This document shows positions 1 through 64,000 of a stretch of 64,000 nt of DNA, in pieces. Each line of letters starts with the position of its first letter. Within the stretch, counting starts at the first letter, position 1. Below the pieces are notes generated by a model. That model was not told the origin of the DNA, did no database searches, and was given only the letters and a program-made list of their open reading frames with translations. This DNA is from Hymenopellis radicata (taxonomy: Eukaryota > Basidiomycota > Agaricomycetes > Agaricales > Physalacriaceae), in NCBI GenBank assembly GCA_015501595.1, contig JADNRX010000206.1:1-64000 (forward strand). The letters run 5' to 3'. A program made the position numbers and the translations under genes.

Positions 1-236
1 AGCGGGTGGACGGCCGTCGGCCCGCGGGGCTAGGTGGGTGGGCAAAGATCCCACAAGCACACGCCGGTCCGGATTGGGTCGATGGCCACTTTCCTTGGAA
101 CGCGCGTTGGGAAGAGAGAATACGTGTGCGAGAGGAGGCTGTGATTAGGTTTTTGGCGAGAGTGGATGACGATGGGGACAGTGAAGATGATAGTGGCAGC
201 CCCGCTACGACTTCATCACGATACTACGAGGACTGA
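1..236 (+). CDS. 3' end of an unidentified protein gene, cut by the window edge
   Basis: A frame is open from the left edge and ends at a TGA at 234-236. It gives about 77 residues: a Trp- and Arg-rich segment (near WEERIRVREEAVIRFL) followed by an acidic, Ser-rich tail. This looks like the C-terminus of a larger fungal protein whose body lies to the left. No domain can be named. The reading frame and the codon-like composition are the only support. Confidence 0.35.
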   Translation, partial: RVDGRRPAGLGGWAKIPQAHAGPDWVDGHFPWNARWEERIRVREEAVIRFLARVDDDGDSEDDSGSPATTSSRYYED

Positions 237-1038
237 ATTCCTCTTTCACGACCATGTTGTAATTTGATCGCTATTGACATAATCGCGACTTTGGAGGCTG
301 CCCATGTAGAATGGCCCTCCACAAGAACAAGCTGGATTGTCACTTCTAAAGGCAATGCTACTGACGTTGAGATGAACTATGATGAGGAGACAGGGCAGTC
401 TGCAGCGCCACATTCTGATGGCAATGTTGACCCTTTGACTGGGCCTGTTGAGCATGCCGACGAGAGTAGGCTGCCGAGCAGAACAGGCAGCGCCTTCTCG
501 TGATTCCCTTGCTCATGAAGACTCTGCCCTTGTCATCGCCGCGCCCGACTGATCTCTTTCTTCTCTTGTCCATTTATTCGAGGAAGTGGCATCCTCTACT
601 CACTGTCTGTCTGTATGCGATGCTCTTCTTCCGCGTTTCTGCTCCTCGCCCAACTTCCTCTCTGTCTTACAGTGAAACGCAGACAACTGATCATATTGAC
701 TTGGTTGAAACGCAGGTTTCCGAAAATATCGCAAGTCGCTATCGAGACTGTAGATTCACCCGACAACTTAAACATCTCGGCGCCGTCTGCGACAAATGGG
801 GTCGAGGATACTTCGCGTGCCAGAACATTTGCCTGAACCACCAGCGTCGCACATCCTGCCATCGGCTGCGACTTCCATTGCGCTGAGGGGGTCTCTCAAC
901 CTAAGGAAAATACCCGTAATCAAGAGGTTCATTAGGCACCCGTCGAAAAGAAACCCGGACCACCTCGACGTCTTTCCTTCTCGGCTCTGGACCACAGTCC
1001 TATATTGTACATGTATCTTGAAAGTCCAAGCTCGAACA
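237..1038. other. No convincing gene; contains a direct repeat of 2150-2290
   Basis: Short open frames occur on both strands but none resembles a known family. Bases about 905-1037 are a diverged direct copy of about 2150-2290. Shared words include GTCGAAAAGAAA, CTTTCCTTCTCGGCTCT and TACATGTATCTTGAAAGTCC. The outer end of the left inverted-repeat arm therefore has a local duplication just outside it. Confidence 0.4.
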
Positions 1039-1218
1039 CATTTCCGTTCAGATCTTGCTCATGCTGTCCATCTTACCCAAAGGCAGACACAAATATCCGC
1101 CGATCGTGATACATGCGAGGCGGTGTTCGTGGCTTACACATTGCGCCTCCATGATTCTTCGACCATCTGCGCGCCGCGTCTTGTTCTCGGAGACTCTGGG
1201 CGCACACCATGATCATTT

Positions 1219-2290
1219 ATGCTCTTCCACGTCAACAAATTAGGATCGTCCCCTCCACATTCGTCACCGTTGGTCATGTTTCCATTTCATTATTGTGCAC
1301 TAGGTCTACAGCAGTGCGTCATTCCTCTACAACACGACCTCTTCGCTAACTACTTCAGACTGCCTTCACATCTATGTAAAAGGTTAAATTGTACATCACT
1401 TTCTTCGCGCTACTATCACGCTCTCCCAGTCTCTTCCGTCCTTGGTTTTCCGTCAAAGCACGCCACCAATGGACGCGCGGCCTCGACATTGCATTACTGT
1501 CAGAAATCCTACTTATAATGGGGCTCCTGCTTAGATAAATTCCTGGCTCTGTCCGCGAGTACGTCTCTGTTTAATTCTTCATGCTGTCTCAATCCTCATG
1601 TCGCCAACAGTCGTCACCAACACAAGCCGCGAAGTACGCCCACGAACATCCGTAGCATCCCGGCTACTAACGACAGATTGGAACCCCTCCTGGTGCGTTC
1701 GTTGTGGCTTGACGTTCAGCCACGGTCTAACTTCGTCCGGTCTGAAGGCTACCCGACGATGGCTTCTCGTCCTCGTCCATCTCACGGTCAGTTCCCTTCG
1801 TCAAGACACACTCAAGCAGCTCATTTCCCGGCACGACCTTCCATCTGCTTCCCCGACCGAGGTCTCGCGATATACCTGTGGCGAGCGATGTGGTGTTATG
1901 TGTTATCGAACCGACATCCTCTACTGGAAAGATCTATCCTCTGGAACGGACATGGCGCGGTTTCTATTCCAAAATTTTACGAGGAGTTCAGAATTCATAA
2001 TGGTCCCTTGGTTGGATGCCTTCTCGTTGTTCGTGGTGCTACCTCTGAACACAGCGTCCCGTTGCATCTCTTTGGAGGTTTCCGATACCCAGCTGTTACA
2101 ACCCTGCTTCTCGCTTACGCCACGCACAATGCTACGCCAGTGGCGTCGCCTCGTAATTAAGAGGTTAAGTAATTAGGCATTCGTCGAAAAGAAATCAGAC
2201 GTCTGCTGTACCACGCCACCTCTACGTCTTTCCTTCTCGGCTCTCAACCGCACTCGTACCTTGTACATGTATCTTGAAAGTCCAGGCTCG
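1219..2290 (+). pseudogene. Remnant of an uncharacterised, possibly F-box-like gene (left-arm copy)
   Basis: This stretch matches 23460-24590 on the opposite strand. Both copies share peptides such as LEPLLVRSLWLDVQPRSN and the QLLQPCF region, but the frame is interrupted on both sides. The right-arm copy continues for about 640 bases with a C-terminal region of the kind found in agaricomycete F-box-like proteins. That part is missing here, because homology stops near 2290 just before the DUF6535 stop codon. It is read as a truncated, non-functional copy. The F-box assignment rests only on general resemblance and gene style. Confidence 0.35.
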
Positions 2291-2315
2291 GAAAGTGACA
2301 ATCAAACTAAGAAAC

Positions 2316-5300
2316 CTATAGACTGGCAAGGTGTTTGTCGAGCAAAGTAATCCCGGAAACAAGGTATTCAACCAGCTCCGTGACCATCGCATCATCGGGG
2401 AGCACAAATGTACGATCGGGACCCGTATGTACAGGACATTGATGGATCCCAAATTTCTCCGTAGCCGCCTCCCGTAGCATTACGCGACATTCTTCCCATG
2501 TTAGGTCGAGTCCATCATGCTGTTTTTTCCAGAACATACCCAGAAATGTAATAATTTTCGACCGAGGTGATGCAAATGCTCCAAGAAAATTGCTTGACGC
2601 ATTCTCTGGAACTGATAACATAATGATGCAGACTTGGAAAATGTTATGCCTACTAAGGAGGTATTTCTGTTGGGCTGATATGTCTGGGGTACCGGCGTAT
2701 TCTGCTTGGAATTTCGGCGGGAATGGGTGGGGCGGCCATCTCATTCGCTCATCTTTGTTGACGTCGCCCACGATCCAGTAGGACAATGAAAGAATGTAGG
2801 AACAGAGAGCATGGCACACAACGGGAATGTTGCGATACGGGAAGAGGACAGTGAGTAGATCACACTCTGGGAAGAGATCATAAGCAACAGCAACTCCTCT
2901 GAACAGGGCCCGGTCAAGAAGCTGGGTACCCGGATATATATAGCGATACACAACAGAACGATCCTTGACATCTTCCAAGCGAAAGAGTAAGAGGTTTTTC
3001 ATGAGCTGGGCTGAGAACCATTCTTCCCAGTTGTAACGGTGGAATCCAAATACGAAAAGACCCACGTAGGATGTTTCCTGACAGAATGCAGAAATCACAT
3101 CTAACGCGAGAGAGCGAGGACAATCAAGGTCAGCGGGATCATTTGGGACCGGCAGCCTGTCGAACAAAGGTTTTAGAGTTACATAAATGGAAGAACCATC
3201 CCCTTTCTGGTTCGGTTGATATTGTCTCTTGGCGAGAGCGGTAAAGATCTTGCAGACCAAACACTCCAACTCGGAAACGACGAGGGGATCTGCGGAAGGA
3301 CAAGTTTGAACATGAATGAAATAATTAATAATGGCCAGTGTTGCGCGCAACCTGAGATACAAGGGAGGCTCGAGGTTATCAAATGAGCCGAATACATCAT
3401 GTAGACTCTCTTCAACGACCTCTCGGAAGGCGTCAACACGACAAATCCGTTCGAATGTTACAGCAGTTTCTTCAAATAGAAGCTGTGACGTGTACTCATC
3501 CTGATTGTAGATGTCCAGGATGGAAGGAGAGCTTGCACAGAGCTGGATGATAGGAAGCATCTCCACCGAAGCAATTTTTATGGCATACCGAGACGGATTG
3601 CTATATTGAAGGACCCTCCGAACCATTAGGATCCAGGTTTGTGGATGCAAACGAAGATGTGGATTGTCTGGGACATATTGCAGAAACATGTCTTTAGCTA
3701 TTGATTCTATACTCAGTGACCTAGATTGGAAGGGGACCGTGGCAATGGTGGCAACGAGCTCTAGAGGAACTGGAGGATATTTTGGCAAAAGCTGGAACGT
3801 GGCCCAAGCAGGATAGTCAGACCTTACACACTCCGTTGCACGACTCAGACGTTCCAACTGCAGGTACGCATTCCTTGCATCCTGTGGATCTTCTGGTGGA
3901 GAATCTATAATAGAAAAGAGAGGAGAGCATAAACGCCACCACTCGTCCGTGCCACCCACGGAACCAACTGCCCGGTGGAGCGGAAGGTGGCACTGCGACG
4001 GAAAACCACCAAGAGATTGGATGATGATACTGCGAGCAGATGGATTGGCAGAGTTTTCAAAAACCCAGCTCACTACATTAACGGACAATAGATCGCGCTG
4101 CAGGGGTGTCTTCACTGCTGATGCCTCTGCTTCTCTAATGGACTTCGGTGCTCCTCTGCGCTTCTGCGAAGGAATAAGGCGACAGAGCATCACAAAGAGA
4201 AGATTGGATAGGGGAGTTTTGTAAGGACATTGCGGATACACCGCCGAGAAGAAATGGGTAGCAAAGTAGGCGGTGTAGGTAACGAGGGTGAATACACCAG
4301 TGACGTACGCGAACGGTCCGTACAGTTGCAGCAGATAGACGACGAGCCCGAGGAAGAACAGCCCGAGCGAGAGGTGCATGAGCACTGGCAACAGGCCGAT
4401 GATGAGAGGGACCCTCCACGCCTGCAAGCCTTCGTAACGGTATTGGCGAAGAAGACTTCGATCTAACGGTGTCCCGGATGTCATAGCTGTATACTGGTGT
4501 AGCCACTGCTTCGCCAACACGGCAACAAGTGCAGTGATCAAGCTCAGTGATAAGCTCGTGTACCACAGACCGTTTATCCACAACTGCGAATGAGTGGGCA
4601 TGAACTGCAGCGCGTCGGGAGACGAGATCACTGGATCAAGATCAACAGCTGATCCGTTCGCGAGCGCGCGCTGGACAACCAAAATCTCAAAGAGAATAGA
4701 GCTCGACAGTTGGACGTAGTCGGGTTCGAGTTTGTCGGCCGCCTGGATGAGGAAGGCCGTGACAACGGCAGAGAACAGACCTGCCTGTTAGGTGACATTA
4801 GAAGAGCAATAAAGATGTCTGGACACTACGTACGAATACGAGTAGCACATCGACTGTATCGCGCGCGTCCTCAGATAAATCAGCATCGAATATCTGGAAC
4901 TCGTCGAGACACATCCTCCAAACCCTAGCATTCGGCTGCGCCTCCTCAAAAATCGGATCTGGAGGGTACTTCTGCTCGTAGTCCATGGGGTCATACCCTA
5001 GTACTTTCATTAAAAAAACATCGAGGGCAACAGCATATTCACGAACATCTGGCATTGCGATCCACGGGTAGACCGAATAGCTTCTTACGCGCCCGACGAC
5101 CTTTGCGCGCGCGAGGTGATTCATTATCAACACCTTGGGGCTGCTTTTCGTCTTCTGGAGCCGCATCACTTTCTTCAGCCTCATCTTCTTCTTCTGCATC
5201 ATCATCGTCCTCTCCCGATTCGCCTGCAATATCGACTTGGACGCCTTGATTCCGTTTCTTCGCGCGTCCTGGACGGAATTTCCGAGAACTTTCGTTAGCC

Positions 5301-5455
5301 TTGTCCTCGCCGGCAGGCCGTATGGGCTCAGATTTTTGGGGAGAATGTCCTGCAGCCGACAATGAGTCTGCCAGCTGGAGAGCGATTTCCGGCGAGTGGA
5401 CGACAATATCAGCAGAGTTTTCTGGGATGTCATCTGCGCTGGGCAAGGTGGACAT
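2316..5455 (-). CDS. DUF6535-domain membrane protein (left-arm copy)
   Basis: The main exon, 2316-4784, encodes 822 residues without a break. An upstream exon ends in ...DTVDVLLVF at 4834, and a 49-base intron (4785-4833, GTACGT...ACAG) joins it to AGLFSAVVTAFLI. That junction is the signature start of the DUF6535 domain. Hydrophobic helices follow: AGLFSAVVTAFL, LWYTSLSLSLITALVAVLA, a pair around VPLIIGLLPVLMHLSLGLFF, and VTGVFTLVTYTAYFATHFF. A long soluble alpha-helical C-terminal region makes up the rest. The N-terminus from ATG 5455 is acidic and low in complexity. It changes frame near 5050, so either a small indel or an unseen exon lies there. DUF6535 proteins are expanded in Agaricomycetes and their function is unknown. 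The right-arm paralogue is at 19610-22767. Confidence 0.8.
4785..4833 (-). other. Intron of the left DUF6535 gene
   Basis: On the minus strand the sequence runs GTACGTAG...TAACAG. Removing it restores the family motif DVLLVF-AGLFSAV in phase 0. The same intron sits at the matching place in the right-arm copy (about 20217-20268), so it predates the duplication. Confidence 0.8.
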
Positions 5456-5732
5456 AGTCACCGATGGCTGTCGATGTGATGGCAAGGAGGTGGTCCCAGT
5501 CCGAAGTAAATTTTACCACATCGTGTCGTCGGTGTCAATGCTTTTGTGAGTCCACGTTCCCATCCAACTCCCGACATTCCGCCGAGGTCGTTGGTGTTAG
5601 CCTATTGGTCCTTCACCATGGTCACTCGAGTGCAGCAAATGCCGCATAGGAGGAAAATCGAAGCAAGTACTTCCTCTGGAGTCTGTTGTAACAGCCACCT
5701 TCATGAATGGTACTTCTGGTCCGATGGGCTGT

Positions 5733-5984
5733 TCATGGCGTCCGACGAGATGTTTTTTCGTTATGGGATTCACCGTGTTGTTGCGGTGAGAAAAGGAGAT
5801 GAATAGGCGAACTAGAGTCACATTGACCATGATGGTTTTGGGTGAACTTGTCAAATGCGGCCCGGGATTGCCGATCAATGACAAAATCAAGAGCCTGTCT
5901 TTTGTTCTTTGACCGCCTTACACGCGAACTATCGCTGTGAGGAATAGAGACATGATCCGAGTAAGTTTGCTCGACGGGCATCAC
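5733..5984 (-). CDS. Short conserved open frame upstream of DUF6535 (left arm)
   Basis: An 83-codon frame begins MMPVEQTYSDHVSIP. The right arm keeps the same start and the same first 40 or so residues (18282-18599), including a basic KR-rich patch and RQSRAA. It then diverges by a small insertion and frame changes. Conservation of the start between diverged arms hints at coding or promoter function. No family is recognised. It could be a first exon of a longer gene or simply promoter DNA of the DUF6535 gene. Confidence 0.25.
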   Translation of the reverse strand: MMPVEQTYSDHVSIPHSDSSRVRRSKNKRQALDFVIDRQSRAAFDKFTQNHHGQCDSSSPIHLLFSPQQHGESHNEKTSRRTP

Positions 5985-6219
5985 CTATCATTTCCTCTTC
6001 TCTCGGCCTCAGAATTCCTTTAATTTCCCAATAACACGACGCGGTTTATCGTGGGATGCGTGCGTTTTACCGTTTCCCAAATATACATTTTTCGCAGTCA
6101 GCATTCTCGCACGACGCTCGCACCCATCATGTGGGATGTCGCTGAAGCACGCCTAACTCTCGTGGCGCTCCCTCATGGGGAAAGTGGCAGCAGTCCACCG
6201 ACTTCCCAAAAGTTTGCAT

Positions 6220-6510
6220 ACACGCCACGCCCCAGTCAAAAAACAAAAAAGCTGACACCCCTCTACTTCGTGAATCGAATATAGTAAGAGACTCCTTGGG
6301 TCATGGCCAAGGAGTATCCCAGGGCGATTAGACGGATGCATGGCCGGCTCGTGCAGCTGGATCGTTAGAGATGACGAGGCGAGTCAGCACCGACGGGATA
6401 GGCTCTCGTCGTGTTTGAGCCGAGGACTTGGTGTCCAAAGCGAGAGGTGCGAGCAAGGCGTGCAACCTGAAGGTCGCCCGAAGGCTTAGGAGAATGCTAG
6501 CAGTCCCTGA
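6220..6510 (-). repeat. Dispersed repeat, copy 1
   Basis: This stretch in reverse complement matches 15846-16165, for example AGAGGGGTGT, the paired GAGACTCCTTGG / CCAAGGAGT block and a segment reading ALDTKSS.TRREP.PSVL.RL in one frame. A third, more diverged copy lies at 9965-10170 in the same orientation as this one. The internal inverted pair around ACTCCTT can form a hairpin. The repeat class (MITE, SINE or other) cannot be decided here. Confidence 0.65.
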
Positions 6511-7433
6511 ACCCTTTTTTCTCCGTCGATAAGTCCACTGGGTCCTTCGCCAACAAAAATCGGCATTGACTATTTCGCGTTGAGAGTTGTGCTGCCCACT
6601 CTGACGAATGTGTTTTACTGCTACATACTTGATATAAGTTGTTTCAAAATTCACTGCGCCCTTCTCAAGCACGTGATCGTGGACTGGCCCAGAAAATTGT
6701 GCTCGGCTCTGACTCAGGCCGGCTCCTGGTTTATCTTCTGCCATCAGTACGTCGTTGCTCAGAGAAGCCTCGTATGTGCTTCTTTCTTTCTGTCGCCCAT
6801 GGCACAAGAGCCATGTGCTGTTTTTACCGGCTTTTTGGAAATGCGGACTTCAAAGGAGCCTTCGAACCGGCACCAACAACGCTCCGACATGCTATCACTG
6901 TACTGGCCTGGGCATTGACGCGAAAAGTTAAGTACATGCTGTAAACGAGAACAGCTTTCCCGTGCGCGCAGGCCAGGTCAGATTTGAGCTCGGCTCCGTT
7001 GACACAGCTTTGATGATGTACTTGGTTCACTATATACAAGCTTCCAATCCTACCTTCGACAAAAGTCTTCATTTCGCTCACCTCCTACCTACGGCAGTCA
7101 TTTCAGCTTGTGTATGTTCCTTCTCGCTTCCTCCCTCCTATCTGACAGTATGTACAGGCAGAGTCGTTACACTTGTGACTCGGAGACCGTGAACAGCGCT
7201 CCCTCTGATAGAGCATGATAGAGACAGTCGTCTTGCTTGCAAAACGCTCTCACAGTTTCTTCTCCCACAGTAAAAGTCATCCTCGACTTCTTTCACCCCG
7301 ACGAAGCATAGCTGCATACCGCCTCCTTGACGTCAGCGTATTGGATGATATACCCCACATGCACCGGGAAACCTTTTCACTCACGCCGGATTCTTACCAG
7401 TCATGGGAGCGCCATGGCCTTTGTATAAGATAA
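6511..7433. other. No gene recognised upstream of the P450
   Basis: Open frames on both strands are short, overlap each other and resemble no family. The last 300 bases are probably the promoter of the P450 gene at 7470. Confidence 0.4.
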
Positions 7434-7440
7434 GAGACAA
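7434..7440 (+). promoter_or_regulatory. TATA-like box of the P450 gene
   Basis: TATAAGA lies about 35 bases before the P450 start codon at 7470. The position is short for a TATA box plus leader, so the transcript leader would be very brief if this is the functional element. Confidence 0.4.
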
Positions 7441-7469
7441 GAAAGCGAAGCCTAGTCCAATCCCCTTCA

Positions 7470-9618
7470 ATGGATCACTTCTATTTCTACGGAGTACTTG
7501 CGTTACTGGCCAGTCTGCTTGTCTTCAGCCGTCGTCGGCGCTATGCCTTACCCCTACCGCCCGGACCAAAGGGTCTCCCGTTCGTGGGTCTTCTCTTCGA
7601 CAGGCCCGTTCGTAATGTGTATGCAACCTACACAGAGTGGGCGGCCACCTATGGAGATCTTGTCCACTATCAAGTCCTCGGGCAACCCATAATTGTGGTC
7701 AGCTCTGAAGAGGCAGCCACCGAATTGTTCGAGAGACGTTCGACGAATTACTCCGATAGGCCACGTATGTCACGGCATTCTCATTCACTGTGCTATTTTG
7801 AGCTGAGCCCATGTCTGTCCAGCGGTACCTATGCTGGAATTGATGGGAATGGATTGGAACCTTGTGAACTTTCGCTATTCGGACACATGGAGGTGAGTTG
7901 TTGTCAGATGCCTTCTGAGTCCGAACTGATCCTTCTTCAGGACGCATCGCAAAATGTTTCATCAATACTTCAACGCCAACCAGGTTACTGCGTATCAACC
8001 CGTACAGCTTGAAGCTTCGGTTACATTGCTTCAGCAGATGTTGACCACTCCAGAAGCCTTTTTCAGTCACGTTCGTCAGTGAGTGCCATCGACTTTTGTG
8101 AAATAGAACAGGGTATCGAATTCTCACTGGATATAGTAATGCCGGATCTATCATTCTACGCCTCACCTACGGGTACGATGCCACACCCGTCAACGACCCC
8201 TACGTTACGCTTGTTGACCAATTCGTTCGACGGACCGCGGCAGCTGCGAATCCAGGCAGCTATCTCATCGACTACTTGCTCATACTCAAGTGGATTCCAG
8301 GTATGTATCCTCCTGAAGTTTGTTATGTGATCAGTTATACTCCTTTGGTCAGCATGGTTTCCGCTCGCTGGATTTCAGAGAGAAGCGAAAATGGTTGCGC
8401 CACACGCCGCGCAGGTGCGCGACCATCCTTTTCAATTGGCTGAGAAGGACATTGTTCGTGTATACTTTGTTCCAAGTTCAGGATTGCTCATTATGAGCAT
8501 AGAAACAAGGAAAATCGGCGCACTCTTTTGTCGCTACCACCCTCAGGCGGATCGAGGAACAAGAGGGTGCCGACAGCATGGTTGAGGTCACCAAGAATGT
8601 CGCGGCAATTGTTTTCTCAGGTGAGAACGGATGTGATTTGTCGAGAGCGATGTTTATCTATCTACCTAGCTGGCGCAGATACTGTATTGTCCATACTCCA
8701 AGCTCCGTATCAATCTGACATGTCCGACAGACTGTGGGAGGCGTACTTAGCACCATATTGGCCATGGTTCTAAACCCGGACGTTCTCAAGCAGGCGCACG
8801 AGGAGCTGGACGTCGCTGTTGGAAGGCAAAGATTGCCAAATTTTGAGGATCGTTCGAATCTTCCTCTCATTCAAGCCATCGTCCTCGAGGCACTTCGATG
8901 GCGGCCGGTTGTCCCCGTCAGTGCGTGTTCGAATGTTTGGATTCAAAATTGTTAATCAAATATTATTCGTAGATGTCGCCCATGCCAGTATTCAAGATGA
9001 TGTCTACAACGGCTACTTCATACCTGCAGGCACGTTACGTCTGTATCGCGATGCATTCCGTTCTGACAGTAAATTCTATGTAGGCTCAATTGTATTGGGA
9101 AATACCTGGTATGTGGCGTCTCCATTCGACGTGTTCTTCTTGCAAGACAAGGAGACGATCTTGCAGGGCGTTACTCCATGACGGAGATGTTTATCGCAAC
9201 CCGGATGTCTTCCAGCCTAAGCGGTTCTTGGGTGAGAACCCAGAGCCGGATCCCACAGCGAGGGGCGTATTCGGCTTTGGACGCCGGTGAGCAAGTCTCT
9301 CGATGAATGTTGAATTCGATTATGAGATGCCATGCTTTCAGTATCTGTCCCGGGCGTCACCTGGCCATGAACTCCGTCTTCATTGCGGTCGCGTCTATCT
9401 TGTGGGCTTTCAACATTGAAAGGGCACGCGATGCAGACGGCGGGGAGATTATCCCGGATGATAAGGCGTATCTGGACGTTTTCCTTATGTACGGTCAACT
9501 TTGATTGTTTGTCGCTCATCATGATTCTGATAGTGCGAGCTCTAGGCATCCGCTTCCTTACAAGTGCAAGATCACGCCGCGCTTCCCAGAGGTGCCTGCA
9601 TTGTTAGCGTCGGCTTAG
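7470..9618 (+). CDS. Cytochrome P450 monooxygenase, 13 exons, apparently intact
   Basis: A haem-thiolate monooxygenase anchored to the ER by its N-terminal helix (FYFYGVLALLASLLVF), followed by the proline hinge LPPGPKGLP. Exons by eye: 7470-7764, 7823-7892, 7941-8078, 8107-8300, 8353-8453, 8503-8620, 8670-8683, 8731-8920, 8973-9029, 9084-9108, 9167-9286, 9342-9488, 9534-9618. They total 1554 bases, or 517 residues, which is normal for the family. Hallmarks are the C-helix WRTHR, I-helix AGADTT (split by an intron), K-helix EALR, the FQPKRF segment and the haem loop FGFGRRICPGRH with its cysteine. Exon 7 is only 14 bases, and the intron after 9029 appears to be GC-AG. It resembles fungal secondary-metabolism or xenobiotic P450s; the substrate is unknown. 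Its neighbours include an epoxide hydrolase and a ring-cleaving dioxygenase. Confidence 0.93.
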
Positions 9619-9964
9619 AGAACAGACTTTGTAGCCGAAGAAGACATGATAGTTTCTTGATTTCAGTGAAACGTTCTGTGTAAGAGCTCTGCGTAGAATC
9701 GCGTAATGCCAACTCGCCGACCTTCGGGTCGAGCCTTTTTGCTCTTTTCGTACTGGGGGAGCTATCACAATTTACTACAACCTGAGCCCGTTTTGCTCCT
9801 TTCGCAGATGACAGCTTGCTCTTCCGCAAAATCCCTTTGAACGTATTAGACAGCACCTTACATAAGTGCATAGTGAGTTGAGAGCGTTTACGCCACACTT
9901 CTTCATTTGAATGTAATTCCGTTTTTCCTTCCGGGCCTGCATGGACCTTCCCCCCTCTAGTACC
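9619..9964. other. P450 downstream region, no gene seen
   Basis: No supported coding sequence. The stretch holds the P450 3' untranslated region and AT-richer spacer before a dispersed repeat copy. Confidence 0.4.
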
Positions 9965-10170
9965 ATATAAGAGACTCCTTGGTGCATTGTCAAGGAGGAT
10001 CTTAGAGTGACCTAGAAGGTGCATGACCGGATCATCCCGTGAGTGGCTTTGCCAGGTAGAAACGGCACCTACGGAGGTTAACCTACCGGGTGGTGTTTGG
10101 TCCGAGGACTTTGTGTTCGAAGCGAGAGGCTTGACTCAACGCTTGATACTGGAAGGGTTTCGAGAGGTTA
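9965..10170 (+). repeat. Dispersed repeat, copy 3 (diverged)
   Basis: Aligns with 6285-6500 in the same orientation. Shared landmarks are TAAGAGACTCCTTGG, a CAAGGAG partner about 15 bases on, GCATGACCGG against GCATGGCCGG, and TCCGAGGACTTTGTGTTCGAAGCGAGAG against GCCGAGGACTTGGTGTCCAAAGCGAGAG. It is more diverged than copies 1 and 2, so it is probably older. Confidence 0.5.
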
Positions 10171-10466
10171 AGAGCCCCGAACAAAGTTGAAAGAGAGCTT
10201 CGATTGTTTTTCTTGCCAGAAGCTCAGAGTGACGATGTACGTATTCGACGTTGCGCTTACCTTTGACATGCTACTGATGAATACATATAGCCAACCCAAG
10301 AATCTGGCGCTTTCCCGGCGAATGTTCTTAACGTTGTTTCTTAGGGGTTCATGGATGAAATTGTACTGAGATACAGGACGTCGCCTAGGCGCAAGAAGAT
10401 ATGAAGGAACGATACATAAAATACAAACAACATGGTACAACAAAGGTCCGTGCGTAAATCGTAAAG
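10171..10466. other. No gene seen; 3' flank of the Chs7-like gene
   Basis: AT-rich non-coding sequence between the repeat and the stop codon of the convergent Chs7-like gene. It probably holds its 3' untranslated region. Confidence 0.35.
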
Positions 10467-11649
10467 TTAGTAACCACCGGGTGGCGGATAGCCTCCGCGT
10501 CGCTGTCCATAATACTGCTGACCATTGTAACCACCGACAAGCGAGGCAGCCGTACCGCGACCGCCTCCACTGTGTCCACCTGCACTGCTCTCCTCCTCGG
10601 AAAAGTCCTGACCGCCACTTTGGAGCAGCGGGTCCTTGACCTCCCAAACAGTCGCCTTGTTCCCAACGGAGAATTCAAGGTCTTCTTTCTGTGAAAACCT
10701 CATGAGAAACGTCACAAAAGCAAAAGACAAATAACGAACGGTGATCGAATCCCAGTATTTGTAAACCATCATGACACTCAGCAGCACGCAAAGCTCGCCG
10801 AAAAAGAGCCCATCGATGTAGTGCTTGATGGCGTCACATATGGTGGCGCTGAACGCAAAGAGGATGACCATGCCGATGACCCAGAACGCAGTCCCGAAAA
10901 GGATGTCGCCGATAGGCCAGCGGGTGTCGAGAGTACGGAAGACGAGGATAAGCTGGGAGAAGACATAGACAGCCACGCAGAAGAGTGGCCAGAGAAGGTA
11001 TACGATCCATAGACCGGTGGCCTTGGAGTAGGACATACCCGCGAAGCCTTTGAAGGTCGCGATAGCGAGGAAGAAGCCGACGCCAAAGACAACAAGACAC
11101 GAAATGCGGAGGGCCCACAGAGATTGCGGGGTTCCGTCTTCGGCCCACTGGAATCCGACGAACGCATTGAAGAGTAGCGAGCAATATGTCGCTGCGATGA
11201 GCCCTGCGTATATCGCTGTGATCCACTAAAACAATCAAACCTCGTGTGACGTAGCGTTCGATGTTACTCACCTGGTACGCGGCCGTCGAGGTCTTGATAA
11301 TACCCGAGTCAAGGAACATGCCCAAGAACTGGATGAGCGCATACAGCCAGAAGAACATCAAAATCTCTTTCCGCCCTACAGCGGTGTACTTTGAGCGTAT
11401 GTAATAGATCATGATCCCCGTCATAATGATAGCCACAATGTGGATAAAGCATGTCGCTGCTCGGTGTCAAATAAGACGGTATACGCAAGGACGACAGGAC
11501 TTACAAGGCTGAAAAATGAGAGTCCCGCCGACGAGGACATTGCGGCTGTAGCACGTTGGGACGATGCCCTGGTCGGTGCCCACGAGCGGGCAGACCACGA
11601 GTGCGGCGGTTTCGCAGATGGAGTCAAAGGATCCAAATTTTAAGCCCAT
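10467..11649 (-). CDS. CHS7: Chitin synthase export chaperone, Chs7 family
   Basis: Chs7 proteins are ER membrane chaperones needed for chitin synthase to leave the ER. Exons on the minus strand are 11505-11649, 11272-11456 and 10467-11225. They total 1089 bases, or 362 residues, slightly longer than the yeast protein. The N-terminus has the family pattern [16 protein letters not shown] and [11 protein letters not shown]. Next come [12 protein letters not shown], several membrane helices, [10 protein letters not shown], the invariant block [14 protein letters not shown], and [10 protein letters not shown] close to [17 protein letters not shown]. The Gly-, Gln- and Tyr-rich C-terminal tail is typical of basidiomycete members. 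Both introns have GT-AG ends and keep the frame. The gene is not obviously linked to the catabolic genes around it and is probably a housekeeping neighbour. Confidence 0.95.
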
Positions 11650-12315
11650 GATAGGCAGAGGAGTATGGCGGGGTCGTTAGTTTCTGACTGGAGGAAGAGA
11701 GTGACGGAGGGTATGATGACGACGGGGCCACCGCATGGATGGTGGTAGAGAACCAAGTCGAAGCTGACCCCGGGTTTGATCGATCAGCCGGCAAATTCCT
11801 TAGACGGCATCGCACGGTGTTTCAGGAAAACAGCTTGGCCGCCACAGCGACAGTCGCGATAGACACGACTGACTCAAGGGAAACGCGACGCCAGCCTGCA
11901 CGATCACGCGCCGTTGAGGATGAGAACTTAATGTCATTTACATCAATTGAGGTCTCTTCCCCATTCATTTTGCGAACTACTTATCACTATCAACTTGAAT
12001 GCTCAAACATAATCTCACGATCGGCAAGACATCAGTGAGCGACTCAAAGGACCGGACAGGAAGTTGGTGTATTGGCCCGGAGGAGTACTTAGGAGCAAGG
12101 TGTGCCAGTGAATTTCATCGAGGAAGTAACATCGAGAGTAAAAATATCACGCTGACACGAAATCGGAGTCTCCTTCTTTATTAACATGTATCTTGAACGG
12201 AGAAAGAAATAGGGATTATGCATAAAAGGGTAGTAGTTTTAGGCAGTGTCGTCCATGATACACGTCCTGGAACGTTATCAGCGCCGAACAACGAACAGAA
12301 TGACAAAGGAACCTA
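11650..12315. other. Divergent/intergenic spacer, no gene seen
   Basis: Lies upstream of the Chs7-like gene and downstream of the ankyrin-like gene. No open frame resembles a protein family. It probably contains the Chs7 promoter. Confidence 0.4.
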
Positions 12316-13351
12316 CTAAGACGACAACGACTTGATCATTCCCAAGTCTGGCACACACCCCTTCTCGCGCAGATAATCCACGATATCCCTTGCGTCCACC
12401 TTGATCGCGACCTTGAGCAGCTCTGGAAACTCACTACACCGCATCCTATCCGGAATCCGCCACCTTTTCGGACAAGACTTGTGCTCGACGAGCATACGCA
12501 CGAGATAAAGATCCTTCTTGCGTATGGCGACAATAATCGCGATAGCGTCCTTGGCAGCAGGGTTCGCGCCCATTTCGAGGAGGTGGTGTATGAGCGGAAT
12601 GAACGAGGCGTGCACGGCCATCGTCAACGCGAATCCGCTGTTGGCGTTCACGTTCAGAGGGGGTATGGCTGGGTTGGCATCGATTAGGCGGAGAAACGGG
12701 AGAGGCTCATCAGCGTCCGAGCGAGGTCGTTTACGGGTGTCTAGTCTTCGGAAAAGGTGTTTTGGGAGCTCGGTCATTAGGTACAGGTCCTGGTTTGTGG
12801 CAGAAGCGCATCGGGTGCATATCATGTCGAGGACTGGGGGTGTGCAAAGGCGGTAGCGTAGAACCCTGCAATATAGATTGGGCGGCCAGTCGATGGAGTG
12901 CGGGATGATTCTCTGCGTAATGTATTGTGCGCGGAACGAGTTGGGGCTCGAGTCGAATACGTTTTTGAGGTGACGCGAGGTTAATGGAAGATGTTCGGAT
13001 AAGGCGAGTAGCTGTATGTGGTATAACAGCTATCGAAACGGTAAGCTAAGGCCTTGAAGGGAAATGAGCACGCACCTCTACTGGCAAATAGTCCAAACCC
13101 ACAGTGTGTGAGATCAGACTTTGCAGGCAGCCGTCAGGGTTGATGCTGGATTCCGATAACAAAGTGCGACTTGCAGCGCGTAGGAGGGAGAATGGCTGCT
13201 GGATAATAAACTTAATTTTACCGAGCGTGCCAGTAGATCGTGACGGTAGCATGGAGAGAGGCGGGGGGCAAGTGATCGGCATTTGCCTCCTCAATAGATT
13301 CATTCCGCCACGTCCGCCTATTGGACACAGTGCATTGATTTGAAGCCACAA
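12316..13351 (-). CDS. Ankyrin-repeat-like protein
   Basis: Two exons are clear on the minus strand, 13076-13351 and 12316-13011. They are joined at LPVE-LLALSEHLPL by a 64-base intron (GTGCGT...ACAG). The C-terminal half has helices spaced like ankyrin repeats: ALTMAVHASFIPLIHHLLEMGAN, AIAIIVAIRKKDLYLVRMLVEHK and ELLKVAIKVDARDIVDYLREKG. The middle part is Cys-containing (MICTRCAS). The start codon is uncertain: the first ATG in frame, at 13351, gives 323 residues, and an upstream exon is possible. Function is unknown; ankyrin repeats usually bind other proteins. Confidence 0.65.
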
Positions 13352-13393
13352 GTGGCAAGAAGAGTGTTACAATCGGACATGCCGAGACTCACA

Positions 13394-15052
13394 CTAATAC
13401 CCCTTCCTCCCGGGCACAACAGAAAACGCAGGACCGCCCTTCCCAAACATCCTCCTCAAATCCCCCACCAACCCATCCGGGGCTTCCCAAGCACCAAAGT
13501 GGCCTCCCTTGGTATGCGTGTTATTGCTGAACACGAGATTCCCGTTCGTCGTGAACCATCTGTTCCAAACATTAGAAGACAAGTCGATTGTCGAGAGGGA
13601 TGAAGCTCTTACGAAATAGGACGAACACCCATGTCCGCTGGGAAGATCGAAATCCCATATGGAATAGAGGGTCTCTGCGGCAGGAGCGCGTAGACGTCCC
13701 CGTGTTGATACGTCTCGTAATAGATTCGCGTAGACGCGGTAGGTCCAGCTTTCGAAAACAGATAGACGGAAATCCAGGTCAGGACTGAAACGTAGTTAGT
13801 AAAGGCGTTTTCAAGATCATGAAGATACTGAACATACCTTCATCGTCAGTCCAAGGGTACTCATCGGTCCAGACGAGCAGCTTTTCATAAACCCAGGCCA
13901 ACAAACCGACAGGCGAGTCCGCCAAAGAGTATCCTGTCGCGGCTTGATCAGGCCGCGTCGTGCTGGAGTAACTGCGACGTACCAAGGGTCTGAGGCTGAG
14001 TCGACTGTTGCAAAAAGTACCCGCTTCCCTGCTTTTCGAACCATTGGGCCCTTTGGGCTCCTGCCTTTTCGGCGGCGGAATACGGCGTAAGCAAGTGCTG
14101 AAGAAATGCAATGGGCCGAGTAGGGGGTGGTGGGAATCCACTAGGAAACGATGAGTGATGCGTCCGGGATATACGAGTTGGACGTACTAGGGCAAAGTAG
14201 TGTGCCACGCCTTGACATGCTTACCGCCATACTTGAGAGCCATCGCGCGAGAGATCTACATGGTTGTCTTAATAGGAGTGGCAGTTTTAAAAACATGAAG
14301 CTTGCTTACCATGGTACCCAAATCACCGCCTTGCGTAACTGGTTCCTCATCACTCAAACTGCTAGTCGAAAGAGCGCGTATATTCTACTCACCATATTCG
14401 TTATAGCCGAGTGCCAACATTACTTTATGTCCAACCTGTTCAGAGTTAGCGGCGCCACGAAGAACATGGTCTCAACCACATACCTCGGCATACTGGTTGA
14501 CTCTAAATCCTTTCTTGGAGGGCGCTTGCGAGAAACCAAAGCCCGGGAGACTCAACGCAACAACGTGGAAGCTGGGATGCCCAGCGTCGGTTGCCGTCAA
14601 CAGCGGAAGGATTTTGCGAACTTCCAAGAAACTGCTGGGCCCTACCTCGACGTCAATGAAAAGGAGATAATGACCCAAAGAGTCGACGTACACCCATGCA
14701 AGAATAAAAGCGGGATAGCATCAACGGCCTTGCTCTTTTGATGCACGTAATGGATATTGAGCGTCTCGAAGCCGTCGACCTGGATGTCGCGGGTGAACTG
14801 GGGAAGTTCGGCGTTGATAGCCGCTTCTTGAGCGCGCCAGTCGAAACCGCTTTTCCAATAGTCCACTAAACGGCGCATAGCTGCAAGAGGTACACCGTAA
14901 CTCGAGCCAGCGTCCTTGAGTTCATCGGGAAAGACGCAAAGCTCAAGTTTACGACGAAGAAGGTCAATCTTGTCGCCCGAGACGGACATTTGGAAGGGTT
15001 TCTCGCTCGACATCGCGGGTCCGGTTGGTGAAAAACGTGAGAGAGTCGTCAT
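13394..15052 (-). CDS. Epoxide hydrolase (alpha/beta hydrolase with EHN domain)
   Basis: Hydrolyses epoxides to vicinal diols. Nine exons on the minus strand: 14692-15052, 14484-14641, 14393-14435, 14310-14338, 14188-14255, 13983-14140, 13838-13933, 13613-13784 and 13394-13559. They total 1251 bases, or 416 residues; an internal ATG at about 15013 would give 403. The N-terminal EHN domain begins [17 protein letters not shown]. The oxyanion motif HGWP is rebuilt across an intron. The nucleophile motif reads GGDLG, with Leu where Trp is usual. The lid region contains [10 protein letters not shown], and the catalytic His sits in KGGHFGAWE. Length and order match microsomal-type fungal epoxide hydrolases. 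It could act on epoxides made by the P450 nearby, but that is inference. Confidence 0.92.
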
Positions 15053-15845
15053 GTTTTATATCCTTCTCGTTGTATTGATAGACATCTATATGTGAGAACT
15101 TGGAAGAATCCGGTGATGCAATTGGGTCTTGTCATGTCCGGAATTCTTTATCCGCGGAAAAAGAGTGACGAGATTGTGGGCTTCATGGGCATCATCCACG
15201 AAGGGGTGCGGTCGCCTACTGGGTTCGACGGGGTAGCAGTAGCCCCTGCCATAGCACCGTGGAAGGCGCGTTGTCGAGATGTATGAACCGTTGAACGGGT
15301 GAGACTATGTGGCCATTGCATGCGCGTCGCTTCAGATCCTCTAGGTGAGCAGGAGAAGGTTGCCGTGATACCATTGCCATAGTGGCATTGACGCCTAGCC
15401 GACATGATGGTCAGAAGAGAGTTGATTGCGTAACGCCGACTTCCCCCAAGGCATGACCATGACCTCTTCACGGGCCTCTGTACGCTAACAAAGATTCTTA
15501 AAAGATCACACAGAAGTGTAGCTGCGTCATCTAAACATAAAAAAAGTGAAATCTACGAACCGCCTCACTTGTGGATATGTTGAAAGAATCGACGCGTGTT
15601 TCCGCTTCAGCAGCCTTGTCCAGCCGTCCTTCAAGTTCAACGCGTTTCTGCCCCAGGCATTCCCGGTGGACGATTTATGCCCCCGACTTGCAAAAGAAAA
15701 AGTTAAAGTTAAATCTCTTTCTTTTGGGTCTCAGGGACTGTGCAATCCCTCAGTGATTTTGGTGATCTTCATCCATGCCGGGTACCCTGCTTCCTCAGTA
15801 AATGAATACCGTTTAAACGAGAGTCGGCGACATGTATTCAACCGC
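15053..15845. other. Intergenic region, no gene seen
   Basis: Holds the epoxide hydrolase promoter side and spacer. Short frames on both strands have no family resemblance. Confidence 0.4.
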
Positions 15846-16165
15846 GAAAGGAGCAAAAAGGACTCAGGGAGCGCGAACACTCCCTTAACCCTTCGGGCAC
15901 CTTCCAGTTCAATGCACGCCTTGCTCACACCTCCTGCTTTGGACACCAAGTCCTCTGCTGGAACGCGACGAGAGCCTACCCCGTCGGTGCTGATTCGTCT
16001 CGCCATCTCCGACGATTCAGCCGCATGAGCCGGCCATGCATCCTTCCGATCACCCTGGGAGACTCCTTGGCCATGACCCAAAGAGCCTCTTACCTATTTC
16101 TATTCACAAATTAGAGGGGTGTTGGTTCTTTGTTTTTCGATTGAGGCGCGGCGTGTACACGAAGG
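15846..16165 (+). repeat. Dispersed repeat, copy 2
   Basis: Reverse complement of copy 1 at 6220-6510, with most words conserved (GACACCAAGTCCTC, GGCCATGCATCCTTCCGATC, GAGACTCCTTGGCCATGACCC, AGAGGGGTGT). Copies 1 and 2 form a second, smaller inverted pair nested inside the giant inverted repeat. Confidence 0.65.
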
Positions 16166-16545
16166 ACTCGATGAGGCAAATGAGTTCGCTGCACGTGTGG
16201 CGCATTTTACGTCTGATCCTGTGACAGGTTGCCCCTTTGAAGACTCTGTTGGTAGGCGGTGTTCCTTGAGCACGTTGACATCGACAATCAAAGTGCAGAC
16301 AAGGCCTTTAGTCCTGATGATACTGCACGCGCTGCGTATTGGGTAGTATTGGAATCGACAAGACCGTGTTTCCAGTGGCGGTGATATTAGAGTGCGAGTC
16401 CAGGGGTACGTGGAGCCAGTGCTGGGCTAAGCAAAAGTCAATGCCCATTATTACAACCAGTCATCCATTCCTAGTTTGAGCAGCCAGAAAAAAAAATTGA
16501 TTTAGTGTACAACAGTCATTTATGAACATACAGTCGTCAACCCGC
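16166..16545. other. Spacer downstream of the dioxygenase, no gene seen
   Basis: No supported coding sequence; includes the dioxygenase 3' flank. Confidence 0.4.
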
Positions 16546-18006
16546 TCACTTCGCGACTGCGGGTTTGGCCTTCAGACTCTTCCTCAACTCAGCGCACTCC
16601 TCCACTGTTGCGAGAACGAAATCATACTTGACTTCGGCGTGTGGTCTCGCTTCTGCGAAGCCTCTCTTAAGCGTAATAGACGTGCCGGGCACTATATCCA
16701 GGTCCTAAGTACATTCACGTTAGTAAAGTAATAGCACCTCCGATTGCAAGTAGCTTACCACAATGAGAGACGACCGAACGCCGAATACTGCATCGCTCGT
16801 TATGTATGGGTCTCCTTTGAAATACAGGGCCGTAATCAGCTTTTCATACCCAGGTGCCTATGACATTGAGAGGTCAGCGAGAACGCTGAGAGACGCGTTG
16901 TAGCTCACGTCGATCATGAAATGCAGATGTGCCGGCCTCACGATATGTCGGTTGAGGTTCTTGATCATCGTGCCAACAGGACCGTCGCCTGGTATAGAAT
17001 ACGGCGAGGGCCTATGTCATGTATGAGACAGCAATGCGGAATAGAAAGAAGCGACGTACACAACCGCTCTAAACGCGTAGCTTCCGTCTCCAGCAGACTT
17101 GACGATTCCACGACAATCTGGGCCAGTGCGGTTGGGATTCTGTCACATGTCAGTAAAATATCAAGTAGCAACAGGAGCCGAAATGTTACCTGCGTATCAT
17201 ACTGTCCGTCCCCATCCGTCTCCCATGTATCTAGCACGGCACCAGCAACTGGATTGCCCTTCGTGTCTAGCACTTTGCCATGCACATACATGTAATAGCC
17301 TTTGCCTTCCGACGCGATGGAATCTCCATTGGCGACTGCAGGACAGAATCAGCGCTAGAAGATAGATCTTACTAAAGGAAGACGGACAGATATGTGCATC
17401 TTCAGTATGAAATGGTCCGAGGACGGTGTTCTCGGTTGCGTTAGGCGGCTTGACGTTGTTCATGGAATCTACCAAGGCTGAAACGCCAAGCGTATCCGAG
17501 AGAAGGATGAACTCTATGTTGGGAATGTTACGCATGGACGATACCGAACTCGTCGCGACACACCTTGGCGAATATCGGTACATTTCTGACCAGTTTCGGT
17601 CAGGAAGTGGATCGCGGTCCTATAGAAATGAGTGATGATGACATCGATTGGGGGGAAGGACGAACATCCATTCTTCAGTCGTCAACGACGTTTCTCTGAC
17701 GAAATCGTGCAGATGAGTGACCTGGCCGTGCGTTAAATATAAAGCTCTAAGAATAATCTGCAGGACGTACCAAACTCTTAAAAATCAACTTCGTTCGCTC
17801 GTCCTGGCCTGTATCCGCTGAGTCGAGGTTAGATTATAAGAGATTCGACGTACAGCTTGCATTGACTATGTTCACATTGTCCGTAATTGTCTCAGTGGTC
17901 ATATCCATCATCTCAGGCAGATTGGCTAGATCGACGTTGAACTGCTGCGTGACCTTGTCGCGGCGGCCATAAGAGGATTGGCATCTGAAGTAAGTTTCGA
18001 GGACAT
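16546..18006 (-). CDS. Intradiol ring-cleavage dioxygenase (catechol/hydroxyquinol type)
   Basis: A non-haem Fe(III) enzyme that opens catechol-type rings between the two hydroxyls. Ten exons on the minus strand: about 17854-18006, 17771-17817, 17666-17721, 17564-17619, 17373-17513, 17190-17335, 17060-17139, 16909-17011, 16759-16857 and 16546-16704. Family blocks are [76 protein letters not shown] and RPAHLHFM (the two iron-binding His), then [19 protein letters not shown]. From an ATG at 17911 the exons sum to 945 bases, or 314 residues. A longer N-terminus continuing with [10 protein letters not shown] is clearly family-like. It is one base out of frame with the first ATG at 18006, so there is a small deletion or sequence error near 17970. 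Confidence 0.9.
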
Positions 18007-18281
18007 GGTGGTGGTTCGGAAGTAAAGCGAGCGAGTGTGAGATCGTCTGAGAACGCGATGCCTTTATTGGGAAGTCGGTGGTCTGCTGCCACTTTCCGGA
18101 TGGGGGAGCGCCACGAGAGTTAGGCGTGCTTCAGCGACATCCTACATGATGGGTGCGAGCGTCGTGCGAGAATGCTGACTGCGGAGAATGTATATTTGGG
18201 AAACGGTAAAACGCACGCATCCCAAGATAGGCCGTGTCGCGTTATTGGGAAGTCCGAGGCCGAGAGAAGGAGAAATAATAG

Positions 18282-18599
18282 GTGATGCCCGTCCAGCAAA
18301 CTTACTCGGATCGCGTCTCTATTCCTGACAGTGATGGTTCGCGTGCAAAGCGCAAAAGACAGGCTGTTGATTTTGTCGTTGATCGGCAATCCCGGGCCGC
18401 ATTGGAGACTCGATCACGTTGTCTTTCAACAAAAACCATCATGGTAAACCTGACTCGAATTAGTTTATTCATCTCTTCGTTCTCACCACAACAGCACCAT
18501 GAATCTCATAGCGAAAAAATCTGCTGCTCGGACGCCTTGAACAGCCCATCGGAGCAGGAAGTACTAAAAAGAGGTTTCAGGATACATGGTTGGCATTAG
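18282..18599 (+). CDS. Short conserved open frame (right-arm copy)
   Basis: The start MMPVQQTYSDRVSIP and the following 35 residues match the left-arm frame at 5733-5984. It then diverges by an insertion of about 12 bases. Nothing identifies a function. It may be a first exon or only conserved promoter DNA. Confidence 0.25.
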   Translation: MMPVQQTYSDRVSIPDSDGSRAKRKRQAVDFVVDRQSRAALETRSRCLSTKTIMVNLTRISLFISSFSPQQHHESHSEKICCSDALNSPSEQEVLKRGFRIHGWH

Positions 18600-19045
18600 A
18601 CCTTTAGAGTTTCTCGAGGACTTCCTACCATGGAACGAGGACACTCACGAGCAATATCGAAAACAGAAGCCTTCGGATGCTCGAGGCGCTCTGCTAAAAA
18701 GCATTGCTCTGCAAGACGGCGAAGCCGAGAACGACATGGCTGCCAAACATATGATGTTTGTTTTATTATCAAATAATTGCCGCGTCCTCTTACTAAAACC
18801 AACTTCAGGTCATGTTGCAGAAGAGCACGTCTGATAATCCATTCATGTCATTGGATTGCAATATGTTGCCCGACGCGCCGGATACTCATGCCTACGAAAT
18901 CCAGGAAGAGACAGACATAAGAGAAGACTCTGAAATAGTCGTCGCCCAGACGAGGACAATTGCTCAGAAGCTGGACCGTGGACGTGAGGTTCCAGCTGAA
19001 GATCTAGCCTACGAAGGTGCCAAATTTCGGTCCACGCAGCAATGA
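18586..19045 (+). CDS. Right-arm-specific coding fragment, unidentified
   Basis: Lies in the block absent from the left arm. One stretch begins GIRPLEFLEDFLPWNEDTHE. A possible intron runs from about 18756 to the CAG at 18808, and a second stretch reads KSTSDNPFMSLDCNMLPDAP, ending at a TGA near 19045. The start faintly resembles the region ahead of FunK1-type fungal kinases (FL-x-x-FLP). No kinase motif follows before the homology with the left arm resumes. Probably a gene fragment brought in with the insertion. Confidence 0.25.
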
Positions 19046-19609
19046 CCGTGTCTGTCATATTCCGCGTTCATCTAATTCACCATTATCCTCTTGGCCACTT
19101 CGCGCGCTTTATTCGGTGGGATCGCCGTGGATCCATCGTCACTCACCGGTTCAACTACCCCCATAAACCTGCGACTTCTATCACCGTTTCATGGCACAGC
19201 TTACGTCTGTCCAACGTTCAGACCCTCCGTTACCCCATCTCTGACGATGACCCACACGCTCAAGGATCGTGTGCAAAGTTCGCGCTTCAAAGTTGCTGGC
19301 AGAACATCAGGTTTCGCGCGTTACCGCCATAGAGGTATCCCGGGTATGATAACCAGTACTACGCAGGACGCCAGATTCCTCCCATCCGCCACCTAAATGG
19401 CGTAAACATCATAAACGATTCTCCAGTGTCATCGTCTCCCTTTGCGAGCCGTAGCTGAGGATCACAACTTCACCGGAATGCCCGGGAACCTGGACCCACA
19501 AAAGCATTGCCACCGACGACACGATGCTTTACATGCACACGGTCGGACGTGGTAAAATTACTTCGGACTGGGCACCTCCTTGCCATCACATCGACAGCCA
19601 TCGTCGACA

Positions 19610-22600
19610 ATGTCCACCTTACCCAGCGCAGATGAATTCCGGAAAACTGTGCTGACATTGTCGTCCACTCGCCGGAAATCGCTCTCCAGCTGCAACTCAT
19701 GCGCTGCAAGACACTCTCCCCCGAAATCAGAGCCATACGGCCTGCTGGCGAGGATAAGGCCAACGAAAGTTCTCGGAAATTCCGCCCAGGACGCGCGAAG
19801 AAACGCAACCAAGGCGTCCAAGTTGATATTGCAGGTGAATCGGGAGAGGACGATGATGATGCAGAAGACGAGAGATGCGGCCGAAGAAAGTGATGCTGCT
19901 CTAGACGACGAAAAGCAGCGCCAAGGTGATCCACCTCGCGCTCGCAAAGGTCGTCGTGCGCGTAAGAAGCTGTTCGGTCTACCCGTGGATCGCAATGCGA
20001 GAGGTTCGTGAATATGCTGTTGCACTCGATGCTTTTTCATGAAAGTATTAGGGTATGACCCCATGGACTACGAGCAAAAGTATCCTCCAGATCCGATTTT
20101 GAGGAGGCGCAGCCGAATGCCAGGGTTTGGAGGATGTGTGTCGACGAGTTCCAGATATTCGATACGGATTTATCTGAGGATGCGCGCGATACAGTCGACT
20201 GTGCTACTCGTATTCGTACGTCTGTTGTCCTCACGTATCTTATTGCTCTTCTAATGTCACCTAACAGGCAGGTCTGTTCTCCGCCGTTGTCACGGCCTTC
20301 CTCATCCAGGCGGCCGACAAACTCGAACCCGACTACGTCCAACTGTCGAGCTCTATTCTCTTTGAGATTTTGGTTGTCCAGCGCGCGCTCGCGAACGGAT
20401 CAGCTGTTGATCTTGATCCAGTGATCTCGTCTCCCGACGCGCTGCGGTTCATGCCACTCATTCGCAGTTGTGGATAAACGGCTTGTGGTACACGAGCTTA
20501 TCACTGAGCTTGATCACTGCACTTGTCGCCGTGTTGGCGAAGCAGTGGCTTCACCAGTATATGGCTATGACATCCGGGACACCGTTAGATCGAAGTCTTC
20601 TTCGCCAGTACCGCTACGAAGGCCTGCAGGCATGGAGGGTCCCTCTAATCATCGGCCTGCTGCCAGTGCTCATGCACCTCTCGCTCGGGCTGTTCTTCCT
20701 CGGGCTCGTCGTCTATCTGCTGCAACTGTACGGACCGTTCGCATACGTCACTGGTGTATTCGCCCTCGTTACCTACACCGCTTACTTTGCTACCCACTTC
20801 TTCTCGGCCGTGCATCCGCAGTGTCCATACAAAACTCCCCTTTCCAACCTTCTATTCGTGGTGCTCCGTCCCCTTCTTCATGCAGATGAGCGTATGAATG
20901 GACCTGTAGAATTCCGTATAAAGGCACCAAGGTCCATTAGAGAGGCAGAAGCGTCGGCAGTGAAGACTCGTCAGCGCGATCTATATGCCGTTGATGTATT
21001 GAGTTGGGTTTTTGAAAACTCTGCCAATCCATCTGCTCGTAGTATCATCATCCAATCTCTTGGTGGATTTCCGTCGCATTACCGCTTCCCGCTTGGTCAG
21101 CGCTTTGGTTACGCGTACAAAGAGGTGGATCGTTTATACAACCCTCTCGTTTCTATCATAGATTCTCCACCAGAAAATCCACACGATGCGAGGAATGCTT
21201 ACCTGCAGTTGGAACGTCTGGCTCGCACGACAAAGTTTGTGATATATCCCGATATGTTCTCCTGGAGGTTGTTGCCGAAGTGTCCTCCAGTTCCCCTCGA
21301 GCTCGTTGCCGCCATTGCCGCGATTCCCTTTGAATCTACTGAATCGCGTATCAAATTGTCAGCCAAAGACATGTTTCTGCAATATGTCCCAGAAAATCCG
21401 GATCTTCGTTTGCATCCACAGACCTGGGTCGAAATTATTCGGCTTATACTTAAACGTACAGAACGGCCATCCGAGGATGACATACAAAATGCTTCGCCAC
21501 TGGTGCTTCCTATCATTCAGCTCTGTGCAAGCTCTCCTTCCATTCTGGACATCTACACAACTGAGGAATTTCAGTTGTATATAGGTGATCGGAAACCGGT
21601 TCCATTCGAAGAAACTGCTGTTACATTCGAACGGATTTGTCAAGTTCCAGCCTTCCGAAAGATCGTTGAAGAGAGTCTACATCGTGTATTCGGCTCATTC
21701 GATAAGCTCGACCCCCCGGTTTCGTGCCTGACTGGAAGTATCCCGGGTTGCGCATGACACTGGCCATTGTGAAATATTTCATTCATGTTAAAACCTGTCA
21801 TTCCGCAGATCCCCTCGTCGTTTCCGAGTTGGAGCGTTTGGTCAGCAAGATCTTCTCCGCTCTGCAGAAGAGACAATATCAACCGGATGACGAAAAGGAT
21901 GGTTATTACATCTATGTAACTCTAAAACCTCTGTTCGAAAAGCTGTCAGTCCCAAATGATCCCGCTGACCTTGATTCTCCTCGCTCTCTCGCCTTGGGTG
22001 TGATCGCTGCATTCTGTCAGCAAATGTCCTTCCATCATATTAACATATTTTTATTGAAGCTTTATAACTGGGAGGACTGGTTCTCAGCTCAACTAATAAA
22101 AAACCTCTTACAATTTCGGTTGGAAGATGTTGAGGATTGCTCTCTCATGTATCGCTATATATGGCCGGGTACCCAGCTTCTTGACCGGGCTCTGTTCACA
22201 GGAGTTCCTGTGGCTTATGACCTGTTCCCAGAGTGCGATCTACTCACTATCCTCTTACCGTATCGCAACATTCCCGTTGTACGCCATGCTCTCTGTTCGT
22301 ACATCCTGACCTCGTCGTACTGGATCCTGGGCGACGTAAACAAAGACGATCAAATGAGTGGCCGGCTGCCTTACCCATTTCGGCCGGAATTCACCCCAGA
22401 CATGTCGACTCAACGGAAATACCTTCTTAGTGGGCATAACATTTTTCAAGTCTGTATGATTATGTTATCACTCCCAGAGACTTCGTCAAGCGCATTTCTT
22501 GGAGCGTTTGCATCGCCTCGGTCGAAAATTATCACATTTCTGGGTCGGTACTGGGCAAAACAGCATGACGGACTTGACCTAACATGGGAAGAATGCCGCA

Positions 22601-22767
22601 TAATGTTACGGGAGGCGGCTACAGAGCAATTTGGGATTCATCGATATCCTGTATATATTGCTCCCGGCCGCGCATTTGTTCTCCCCGATGACGAGAAGGT
22701 CACGGAGATGGTTGAATACCTTGTTTCCGGGATTGCTTTGCTCGACAAACACCTCGCCAGTCTATAA
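19610..22767 (+). pseudogene. DUF6535 paralogue, frameshifted (right-arm copy)
   Basis: Same architecture as the left copy: acidic N-terminus from ATG 19610, DUF6535 helices (WYTSLSLSLITALVAVLA, VPLIIGLLPVLMHLSLGLFF) and a long helical C-terminus. The N-terminal part changes frame several times relative to the left copy. The main frame, 20468-21757, breaks near 21720 in a C-rich run, and coding continues in another frame from about 21724 to the TAA at 22767. The break region also has about 16 extra bases relative to the left copy. It is read as a decaying paralogue. A small chance remains that the breaks are sequence errors. Confidence 0.75.
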
Positions 22768-22827
22768 AATCCTTAGGTTGATCGTCACTTCGTACTTCAC
22801 ATTGAACATTGTACCTAAGCCTGTATT

Positions 22828-24300
22828 CTACCTAACGCAATAGAAATAGTAAGTAGATTCTGTAGAACTGTGCCGACGACGTAACTCCTGTTTCTCTGAT
22901 GCTTTGGGAAGGAGCACCCTCAACAGAGCTTCCAGGCCTGAATCTGGCACATTGTCAATGGCGTCAAGACTTTTAAATGTGACGAGAGCGAGGGCATGGT
23001 CCGCAAGGATGTTGTCGATGTCCCACCAGAGCACGCAGTCTTTCGTGGCGAGTACTGCGTTATACTTGAAGCAAAGGTCAAGGTTCAGAGGTCGAGCGCG
23101 AAGATAAATCTGAGTCGATGTCAATATTCCTGGCAGCCAAGAGAGGAATGCGTTTATCGAGTCCGGCGATGAGAAGTCGAGGACAAGGGCGTCATGCAGC
23201 TCAACGCACAAAGAACGTAGTGAACGAGCTACAGCTTACAGTAGATTAGTTAGTATCAGTCAAAGAAGGGCGAGATACTCACAGCTATCGGCTGGAAGTC
23301 CATGCAAACGTAGCAGTCTGGTCCCTTCTTCGAAGAGTATAGGGAGCAGTTTGTACCACGAGCGAGGCATACGTCTCCTCGACATGTAGATCGTCCAACA
23401 TTATCATTGCGTCCAACGATAATAGTCCCCGAATGACTTCCATGACAGGCTTGGTGTCTCTGCTGTTCGAGCCTGCACCTTCAAGATAGATGTACAAGGT
23501 AGGGGTGTGGTCGAGGACCGAGAAGGAAAGACGTAGAGACGGCGTGGTAGAGTAGACGTCCGAGTTTCTCCTCGACGGATGCCTAATGAACCTTTTGATT
23601 ATGAGGCGACGCCACTGGCGTGACACTGTGCACGGCGTAGGCAAGAAGCAGGGTTGTAACAGCTGGGCATTGGAAACCTCCAAAGAGATATGACGGGACG
23701 GGGTCTCCAGAAGTAGCATCACGAACTTCGAGAAGCCATCCAACGAAAGGAAGACGCCACTTCCCGTCTGGATTATAAGAGTCCACCCATTATGAATTCA
23801 GAACTTCTCGAGGAATGTAGAATAGACACCGCGCCATGTCCGTTCCAGAGAATAGCGTGATCCAGTAGAGGATGTCGATTCGATGTCACATAACAGTATA
23901 TCGCGAGACCTCCATCGGGGAAGCAGATGGAAGGTAGTGCCGGGCCATGAACGGTTTGAATGTGTATCGATGAAGGGACCTGTGAGATGGACGATGACGA
24001 GAAGCCATCGTCGGTAGCCTTCAGACCGGACTAAGTTAGACCGTGGCTGAACGTCAAGCCACAACGAACGCACCAGGAGGGGTTCCAATCTCTCGTTAGT
24101 AGCCGGGATGCTACGGATGTTCGTGGGGATAGTACTTCACGGCTTGTGTCGAATTTTGACGACTGTTGGCGACAGGTGCGATCAACACGAGGATTTCTGA
24201 CAGTAATGCAGTGGTGTGCATTGGCGGAAAGCCAAAGACGGAAGAGACTGGGAGAGTGGAGCGAGCGTGATAGCGCGAAGAAAGTGATGTACAATTTAAC
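22828..24300 (-). CDS. Uncharacterised, possibly F-box-like gene (right-arm copy, longer)
   Basis: Several stretches read well on the minus strand: about 24031-24294, 23285-23743 (LYIYLEGAGSN, SLDAMIMLDDLHVEETYASL) and 22828-23240 (SLRSLCVELHDALVLDFSS, CVLWWDIDNILADHAL). An intron probably separates the last two near 23250. The C-terminal part has the style of agaricomycete F-box-like proteins, with a conserved WWDID region, but no F-box itself was seen. It converges on the DUF6535 copy with only about 60 bases between their ends. The frame shifts around 23600-23800 may mean decay or missed introns. Confidence 0.35.
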
Positions 24301-24748
24301 CTTTTACATAGATGTGAAGGCAGTCTAAAGTAGTTAGCGAAGAGTTCGTGTTGTAGAGGAATGACGCACTGCTGTAGACCTGGTGCACAAAAATGAAATG
24401 GAAACATGACCAACGGTGACGAATGTGGAGGGGACGATCCTAATTTGTTGACGTGGAAGAACAGAAATGATGTGCAGAAGATGTCGAAGGACGGAAATGG
24501 TGTGCGCCAGAGTCTCCGAGAATAAGAGGCGGCACGCAGATGGTCGAAAAATGGAAGCGCGATATGTAAGCCACGAACACCGCCTCGCACGTATCATGAT
24601 CGGATATTTGTGTTTGCCTTTGGATAGTATGGACAGCATGAGCAAGATCTGAATGGAAATGGAGCTGGGCACAGAAAGTTATTTGAGAGGGGAGTGGCGG
24701 CGCGCGCGTCTACACGCAGGTCTCCGATTGATACGTAGAACTGACACC

Positions 24749-25121
24749 TGTTACGTCGGTGTAACATTCCTTTAACGGAAATAGAGAGAAAACAGCAGCT
24801 GGAGTCATGAAGGACAAGGGAATAACAGCACGAGAGCGACGCGGCGCCGAGTTCGATCGTTGAATCTGCGCAGGCCCTTCTGTGGGATAGGCGTGACTGA
24901 GGATACACGTCTAGTTCCACACGAGGTAAAAGGAGAAGTTGTTGGTTGTTTGGTTCGTTCGAGATGATTGGGTTGGGTGGTAAGATTGTTCTGTGCTACT
25001 GACACGAGTTCTGCAAGCTTATATACAAGTCCAGAGTCCTGTGTAAGTAGTAATAGTAAATAGGTAATAGACTACGGAAAGCAATGAGAGAAACTACGAG
25101 AAGCTACGAGCTATAAGTACA
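24749..25121 (-). repeat. Probable 3' LTR of the Ty3/gypsy element
   Basis: A 373-base block bounded by TGTTAC and AGTACA (TG...CA on both strands) lies just downstream of the element's pol-end frame. On the minus strand it contains a TATATAAG box. No partner LTR is in the window because the element is cut at 27076, so the borders rest on termini and position only. No clear polypurine tract was seen beside it. Confidence 0.45.
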
Positions 25122-25436
25122 TTACGCGTCCGTTCGCGTTTAGACTGCGAGTGGCTGTGTCCATGGGTCGAGAATCCTGTCCATATTCAGTAACTCGCTC
25201 CTGTCCGTCACATGCGCCCTCCAAGACTTGTGATTGGATCGGAAGTCTTCTTCAATTACCTCCGAAATGCACCTGCCTTCCGCTCCCACTCGCGATCGCA
25301 ACCCCAGCAGACGACGTGTCGTCGTCGTCAAAGTACCTCTTGGAGTATGCATCCCTACCATGGGCAGTGGCACGAGCACCGGCGAGTCGGTTCAGGGCTT
25401 TCTCACGCTTCTTCTCTTCTCTCTTCGTCTTCCACT

Positions 25437-27076
25437 TCAACTTCCATTCCTTCTCGCGCTTGGCCTGATCAACGACATTCCACAGGAGGAAATTAATGGA
25501 ATCCTCTCTGTCTCTCCGCTCCAATTGCTGACGGAGGAACCGACCATTTGGCATACGAGTGGTGCGACGACCACGGGAGGAGATGGAGTACGCCCAGTTG
25601 CCGAGTAAATTTCAAAGCCGACATCGTCGTCGTCTCCAACGACGGCAGCAGCGGATGAGATGGACTCTGTGGCGGATTCAGGGATGGTATCAAGGTCGAT
25701 GGTCATGGTGTCGTCGGATGGAAGGAAAGCATTGGAATCGACGAGAACGCGAGGACGGTTAATGGTACCCTCAGGTAAGTTGACAGTAATGAATCCGTCA
25801 CCCAGGTTAAGACTATTGTAGGTGTCGGCGAAATGGAAGTAGGCATCGTCGAGGAGAACGCGAGGATTATACCCGTTCGCGTTTAAATCCTCGTTGTTCT
25901 GGAGGCACCTCTGAACCGCCGCGTCGTCAACAACAACGCGAGTAGCGCCATCACCACGAGGACGTAGTGAATAACCGCCACCATGTCGATAGAAGTCCGG
26001 GTGGTGAAATCCATACGGACGTGTCGCCGTGTCGACCTGTTCCGGTTCCACCGTCGCGTAGCGCGGCGGAGCCATTGTCGGGGTCGCGAGATCATCGGGA
26101 AACGGCGTTGGTGGGCGAGGGGGCTGCATGTGTTGACAAAGAGATAAAGGAAGTGGGACGGAATGGTGGTAAATTGGGATTGGAGAGCTAAGTAGGGCGT
26201 TTGGTGAGTTTATTGCCTCTAATTGCTCTCCCTGCTCGTATTTATATTCACGAACAGCTTCATCACATGTTTTAAATGTAATTCCACTTGCGTATAGCAC
26301 TTGCGCGTCCTCTCCGTCTGCGGTATCTTCGCCGCCCGTCTCTCGTAATTGCGACATATCGGAAACTCCCAGCGCCTCAAGATAATCTTGCAGCGCATCC
26401 AGGTGCTCGGTTCGCGCCACAGGGAGCCAAGTCACGTCTCCGGCCTTCCACTGAACCTTGAACATAAGGTTTTGGCCTTTACCAGAATGGGTTAGGATTT
26501 TATCCACTGCCCACTCGCCTTGGAGATCCTCGAACGGCGCCACTTGGTTTTCGGCGCGTCCAGGGAACAGCCTATCATCGTTAGGGTGATGTACGCGAAG
26601 GTAAGACACGTGGAACACGTTATGAACGCCGCGCTTACTCAAAATTGCAGGAATATCGATCCTGAAGGAGGAGTTCTTGAAATCTTTCAAAATTTGGTAA
26701 GGTCCAATATACTTGGGCACCAATTTTCGAGCTAATCCTTTTGGGAAGGTGATATTCTTTGTAGATATGTATACCAAGTCTCCTTCGCTGAACGGAACAG
26801 GTATTCTTTTCCTGTTCGCGTCACGTGTCTGCTTGACGCGCGCTTCCAATATACTGTCGTGCGCCGCCATTACTGCCTGTTTGATTCGCTGCGCGAATAC
26901 TCGGACTGCGGGATATTCGGTTTTGCTAGCCGAATCCCACAGCATGGATCTCGGAACTCGACCAGAGTTCAGGAAAAACGGTGAGTATCCTGTTGTTTCT
27001 GAACGGGCTAGATTAATTGCGAATTCAATAGCAGGTAGTCGCGCAACCCAGTCCTTCTGATCTGGGCGTATACACT
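25437..27076 (-). mobile_element. Ty3/gypsy retrotransposon, 3' part of pol (integrase C-terminus and chromodomain)
   Basis: The frame is open from 27076 down to a stop at 25437. It begins inside integrase (RPDQKDWVARLPAIEFAINL, SPFFLNSGRVPRSM) and continues through the GPY-type module (LARKLVPKYIGPYQILKDF, HNVFHVSYLRVH). A chromodomain-like segment follows (VDKILTHSGKG...FKVQWKAGDVTWLP). After that comes a long low-complexity extension of about 240 residues, rich in Pro and Asp, which is unusual in length. Protease, reverse transcriptase and RNase H are missing. The coding frame is interrupted exactly where the LTR array begins at 27077, so the copy is dead. Confidence 0.88.
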
Positions 27077-29866
27077 TGTAAGGATTCGTAGTATGACACT
27101 CGTAGTGTACATGTGTGTCAGTACGTTAGCTTACATAATTGCCGTATCTTGTTCTCTTACTTTGTGGAACACTCGGACACCCCGGACGCGCCGTGCGGTC
27201 CCGTATGAAGCTACGCTAAGGCTTGCTCTACTCGGCTGAGCATCCATATCTGCTTCCGTTTCCACGGCTAGGACCCAGACCTGGGTGACAGGTTCTCTTA
27301 CGCGCTCAGAGTTACAGAGCTTGCACTCGACCCGACCTACTCCTCACGCCCTCGCAAATCGGAAGCGCGAGTCTTCACAATGGAGCCCACCGCGAGGGTT
27401 GCTACAGGAGCCGGTTATGGTCCCCCATCATCATTTTGAGTGCCGAGTCCAGTAGTGGCCGACCACCTCTCCAACCTGGTTTGACGATTACTCGTTCAAA
27501 CCCCGACGGATTTCTAGCAAGTTTGCTCGTTGGAGAGTGCTGGCACACCACTCAGTGCACGCGACCCGCTTGCGTGCCCAGCCACCCACTACTCTTTCTT
27601 CCACCACGCCATGTCATTTTCCATTCCTCCACCCCCGCTCAAGCATCAGCCCTGCAGATGCGTCGCCCAAAGATGAGCAAGGAATTCCCGAATGGATGCT
27701 GAAATCCTGTCCACGCGGTCGTCGCCGCTCGAAGATTCCGTCGTCGACCACCAGTGAATCCGGACCATCAGCCTCCTCTATTCCCTCCCTTCCTTGCCTC
27801 CTCGACCAAGTTTCCTGTTATTTTCCGCGCGCGTTTTTTCTGCGCACGTCTTTCAGTCAAGCTTGTTTTTACCGGCGATGCACTCGCTCGCATATCTGTC
27901 GCGACAGTTCACCGTCGTAGCCTCACGGATGCCGCCATTGTCACCTACGACCGACTGCCACCCTCACAATCCTGACTGCCGCAGGGATACCGCGTTGGAG
28001 ACGCCGCTGCCGCGCGTCAAGACGTGATCCTCTAAATCTTTCCTCTTTTCTGCCGAGTCCAGGCTGAAATCCTTTCCTCGCGGTCGTCGCCGCTCGAAGA
28101 TTCCGTCGTCGACCTCCAGTGACCCCATCAGCCTCCCCAATGTCCTCTCCTGCTCCATCTTCGCCCTCCACTCCAACTAACCGACCTCAGACGTCTGCTC
28201 AGACTGTGGCCTCGACATCCCAGTCAAGCTCGAAAAGACGTGTCAACCATGTCGGAAAGTACGATGGCGGCCTTCTCGGGTTCGAGAAGGAGTTACTGTC
28301 CCCCAACCATCCACTACTCACCAAGTTTCTTCTCCGCCCCAAGGATTCCGGACCCAGTGCTAAAATGGGTCCAGACTCATCAACTACGCCACAGGCTTCC
28401 GTGTTGTTGCCGGCACCTCCTACCTGCGCGCAGACCCGGAGCTCCCAGCATCAGCACTATACAACCTTGGATCCACGGAAGAGGAAGCGGAAGCTAATGA
28501 CGAGGCCTAGGACGATTGCAACGACGATTCTGGAATGGATGAGGACTCCGAGTCTTCCCGCGCGCAGAGCTACAACCCAGGTGATCCTGAGTTAGTAGGC
28601 TCTAAGTTGCGCGCAAGTCGCGTTTTTGAGCGCGTTTTCAAGCGCGTTTTCAAGCACGTTTTCGGGTGCGTATTGACGGGAATGTGTGCGGGAATGTGTG
28701 TTGCCCGCCAGTCGAAAGACTGGCAGTGGAGACCTCTTCTTATGCCCATGTACCGTTAGCCGTAACGCAATGATTACATTCTTTTGCGCTTATCTTTGGC
28801 CGAAATCTCTGTGTTTTGACTTAACCCAGGTTGGAAGCTTTTTCGCTCCCTGGAACTTGGTCAAAACACGCCTCAAGTTCTACTTGCTACTTTCTTCCAT
28901 GCTTATCCTCCTTGGCATGCAGATGAATTGTTTTCTGGATACAGGTACTAATGCGCATGTCTGATTCCGCCTGGTGCCCTGTACCTCCAGCGTACGCCTC
29001 TGTATTTTGACTTGACCCAGGTTGGAAGCTTTTTCGCTCCCGGGAAGTTGGTCAAAACACGCCTCAAGTTCCGATCGCTACTTTCTTCCATGCTTATCCC
29101 TCCTTGACCTGCAGACGAATTGTCTTCTGGATACAGGTACTAATGCGCACGTCTGATTCCGCCTGGTACCCTATACCTCCAGTATACAAATCCACTCGCT
29201 ATTCATGTTGCAAACTTGCATGCCTCGACTCCGACAGTCTATGTTGCTTCAGGATTCAGGAATGAATGTCCACCCGATCCCCTCCCCTCAAAATCTCAGC
29301 TGTGGATTATTTCCAGACCGTCTCTTTGATCGAGATCTTCTCTCAGAGTTGACGGTGAGTAAATAATGGGGGGTGTAGGGAGGGAGGGTGGGATGTTATC
29401 AGGTATTGAGCTTAGACTCGGAGTTGGAATGCCCACCTCCAAAGGAGTCACTATTGCAACATGAGCTGCGGAAACTGGTGTGCAGTGGGGGGTGACAGAG
29501 ATATTGTTGAGTTTGAGATGAGAGAAGGTGGCGGGGACGGCGATGAGGGTAGGAGGTGGCAGCACTGATGAGGAGGAGAGGAAGGAAGGAGATGGGTTCT
29601 GATGCTGAGTCTGTGGAGGATGATAACCGGACCCTGTTAACGACATGGTCACGCTTATCATCTAAATCTTGAACGCATCAGAATGGGAGAAGGAGCAAGG
29701 ACAGCTGAAACTTGGACTGGTGATGATGGTGGCTAGTGCATGTGACACTGTCCTCCAGATGTCATTCATCAGAAGGACAGCTACATAACATTGGCCAATT
29801 TTTTGTCGGGCATCCCCGACTGCTTTTCTTTCACTCTCGCATGTCCTGACTCACATGTGGGGGTAT
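27077..29866 (+). mobile_element. LTR-element array, unit 1 (LTR plus internal region, 2790 bp)
   Basis: The unit begins with a 174-base LTR (TGTAAGGATTCGTAG...GAGCATCCATA) followed by about 2.6 kb of internal DNA. It ends in a purine-rich ATGTGGGGGTAT directly before the next LTR, as expected for a polypurine tract. No protease, reverse transcriptase, RNase H or integrase motif was found in any frame, so it is non-autonomous. The internal DNA contains a 185-base tandem duplication (about 28810-28990 and 29003-29180), a 40-base duplicated block (27718 and 28084), and 12-base repeats of the type CGCGTTTTCAAG near 28620-28670. This is the longest and cleanest of the three units. Confidence 0.8.
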
Positions 29867-32591
29867 TGTAAGGATTCGTAGTATGACACTCGTAGTGTAC
29901 ATGTGTGTCAGTACGTTAGCTTACATAATTGCCGTATCTTGTTCTCTTACTTTGTGGAACACTCGGACACCCCGGACGCGCCGTGCGGTCCGTATGAAGC
30001 TACGCTAAGGCTTGCTCTACTCGCTGAGCATCATATCTGCTTCCGTTTCCACGGCTAGGACCCAGACCTGGTGACAGTTCTCTTACGCGCTCAGAGTTAC
30101 AGAGCTTGCACTCGACCCGACCTACTCCTCACGCCCTCGCAAATCGGAAGCGCGAGTCTTCACAATGGAGCCACACGCGAGGGTTGCTACAGGAGCCGGT
30201 TATGGTCCCCCATCATCATTTTGAGTGCCGAGTCCAGTAGTGGCGACCACTCTCCAACCTGTTTGACGATTACTCGTTCAAACCCCGACGGATTTTAGCA
30301 AGTTTGCTCGTTGGAGAGTGCTGGCACACCACTCAGTGCACGCGACCCGCTTGCGTGCCCAGCCACCACTACTCTTCTTCCACCACGCCATGTCATTTTC
30401 CATTCCTCCACCCCGCTCAAGCATCAGCCTGCAGATGCGTCGCCCAAAGATGAGCAGGAATTCCGAATGGATGCTGAAATCCTGTCCACGCGGTCGTCGC
30501 CGCTCGAAGATTCCGTCGTCGACCACCAGTGAATCCGACCATCAGCCTCCTCTATTCCCTCCCTTCCTTGCCTCCTCGACCAAGTTTCCTGTTATTTTCC
30601 GCGCGCGTTTTTCTGCGCACGTCTTTCAGTCAAGCTTGTTTTTACCGCGATGCACTCGCTCGCATATCTGTCGCGACAGTTCACCGTCGTAGCTCACGGA
30701 TGCGCCATTGTCACTACGACCGACTGCCACCTCACAATCCTGACTGCCGCAGGATACCGCGTTGGAGACGCGCTGCGCGCGTCAAGACGTGATCCTCTAA
30801 ATCTTTCCTCTTTTCTGCCGAGTCCAGGCTGAATCCTTTCCTCGCGGTCGTCGCCGCTCGAAGATTCCGTCGTCGACCTCAGTGACCCCATCAGCCTCCC
30901 AATGTCCTCTCCTGCTCCATCTTCGCCTCCACTCCAACTAACCGACCTCAGACGTCTGCTCAGACTGTGGCCTCGACATCCCAGTCAAGCTCGAAAAGAC
31001 GTGTCAACCATGTCGGAAAGTACGATGGCGGCTTCTCGGGTTCGAGAAGGAGTTACTGTCCCCAACCATCCACTACTCACCAAGTTTCTTCTCCGCCCAA
31101 GGATTCCGGACCCAGTGCTAAAATGGGTCCAGACTCATCAACTACGCCCACAGGCTTCGTGTTGTTGCCGGCACCTCTACCTGCGCGCAGACCGGCTCCA
31201 GCATCAGCACTATAAACTTGATCCACGGAAGAGGAAGCGGAAGCTAATGACGAGGCTAGGACGATTGCAACGACGATTCTGGAATGGATGAGGACTCCGA
31301 GTCTTCCGCGCGCAGAGCTACAACCAGGTGATCCTGAGTTAGTAGGCTCTAAGTTGCGCGCAAGTCGCGTTTTTGAGCGCGTTTTCAAGCGCGTTTTCAA
31401 GCACGTTTCGGTGCGTATTGACGGGAATGTGTGCGGGAATGTGTGTGCCCGCCAGTCGAAGACTGGCAGTGGAGACCTCTTCTATGCCCATGTACGTTAG
31501 CCGTAACGCAATGATTACATTCTTTTGCGCTTATCTTTGGGCCGAAATCTCTGTGTTTTGACTTAACCCAGGTTGGAAGCTTTTTCGCTCCCTGGAACTT
31601 GGTCAAAACACGCCTCAAGTTCTACTTGCTACTTCTTCCATGCTTATCCTCCTTGCATGCAGATGAATTGTTTTCTGGATACAGGTACTAATGCGCATGT
31701 CTGATTCCGCCTGGTGCCTGTACTCCAGCGTACGCCTCTGTATTTTGACTTGACCCAGGTTGGAAGCTTTTTCGCTCCCGGAAGTTGGTCAAAACACGCC
31801 TCAAGTTCCGATCGCTACTTTCTTCCATGCTTATCCTCTTGACCTGCAGACGAATTGTCTTCTGGATACAGGTACTAATGCGCACGTTGATTCCGCCTGG
31901 TACCCTATACCTCCAGTATACAAATCCACTCGCTATTCATGTTGCAAACTTGCATGCCTCGACTCGACAGTCTATGTTGCTCAGGATTCAGGAATGAATG
32001 TCCCACCCGATCCCCTCCCTCAAATCTCAGCTGTGGATTATTTCCAGACCGTCTCTTTGATCGAGATCTTCTCTCAGAGTTGACGGTGAGTAAATAATGG
32101 GGGTGTAGGGAGGGAGGGTGGGATGTTTATCAGTATTGAGCTTAGACTCGGAGTTGGAATGCCCACCTCCAAAGGAGTCACTATTGCAACATGAGCTGCG
32201 GAAACTGGTGTGCAGTGGGGGGTGACAGAGATATTGTTGAGTTTGAGATGAGAGAAGGTGGCGGGACGGCGATGAGGGTAGGAGGTGCAGCACTGATGAG
32301 GAGGAGAGAAGGAAGGAGATGGGTTCTGATGCTGAGTCTGTGGAGGATGATAACCGGACCTGTAACGACAGTGGTCACGCTTATCATCTAAATCGTGAAC
32401 GCATCAGAATGGAGAAGGAGCAAGGACAGCTGAAGACTTGGGACTGGTGATGATGGTGGCTAGTGCATGTGACACTGTCCTCCAGATGTCATTCATCAGA
32501 AGGACAGCTACATAACATTGGCCAATTTTTTGTCGGCATCCCCGACTGCTTTTCTTCACTCTCGCATGTCCTGACTCACATGTGGGGGTAT
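29867..32591 (+). mobile_element. LTR-element array, unit 2 (2725 bp)
   Basis: Same order as unit 1 throughout and nearly identical in sequence. It is 65 bases shorter because of many scattered single-base losses, mostly in short homopolymers (for example GTGACAGTTCT against GTGACAGGTTCT). Open frames of unit 1 are shattered accordingly. Confidence 0.8.
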
Positions 32592-35317
32592 TGTAAGGAT
32601 TCGTAGTATGACACTCGTAGTGTACATGTGTGTCAGTACGTTAGCTTACATAATTGCCGTATCTTGTTCTCTTACTTTGTGGAACACTCGGACACCCGGA
32701 CGCGCCGTGCGGTCCGTATGAAGCTACGCTAAGGCTTGCTCTACTCGGCTGAGCATCCATATCTGCTTCCGTTTCCACGGCTAGGACCAGACCTGGTGAC
32801 AGGTTCTCTTACGCGCTCAGAGTTACAGAGCTTGCACTCGACCCGACCTATCCTCACGCCTCGCAAATCGAAGCGCGAGTCTTCACAATGGAGCCACCGC
32901 GAGGTTGCTACAGGACCGGTTATGTCCCCCATCATCATTTGAGTGCGAGTCAGTATGGCGACCACCTTCCAACCTGGTTTGACGATTACTCGTTCAAACC
33001 CCGACGGATTTCTAGCAAGTTTGCTCGTTGGAGATGCTGCACACCACTCAGTGCACGCGACCGCTTGCGTGCCAGCACCACTACTCTTTCTTCCACCACG
33101 CCATGTCATTTTCCATTCCTCCACCCCGCTCAAGCATCAGCCTGCAGATGCGTCGCCCAAAGATGAGCAAGGAATTCCCGAATGGATGCTGAAATCCTGT
33201 CACGCGGTCGTCGCCGCTCGAAGATTCCGTCGTCGACCACCAGTGAATCCGGACATCAGCCTCTCTATTCCTCCCTTCCTTGCCTCCTCGACCAAGTTCC
33301 TGTTATTTTCGCGCGCGTTTTTCTGCGCACTCTTCAGTCAAGCTTGTTTTTACCGGCGATGCACTCGCTCGCATATCTGTCGCGACAGTTCACCGTCGTA
33401 GCTCACGGATGCCGCCATTGTCACCTACGACCGACTGCCACCCTCACAATCCTGACTGCGCAGGATACGCGTTGAGACGCCGCTGCCGCGCGTCAAGACG
33501 TATCCTCTAATCTTTCTCTTTTCTGCCGAGTCCAGGCTGAATCCTTTCTCGCGGTCGTCGCCGCTCGAAGATTCCGTCGTCGACTCCAGTGACCCCATCA
33601 GCCTCCCAATGTCCTCTCTGCTCCATCTTCGCCTCCACTCAACTAACCGACCTCAGACGTCTGCTCAGATGTGCCTCGACATCCAGTCAAGCTCGAAAAG
33701 ACGTGTCAACCATGTCGAAAGTACGATGGCGGCTTCTCGGTCGAGAAGGAGTTACTGTCCCCCAACCATCCACTACTCACAAGTTTCTTCTCCGCCCAAG
33801 GATTCCGGACCAGTGCTAAAATGGTCCAGACTCATCAACTACGCCACAGGCTTCCGTGTGTTGCCGGCACCTCCTACTGCGCGCAGACCGGAGCTCCAGC
33901 ATCAGCACTATACAACCTTGGATCCACGGAAGAGGAAGCGGAAGCTAATGACGAGGCTAGGACGATTGCAACGACGATTCTGGAATGGATGAGGACTCCG
34001 AGTCTTCCCGCGCGCAGAGCTAAACCCAGGTGATCCTGATTAGTAGGCTCTAAGTTGCGCGCAAGTCGCGTTTTTGAGCGCGTTTTCAAGCGCGTTTTCA
34101 AGCACGTTTTCGGGTGCGTATTGACGGGATGTGTGCGGGAATGTGGTTGCCCGCCAGTCGAAAGACTGGCAGTGGAGACTCTTCTTATGCCATGTACCGT
34201 TAGCCGTAACGCAATGATTACATTCTTTGCGCTTATCTTTGGCCGAAATCTCTGTGTTTTGACTTAACCCAGGTTGGAAGCTTTTTCGCTCCCTGAACTT
34301 GGTCAAAACACGCCTCAAGTTCTACTTGCTACTTTCTTCCATGCTTATCCCTCCTTGGCCTGCAGACGAATTGTTTTCTGGATACAGGTACTAATGTGCA
34401 TGTCTGATTCCGCCTGGTGCCCTGTGTACCTCCAGCGTACGCCTCTGTATTTTGACTTGACCCAGGTTGGAAGCTTTTTTCGCTCCCGGGAAGTTGGTCA
34501 AAACACGCCTCAAGTTCCGATCGCTACTTTCTTCCATGCTTATCCCTCCTTGACCTGCAGACGAATTGTCTTCTGGATACAGGTACTAATGCGCACGTCT
34601 GATTCCGCCTGGTACCCTATACCTCCAGTATACAAATCCACTCGCTATTCATGTTGCAAACTTGCATGCCTCGACTCCGACAGTCTATGTTGCTCAGGAT
34701 TCAGGAATGAATGTCCCACCCGATCCCCTCCCCTCAAATCTCAGCTGTGGATTATTTCCAGACCGTCTCTTTGATCGAGATCTTCTCTCAGAGTTACGGT
34801 GAGTAAATAAATGGGGGGTGTAGGGAGGGAGGGTGGGATGTTTATCAGGTATTGAGCTTAGACTCGGAGTTGGAATGCCCACCTCCAAAGGAGTCACTAT
34901 TGCAACATGAGCTGCGGAAACTGGTGTGCAGTGGGGGGTGACAGAGATATTGTTGAGTTTGAGATGAGAGAAGGTGGCGGGGACGGCGATGAGGGTAGGA
35001 GGTGGCAGCACTGATGAGGAGGAGAGGAAGGAAGGAGATGGGTTCTGATTGCTGAGTCTGTGGAGGATGATAACCGGACCCTGTTAACGACAGTGGTCAC
35101 GCTTATCATCTAAATCGTGAACGCATCAGAATGGGAGAAGGAGCAAGGACAGCTGAAGACTTGGGACTGGTGATGATGGTGGCTAGTGCATGTGACACTG
35201 TCCTCCAGATGTCATTCATCAGAAGGACAGCTACATAACATTGGCCAATTTTTTGTCGGGCATCCCCGACTGCTTTTCTTTCACTCTCGCATGTCCTGAC
35301 TCACATGTGGGGGGTAT
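32592..35317 (+). mobile_element. LTR-element array, unit 3 (2726 bp)
   Basis: Third head-to-tail unit. Like unit 2 it is peppered with single-base deletions in its first two thirds. From about 34260 onward it is as clean as unit 1. It ends in ATGTGGGGGGTAT before the final LTR. Confidence 0.8.
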
Positions 35318-35491
35318 TGTAAGGATTCGTAGTATGACACTCGTAGTGTACATGTGTGTCAGTACGTTAGCTTACATAATTGCCGTATCTTGTTCTCTTA
35401 CTTTGTGGAACACTCGGACACCCCGGACGCGCCGTGCGGTCCCGTATGAAGCTACGCTAAGGCTTGCTCTACTCGGCTGAGCATCCATACA
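35318..35491 (+). repeat. Terminal LTR of the array
   Basis: A solo-like fourth LTR copy closes the array: TGTAAGG to CATCCATACA. Where the other LTRs continue into TCTGCTTCCG, this one runs into CACTGGTTGC, which fixes the LTR end at about CCATA. The bases TACACT occur both directly before the first LTR (27071-27076) and at the end of this LTR. They are a candidate target-site duplication. Confidence 0.75.
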
Positions 35492-36616
35492 CTGGTTGCA
35501 AAGTTCGGATTTTTTAGGGTTTTTTTAAAGTTAAAAATCTTATAGATTTTAAATACTTTTTTTAAGCTAAAATTTTATAAATAAAATTCTTAAATGTTAC
35601 ACTTGAACTTGTGATACTAAAAATTATGTAAAATCCCAAATTAAGTTCATGAATTTCATTTAGAGTATTTCTTGGATTTTTCACCTATTTTAGAAGGGTA
35701 GAATTAGTATAAAAAAATTTGAATTCAGAGTTTCAAGTTTTTAAGAAGAAAATTACTAATTAAAGGCAATGATAATATTACTGAAAACAGCAGTATTAAA
35801 TCCAAGAGGCAAATTATAGATTTTCTAAGAATTTACTTAAGTATTATTTATAGATATTAATTATATATATATTTAGTAAATTATAAAAGAATTAATATAT
35901 ACTTTCTTTGCAACAGAATTTGCACCAGTGCAAGATAAAAATCCAAAATCCAAAATACAGATTTTTTTAGATAAACAAAGAATAAGAAAGGTAGAAATAA
36001 AATATGAAATACTGCAGTCAAAAATCTAAAATTTATTATAGAGATTTATTTTAGTTTATTGACTTTAGAATTCGGAATGTATTAATAGATGTTTATTAGG
36101 AAAATATTATAAATATATTCAGTATTATTGTTAGCTGAGAAGATTAGTAAAAAAAGGATTAAAAAATCTAAATTCATATATTTCAGATTTCTTACTTTAA
36201 AAAGAGTGAAAAATTATAAATAAAGTAATAAAAAAGATAATATTATATATAGAAATAATTATAGTGAATATGAATATTTGAAATTCAAAAATGTAACGCA
36301 AAATCAAGAACAAACATAGTATTAGACCTGGATAATACCTGAATGCATCTACACAAAGCAAGCATCGATATGGCTCTGCACCGACTCTGTGAATGAAATT
36401 GGTAATCATATTTTGACAGGTGTTATATAGCTTCATTAATTCTGAAGATATAGTTCTGTATTCTTGCAGATTTTTTAGAGGACACAGGTCTAGGAAGTTG
36501 CCACAGGTAATCAGGAGGCAGATAAGCAAAAAATCTAAGTTCCGACTTGTGGCATGCTCTAATGCAGGAATGAGCGGATTTTTATATAATACTGTACTAA
36601 CATGACTGTACATTGC
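35492..36616. other. AT-rich island
   Basis: Composition changes sharply after the array: runs of A and T, many stops in all frames, and very few CG dinucleotides. From about 36300 to 36610 composition is less extreme and a protein-like stretch is readable on the minus strand (next feature). Nothing mitochondrial or ribosomal was recognised. Possible origins are decayed transposon DNA or a composition-biased insertion. Confidence 0.55.
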
Positions 36617-36688
36617 ATCTATCAGCCCCCGGATTGGTAATCCGCTTGTCCGGATTGTGAATCCGAGTCCAGAATTCACTTCAGACAC
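36197..36688 (-). CDS. Unidentified open frame inside the AT-rich island
   Basis: A 163-codon frame. Its middle part (NPLIPALEHATSRNLDFLLI, DLCPLKNLQEYRTISSEL, NFIHRVGAEPYRCLLCVDAF) has protein-like composition and no low complexity, although the surrounding DNA is AT-rich. Its N-terminal 25 residues come from the first minisatellite unit and its C-terminal 35 residues are AT-driven Ile and Phe, so both ends are probably not genuine. I read it as one conserved exon or relic of a gene I do not recognise. Confidence 0.35.
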   Translation of the reverse strand: MSEVNSGLGFTIRTSGLPIRGLIDAMYSHVSTVLYKNPLIPALEHATSRNLDFLLICLLITCGNFLDLCPLKNLQEYRTISSELMKLYNTCQNMITNFIHRVGAEPYRCLLCVDAFRYYPGLILCLFLILRYIFEFQIFIFTIIISIYNIIFFITLFIIFHSF

Positions 36689-38140
36689 AGCGCAACACTC
36701 GTAGTGCGTGTATCAGCCCCCGGATTGGTAATCCGCTTGTCCGGATTGTGAATCCGAGTCCAGAATTCACTTCAGACATGGCGCAACACTCGTAGTGCGT
36801 GTATCAGCCCCCGGATTGGTAATCCGCTTGTCCGGATTGTGAATCCGAGTCCAGAATTCACTTCAGACACAGCGCACACACTCGTAGTGCGTGTATCAGC
36901 CCCCGGATTGGTAATCCGCTTGTCCGGATTGTGAATCCGAGTCCAGAATTCACTTCAGACACAGCGCAAACACTCGTAGTGCGTGTATCAGCCCCCGGAT
37001 TGGTAATCCGCTTGTCCGGATTGTGAATCCGAGTCCAGAATTCACTTCAGCTATGGCGCAAACACTCGTAGTGCGTGTATCAGCCCCCGGATTGGTAATC
37101 CGCTTGTCCAGGATTGTGAATCCGAGTCCAGAATTCACTTCAGCTATGGCGCAACACCGTAGTGCGTGTATCAGCCCCGGATTGGTAATCCGCTTGTCCA
37201 GATTGTGAATCCGAGTCCAGAATTCACTTCAGACACAGCGCACACACTCGTAGTGCGTGTATCAGCCCCCGGATTGGTAATCCGCTTGTCCAGATTGTGA
37301 ATCCGAGTCCAGAATTCACTTCAGACACAGCGCACACACTCGTAGTGCGTGTATCAGCCCCCGGATTGGTAATCCGCTTGTCCGGATTGTGAATCCGAGT
37401 CCAGAATTCACTTCAGACATGGCGCACACACCGTAGTGCGTGTATCAGCCCCCGGATTGGTAATCCGCTTGTCCGGATTGGAATCCGAGTCCAGAATTCA
37501 CTTCAGCTATGCGCACACACTCGTAGTGCATGTATCAGCCCTCGGATTGGTAATCCGCTTGTCCGGATTGTGAATCCGAGTCCAGAATTCACTTCAGCTA
37601 TGGCGCAACACCGTAGTGCGTGTATCAGCCCCCGGATTGGTAATCCGCTTGTCCGGATTGGAATCCGAGTCCAGAATTCACTTCAGACATGGCGCACACA
37701 CTCGTAGTGCATGTATCAGCCCCCGGATTGGTAATCCGCTTGTCCGGATTGTGAATCCGAGTCCAGAATTCACTTCAGACACAGCGCACACACTCGTAGT
37801 GCATGTATCAGCCCCCGGATTGGTAATCCGCTTGTCCGGATTGTGAATCCGAGTCCAGAATTCACTTCAGACACAGCGCAAACACTCGTAGTGCGTGTAA
37901 CAGCCCCCGGATTGGTAATCCGCTTGTCCGGATTGGCAATCCGAGTCCAGAATTCACTTCAGACACAGCGCACACACTCGTAGTGCATGTATCAGCCCCC
38001 GGATTGGTAATCCGCTTGTCCGGATTGTGAATCCGAGTCCAGAATTCACTTTAGCTATGGCACACACACCCGTAGTGCATGTATCAGCCCCCGGATTAGT
38101 AATCTGCTTGTCCTGATTGGGAATCCACACTCAGAATCCA
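36617..38140 (+). repeat. Minisatellite, 17 units of about 88-93 bp with three hairpins per unit
   Basis: Units start at TATCAGCCCCCGG near 36621, 36709, 36801, 36893, 36986, 37078, 37170, 37260, 37352, 37441, 37533, 37622, 37714, 37806, 37898, 37989 and 38081. Each holds three perfect short inverted repeats with three-base loops: GGATT-GGT-AATCC, CGGATT-GTG-AATCCG and CACT-CGT-AGTG. Variants are mostly single-base losses and changes such as GACACAG/GACATGG/GCTATGG. The last unit is diverged. Long open frames across the array are repetition artefacts. Confidence 0.95.
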
Positions 38141-39450
38141 ACTCTGCTTGAGCTCGCACATGATGTTCTGCTTGACTCCACAGTACGGGGAGGTTCAGCC
38201 GTCCTTCCTTCCATTCCTCGAATGCTGCGAGTGTTGATGCCCAGTGAAAAAGCCGTTCAGGTGTGTCCAGGTATCCACGGAATTGACAAGGCAACGGTGA
38301 AACCCGTCGATGCCTAGTCTGACCTGAATAAAAACGCAAATTTTCGCACCGTCATTCCAGGAATCGCAAGCTTTTCATGCTAGATTCTCACGGTTAGTGG
38401 CAAATCCTGGGCCTGGGCAAATCACAGCGGTTCTGCTCGCAGGCTGCTTTTCATGCTTGCTTTTGGATACACTCAACCATAGAAATAAAATGAAACAGTT
38501 GTATTCCTCTACTAGTACTGTGGATAGAATGGTATCCGAGTGTCTTACGCTACAAAATGAAAGAAAGGCCTTCAATCCTATCCCATCCCATACCCGTGCT
38601 GCCGTGCATCCCATTGGCAGCGACGTCGTCTATCGGCCCCCTCGTATCTGGGCTGTATTCATTCGCGCTGTGTGGTGTTGGACTCGCGCGCGCGACTTGC
38701 GTTCTGGAGCGGCGTTGACGATGTCCTATGTCATTCCTGGATGAGTGTTAGAGATATACTTGGCTCATAACGAGACACGCACCTTATACCAGAGTGGCCG
38801 CGGCCACGGCAAGTCGGTCGTACTTGCAGTCGAGGCATCCACGTCAAATTTTTGGGCAGCGCGAGCGCTCCGGAAATGCTGGTTGACAACCTCTGGTCCA
38901 TGTCTAGACGTCTATTAACAGGGCTTGCTTGCATGCCACATCCGCGACGTACCAATAGGCGGAGAGCATTTGAGTGAATGTGAGAGCGTGTAGAGGAGGG
39001 AGGCGGGCGCCGACAAGGTGAGGGAAGGGAACAAAGTGCGAAGTTGATGACAAAAGAATTATATTCAAAAATCGAACGACATGCCCCTAGCCAGCATGGG
39101 ACTGTGCGAAACCCATTACAGTACCCTGGCCAAAAAAACCACTCAAGTGATGGCAAGGGAGAAAAAGACCGTGAAATTTTGAAGAGATGATGAGACCTGG
39201 TAAGAGCGCGTGGACCAAGGTATCACCCGGCTGATCGTGTCGATACCTGGACACACCGGAACGGCTTTTTCACTGGGGTTGATGAGGTGATTGAGGTTGG
39301 CTTCACGTTCCGGGCTTGATGCCGATTTTGGAGTGCTGCAGGTGGGATATTGGCGCCTTATGCACCACGAACATTTAGAACAGAAGTAGAATACATTTGA
39401 GCGATGTAGATACGTTATGCAACGAACTTATATGAACTAAGTCCGTTGCC
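38141..39450. other. No gene recognised
   Basis: Several frames of 60-140 codons occur on both strands but none has family resemblance or supported splice structure. One frame on the minus strand (about 38160-38339) reads FRGYLDTPERLFHWASTLAA and runs into the last minisatellite unit. Confidence 0.4.
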
Positions 39451-39469
39451 AGGCACAGAGCCCCAACTT

Positions 39470-39900
39470 ACCGCATTTGGACTTACCACATTTGGACGTC
39501 CCGCCATAGGCGGGAGCGAAATTTTTACCGTTTTGGGCCATCTGACCCTGAAATTAAGGTCTGTGATGTGTTATGGAAGGGGATAAGTTCGGTTCGGAGG
39601 CATCACAAAAAATGTCCAAACCTAGCTAGGCCTAGTTAGGATCGCCACCGTAGCTATGCCTGGCTATGAGGTGCAATCCTAGCTAGGGCCTAGCTAAGTT
39701 GGCCTGGCGTAGTTAGAACCTAGCTAAGAGATAGCTAGTACTTACTGAGTCCCTAATCTCATCCTAACTTTGATATTAGTTACGGTGGTGTTCGTAACTC
39801 CGCCTAGCTACGAATGCCATCATAAGTAGGCATAGCTAAGAGATAGCTAGCGCGTACTGAGTCCCTAATCCAATACTAACTTTGACATACTTGGTCCCTC
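39470..39900. repeat. Palindrome-rich block with CTAGCTA motifs
   Basis: Contains a perfect hairpin CTAGCTA-AGAGA-TAGCTAG near 39722-39740 and a near-identical one near 39834-39852. Each is followed by TACTGAGTCCCTAAT and a CTAACTTTGA word, so a unit of about 60 bases is directly repeated 112 bases apart. CCTAGCTAGG-like words recur between 39620 and 39720. A CCCGCC-ATA-GGCGGG hairpin lies near 39503-39517, and ACTTACCRCATTTGG is repeated twice near 39467-39494. It is probably the body of a small non-autonomous DNA element; termini were not defined. Confidence 0.5.
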
Positions 39901-40006
39901 GGTTGCGTATCATTTCCCAGTAATACAGAAACAAGGTTGGTTTCAAGGCCAAAACAACATCTACATTCCCGACTGATATAAAGTATAGACCAGTCGCGTG
40001 GAATAC

Positions 40007-40430
40007 TCAACGCCTGTCGCACCTTCTCCACTCGCTTTCTTCCTCGCTGCTCGATGCCGCATCATCATCCTCACTCCCTTCATCCTCGCCCCGCAAAAAC
40101 CTCTGGTATACATGATCCTCATCCTGCTCCTGCTCGCGATGAGATGCTTGAGGAGGTGGTGCCCGTCTCTGGTCCAACACTGATCCTGTTCTCCCCATCA
40201 CCGCGAGTCCCGCCCCGATACTCACTCTCCCAGCCGCCCTCACCCATCTAAACGTCTCCCGAAGCCGTCCCCTACTGATACCCACCACGCCAGTTATACC
40301 AACCACTACATTGCTGTCTGGGGTAGGTATCTCGATCTGCTTCACCTCGTTGGTCCACCCACGTGTTTCCCTTCTACGCCTGGTAGTGTTCGTGAGCATC
40401 CGAGGACGAGCGCCGACTGGCGATGTCGTG
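40007..40430 (-). CDS. C-terminal exon of an unidentified protein
   Basis: The minus-strand frame contains GWTNEVKQIEIPTPDSNVVV, RETFRWVRAAGRVSIGAGL and an acidic ending DHVYQRFLRGEDEGSEDDDA before a stop at 40007. The mix of a hydrophobic centre and an acidic tail near YQRFLRGED resembles a fungal membrane-associated protein family I cannot name with certainty. Upstream, a possible acceptor AG lies near 40420. Further exons up to a possible ATG at 41256 were not resolved. Confidence 0.35.
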
Positions 40431-42732
40431 CGACGACGCCCGCAACCTCATTGCCCCAACCTCTGAGACCCGTCGCTTCGAGAGTCGCTGTACCCACTCT
40501 CAACAGCAGCACGCCAAAATCTTCTTCCCAATCTCCACCCGCGTTAAGGCCCAGAGGACGCGATATAGTCGAAAGAAGGATGAAGCTGCTGCACTGAACC
40601 TTTCACTTCCACCCGCATGTGCAGTCGACGGCTGACTATTGTCTTCTCAGGTTGATGTCTATTCTGCCGGAATGCAGTTGATAAGGAGACGCCTCTGTTC
40701 AAAGCCTGAGCGCTGGAAGCCGCAGCTTGTCCACCGAAGAACTTAGTTAACGGATTCACGGCCGACGTGGGAGGGATTGTAGAGGCAAGATGCGCATCAT
40801 CAAAGCGCCTTCCTGGCATGATCGACGATAGCCTGTATTCGAGTTCGCATCAGATTGACGCGACTCTGTCGTTGGCTGGTCTGGGTGTGGGTGTGTGCGG
40901 CGTCGGAGATCGAAGTCGAGGACATCTGTTAGAGCTCGCATCACTCTCTGGCGTCTTACTAGACCCCGTCGTTTGGATGGAGTAACGGTTGGAGAAGACC
41001 GTGGTGTTTTTGAGGCGGCGAGGATGAGTATGGTAGTGGTGTTCGGTCCCGTCCGGGATCCAAGCAGAGAAGCGTACACACATAGTGGTGCGCCTTCTAA
41101 ATGTACGCGCCTTGAGGTAGTCAATAAAAGAGAGGAAATCAATAATGGTGAAAGGAGGGGGTGACCCCGGTCTCTTTGTCCAAACTGCGCAAAGCCGTGT
41201 GAGTGAATGGGAGGACAAAGATGGCGCCTTTCACGCACATCGTCTTCAAACGCCATCAGCCGTGACTAGTTTGGGGGGCGGCCGCCTTCGTGGGGTCATT
41301 GCAGTCGGCTGATCAGGGTGTAGCCTAGATCGAAGGGCCTATACTCGCTGTCGCGTCTTCCTGGGGTCAAAATAGTGGGGAAAGACAGCCTTGGAATGCC
41401 GTCGTAATAATTGCACTGCAATTGGGAATGGGGAGTATAGTAAACGTACCTGACAGCGTAACCGGTCCAATTCGCAAACCCTAGGGGCTTCCTTTTCAAA
41501 GTGCTACGAAGCACAGCGACGACTTAACGTCAACCGTTGGTTCCGTATCACAAAATATGCTGCCTGGTGTAGGGCTTACGCGTTCCAGGGCAAAAAATCT
41601 TCAAGACTGCAAACAGGCGACAGCCGGAACGAACGAAGAGAACCAGAAAAGACGGTAAGGACGGATGTCCTAAGACTCATTGTCCTGAGCGTCGCGCGAA
41701 GACGTGAACATGGTCAGCATGGAAAATGAGGCTGGCACTGCCACTTCCGGCGGCTAAATGCCGCGTGCCGTCACGGATGCAATACATCCTGACCACCATC
41801 ACCACCCACCAAACTCGTCAAATGCCGCCCTTCCGCCTGTCTCCGGCGGCGCGAACCGTCTTTACTTTCATCGCGATCCGTCTTGGCAGCGAATATCTCA
41901 AGAAAAACGTGAGTTTTACGCCTTTTTTATGCATTTTCACTTACTTTTCAAATTGCTCTCTACTTGTCTCACAAAACGAAGTTCCCGGATCCGTGGCGTC
42001 CTCAGCTGCGCTTTCCCGACCCCAGCGCGCCGCCTGTGACCTCGGAGGCCGCCCACAAGGCCGCTCATCGCTTGAGCATTGCAACAGGCCCACACAGGTG
42101 CGTGCAGATCCTGTTCCTTTGCCGAAGTAACCAGGTTTCGCAGTGAATCCCTCATTGCCGCCGTCGTCGCATGCTCTCCCCGCTCCCGCTACTCCAACGC
42201 GCTGCCCGTAGCCCGATATGCGCCGATCGACGGCGAGAAGGGCGCCACTCGCCAGATTCCTTTCAAAGACGGTATCAGGTGCGTTATTCTTCGTATTTAA
42301 GAAAGAAAACTCACCATAATCCTAGCCCTTGCGACCTCCTGCTTGCAAATAAGGCGTTCCGCCCTGGCTCTTGTCCCCGTTCCCCGTTCACGATGCCGCC
42401 GCCCATACCAGCGCGTACACGCGCTCTCTCTGCGGCCTCTGCGCGACTCGGGGAGCTGCTAAAGACGCCAAAAAGGTCAGCATACCGTTCATTCCGGCTC
42501 CAGTCGACTCACCTTTCTGTTATAGACCTGAATCCATCGACCAAATTCTCAACCCTACTGCCACCCACCTCTCCACTCGATCTTTCTTCGACTAGCTTTT
42601 GTACTTACAACATTTTGGCACATCTTGTACGCGATTTCGCAAAAAAAAAACATTCGATTATCCGTAATACATATGTTTTCTTCTTGAAAATGGAGTGAGT
42701 TTCGGACTGAGCAAAACGAAGCCATACCTAAT
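40431..42732. other. Unresolved region with possible exons
   Basis: Open frames on both strands, none assignable. The minus strand between 40756 and 41256 and the plus strand from ATG 41824 (MPPFRLSPAARTVFTFIAIR, then a plausible GTGAGT donor at 41910) are the best candidates for exons. Neither could be extended to a complete model. Confidence 0.3.
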
Positions 42733-45443
42733 CTATGGGTCTCCGTAACCGAGTTTGTCTATTAAGTCGTCTTCTACCTCACTCTCTTCACTCAACTCCT
42801 CGTCGTCGTCTTCATCGCTATCATCTGCAGTCGGTCGGGGATCATCGTCCTCAAAGTCTTCATTCTCCAAGTCACCGTCTTCTTCCTCCGTAACCCAACC
42901 GCCATCAATCTCTGGCTCAACTGCCGGACCAGTCTCGTCCAAATCGATATCCTCCTCGTCCATCTTGTTCGCCGCACCTGGAACCCATGCGCCATATGCG
43001 CGGTCACATTGTTCACGGAAGATCTCGTAGCTTGATAGGTCGAACGATGTCCAATCCCGTTGCCAGTAAAGCGGTGAAACATGTCACGATCCACAAAACT
43101 GGAAATGCGAATTAGTAGGGACAAACTGTATAATTCAAAGGCTTACCTGTTCACGTAAAATCGAAACCAGTCTAGGTCGCCCTCGCTAGGTCGCCTGGCT
43201 ATAGACTTGTACAGCTTGTTGTTCGTCTTCCGGCGAACGAAATTCGGGACGAGCTGCACAGCACGAAGCCCATTGTCCGGACTAACAAAGGCAAACGCCT
43301 CAGGATCGTTGGCGTCCGCAAATCCAACTTGATAAAGCCGACGATGGACGAAACCTGCAGGCCGTGCTTCATCGAGAGCAAGCCAACGGATCCACAAGAT
43401 CTCCAGATGGTGATATTTTCCTCCGGATCCCGCGTGATGGAAAGTACGCGGGCATAATAGTAGGGGTGGGTGTTTTGATCGGCTGGGTCTGCGAGCATCA
43501 TGATATCGGCTTTTGTCGCTGGTTAATGATATCTTGCTGTCGGCGACGATCGTACGAGGTATAGTTGAGGCGCAGGACCTTGTGAAAGTACATCGTGTCC
43601 TTTTGATGCGAACTCGGAGGCGCTCCTCGTCTGAAAAGGACACGCCATCCGCAGGCTGAACACCCAGGCGCTCGAGAATATGGATGTGGAGCTTGCGAAT
43701 GAAATTCTAAGTATGGTTAGTCAGTATAAACACAGTATGTGCCGACATCAACATGCCTTGAGAGCGATGTCCTCTGGATCTTGCTGAGCAAACTCGAGTA
43801 GCGGCTGCGGGTACCTCTTGGAAGTCGAGATATGGTGGTGTGCTTTGGGATCGGAGGCGGCTACTTCTTCGATGCCTCTTGGTCTCGCAGCTGTGTCCTT
43901 GCGTTTGCCATCCTTCGTCCGTCCATCGTGGCCTCGAACCTCTTTCATCCATCGTTCTCGTAACTCGTCCTTTTCACGAATGATCCGCAAGCGCCGTTGG
44001 CGAGTCTCGATTTTCTTGATCTGGTGGACAAACTTCCGTTTATTGGTACGAACTCGGTATGTCGTTTTAGGACGGCATGCTCGCACTCTCCCTATGAACA
44101 ATGAGATCTGTACTCTCAACAAATGAACGCCTTGGACTTACCGCCATCGTGCTATAACCATTTGTAGTACCAAACTCACGGATGCAGGCCGGCACATCTG
44201 GGATCGCGTGAATCTTGTACGTATCCAAATTGTACTCCGTTTTGACGGTCTTCTTACGTGGCTTCTGGGTCGAGGGAGCTGCAGTAGGAAGAGGGACAGA
44301 ACCTGATGCGGTCGTTTGAGCCGCCCTGCGAGCCTCGCTGCGAACGCGAGCCGCGGCCTCCTTTGGCGTCTCCGTAGTCTCATACTTGGGGCAGACGCTC
44401 TTTTGGAAAAGGCGGAGGCCGTCCGTGAGACGGCGAGTAACAGCATCAAAGTGATGCAGGCTAGAGTCGGAGTGAAGATGACTCTTTGCGTGGGAATGCC
44501 AGGTGCAGCATTCAAAGAGGAGATCATGGACGATTTATCGTCAGCGGGCTCGAGGAGGCCTTCCATGCAAGGGATGATGCACTATGGACAGTTAGTTTTT
44601 GAACGAACCCCAGAATAGAGACAGCCAACCTGTAGAACATCCTCGTAATCTCGCGCGGCAAACTGCTTCATGTCCGACACGCGAGTGCGGAACTTTCGAA
44701 TCGTAAACGCCCAGTGGTTGGTACTTCCTCGGAAACGCCCATTTGAACTCTCTAGCTTTCGGGGGAAGAGTATGTAAGATCCGGATGATATGAGTGAGAC
44801 AAGGGCCAAATCTCCCATTCATGAGGACGCCAGAGACAAAGAGCTAAAAATAATCTGCATCTGGGTCGACCTCCTGGAGAAATTCAGAAAAAGCATTCTG
44901 ATATATCATCAGTACTGCTCAGGGAGCGAAATCTCGACACTTACGCCGCCAGAGGTTCCCTGAAGTAGTTTGTGGATGATCCTGCTCTTGACCGGTTTGC
45001 CCTTGTCAAAGATCCGCTTGCGTGCCCGCTCGACCAAATCGACAGGGCCGGCACTAATGACCAAGTCTGCTGGGGCAGCGGCAGCACATCCACGGCCATT
45101 CCAGAATCATAATCTGCTTGCATTGATGGGGCGGATTGCATGGAGACATCCTAAGAACAGTTTAATTTAGATCAAGCAAAAAAATGAGCAAGAAGGACAT
45201 ACATCGGCTGGCTTCGCTGTTCTGTTTGCGCAATGTCTTCGCCATGTTCCTGGCCTTCGCAAGTCCTCCCTGTAAAGCTTTAGATGCCCTGGACTCTAAA
45301 GCTGAGGCAAAGAGACTTTTCCTAGATGGCTTGGAAGACCTTCCTGCCATGAGCTCCAAATATTTCTTGCAGACCCGGTTGTGAGCGTTGACACTGACAT
45401 GCCCATCCGACTTGAGCAGGGCATTGCAGTAAATGCATTTCAT
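42733..45443 (-). pseudogene. Plavaka-type (CACTA-related) transposase, internally deleted
   Basis: The C-terminal half of this agaricomycete transposase type is readable on the minus strand in several frames: FGPCLTHIIRILHTLPPKA, SDMKQFAARDYEDVLQ, CMEGLLEPADDKS, FGTTNGYSTMAGELEHRRSK, VHQIKKIETRQRRLRIIRE, DQNTHPYYYARVLSITRD and RFYVNRFVDRDMF. It ends in a strongly acidic tail. The N-terminal zinc-finger-like start MKCIYCNALLKSDGH is at 45443. Between the start and FGPCLTH only about 500 bases remain. The central part that normally holds the catalytic residues, several hundred codons, is therefore missing. Further frame breaks lie near 43050 and 43400. This is a dead, deletion-derivative copy; terminal inverted repeats were not identified. 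Confidence 0.7.
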
Positions 45444-45870
45444 CAGCTGCGACGTGAAGTCGGGCAGCTCTCTCGGCTTGCAGTCGCAGAGAAACCATCC
45501 CGACTTGTAGTCGAGTGATGGGGTGGTGGTGGGAGGGAGCGCAAAAAAGCCTGATTTGGCTCAGCCACGTGCTTCGGCTGCGCGGCAGAAAGTCTTGCAA
45601 ACGTCCTTTCAATTTGCTTTCAATTGAAGATTGCACAACGAATAATTTCCAGACGGTTTAAAGATTCAGTGGAAAAATGTACATTAAATGTGGCATTCTG
45701 AGAGTACAACGTTCATTTAATAATACAAAAAAAATTTTAGAAACTTTTTCATAGTAGTCCGTGTGGTAGTACAGGCGCCCTTCTGAACTACAAAGCATCC
45801 GACGTAGTGACGCGCGAGCATATGCTCGGACTCATTAAGGAGCGCGATGCTGACATTCTTCATCATCCGT
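45444..45870 (-). repeat. 3'-end module of the hairpin element family, copy 1 (fragment)
   Basis: Reverse-orientation copy of the 3' end found at 54110-54600. It has three hairpins at 45450-45462 (CGACGTGAAGTCG), 45474-45486 (CGGCTTGCAGTCG) and 45501-45513 (CGACTTGTAGTCG). Then follow the GGGAGGGAGCGC block, TTCAATTGAAGATTGCA, the words around CATTTAATGTACATTTTTCC and the CTCATTAAGGA...GATGCTGACAT end. Similarity stops near 45870, so no gene body is attached. It abuts the start of the Plavaka relic. Confidence 0.8.
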
Positions 45871-45939
45871 GTGGCGCCCTTTTAAATCATCCTCCTGGCG
45901 CCGACCACTAACTTGTTCACGTGTTTATCCTTCAAGCTT

Positions 45940-48288
45940 CGCCGATAATGATCGCAATCTTGACCTCGCCCTCTATCCCATGCCTACAAAACGTCAGTAT
46001 ATGCCATGCCATGCAATAGCAGAGGGCTCACGCATCTTGAAGATGCCAGCACGAGCAGTCCTAGACGCTTCCGGCATATCACAGTGCACACAAACAAACG
46101 CCTGAGAAAACTCCGCGTGCCCAGCAGGCTTCGACAACAAATCTTTCTCCAACAAGCGGTTTTCCTGACGACGTCCTGAAGCGATAAGATCAGCGTCTTC
46201 AACGCGAGACATCATCCCGAGATGTTGATGATTCTAGAGACAGATAAGACATACATAACCAGAAAGGTACGCGAAGACTAACCATAGCTGTACGCCAACG
46301 CATGAGACCGAACAATCTCGTCCCAGGTGGGGATATCCGTCTGGAGTCACATTCCTCGCATTGGAAGAACATATCAACACCGTCCATATCCTCAGCAGTC
46401 GCCGTATCTGGGTCCAATCCACACATCCTCACAAAGTCTTTGCATCGGTTATAGACATCCTGATTACCGCTGTAGTGCCCTTGCCGTTCCAAATCCTAAC
46501 TGGTGTCACCAACGCGAGCGGTAGAATAGAAGCAGGAGTGTGAGGCGAAGTGTGGATAATGAAGGACCACGGACAAGGAGCGCCTGCAGCAGTCGGCGCA
46601 AGTAAAAGCGTTGACGACCAATGAGAGATCATCGGCGCCCCGTCTTCGTGAGTATCGCTTTCAAGCGAGTCTCGTGTTCTTGTCTCCATTCGTCACAGAT
46701 GGCGGGCACAGTCTCAAAGTGCTTCCTCGAGCTTGGCGGTGATGTCCTCGTCATGCGGCGTATTTTGGATAATGTCCAGAAAAGGCTGGTAGGTGCAAAG
46801 CGCGGAGGCTGGGGGATTGGGCACCGTTTCTGGCAATTTCGAGAGGAGACAATCTCCCAGCCTTTCTAGAAGCCGTATTCTCCCAGCGATGGCAATTAGT
46901 ATCTTTCGCTCGAGTATGCGCGCGCGGAGATTCAACATGACTTCTGTGAGAGCGGCCTTGATGGCCTCCCATACTAAAACGAGTAATATCAGCGTCAAGC
47001 AAATAGGATTGCGGAAAACTTACTTCGGTTGGTCAGCTCTTTAGGTTGTTTGACCACCGGGTGGGATTTCAGAATCATATCAGCCAAAGGATGATCTAAT
47101 TCTTCTTCCCAGCCGTCTGCCTTCAGGCGAGCAATGATACTGTTGTTTTGTCAACCTCTGCGATATGTGTAGCATACGGGTCCGGCACCTTTGAAGTCTT
47201 TGTTCGCGAAGAGAGGCTAGCTGTGCTACGCGAGCTTCGGCCTAGAGGCGGCCCAGGACTCGTACAGCTTGCAGGACTTCGAAAAGGAGTTGAGTTTATT
47301 CCCTTATGCTGAATAAGGCTCACCTCAACAAGCGCCTCGTGCTCCTCTTGCCGCTCGGAAAGCCATGCTGCATACTCTGGCGTTCCACGCTGGAGTTCAG
47401 CACTCTCCTGGCCCCAGCCTATCGTAAGAGGCCCGATGAAAGTATAGGATAACTACGGATTCTGAGACACAACCATGCTCGAAACGCGGAACAGCAGTGA
47501 GCAAATCCTGAACTTTGTGGGGGTCTCCAGTCCGTCGACGAAATGCCCCCGCGGTCGCCATACTTCATGGAATAAGAAATGGTTCTTTGAACAAAGATAG
47601 CTGCTCGTACATGGTTCCTTTGTCCAGGCATTCCACGCACAACCTCATATGTATTCCCCACTGGATATGTCTAGTTGCTGGTTTCCCGCAGCCCTAATAA
47701 ATATGTAAGGACCTGAACATCTATCCGATAAATACACGTACGTGGCAATGACTGTCGAACAGCAAGTTGGCGTACTGCGGTTCGCTGAGGCCCTCAATTA
47801 TCGGGGGAAGACCCCCCATCGCCAGAAAGGCGCTCTTCCAGACAGTTCTAGACGATTTGTCCATGAGCAGCGAGCGTAGCGCTTTAGTAGTGCGGCTCAT
47901 CCGCAAGAGGTCTAGAGGCTCCAAGTGAGAAAAGATCTGGAGCAAGACTCAATTGAGAAACACGCTTGGCTGAACGTCTATAGACACGTACCACAAAGAG
48001 AACGTCGACGGGAGCCTCAGCAAACTGTCTTAGCCTTCCTCGTCCATTTCGAGTTGGTGCAGCTTGACTTGATGACTCGACCGCAGCACTGATCTTGGCA
48101 CGTTTCCGGGGTTTCCTGCGAGGTTCGTCCTTTTCGTCTCTGTCTGAGGAAGTGGCTCTCTGGCGACTTTTCGCTGGAGCTACTTTCACCTTCGGCGTGA
48201 CAATCGCTTTTGGCTGAGAGAGCTTGGCGCCATCTTTCGTCTTCGCGACGGTAATGCGGTTGGAGCGACGAGGATGTAAGGACGCCAT
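45940..48288 (-). pseudogene. F-box protein gene, probably decaying
   Basis: Exon 1, 47992-48288, starts MASLHPRRSNRITVAK and is Lys/Arg-rich. It is spliced (GTACGT...CCAG) to exon 2, 47742-47936. Together they read PVDVLFVIFSHLEPLDLLRM, a clear F-box that would recruit an SCF ubiquitin ligase. A CxxC-containing segment follows (CHGCGKPATRHIQWG, CVECLDKG). Further down are family-like blocks (ALCTYQPFLDII, CRDFV-like DFVRMCGLDPDTATAEDMDG, FFQCEECD, FVCVHCDMPEASRTA). An in-frame TGA follows KEPFLIP near 47570, and a frame change occurs near 46735 (KLEE to HFETVP). Either introns were missed or the gene is degenerating. Confidence 0.65.
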
Positions 48289-49134
48289 GTTGGTAGAATG
48301 ATGGGAAAAGGTAGAGTGGCTCCGTCATGATAAAAGCCGAGTCACCTGATCGCACTCCCATTCAGCAAATTGAGACAATGCGGGCTTTGTGAACGCTCGG
48401 TCACCGAACCCGCCCTGGGAAAGCTTCCACATTATGAATGAAATACACTGGCGCAATCCAGGCAAATGCTCTGCAATTCGCTAGCCCGAAGGTCGGACGT
48501 GAAGGGGTGCTTAACGCAAGTTTGTCGGTGACGACCTCTTTAGAGGCAACCGTATTATCGCTGGACCGTCGCGGACCGTGACTCCGGAATCGGACTTGAC
48601 CACGGAAGGGAAGGCGGAGTCGAGTGCGGCGTGCTTTCGGATGTGGCGGCCTTCGTCCGTGAATGCTCAAATGTGGTGCAGGCGTAATAAGCCGGGTCTT
48701 CAATTCGACAATCAGATGCTTGCCAGTTTCTGGCTTACCGCTCTAGTACTAGATATCCGTTGTAGACTCGTCGACGTCATCGGGCCCACTAAGATACCAC
48801 ATATCCACCGTCGCATCCATATAGGCGAGCCATCTCAAGCCTACGTCAAGGGGACAAGAATCAGGATCATGAGATGGTCGAGGGGAAGACGTGGAAGATA
48901 ATAATGGATAGCGAGCGAGAATAGCCAGACGGTTTACTTTGAATTGGGTTTAAGCCTCAGATTCTACCCAGTTTGATTTCGACGAGGATGTAAACTACCA
49001 ACGAATCGAGCGGGATGTAGGATCGGGCAATTCCTAGAGATCCCAAGGAGAGTGACGAGTGCTGCCGTAGCCCAGAGGATGTCAGCTTGAGGGATGTATT
49101 ATAGAGCGGCTAAATTGGTGGCCTCGATGGCTCT
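48289..49134. other. Intergenic region, no gene seen
   Basis: Upstream side of the F-box gene. No open frame has family resemblance and no repeat was recognised. Confidence 0.4.
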
Positions 49135-51160
49135 CGACGTGCAGTCGCGGAGCTTCTCTCCTCCTAGCCATCGGTTTGTAACCGTAGAGCAACCGTCCCG
49201 ACTTGTAGTCGAGTGACGGTGGTGGTGGGAGGGAGCGCTTGATTTGGCTCAAGCAACGTGCTTCGGCTCCACGGCAATCAGTTCAGAAAGTCTCGCTTCC
49301 ATTGAAGATTGCAGAACGAATAAATTCCAGACGGTCTCAGTATTCAGAGGAAATGTGTACATTAAATGTGGCATTATGGGAGTACAACGTTGATATAATA
49401 ATTCTAAGAAAAGATTCAGAAACTTTTTCCGTGTGGTAGTACGGGCATTCTGAACCATTCTACAAAGCACGCGTAGTGACGCGCAAGCCTATTCTAGAAC
49501 TCAGTAAGGATCGCGATGCTGACATCCTTCGCAGATTCTATTGTAACGGCACGCTCGATGGTTCCGGCGGTCATCTCGCCCATGATGCGGAATAGACCCA
49601 ACAATGCACCCCGACGTTCCTCAAACCGGATGAGGCGAAGCCATCATGTCCAACATCAGTACTTGCGGGAATGTGTGGTCCATTGAAATGGGGAACGCAG
49701 CCAAGAATGCGGATATCGCGGCCCCGGTACTTGAGGCGTCCAACTCGTCAAATGGCTGACTTGTTTGCTCAAAGTTGGCGGGCTTGAATTGGTAGCAGAG
49801 TCGATCGAGGGTTACGAGCTCGTATCGAAAGTAGATCTCGAATAATTCCAAAAGATCTCCGAAATGACATTCTCCGGTAGTGGGTTGGGCAGAGGTTGAT
49901 CTCGCCACAAGACCGTGGCCGTCCCCATCTTCGAAAGATCGATAGTACCCTGTTCAAAGGTTAGTTGATGAAAAAGAAAGCAGTAGAAAGGGTACCTCTA
50001 GCTTCCCAGCCTTCATACAGTCCATCAACTTGGTTTGCACGTCATTCCTCCGCTGCGAAACAAATGAATCGGGCTTATTCCCGAAGCTATCGATTCCGAG
50101 TAAATCGCGCCACGACGTTGGGCTGAGCAGTTCGAACATGGGGGAAATGATGCGGTAATGGAGTGCGTGGCGCAACTTGAGGTATACCGTGATATAAGCG
50201 TCACGAATGGCCGAATTTGTCATTGTAGCGATAAAGCCAGGATCAGGCAAGGCATAACCACGATTGACTTTAGGATTAGACCTCGAGTTCTGGTCAAAGC
50301 TTTGGCCGATGTCGCGTGAAGCTCGCATCCATTCAGGAAGAGAACGTGGCACGAGAGGCGAGCTAACGTCGAGAAATTTGTTCCGGTCCTGATTGGCTGG
50401 CTTGTGCTTGTGGGACGAGCGCGAAGAATCTAGCAAGGCAATTAGACACGGCTAATAATCAACACCGATACTAACAGGGTTTGTGTCTGGACTCGGAGGA
50501 TGAACGAATGCTTCTAGAAGGCCCGCCACTCCCCAAAGTGCCCTGCACGGAAAGCTGATGCAAATCAAGTTGAAGAGCTGGTGGTGCATCCGCTACTTCC
50601 CAATTACTACCCGGGGAGGCTCTGTCGTGCGCGAATTTGGCCATGGCGCGATACCTCTCGACATTATAAGGTTGCCCTCTGAAAATGACGGGGTGTGGGA
50701 CAGCAGCGTGTGTACTCGCGGGTTGCGAGAGGTTCCTCGATCCACCGGTCAACACGAACCGCATCTGCTCCATCTATAGGACGAACAAGCTAGCAGGGTA
50801 TCCCAGCCCTAACCAAATTTTCAGCATCGTGGAGGTTGTTGACATACTTACGCTCCAATAACGTTCCGGAGAGGGGAGTGCTTTGCAGTAGGAGACGTAA
50901 ACTGTTCCCGCTCCAAGCAAGTACACTGAGTTAGGCGTCTAAACATGAACGCTTCGTCGAGGCCCGGTGTAATATTTGAGTCGACCAAGGTGCGTGGCGA
51001 TGACCTCGTCGTCCCTCACTCCGTTCTGAACATCTCCTCCGAACGCAGCGTGCCAACCTTCCTTCAAAACTCCTTGATTTCACCCTCCATAATCTGACGC
51101 CATTCCGTCTTGACAAGACCCAGTGTATTAGGATTGTCGTGACTTGGAATTCCATTCTGT
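49135..51160 (-). pseudogene. Truncated inverted copy of the 52096-54272 gene with its 3' hairpins
   Basis: This stretch is the reverse-strand partner of about 52440-54560. The middle exon is still almost perfect (NKFLDVSSPLVPRSLPEWMR, FIATMTNSAIRDAYITVYLK; 49954-50436). The first exon is broken into several frames and lacks its first 390 or so bases. The last exon has frame changes near 49690. The 3' end carries three hairpins: 49199-49211 (CGACTTGTAGTCG), 49172-49184 (CGGTTTGTAACCG) and 49135-49147 (CGACGTGCAGTCG). It is a non-coding relic, but informative for hairpin covariation. Confidence 0.85.
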
Positions 51161-51264
51161 TGTTTGTATTTCGGTATGGATCATAACTCGTACTATTGAG
51201 CGGCTAGTGGAAAGAACAGGTTTCTCGGAGAATGTTGCAGAAAGGGAGCAATGACAGGCAGAAT

Positions 51265-51714
51265 CTATACATGCTCTGTTTCTTCCAAGCACAATCGCAA
51301 CTTCTTCCTCATCTCTTCGTCTGCATAGTGAATGGTCTCCGGCGATTCGTCGTCAGGATCGTAGTCCTGGGTCATGAGACGCGTGACAATGTCCTAGAAT
51401 GATTGTCAGAATCAATTGTGTAGCCAACAAAATGCACAAACCATCTTCCTCGCCGCTTGAAGAGCAAGCCTATGTTCGGAATCCGGTAGAGGAATCATTT
51501 CGTCGACCAGTGGGAATAATTTGAAGAAGAAAGCAATCGTAGTGCCGTCATTGACCGTGGCGAGATAGTAGGGTTCTGCGAGCAGATTATTAGGGCATAG
51601 CAGGAGGGAAGTGTGACGACGTACCGCGTACAGCAACTTGAACTGTTGAAAAAGTACGAACAGCAAGGTCGAGCTATTTATATGTCTGTGGGTCCTTGCT
51701 TTGTGGAGCACCAA
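51265..51714 (-). CDS. Small unidentified gene between the inverted copies
   Basis: Two exons on the minus strand: one ending at 51442 (EPYYLATVNDGTTIAFFFKL, DSEHRLALQAARKM) and 51265-51393 (DIVTRLMTQDYDPDDESPET to a stop after ETEHV). They are joined by a 49-base GT-AG intron. A TATAAATA box lies near 51683 on the same strand, about 40 bases before a Phe- and Leu-rich 5' part that may itself contain a small intron (about 51573-51624). The product would be only 100-120 residues. No family is recognised. It may be cargo of, or a flanking fragment caught by, the hairpin-bounded element. Confidence 0.4.
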
Positions 51715-51725
51715 ATTGCTTTGTG

Positions 51726-52093
51726 CAGGCTATAATAGCCTTCGGCCCGACAAGCGCACAGTTCCGACATGAAGTCGAGTCGCGACGTGCAGAGTCGACG
51801 TATAGTCGACCGCTGGCCAGCCACCTTTTCCGGACTGTATCCGAGAGCAAGGTGGTGGTATGAGAGAGAGAGACGGCGGGATAAGCGCCAAATGATGTTG
51901 ACGTTGTTTAGTCGGTTCGGCAAGCCGGCTTTGTCCCCTTTAGGACACAAGTGACAAGTCCCCTGTTTCTTACCATTATTGTCACTCGACTTCAAGTCGG
52001 CGACTTGGATCTATTGTTCGACTTCAAGTCGCAGCGACTTCGACACAAGCACTGTCTGCACGTAGTGCCTATACATCGTTCGACTACAAGTCG
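51726..52093. promoter_or_regulatory. Hairpin cluster between two divergent genes (5' end of the element)
   Basis: Short inverted repeats are packed here. They are AGGCTA-TAA-TAGCCT (51726-51740), CGACATGAAGTCG (51764-51776), GTCGACGTATAGTCGAC (51794-51810), CGACTTCAAGTCG (51987-51999), CGACTTCAAGTCG again (52019-52031), GCACGTAGTGC (52058-52068) and CGACTACAAGTCG (52081-52093). The last ends two bases before the ATG at 52096. The three CGACT/AGTCG hairpins start 32 and 62 bases apart, nearly mirroring the spacing at the 3' end of the gene (57 and 30). The cluster could be subterminal binding sites for a transposase, a regulatory array, or RNA hairpins in the leader. Confidence 0.75.
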
Positions 52094-52095
52094 TT

Positions 52096-54272
52096 ATGGT
52101 GTCCTCGACGGCTGGGCCTGGACCAAGTAAGTCGTATCTTACATCAATGTTCATTGACTCAATCAGCACAGTCCGTAGCTTTGAAGGCAAGGTCGGCAAG
52201 CGCTATCAAGATCTCAAACTTTTCATTACGTCCCCCAATATGGATTTCATTGCCCCTCCTCCGTTCGGGACGCGTACCATTCGAATGTACTCCAACTTTA
52301 CATTCGGACCTGACGATCCCTTGAATACTGCCCAAATCTTCCACTATGCTGTCGGTCACCTCGCTTTAATAGCATCTACAGATTCCCTCCAAACCGTCAG
52401 TAATTCTGGCCGGTGGATTTTCTCCATCATGCCGTCTGACCGGGAATTCGTCCTTCTTGACCACGACAATCCATCTAATACACTAGGTCTTGTCAAGACG
52501 GAATTGCGTCAGATTATGGAGGGTGAAATCAAGGAGTTTAGAAGGAGGGTTGGAACGCTGCGTTCGGAGGAGTTTAACAAGGATGTTCAGAACGGAGTGA
52601 GGGACGACCAGGTTATCGCCACGCACCTTGGTCGACTCAAATATTACGCCGGGCGCCTCTCAAATCCAATGACCCGCGACGAAACGTTTATGCTTTGGCG
52701 TCTAACTCAGCGTACTTGCTTGGAGCTGGATGCTCGCATCGTGTGGGTCAGCGAGGCTCGGGAACAGTTCATGTCTCCTACTGCAAAGCATTCCCCTCTC
52801 CGGAACGTTATTGGAGCATATGTCAACAACCTCGACAATGCTGAGAATTTGGTTAGGGCTGGGATACCATGCTGGCTTGTTCGTCCCATAGATGGAGCAG
52901 ACGCGGTTCGTGTTGACCGGTGGATCGAGGAACCTCTCACAGCCCGCGAGTACACGGACGCTGCTGTCCCACACCCAGTCATTTTCCAAGGGCAACCTTA
53001 CGACCTCGAGAGGTACCGTGCCATGGCCAATTTCGCACACGACAGGGCCTCGCCGGGCAGTAATTGGGGAGTAGCAGATGCGCCACCAGCTCCTCAACTT
53101 GATTCGCAGCAGCTTTCTGTTCAGGGCACTTCGGGTAGCGGCGGGCCTTCCAGAAACATTCGTCCATCTTCCGATTCGAGACCCAAACCTTGTAAGTATT
53201 GGTGTTGATCATTAGCTGTGTCTAATTCTCTTGCTAGATTCTTCGCGCCCTCCCCAAAAGCAAAAGCAAGGCAATCAGGACCGGAACAAATTTCTCGACG
53301 TCAGCTCGCCTCTCGTGCCACGTTCTCTTCCTGAATGGATGCGAGCTTCACGCGACATCGGCCAAAGCTTTGACCAGAACTCGAGGTCTAATCCTAAAGT
53401 CAATCGTGGTTATGCCTTGCCTGATCCTGGCTTTATCGCTACAATGACAAATTCGGCCATTCGTGACGCTTATATCACGGTATACCTCAAGTTGCGCCAC
53501 GCACTCCATTACCGCATCAGTTCCCCCATGTTCGAACCGCTCAGCCCAACGTCGTGGCGCGATTTACTCGGAATCGATAGCTTCGGGAATAAGCCCGATT
53601 CATATGTCGCGAAGCGGAGGAATGATGTGCAAACAAAGTTGATGGACTGTATAAAGGCCGGAAAGCTAGAGGTACCCTTTCTACGGCTTTCTTTTTCATT
53701 AACTAACCTTTGAACAGGGTACTATTGATCTTTCGAAGATGGGGACGGCCACGGTCTTGTGGCGAGATCAACCTCTGCCCAACCCACTACCGGAGCATGT
53801 CATTTCGGAGATCTTTTGGGAATTATTCGAGATCAACTTCCGATACGAGCTCGTAGCCCTCGATCGACTCTGCTACCAATTCAAGCCTGCCAACTTTCAA
53901 CAAACAAGTCAGCCATTTGACGAGTTGGATGCCTCAAGTACCGGTGACCGCGAGATCCGCCTTCTCGGTTGCATCCCTCATTTCAATGGACGACTCATTC
54001 CAGAAAGTCTTGACGTCGGACGTGCTGGCTTCGCCTCATCCGATATAGAGGAACGTCGTGTGGCATTGTTGGGTCTATTCCGCATCATGCGAGGTTGGAC
54101 AAAGATGGAAAAGATGACCGCCGGAACCATCGAGCGTGCCGTTGCAATAGAATCCGCCAAAGACATCAGCGCCGTGATCCTTAATGAGTTCGAGCATAGG
54201 CTCGCGCGTCACTACGTCGGGTGCTTTGTAGCATGGTTCAGAAGGGCGCCTGTACTGCCACACGGACTATGA
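52096..54272 (+). CDS. Uncharacterised 694-residue protein, intact, bounded by hairpin clusters
   Basis: Exons 52096-53191, 53238-53671 and 53718-54272 total 2085 bases, or 694 residues, with two GT-AG introns. No known domain is visible. The N-terminal half is helical with a central block (YYAGRLSNPMTRDETFML, ARIVWVSEAREQFMSPT, AGIPCWLVRPIDGADAVRVD). It is followed by a Ser/Gly/Pro-rich linker and a second globular part (PEWMRASRDIGQSFDQ, NSAIRDAYITVYLKLRHAL, WRDLLGIDSFGNKPDSY, LFEINFRYELVALDRLCYQF). Similar multi-copy proteins are, as I recall, common in agaricomycetes and unnamed. The last 50 residues (from MTAGTIERAVAIESAKDIS) belong to the 3' module also found behind a different gene at 60698. 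A truncated inverted copy lies at 49135-51160. Confidence 0.8.
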
Positions 54273-54600
54273 AAATGTTTCCGAATTTTTTTTAGAATTA
54301 TTATATTAACGTTGTACTCCCTGAATGCCACATTTAATGTACACATTTCCTCTGAATACTGAGACCGTCTGGAATTTATTCGTTCTGCAATCTTCAATTG
54401 AAGTTCCATTTGCGAGACTTTCTGCCGCGCAGCCGAAGCACGTGGCTTCATTTATCCTCCCCGTCACTCGACTACAAGTCGGGACGGTTGGTTTCAAGCA
54501 CAGGGCAAGGAGCGGAAAAGCTCTGCGACTTCAAGTCGCGAGCCATCGGGAGTACCGACTACAGGTCGGGACTTTGCTCTGCGACCATACGCCGAGAGGA
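54110..54600 (+). repeat. 3'-end module of the hairpin element family, copy 3
   Basis: The shared segment starts inside the C-terminal coding region (GACCGCCGGAAC), runs through the stop codon, a 3' untranslated region with TTTTTTTTAGAATTATTATAT and CATTTAATGTACACATTTCC, and TTCAATTGAAGTT. It ends in hairpins at 54469-54481 (CGACTACAAGTCG), 54526-54538 (CGACTTCAAGTCG) and 54555-54569 (CCGACTACAGGTCGG). It lacks the middle CGGCT/AGCCG hairpin of the other copies but has an extra outer one. Confidence 0.85.
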
Positions 54601-54879
54601 TTGCCCGACTGCAAGACCAACAAACGTTCTTCTGTCGGTCTACGAGGCCTTACGCGGTAACCGACGGGCTCTAAAGGACACTGTCGCACAATAAAAACAA
54701 GGTGCCAGACGTAGGTGTTTTCGCTGTTCTCATTCTTGTTTGGCTAATTTTTATATACAGGATGCATACCGCGCCATCCGTACAAACGCAGCGCACATAA
54801 AATCTGGATGCCCTGCTCAGGACGCGCCTCGTGAAATGGTCGATGAACAGCTGGACATCCGAGTCTCAGGAGATATACA

Positions 54880-55374
54880 TTGACGGAGTCCACTGCAATA
54901 TGTTTACACGATTTCTCCTCCAGACTCCAGTCGCTCGCCGACTCCTCTGGCGGCTCTGGTTGCAATACTCTCAAGTTATACCTTAGACCTCTATACGTCG
55001 TTGGGAGCGGCGTTCAAAGACACCCTCCCGCTATGGCTTCTCTGACATTGGACGGTTCGCACAACGACGATGCACCCATTATGACTGCAGATGGCAACGA
55101 GACCATTCAGGCGTTGAACGAGCAGTGGAAACAAAGGCTCAAGGGTGCCAAGACGTGGGTAGCGAATAGGATTCGAGAACTCGCACTGCAAGAAGAGAAT
55201 GGTGCGCGTCCCAACTGCACAATGTCCGTATCTAAAACGTGCAACAGACTACGCTGTCCCGATAATCCTTGCAAGAAGCGTAACTTGAATGTAACCCCGC
55301 CGAACTCGGCAAGGCGAGTTCGACAGGTTGGACCAGATCTAGAGGATGATTTCGACATCTTTACCTCGAGTTGA
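54880..55374 (+). CDS. Unidentified small protein
   Basis: A frame of 164 codons ending at 55374. A start at the internal ATG near 55033 (MASLTLDGSHNDDAP) would give 113 residues. It has an amphipathic helix (IQALNEQWKQRLKGAKTWV), several Cys and basic residues and an acidic ending. Nothing identifies it. It lies between two genes on the same strand and could be an unrecognised first exon of the following gene. Confidence 0.3.
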   Translation: MTESTAICLHDFSSRLQSLADSSGGSGCNTLKLYLRPLYVVGSGVQRHPPAMASLTLDGSHNDDAPIMTADGNETIQALNEQWKQRLKGAKTWVANRIRELALQEENGARPNCTMSVSKTCNRLRCPDNPCKKRNLNVTPPNSARRVRQVGPDLEDDFDIFTSS

Positions 55375-55650
55375 TATTCACGGTGGGAAGAAAGGTCAGT
55401 CTTGCTTGGTCTACTTCATTTTTAAAAATTGTACCATAGTCCTCTGTATTACCACTGGAAATGAAAGGTTTGTCCTCGCATGCCCAATCAAGTTGATCGA
55501 ATGAACAAAGGATTCATCAACTCTGCGCAGCCAAGACGACGCTTTGCGTCGAACAATGGCAGATCTAATGAGGCCTACGACAAAAGCGCGCTGCATTTTC
55601 TCGTCGTCTCCTTTCATACACCACCGCCACCCGCCACCCAACCTACCTCC

Positions 55651-58539
55651 ATGTCGAAAAGGAACGAACCAGCAATCCTCATCCACAATTTTCTCATTGG
55701 TCACCCTGATTTCCCGGGCGTCCCAGATGGCTTTTTGAGCTTTTCCTTCAAAGAGCCCGATGACTTCGTCTCCATGGATGAAGCCTTTCTTCTTCATTGG
55801 ATTCAGGTCAACCACGACCGGCTTTGCGCGCCGACCCCGGCGCCGACTTGCTTTTGGGAAGCTGCTGAGGTCTACCAGGCAGACCTACCCAGAAGCATTG
55901 GTCCGGACGGTCGGTTTCGGGGCGTACCGCGGTTTGGTGGTCGTGTAACAACACCTATCCCAAAGGGTGTCTATCACAAACAGGCACTCTGTTTCGCTGT
56001 GTCTCCCAAGCATCTTGCAAATAAACGGGCCCGTGTTAATTCGGAACCATCTCCTCCCCCGCAGACAATTGATACCGCCCGGCGGTCGAAGAAGTCAAGA
56101 AAGGTTATTCTGACCCGGATTGGGGTCGAACGATTCCTTACAGTTGCCGATAAACGTTCCTATGAGACTTTTCCTGTGTTTCGATGCGGCAATGCAGCCG
56201 TTCCTGTTTCTTCGGTACGTTTTTTGGTACTGTTCTCGACACTAACAAACTCACAATCAACTATCTTTAGTGTGAACCACCCAGCGACTTCTTGAAACAC
56301 CTCCAAACCGATGGGTTGCTCTTCGCCGATTTCTCATCAATACTTCCACAGTTGACGGGAGATACGAACGGCTATTTCACCGGTCCACTGTCAAGATCGA
56401 GCGCCAAATCTTACGCATCGATGGTCAAGTACTTCCGTGATAAGGCCCATAAGGACGACTTCGGACAAACCTTCGGACAGCTTACCGTAGGGCCATATGC
56501 GGCCGAACATCCCTCTGAACACTCGCGAGATTATATCCTGTCGTTTGATTTCGCAGTGGTTCCAAAGGGTATCCACACGCTGGAATCGATCCTCAAAAGA
56601 CTGACAGACATTATTGATAAAGGTGTGGGGGCCGCTGCCCACAAATACGGCGGTGATCTGTCTATTGTGTCTCCGAACGCTTTCTTTGGAAAGAAGAAAG
56701 GTTTCGATGCCTTGCAACTTTTTTGGTGAGGTCGCATGTATACATTCAGTTGTTTCTTTACTCATCCTTCAACTTGAACAGGACCATTTTCAGCGCCACT
56801 TCGAAGATTCGTCGTGCGCCATATCTATATTCATTGAAGACTACGATTCCATGACGCGTTACGCGGAGTTCATCTCCCTTACAAGTTCACCTTCCAAACC
56901 TTCCTATCCCTCCGTCGATGAGATTATCATCCTTCTCGAGACCAACTTCTACAACGTGATCTCCTCTTTCCGGGAGTCGTTTGGGGCACGAGTCTACTTC
57001 TTTGGCTCTTCGCCTGCTCTTGGTTACCGCCTCAAAGGCTTTTTGATAACAGATGTAACGAAACTGGCAGAGGGATTCGGAGTCGCTGGGTACAGCCGTG
57101 CGCAGTTTCAGGCGTGTGTAGCTGCGCTTCGTGGAGAACTGGAAGAAGACGGAAAACCTCCCTTGAGAATGGCTTTAAAGCATCTCCCGAGGTACCGTTA
57201 TGGACCGAAAGAGACTGACCAATTCCCCCAACTGTATGCACACACACTGCTTCAGCAGTTTCATCCCCGCCTCTCTCCCTCTGCAACGAAGATTCTCGAA
57301 GCGTGCCATGAACATGTTAATCGTCTCATTGACTTCGATGCGCTGCCGGCCATCAGGGCTATTTACGCTCGGAGAGGAAAGCAATGGGAAGCATCGCTGA
57401 CGCAGCTTACGGTTCAAGGCATTCTGGCGGGCTCTGGTACCCATGCTCTCCGCCATAGTTACGGTGACCTTCCACCTGACGAGACAATGGAAAATGGTTA
57501 CAAACTGGTTCAATGTCCAGCGACGCCCCAGCCTTTCTATGCCCTCTGCTACGACGAGGGCATACTCACCGGTGACTATTCAAACAACGTTGACGTTTCG
57601 GAGAAATATGCGTTCGTGTCCGACACGATGAAAATGGCGGTAAGCATACTTCATCTTTCTTCTTCCTGTACTACAAACTCATGGGCGTTTCAGTTCCTCC
57701 AAAAGGTCGTCCAAGCCGTTAAAATGACCGGTGTTAGTGTGTTAGAGCCATTCGACGGTACTGCAGAATGGTGGTACAACGCGCTCGCCTGGTACCTGAA
57801 AGCCACTCGGACCGCAGTATCGAACTATTTCTTCGACGAAGGCCACCTCCAATGCCTATCTTTGAGCCTGTGTCAGGCCAGTTTGGCCATCGGTGCAGGA
57901 AGCACTACCCGGGCGACCTTGGAGACCGAGACGAAGTTTTGTCGTCGTATTGACATCCTGTTCGTCGAGGAGGACCTCACCATTGTCACCGAGGACAAGA
58001 CTATCTCTTTATGCAATATTATAGAAGGCACGTTCGGGTTCACGTTCCCTCGAAGAAACCACAAGGTGAACTTCAAAGAACTGGAGACCGAGCACAAGGA
58101 GATGATCATGGCCTTCTCTGAGTACTGTCGGAACGAGCTCCCTGAAGCCGTCTTCAAGGAGACGCCGTTCACGAAGGACTATCCCAAGACTCCGTCGGTC
58201 AAGAACCGAGACCTGAAGATGAACCCCCCGACGAAACTGGAAGACTTCTTCTACGTGGGATGGAACGCGGCCAAGAAGTGGGGCGTATACAGCATCTTCG
58301 CGTTGTGGGAGGAGGCGGAGCTTCAAGGCAACGGGTACGCCACAGAAATTCAGGCAGGCACTGTCAAGGATAATCGCTTTAAATGTCGTTATGTTGGAGA
58401 GGATAGCGCCGGACCTCGAGGGATGATCGTGGTCCTCTTGGTCATAGTCGTCGCCGGTCTCTGTGTTCTGTCCAGGGAGTCAAGGCAGCGATTCCCTTCT
58501 CGATACATACTGGAGCCAACTGGGAAGCTCCCGAAATAA
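55651..58539 (+). CDS. NTPase-like plus PD-(D/E)XK nuclease-like prot
   Basis: Exon 1 (about 55651-56214) is joined to exon 2 (56271-56719 or so) by GTACGT...TTTAG. A third exon follows, and an intron lies at 57640-57693. The first half resembles the fungal AAA-ATPase-like domain, with a Walker-B-like IFIEDYDS and a sensor-like block LKGFLITDVTKLAEGFG. A clear Walker A was not found. The C-terminal part has the restriction-nuclease pattern RRIDILFVEEDLTIVTEDKT, meaning Asp plus E-x-K like residues. This NTPase plus nuclease order is known from transposon-derived Crinkler-RHS-type (CR) effectors and related mobile genes. The join after exon 2 is one base out of frame at a six-T run near 56720, so the copy may be broken. 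Overall length is about 900 residues. Confidence 0.6.
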
Positions 58540-59331
58540 AGGGACTGTTCATGTTCATTTTATTTCATTTGCAAGGCATAATTTATCTATATTTACATCA
58601 ACAATCGACCGCCACCCAGATCGCTTTGGAAGAGGGCATCATCGTCTTCCCCTCACATACGCACTGTCTCCTCTTCAGAAACAATTCTTCTCTTCTCCCA
58701 CGCACACACCATCCCGTCTTCAGAAGACCTTTCCCCAGCACTTCTTCATCCATCCTCCGGGGAGCAGCACGAGGGAGTAAAGCAGTCCTCGCATGCCCGA
58801 AGACTTGCTACGAAGTGCGTGGGGACGTCTTCACCTCTCGCTCTACTACAGCGTAGAGTGTCTTCCCGGCAGTAGAGCGTCGGGTGTCTCCCTGAGCGCG
58901 GGCGCCCAAATCACACTTAGTCTCCTCAACGACATCCTCCAAGTGCTTGTTTTGCGTCTTGAAGGATCGAGTCAGTATCTCATTAGCTCGAGAGTAAGTC
59001 TTTACTTACTCTTGTGTAGGCGGGACAGGCCAAACCGGAGGAAAGGTAAGACTCAATAGTACCAGAGACGAAAGACAAGTGTGGCGGGCGGTTGAGCGGT
59101 GGACAGGAGCCGTGTGGTTCGGTATTTCGGGGCGAATGACTGTCGACGCTGAGTAAGAGCCAGTCTGAGCCACACGCGTCGCGCGCGAACAATAGGATGC
59201 GAACAATAGGATGTCATGCGTGGCCAATTCAAATTCACGTGAGACTGCCCTCAAATAGTCAGCTGGGTTTCAAACCGCGTCCTCCTCTCACTCCCACCAT
59301 TATCCAACAAGCACTGCTTCCATAGCCCAAC
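58540..59331. other. Spacer between two NTPase-family genes, no gene seen
   Basis: Pyrimidine-rich stretch followed by short frames without family resemblance. No hairpin cluster of the CGACT type was found here, so neither flanking gene has the 5' cluster on this side. Confidence 0.4.
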
Positions 59332-60775
59332 ATGTCGATATTCGTTACGGTGCTCGACGACGACGCGCAATATGTCCGTTCCGTTGAATCTGGTACGCGT
59401 TAAACTCGATCTTTATTGCCCGACTGAGCCGATCTTTAGCTGACTCTGCATCATTGTCGTCGTCGTTGGAGGGTTTCCGCAGCGAGCTTTTTTTCTGATG
59501 TACTCTCCACATCCTCCGTCTCGTCACGGTCTGGCCCCGACATGAACAGTTTCGCATCTCCTCGGAGCGGTGGCTTGCAGCGTTCGTTTTCCCCGAGCCA
59601 AAACAGGGCTTCTTTCTACCCAGAATACTATCATCCGCCCACCCTTATTCGCCCTCATATATACAAATGCGCATTTGCAGCCGCAAAAGTAAGTTGTCTA
59701 TGTACCTATCCGCGCCGACCACACTAATTCTGTGTAGTGCCGACTTCCTTCTGACAATATACCGCAACATTTTCTTGACACTCCTGGGACCATATGGGTC
59801 AACAAGATACCACTCGTCGAATCTTTATGTCCCGTAATCTCTCAGTTGGGAAATTGGCTTGCCCTAATCAGACGCCCTTCTGGCTACGGGAAGACTGCGT
59901 TCATTTACACGTCCGGTTTTCTTCACGACGTCCTCAATGAGCGTACCGCCGCGCATGTCTTTGGTCCTCGTGCATCAAGCTTTCCATACGTTCGGGGAGA
60001 CCGTCTTGTCCTGCGTATTGACCTACAGACAGTCTTCTACGATACCAGCGAGACCATGTGCAGCTCTGTGGACGCGTACCTGAATGCCGTCTATTACTGT
60101 TTCCTCCACCAGTACGCCGAGAAATTGGATTTGTCGGACGCAGATGAAATCAGGAGCTACATTTGCCCCCAGGCCACACATACATTCGACGAGATCTTGG
60201 TAAGCCCGTGTATGCTCAAGGGACACTTTCTAACCATCTATTCAGGACCTTCTCACCTTTTCGGGTCACAAACTTGTGCTCTTTATCGACAACTTCAACT
60301 CGCCACTATTGAACTCAACACCCGAGAACTGCAATGACATCCATGGTCGTATCTGGGACTGTATCATTTGCCCTTTGCGTTCCGCTCTGGAAGCTGGCTT
60401 AGTAGTCGGCGGGGTTGTTTTGGGAACGCCTATCGCAGAGGAACCAATATGGGTTAGATCATCCCAAGCTTCCAGTCGCTCTTTGAGCACATTGCGCGCG
60501 ATGTATCCGACGAGGAGCGAGTTCGAGGTGCCTTTGGATTTACGTTGCCTGAGGTTCAAGAATTGGCAGCGGAGGCATTGGGCGAGGCTGAGGGCATCAA
60601 GTTCGTGGATGAGCTAAAGCACAGCCCAGCGTATCGTAGTGGCGACTACGTCGAGTATTCCATGGAGGATGTTCTGGGACGCCTAAGATCCCGTACGATG
60701 TCCGCCGGAACTATCAAGCGGGCCACGGCAAAAGAATCTGTTGTGAAAGATATCAGCCTCGATGGTGTTTTGTAA
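59332..60775 (+). pseudogene. AAA-ATPase-like gene carrying the shared 3' module, frameshifted
   Basis: Exons by eye: 59332-59392, 59440-59688, 59738-60199 and 60246-60775. The P-loop region reads RRPSGYGKTAFIYTSG, preceded by the usual VNKIPLVESL. The Walker-B-like strand is LVLFIDNFNSPL. The family is the fungal AAA-ATPase-like (DUF1703-related) group, as in the gene at 55651. A seven-T run near 59488 puts exon 2 out of frame by one base, and another shift lies near 60450, after which FQSLFEHIARDVSDEERV continues. The last 25 residues (MSAGTIKRATAKESVVKDIS) and the 3' flank are the module shared with the unrelated 52096 gene. No nuclease domain is present, because the module replaces it. 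Confidence 0.65.
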
Positions 60776-61113
60776 CATGGTTTAGAAGGGCGCCTGTACT
60801 ACCAGTGAAAATGTTTCTGAATTTTTTTTAGAATTATTATATCAACGTTGTACTCTCTGAATGCCACATTTAATGTACACATTTCCACCGAATGCTGAGA
60901 CCGTCTGGAATTTATTCGTTCTGCAATCTTCAATTGAAGTTGCGTTTGCGAGACGACTTTCTGCCGCACAGCCGAAACACGTGGCTTCAGCCAAATCGGG
61001 CTTTTGTGCGCCCCTCCCCACTGCCACCCCGTCACTCGACTACAAGTCGGGACGGTTTCTCTACGGCTACAAGCCGAGCGCTGTGATGGCCGCAGCTCTG
61101 CGACTGTAGGTCG
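60698..61113 (+). repeat. 3'-end module of the hairpin element family, copy 4
   Basis: Matches 54110-54540: coding tail, stop, TTTTTTTTAGAATTATTATAT, CATTTAATGTACACATTTCC and TTCAATTGAAGTT. Hairpins are at 61037-61049 (CGACTACAAGTCG), 61064-61076 (CGGCTACAAGCCG) and 61101-61113 (CGACTGTAGGTCG). Here the module is fused to an NTPase-like gene instead of the 694-residue gene. Confidence 0.85.
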
Positions 61114-61240
61114 AGAGCCATCTGAGTCCTCTCGGGAATTTCCTCTGCCACGAACAAAGGTATTTATAGTCACGATTCGTGATGCGGCCACTGAACGCGC
61201 TCCTCTGTTCATACCACATTAAGCCCCTGGACGACAAGCA

Positions 61241-62124
61241 ATGGACGACTGCAATCCTCTTTCAGTCATAGACGGTGGCTCCTTTGAAGTCTACTACGAC
61301 CTCCCTCTGGAGAACGCTTATGCTGTGCTCCCTATACTTAAGCGCCCTTCCCCAGACCCTCCCTTGCTAGAGGTTCGTGCTTCAACCGCGTTGGAGCGCA
61401 CGGATAGGTAGCGATATCTCTCTATTGCCCTTTCAAGATACTCATGCATCATAGTTTAAACGTCATTCCTGCCAACCGCCACGCCCATCATCGGTTAGTC
61501 GTGCCACACCTCCTGACTGTCAAGTCCGAACTCGTTGATTTCATAGACTTGGCCCTTCAAAACCTAGTGTTGATATGGTTAAACTCAGAGTAGATCCGGT
61601 CAGGCCCAGTCTGGATTCTATTAGCGCTGCGCTCAAGGCAAAGCCCCAGCATGAACGCGTCAAAGTGGTGTCACAGCATTACACGTACGCGTCTAATTTC
61701 CACTTGTCCTTGCTCTCCGTGTGAACTGTTATATAGGACTGAGCTCCGACGCGTTCAGATCTATGGCTTCAAGCAGAACGTGGTATCATACGTGTACCAC
61801 TCCCAGACACGTCCCATGGTTTCCTCATTGAACCCACCAAAAGAATGGCGTTCAGTCGTCAAGGACCGCGAAGGCGCATTGCTTTTTCTCATATGGCAGA
61901 CAGCAGAAAATACCTGTGTCTGGTTGTATGACGAACTTGTCCCTTCCGTTGCCTGTCATTGGAGGGTCATTGAAGTCGGCGTCGCATTTGGCCGGGAGAG
62001 AAATATGTGGAGAAAGAAAGTGGATGGGACACATATTCTTGTCCTCCGAGACAATGTGGCATCTCTCGTTTTAAAAGAAACGGAGCAGAAATATCGTAGG
62101 CAGGCGGCGCAGGACAGCCCTTGA
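61241..62124 (+). CDS. Unidentified protein, two to four exons
   Basis: A first exon from ATG 61241 reads MDDCNPLSVIDGGSFEVYYD and may end at a GT near 61410. A later exon containing DPVRPSLDSISAALKAKP ends at 61680. It is spliced (GTACGC...ATATAG, 61681-61737) to a final exon running to the TGA at 62124, with YGFKQNVVSYVYHSQTRPMV, LLFLIWQTAENTCVWLYDEL and VIEVGVAFGRERNMWRK. The parts between 61410 and 61560 are not resolved. No known domain is visible. Confidence 0.4.
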
Positions 62125-63152
62125 TCCCGTTAACTTACTTTCTATTTCGCAAAAAGTACGATAAATTTACGTTTCAAATCGACTCACTCGCTGTATCTTT
62201 CGACGCGGAACGAAGACTGGCTTGAGTAGGCTCCGGAGCACGTCGAGCCCGTGCTTTCCTGTGAACTGATTTTCTGCGGTGGCGCCTTCGCCCTTCTTGG
62301 CTCCTGCTAGCAGCCACCATCCGTACTGATAATACTGACTTTGAAAAACTTATGTTCTTGCGCCGCGCCGTCGAGCATCCTAATCCCATATAATAAGGCC
62401 TCTAACTTATGAAGCCTTGCTCGATCCCACCTAAGCGAGAGCCTCAAACTGACGTTGAACACTATTTCGATACAAGCATCGAGTACTGCGTGTCGTCTAT
62501 ACATTACAGGAAAGCTACGGATGCAGAGAAATGAATATGATCGAACATGTACACGAGAAGGGCTGAATGGCAACAGACTTAGCGTGGATGGCGGCTAGAT
62601 TGATGTCTTCGAAGGAGGCAACGTAAGCCTCAGAAGAGCCATCACAGCAGAGGATTGGAAGCGGAGATCAGTCTGAAGCCTAGTAAAGATTAGACAACGG
62701 GCTGAAGGGAGCAGGAAGCACAACGCACCTTGATGTACTGGGCAATTCCATGAAGTAGGCGTTGGAAGGTCAGTTTACGAATGAGGAGCTCGGTCGACTT
62801 CTAATACCTTCGGGTTTCACGAAGCGTCACGGTTCCGGGCCTGAAACGACGAGCTTCTCAACACGACCAGCAGCGGCCAAGATAACAAGATAGCGAAGGC
62901 GTCAGCGATGATGGAGAATGAACAGTCTTCCGAGCGGCGGACTTTACAGGAAGTAGGTTCGTAGTGTCGTTGTTACACGGCCAATTGGCACACGGGTGGT
63001 GATCGAAGATGAAGAGCGATCATTTGAGGCCAAAACACGACGCGGCCCGACACATGACCATGACAGGACTGGAAGAGACACTAAACAAAACTAACTTTAA
63101 GATTGGGAACCTATACATGACTAGACTTCATAACTATTCCTAGTATATCGAT
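62125..63152. other. Intergenic region, no gene seen
   Basis: Short frames on the minus strand near 62174-62573 look unlike proteins. A Thr/Arg-poor, mixed-composition spacer continues to the stop of the minus-strand gene at 63153. Confidence 0.4.
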
Positions 63153-64000
63153 CTACTTGGCTGTGGCTGTCCTGCGCTTCTTATTGGCAGGTTTGGCATC
63201 GACACTATCTTCCTGGAAGTCTTCGTCGTCGTCGTCGACCTTGTGTTTGCCTTTACTGACCTAGATGAATTGATTAGAAATGTCGAGACGAATTCTTGGA
63301 CGACGTACGGCGGACAGCTGGGACTTGGTGTTTGTGCTTCCTCCACGAACTCGTTTGGAAGTAGAGGCAGACGAAAGTGGCTCCTGTGGCTGGGGAGTGT
63401 TGAACTACCGTGTCAACGTCAGGATTCTGGCATATTGAGTGGACTACGACGCACGAGTGTCACGCCCGAAGCAGTATGCGAGAGCTGGGACACCCTATCC
63501 TTTGAAGGAGGGTTGTGGTAGGCTGCGTGCGGAGATCAGCACAGCGTACGACTACGATAATGAAGGGGGTTGTTGCTGCTCACAGAGGTAATGCCCGAAT
63601 AGGTGGATTTCGCTGTATATGCGTTGAACGATTGCCAATGACAGAGTCGCGACTTAGGGACTTACTTGTCCCCTTGAACCTCAAAATATATGAACTCTCT
63701 GCGGTTGAGCACCACGTTGACCGCTGCGCTCTCCACCTAGGCCAGTATCAACACATGGACAGAGGAAAGGAAACACTAGAATCAAGTATACGCACGCTTC
63801 CAGGTGTCAAAGAGGCAAGAGCGGCAAATCCTGTTGTAGGTGCTTGTTCCTCTCCCTCGTAGATAACGTTGGCATGGTGGATTAGGATGGTAGATCGTCC
63901 ATCTCCGTACAATTCAGGCGCCAAAGCCACGTTGGTGATGAGGATATTGTGCGGACCGACGGAGAAGCTCGGCGAAGCCACCTTGGGGGAGACCTGGCAG
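63153..64000 (-). CDS. Nucleoplasmin-like domain protein (FPR3/4 N-terminal type), 5' end off the window
   Basis: The frame enters from the right edge (VASPSFSVGPHNILITNVAL). Exons are edge-63796, 63666-63736 and one starting at 63612, joined by GT-AG introns. Spliced, they give the nucleoplasmin-like fold pattern: GRSTILIHHAN, LASLTPGS-VESAAVNVVL and FEVQGD-NEIHLFGHYL. The C-terminus near 63153-63240 is acidic then basic (VDDDDEDFQEDS, NKKRRTATAK) before a TAG. In fungi this domain heads nucleolar FKBP-type histone chaperones. The space between the domain and the stop is too short for a full FKBP domain, so the protein is either a short form or the FKBP domain is absent. It would act in the nucleus or nucleolus. 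Confidence 0.75.

What the first reader, a model, noticed from the sequence alone, without database searches (positions are those of the whole stretch)
45450..61113. A family of 13-base hairpins shows compensatory base changes across four copies
Four loci carry the same ordered set of tiny hairpins with 4-5 bp stems and 3-base loops. The inner one (CGACT/AGTCG) is invariant. The middle one reads CGGCT/AGCCG at 61064, CGGTT/AACCG at 49172 (C-G replaced by T-A on both sides) and CGGCT/AGTCG at 45474 (a G-U-compatible change). The third keeps its outer CGAC/GTCG while loops and inner pairs vary. Paired substitutions in otherwise drifting sequence suggest that the folded form, in DNA or RNA, is what is kept. 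I know of no described element with this signature.
Basis: partly seen in the sequence, partly recalled or inferred. Interest (0 to 1): 0.9.

Follow-up and report, generated by a model that had tools for sequence, protein, structure and literature searches.

The report
Bulged hairpin arrays in fungal transposons
Short fold-back DNA repeats seen beside a mushroom gene family belong to a genome-wide set of 24-base bulged hairpins, best preserved inside small jumping genes, whose two arms change together as if the folded or mirror-image shape is what matters.

Summary
The hairpins are real and above chance. Three of the four window loci carry the full ordered set; the 54.47-kb copy lacks the middle hairpin. 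Across 25 copies of the module compensatory changes exist but are few (6 both-side cells of 436). The genome is the mushroom Hymenopellis radicata, by the label of a protein on a contig of equal length. The core CGACTTNNAGTCG occurs 517/509 times on the two strands against 27/18 for a reversed control. The fetched arrays hold usually four units 32-33 bp apart; six with enough flank lie inside 1.0-1.2-kb hAT-type transposons (inverted ends, perfect 8-bp target duplications). Each unit is a 5-bp variable arm, a one-base bulge (usually T), a 5-bp nearly invariant core and a 3-base loop. The arms covary, and pairing stops after 5 bp. The arrays align between transposon families whose ends do not. 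I read them as transposon-borne structural DNA sites, probably for a dimeric or hairpin-reading protein, reused beside amplified genes. An RNA role, template-switch upkeep without selection, and plain dimer sites remain open.

The parts
45450..45462 (+). outer hairpin core CGACGTGAAGTCG of module copy 1; arms AGCTG/CAGCT lie just outside
45474..45486 (+). middle hairpin core CGGCTTGCAGTCG (one G-T)
45495..45521 (+). inner hairpin: arms CCATC/GATGG around core CGACTTGTAGTCG (45501-45513)
49135..49147 (+). outer hairpin core CGACGTGCAGTCG, module copy 2
49172..49184 (+). middle hairpin core CGGTTTGTAACCG (both-side change)
49193..49219 (+). inner hairpin: arms CCGTC/GACGG around CGACTTGTAGTCG
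51758..52093 (+). 5' cluster upstream of gene A: palindromes at 51765, 51796, 51831 (CGGACTGTATCCG with arms CCACCTT/AAGGTGG), 51987, 52019, 52081
52096..54272 (+). gene A, 679 aa by my inferred splicing; family of unknown function with relatives in Marasmius, Tetrapyrgos, Stygiomarasmius and Dendrothele
54469..54568 (-). module copy 3 (3' of gene A): cores at 54469, 54526, 54556; middle hairpin lost
45870..48288 (-). gene B region (limits approximate), F-box-like segment at 47724-47948; ends in the shared 3' module
59738..60775 (+). gene C region (limits approximate), weakly AAA-ATPase-like, below Pfam cut-off; ends in the shared 3' module
61037..61049 (-). inner hairpin core, module copy 4
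61064..61076 (-). middle hairpin core CGGCTTGTAGCCG
61101..61113 (-). outer hairpin core CGACCTACAGTCG (minus-strand reading)

Best explanation
The 13-mers are the conserved cores of bulged inverted repeats: 5-bp variable complementary arm, one unpaired base (usually T), CGACT-NNN-AGTCG, complementary arm. Arrays of such units, usually four and 32-33 bp apart (about three helical turns), are a kept internal module of several families of short hAT-type transposons in Hymenopellis radicata. Looser arrays of the same unit flank an amplified gene family, which is what the window shows. Shown: the unit, its spacing, the covarying arms, and the transposon ends with target duplications of six carriers. 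Inferred: the module works at DNA level as a cluster of sites for a protein, transposon- or host-encoded, that reads the symmetric core and needs the inverted-repeat geometry (hairpin or cruciform with an extruded base). Template-switch mutation may help keep the arms matched.
For: Core 517/509 genome matches against 27/18 for the reversed control. Six full elements with at least 11 of 12 end bases inverted and perfect 8-bp TSDs. In 87 units from 26 array loci, arms of 5 bp or more in 36, against 8.6 +- 2.5 (maximum 18 in 1000 re-pairings). Unselected 142 units, weighted: mean pairing excess of +0.222 on the one-base-bulge diagonal, at most 0.07 off it; five pairs deep, none at pairs 6-7. RNAalifold finds the same bulged stem on 99 selected units. 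99 of 127 core spacings of up to 70 bp are 32 or 33 bp. Hairpin zone 69-81% identical in 8 of 11 between-family comparisons, while the end 150 columns are 39-51%; part of that zone identity is the core itself. Nearly invariant core with a variable loop fits a dimer site. The gene-flanking copies lie both 5' and 3' of genes and show no clear G-U over A-C bias (78 against 55 of 1213 cells, 92 other mismatches).
Against: No binding protein or autonomous partner was identified. No matching TIR/TSD pair was found round the window modules, so their link to the transposons is only the shared unit. In the hAT arrays, mismatches on one strand favour G-U over A-C (26 against 10 in 43 distinct bulge-class arm sets), which suits RNA. 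By plain APC rank the arm pairs are not on top: 3 of the best 25 column pairs. The window-family covariation is weak. 3 of 11 between-family comparisons (those with L046) had no usable aligned zone.
Confidence: 0.4

Rival explanations
1. The arrays act as RNA: a transcript of one strand of the element folds into bulged hairpins bound by an RNA-binding or processing protein.
For: In the one element tested (L038) one strand folds better than the other (z -5.77 against -3.45). G-U 26 against A-C 10 in 43 distinct arm sets of the bulge class (binomial p 0.011 at 1:1, 0.093 if a transition bias of 0.58 as seen outside is allowed for). Mostly uniform bulge side in the hAT arrays once oriented: 94 left, 8 right, 19 flush of 121 units.
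Against: No transcription data. No Rfam match at gathering score in the window and 8 matches in six loci with elements, all below gathering score. In the 9 distinct flush arm sets A-C is not rarer (3 against 1). The gene-flanking copies show little strand bias, and by eye their bulge lies on either side.
Confidence: 0.2
2. No selection on the fold: quasi-palindrome template switching keeps copying one arm onto the other, so paired changes arise in single events.
For: This mechanism is in print (PMC8794818, abstract read). The L038 first hairpin differs from its L049 counterpart by an inverted loop (TGC/GCA) and a filled bulge, as such an event would leave (sequences; by eye).
Against: A simple switch would fill the bulge, yet 116 of 142 units pair better with a bulge than flush. 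The arm signal stops at 5 bp. Only 1 of 461 loop comparisons between copies is an inversion, and that one is also a single-base change (the L038/L049 case was not picked up by its flank filter).
Confidence: 0.2
3. Ordinary clustered binding sites for a dimeric DNA-binding protein (CGACT-N3-AGTCG); the arms only reflect the ancestry of a 33-bp repeat.
For: Core nearly invariant with a variable 3-base spacer; a cluster lies just upstream of gene A's start.
Against: Arm pairs show 14 further pair types while staying 96.4% paired (75% in shuffles; at most 67% when slid, selected units). Ancestry alone does not predict that.
Confidence: 0.15

Closest known systems
Non-autonomous hAT elements / MITEs
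   Same: Inverted ends beginning TAGA, perfect 8-bp target duplications, 1034-1207 bp
   Different: They carry a kept internal array of covarying bulged hairpins shared between families with different ends; my searches listed none described so
Bacterial REP / IS200-IS605-type hairpins
   Same: Short dispersed palindromes with a conserved bulge in the stem that matters for recognition (PMC8266576, passages read)
   Different: Eukaryotic nuclear DNA, array at fixed spacing inside hAT-type elements, no HUH transposase looked for; analogy only
Template-switch-maintained hairpins (PMC8794818, abstract, opening and outline read)
   Same: Paired changes in stems
   Different: Here a bulge between core and arm is kept in most units, which simple switching would erase
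Tam3 end hairpins (hAT of snapdragon; recalled, described in no call)
   Same: Hairpin-forming sequence in a hAT element
   Different: Not known to me as a spaced array with invariant core and covarying arms

Membership tests
hAT superfamily (six array carriers) | 8-bp target site duplication | tested here: met
   perfect in L033, L036, L038, L044, L046, L049
hAT superfamily (six array carriers) | terminal inverted repeats | tested here: met
   11-12 of 12 matching end bases
hAT superfamily (six array carriers) | mobilised by a hAT transposase | not tested
   hAT domains exist in the genome (70 matches) but were not tied to these ends; 16 open frames in or overlapping the elements gave no Pfam match over cut-off
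hAT superfamily (the other 40 fetched array stretches) | TIR with 8-bp TSD | not tested
   only 201-361 bases fetched of each
hAT superfamily (window modules at genes A, B, C) | TIR with 8-bp TSD | tested here: not met
   no TAGA-type pair round the modules, exact or relaxed; five of the six 8-bp hits lie within the inverted gene duplication and one joins two module copies
Known structured RNA family | Rfam match at gathering score | tested here: not met
   window 0 matches; six loci with elements 8 matches, all below gathering score
REP / IS200-IS605 hairpins | bulged imperfect palindrome | tested here: met
REP / IS200-IS605 hairpins | HUH (Y1) transposase acting on folded single strand | not tested
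   no search made

The most novel reading that the evidence does not exclude
A eukaryotic nuclear element recognised in its folded form: an array of bulged hairpins with an extruded base, spaced by three helical turns, that is exchanged as a module between transposon families with different ends and has been taken up beside amplified host genes.
Probability: 0.22. Interest if true: 0.82.

Novelty: new variant of a known kind. Interest (0 to 1): 0.58.

Why it matters
Small non-coding transposons are usually thought to keep only their ends. Here an internal array stays alignable and base-paired while the ends differ, so it points to an unrecognised cis-acting function. The many natural copies also make selection against template-switch upkeep of hairpins directly testable in a eukaryote.

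Tried and rejected
Gene A as a transposase: no Pfam match at cut-off for its open segments; the model of its relative P0002 was poor (mean pLDDT 45.5), so no fold search was made. Known RNA: none at gathering score. tRNA: none in the window. Window modules as hAT ends: rejected. Link to hAT transposase genes by distance: by eye, a few arrays lie within some kilobases of hAT domains; not counted or tested. Coding domains near the arrays and modules: 18 of the 141 open segments were scanned; the few matches over cut-off look like host neighbours (for example GCP_N_terminal beside the L036 element) and are not shared. 16 segments in or overlapping the six elements: none over cut-off. Integron-like cassette idea (different genes sharing one hairpin 3' module): kept only as a thought, untested. 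Papers: searches were listings with starts of abstracts; abstract, opening and outline of PMC8794818; passages of PMC8266576, PMC1978519 and PMC3878927.

Full report
What was checked. Seven exact CGRYTTGTARYCG sites lie in 64 kb, and near matches (26) exceed all 100 shuffles. The ordered trio is at 45.45, 49.14 and 61.10 kb; at 54.47 kb the middle member is gone.

Where it is. The window is contig C526 of a 75.5-Mb assembly. A relative of gene A found (P0001) is labelled Hymenopellis radicata and lies on a contig of the same length, 97,627 bases; that is the basis for the organism. One search gives 39 matches of the 45450 module, 30 of them as loci. I used 25, leaving out L001 and L018 (contig C1209, which appears to repeat this region) and L027-L029 (a split piece of L025's place, and two partial matches without the hairpins). 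The module is the 3' end of gene A (last codons, then 3' flank). Genes B (F-box-like) and C (weakly AAA-like, below Pfam cut-off) end in the same module. Gene A has 8 hits: three from H. radicata itself, five hypothetical proteins of other fungi. The C-terminus of four of those five (P0002, P0004, P0005, P0006) resembles A's by eye, so the module appears native to A.

Genome-wide. CGACTTNNAGTCG occurs 517 and 509 times on the two strands against 27 and 18 for the reversed pattern (which lists only the first 100 places; many of those stand in series). Six array loci with enough flank proved to be complete elements of 1034-1207 bp with inverted ends (TAGAGACCTCAA, TAGACCTGGGCA/TAGACGTGGGCA, TAGAGTTTACAA/TAGAGTTTATAA) and perfect 8-bp duplications: hAT-type. 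By size, and with no Pfam match over cut-off in 16 open frames in or overlapping them, they are non-autonomous. The other 40 array stretches were fetched too short to see their ends. Between families with different ends, the end 150 columns are 39-51% identical. The hairpin zone is 69-81% in 8 of 11 comparisons; in the 3 with L046, whose array lies elsewhere in the element, at most 4 columns aligned there. The conserved cores contribute to the zone's identity.

The unit. In 46 array loci (6 elements, 40 short stretches), 30 have four cores (1 has two, 8 three, 7 five), and 99 of 127 neighbouring spacings of up to 70 bp are 32 or 33 bp. Of 142 distinct units, 116 pair better with a one-base bulge, 23 flush, 3 tie; the bulge base is T in 90 of 116.

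Covariation. (i) 73 exact cores from the loci then held and the window: arms of 5 bp or more in 16, re-paired mean 3.8, maximum 11 of 200 re-pairings. (ii) 87 units from 26 array loci: 36 against 8.6 +- 2.5, maximum 18 of 1000. (iii) All 142 units, weighted to about 25 effective: pairing above expectation mainly along the one-base-bulge diagonal, five pairs deep. By plain APC rank the arm pairs are not cleanly on top: of the 25 best column pairs only 3 are arm pairs (ranks 4, 6, 21), so relatedness adds noise. (iv) 99 of the 116 bulge-class units (17 that looked degenerate or out of place left out by hand, and the class itself is chosen by pairing, so this count is biased upward): 96.4% of cells paired against 74.9%, score 0.636 against 0.231 +- 0.017, slid versions at most 0.257. 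RNAalifold found the same stem on that set. (v) Window module, 24 distinct rows: score 0.141 against 0.115 +- 0.009, 6 both-side cells of 436. RNAalifold found only one short stem there. (vi) 5' cluster, 18 rows (L057 and L068 of 20 left out): score 0.080 against 0.066 +- 0.007 (19 of 500 shuffles as high), 4 both-side cells of 234. So the strong evidence comes from the arrays elsewhere; the window family alone would not carry the claim. No tree-aware test such as R-scape was run, and related copies inflate shuffle tests.

DNA or RNA. On one strand of the arrays, imperfect pairs are more often G-U than A-C: 26 against 10 in 43 distinct bulge-class arm sets, but 1 against 3 in 9 flush sets. With a transition bias of 0.58 as seen outside, p is about 0.09. 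The same strand folds better in the one element tested, L038. Gene-flanking modules show 78 G-U and 55 A-C cells. This is suggestive for RNA, not decisive. The nearly invariant core with free spacer, helical spacing, and placement both 5' and 3' of genes lean to DNA.

Template switching. L038 and L049 differ at their first hairpin by an inverted loop and a filled bulge (sequences), as a template switch would leave. Such switches are reported to create paired changes (PMC8794818, abstract). But a simple switch erases the bulge that most units keep, and in 461 comparisons of units with like flanks loops were 220 the same, 240 otherwise different, and 1 inverted by a single base.

Verdict. A real array of bulged inverted repeats, transposon-borne where the ends could be seen, under a structural constraint of some kind, with looser relatives beside an amplified gene family. 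Function and molecule (DNA or RNA) are inferred. My paper searches listed no description of it; the library holds open-licence papers only.

Noticed in passing
window 49724-51131 and 52475-53944: Two copies of gene A lie head to head as a large inverted repeat (84-96% complementary arms); the minus-strand copy looks broken (frames).
   Followed up: partly
L070 1501-1610 (C1110), L071 290-400 (C826) and further partial matches: A module of about 100 bp with three of the 5' hairpins occurs alone; in L070 and L071 no inverted ends with target duplications were found.
   Followed up: partly
L046 1316-1580: The hairpin array sits in a different place relative to the rest of the element than in L038 and L049, as if it moves as a module.
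   Followed up: no
L038 1146-1320 and 2100-2281: The hAT-type elements carry their own palindromic repeats next to the ends (for example ACTCGCGAGT here), different in each family by eye.
   Followed up: no
L073 3304-4545: A 1242-bp element with ends TAGAGCAAGGCA and duplication AGCACAAC lies just beyond a gene A copy; in the part seen in L024 it shows no CGACT core.
   Followed up: no
contig C1209: Appears to repeat the window's 45-49 kb region; identical over the 451-base query, perhaps a haplotype or assembly duplicate.
   Followed up: no
P0007, P0001: Public gene models on these contigs join gene A pieces to unrelated neighbours, so annotation here is unreliable.
   Followed up: no
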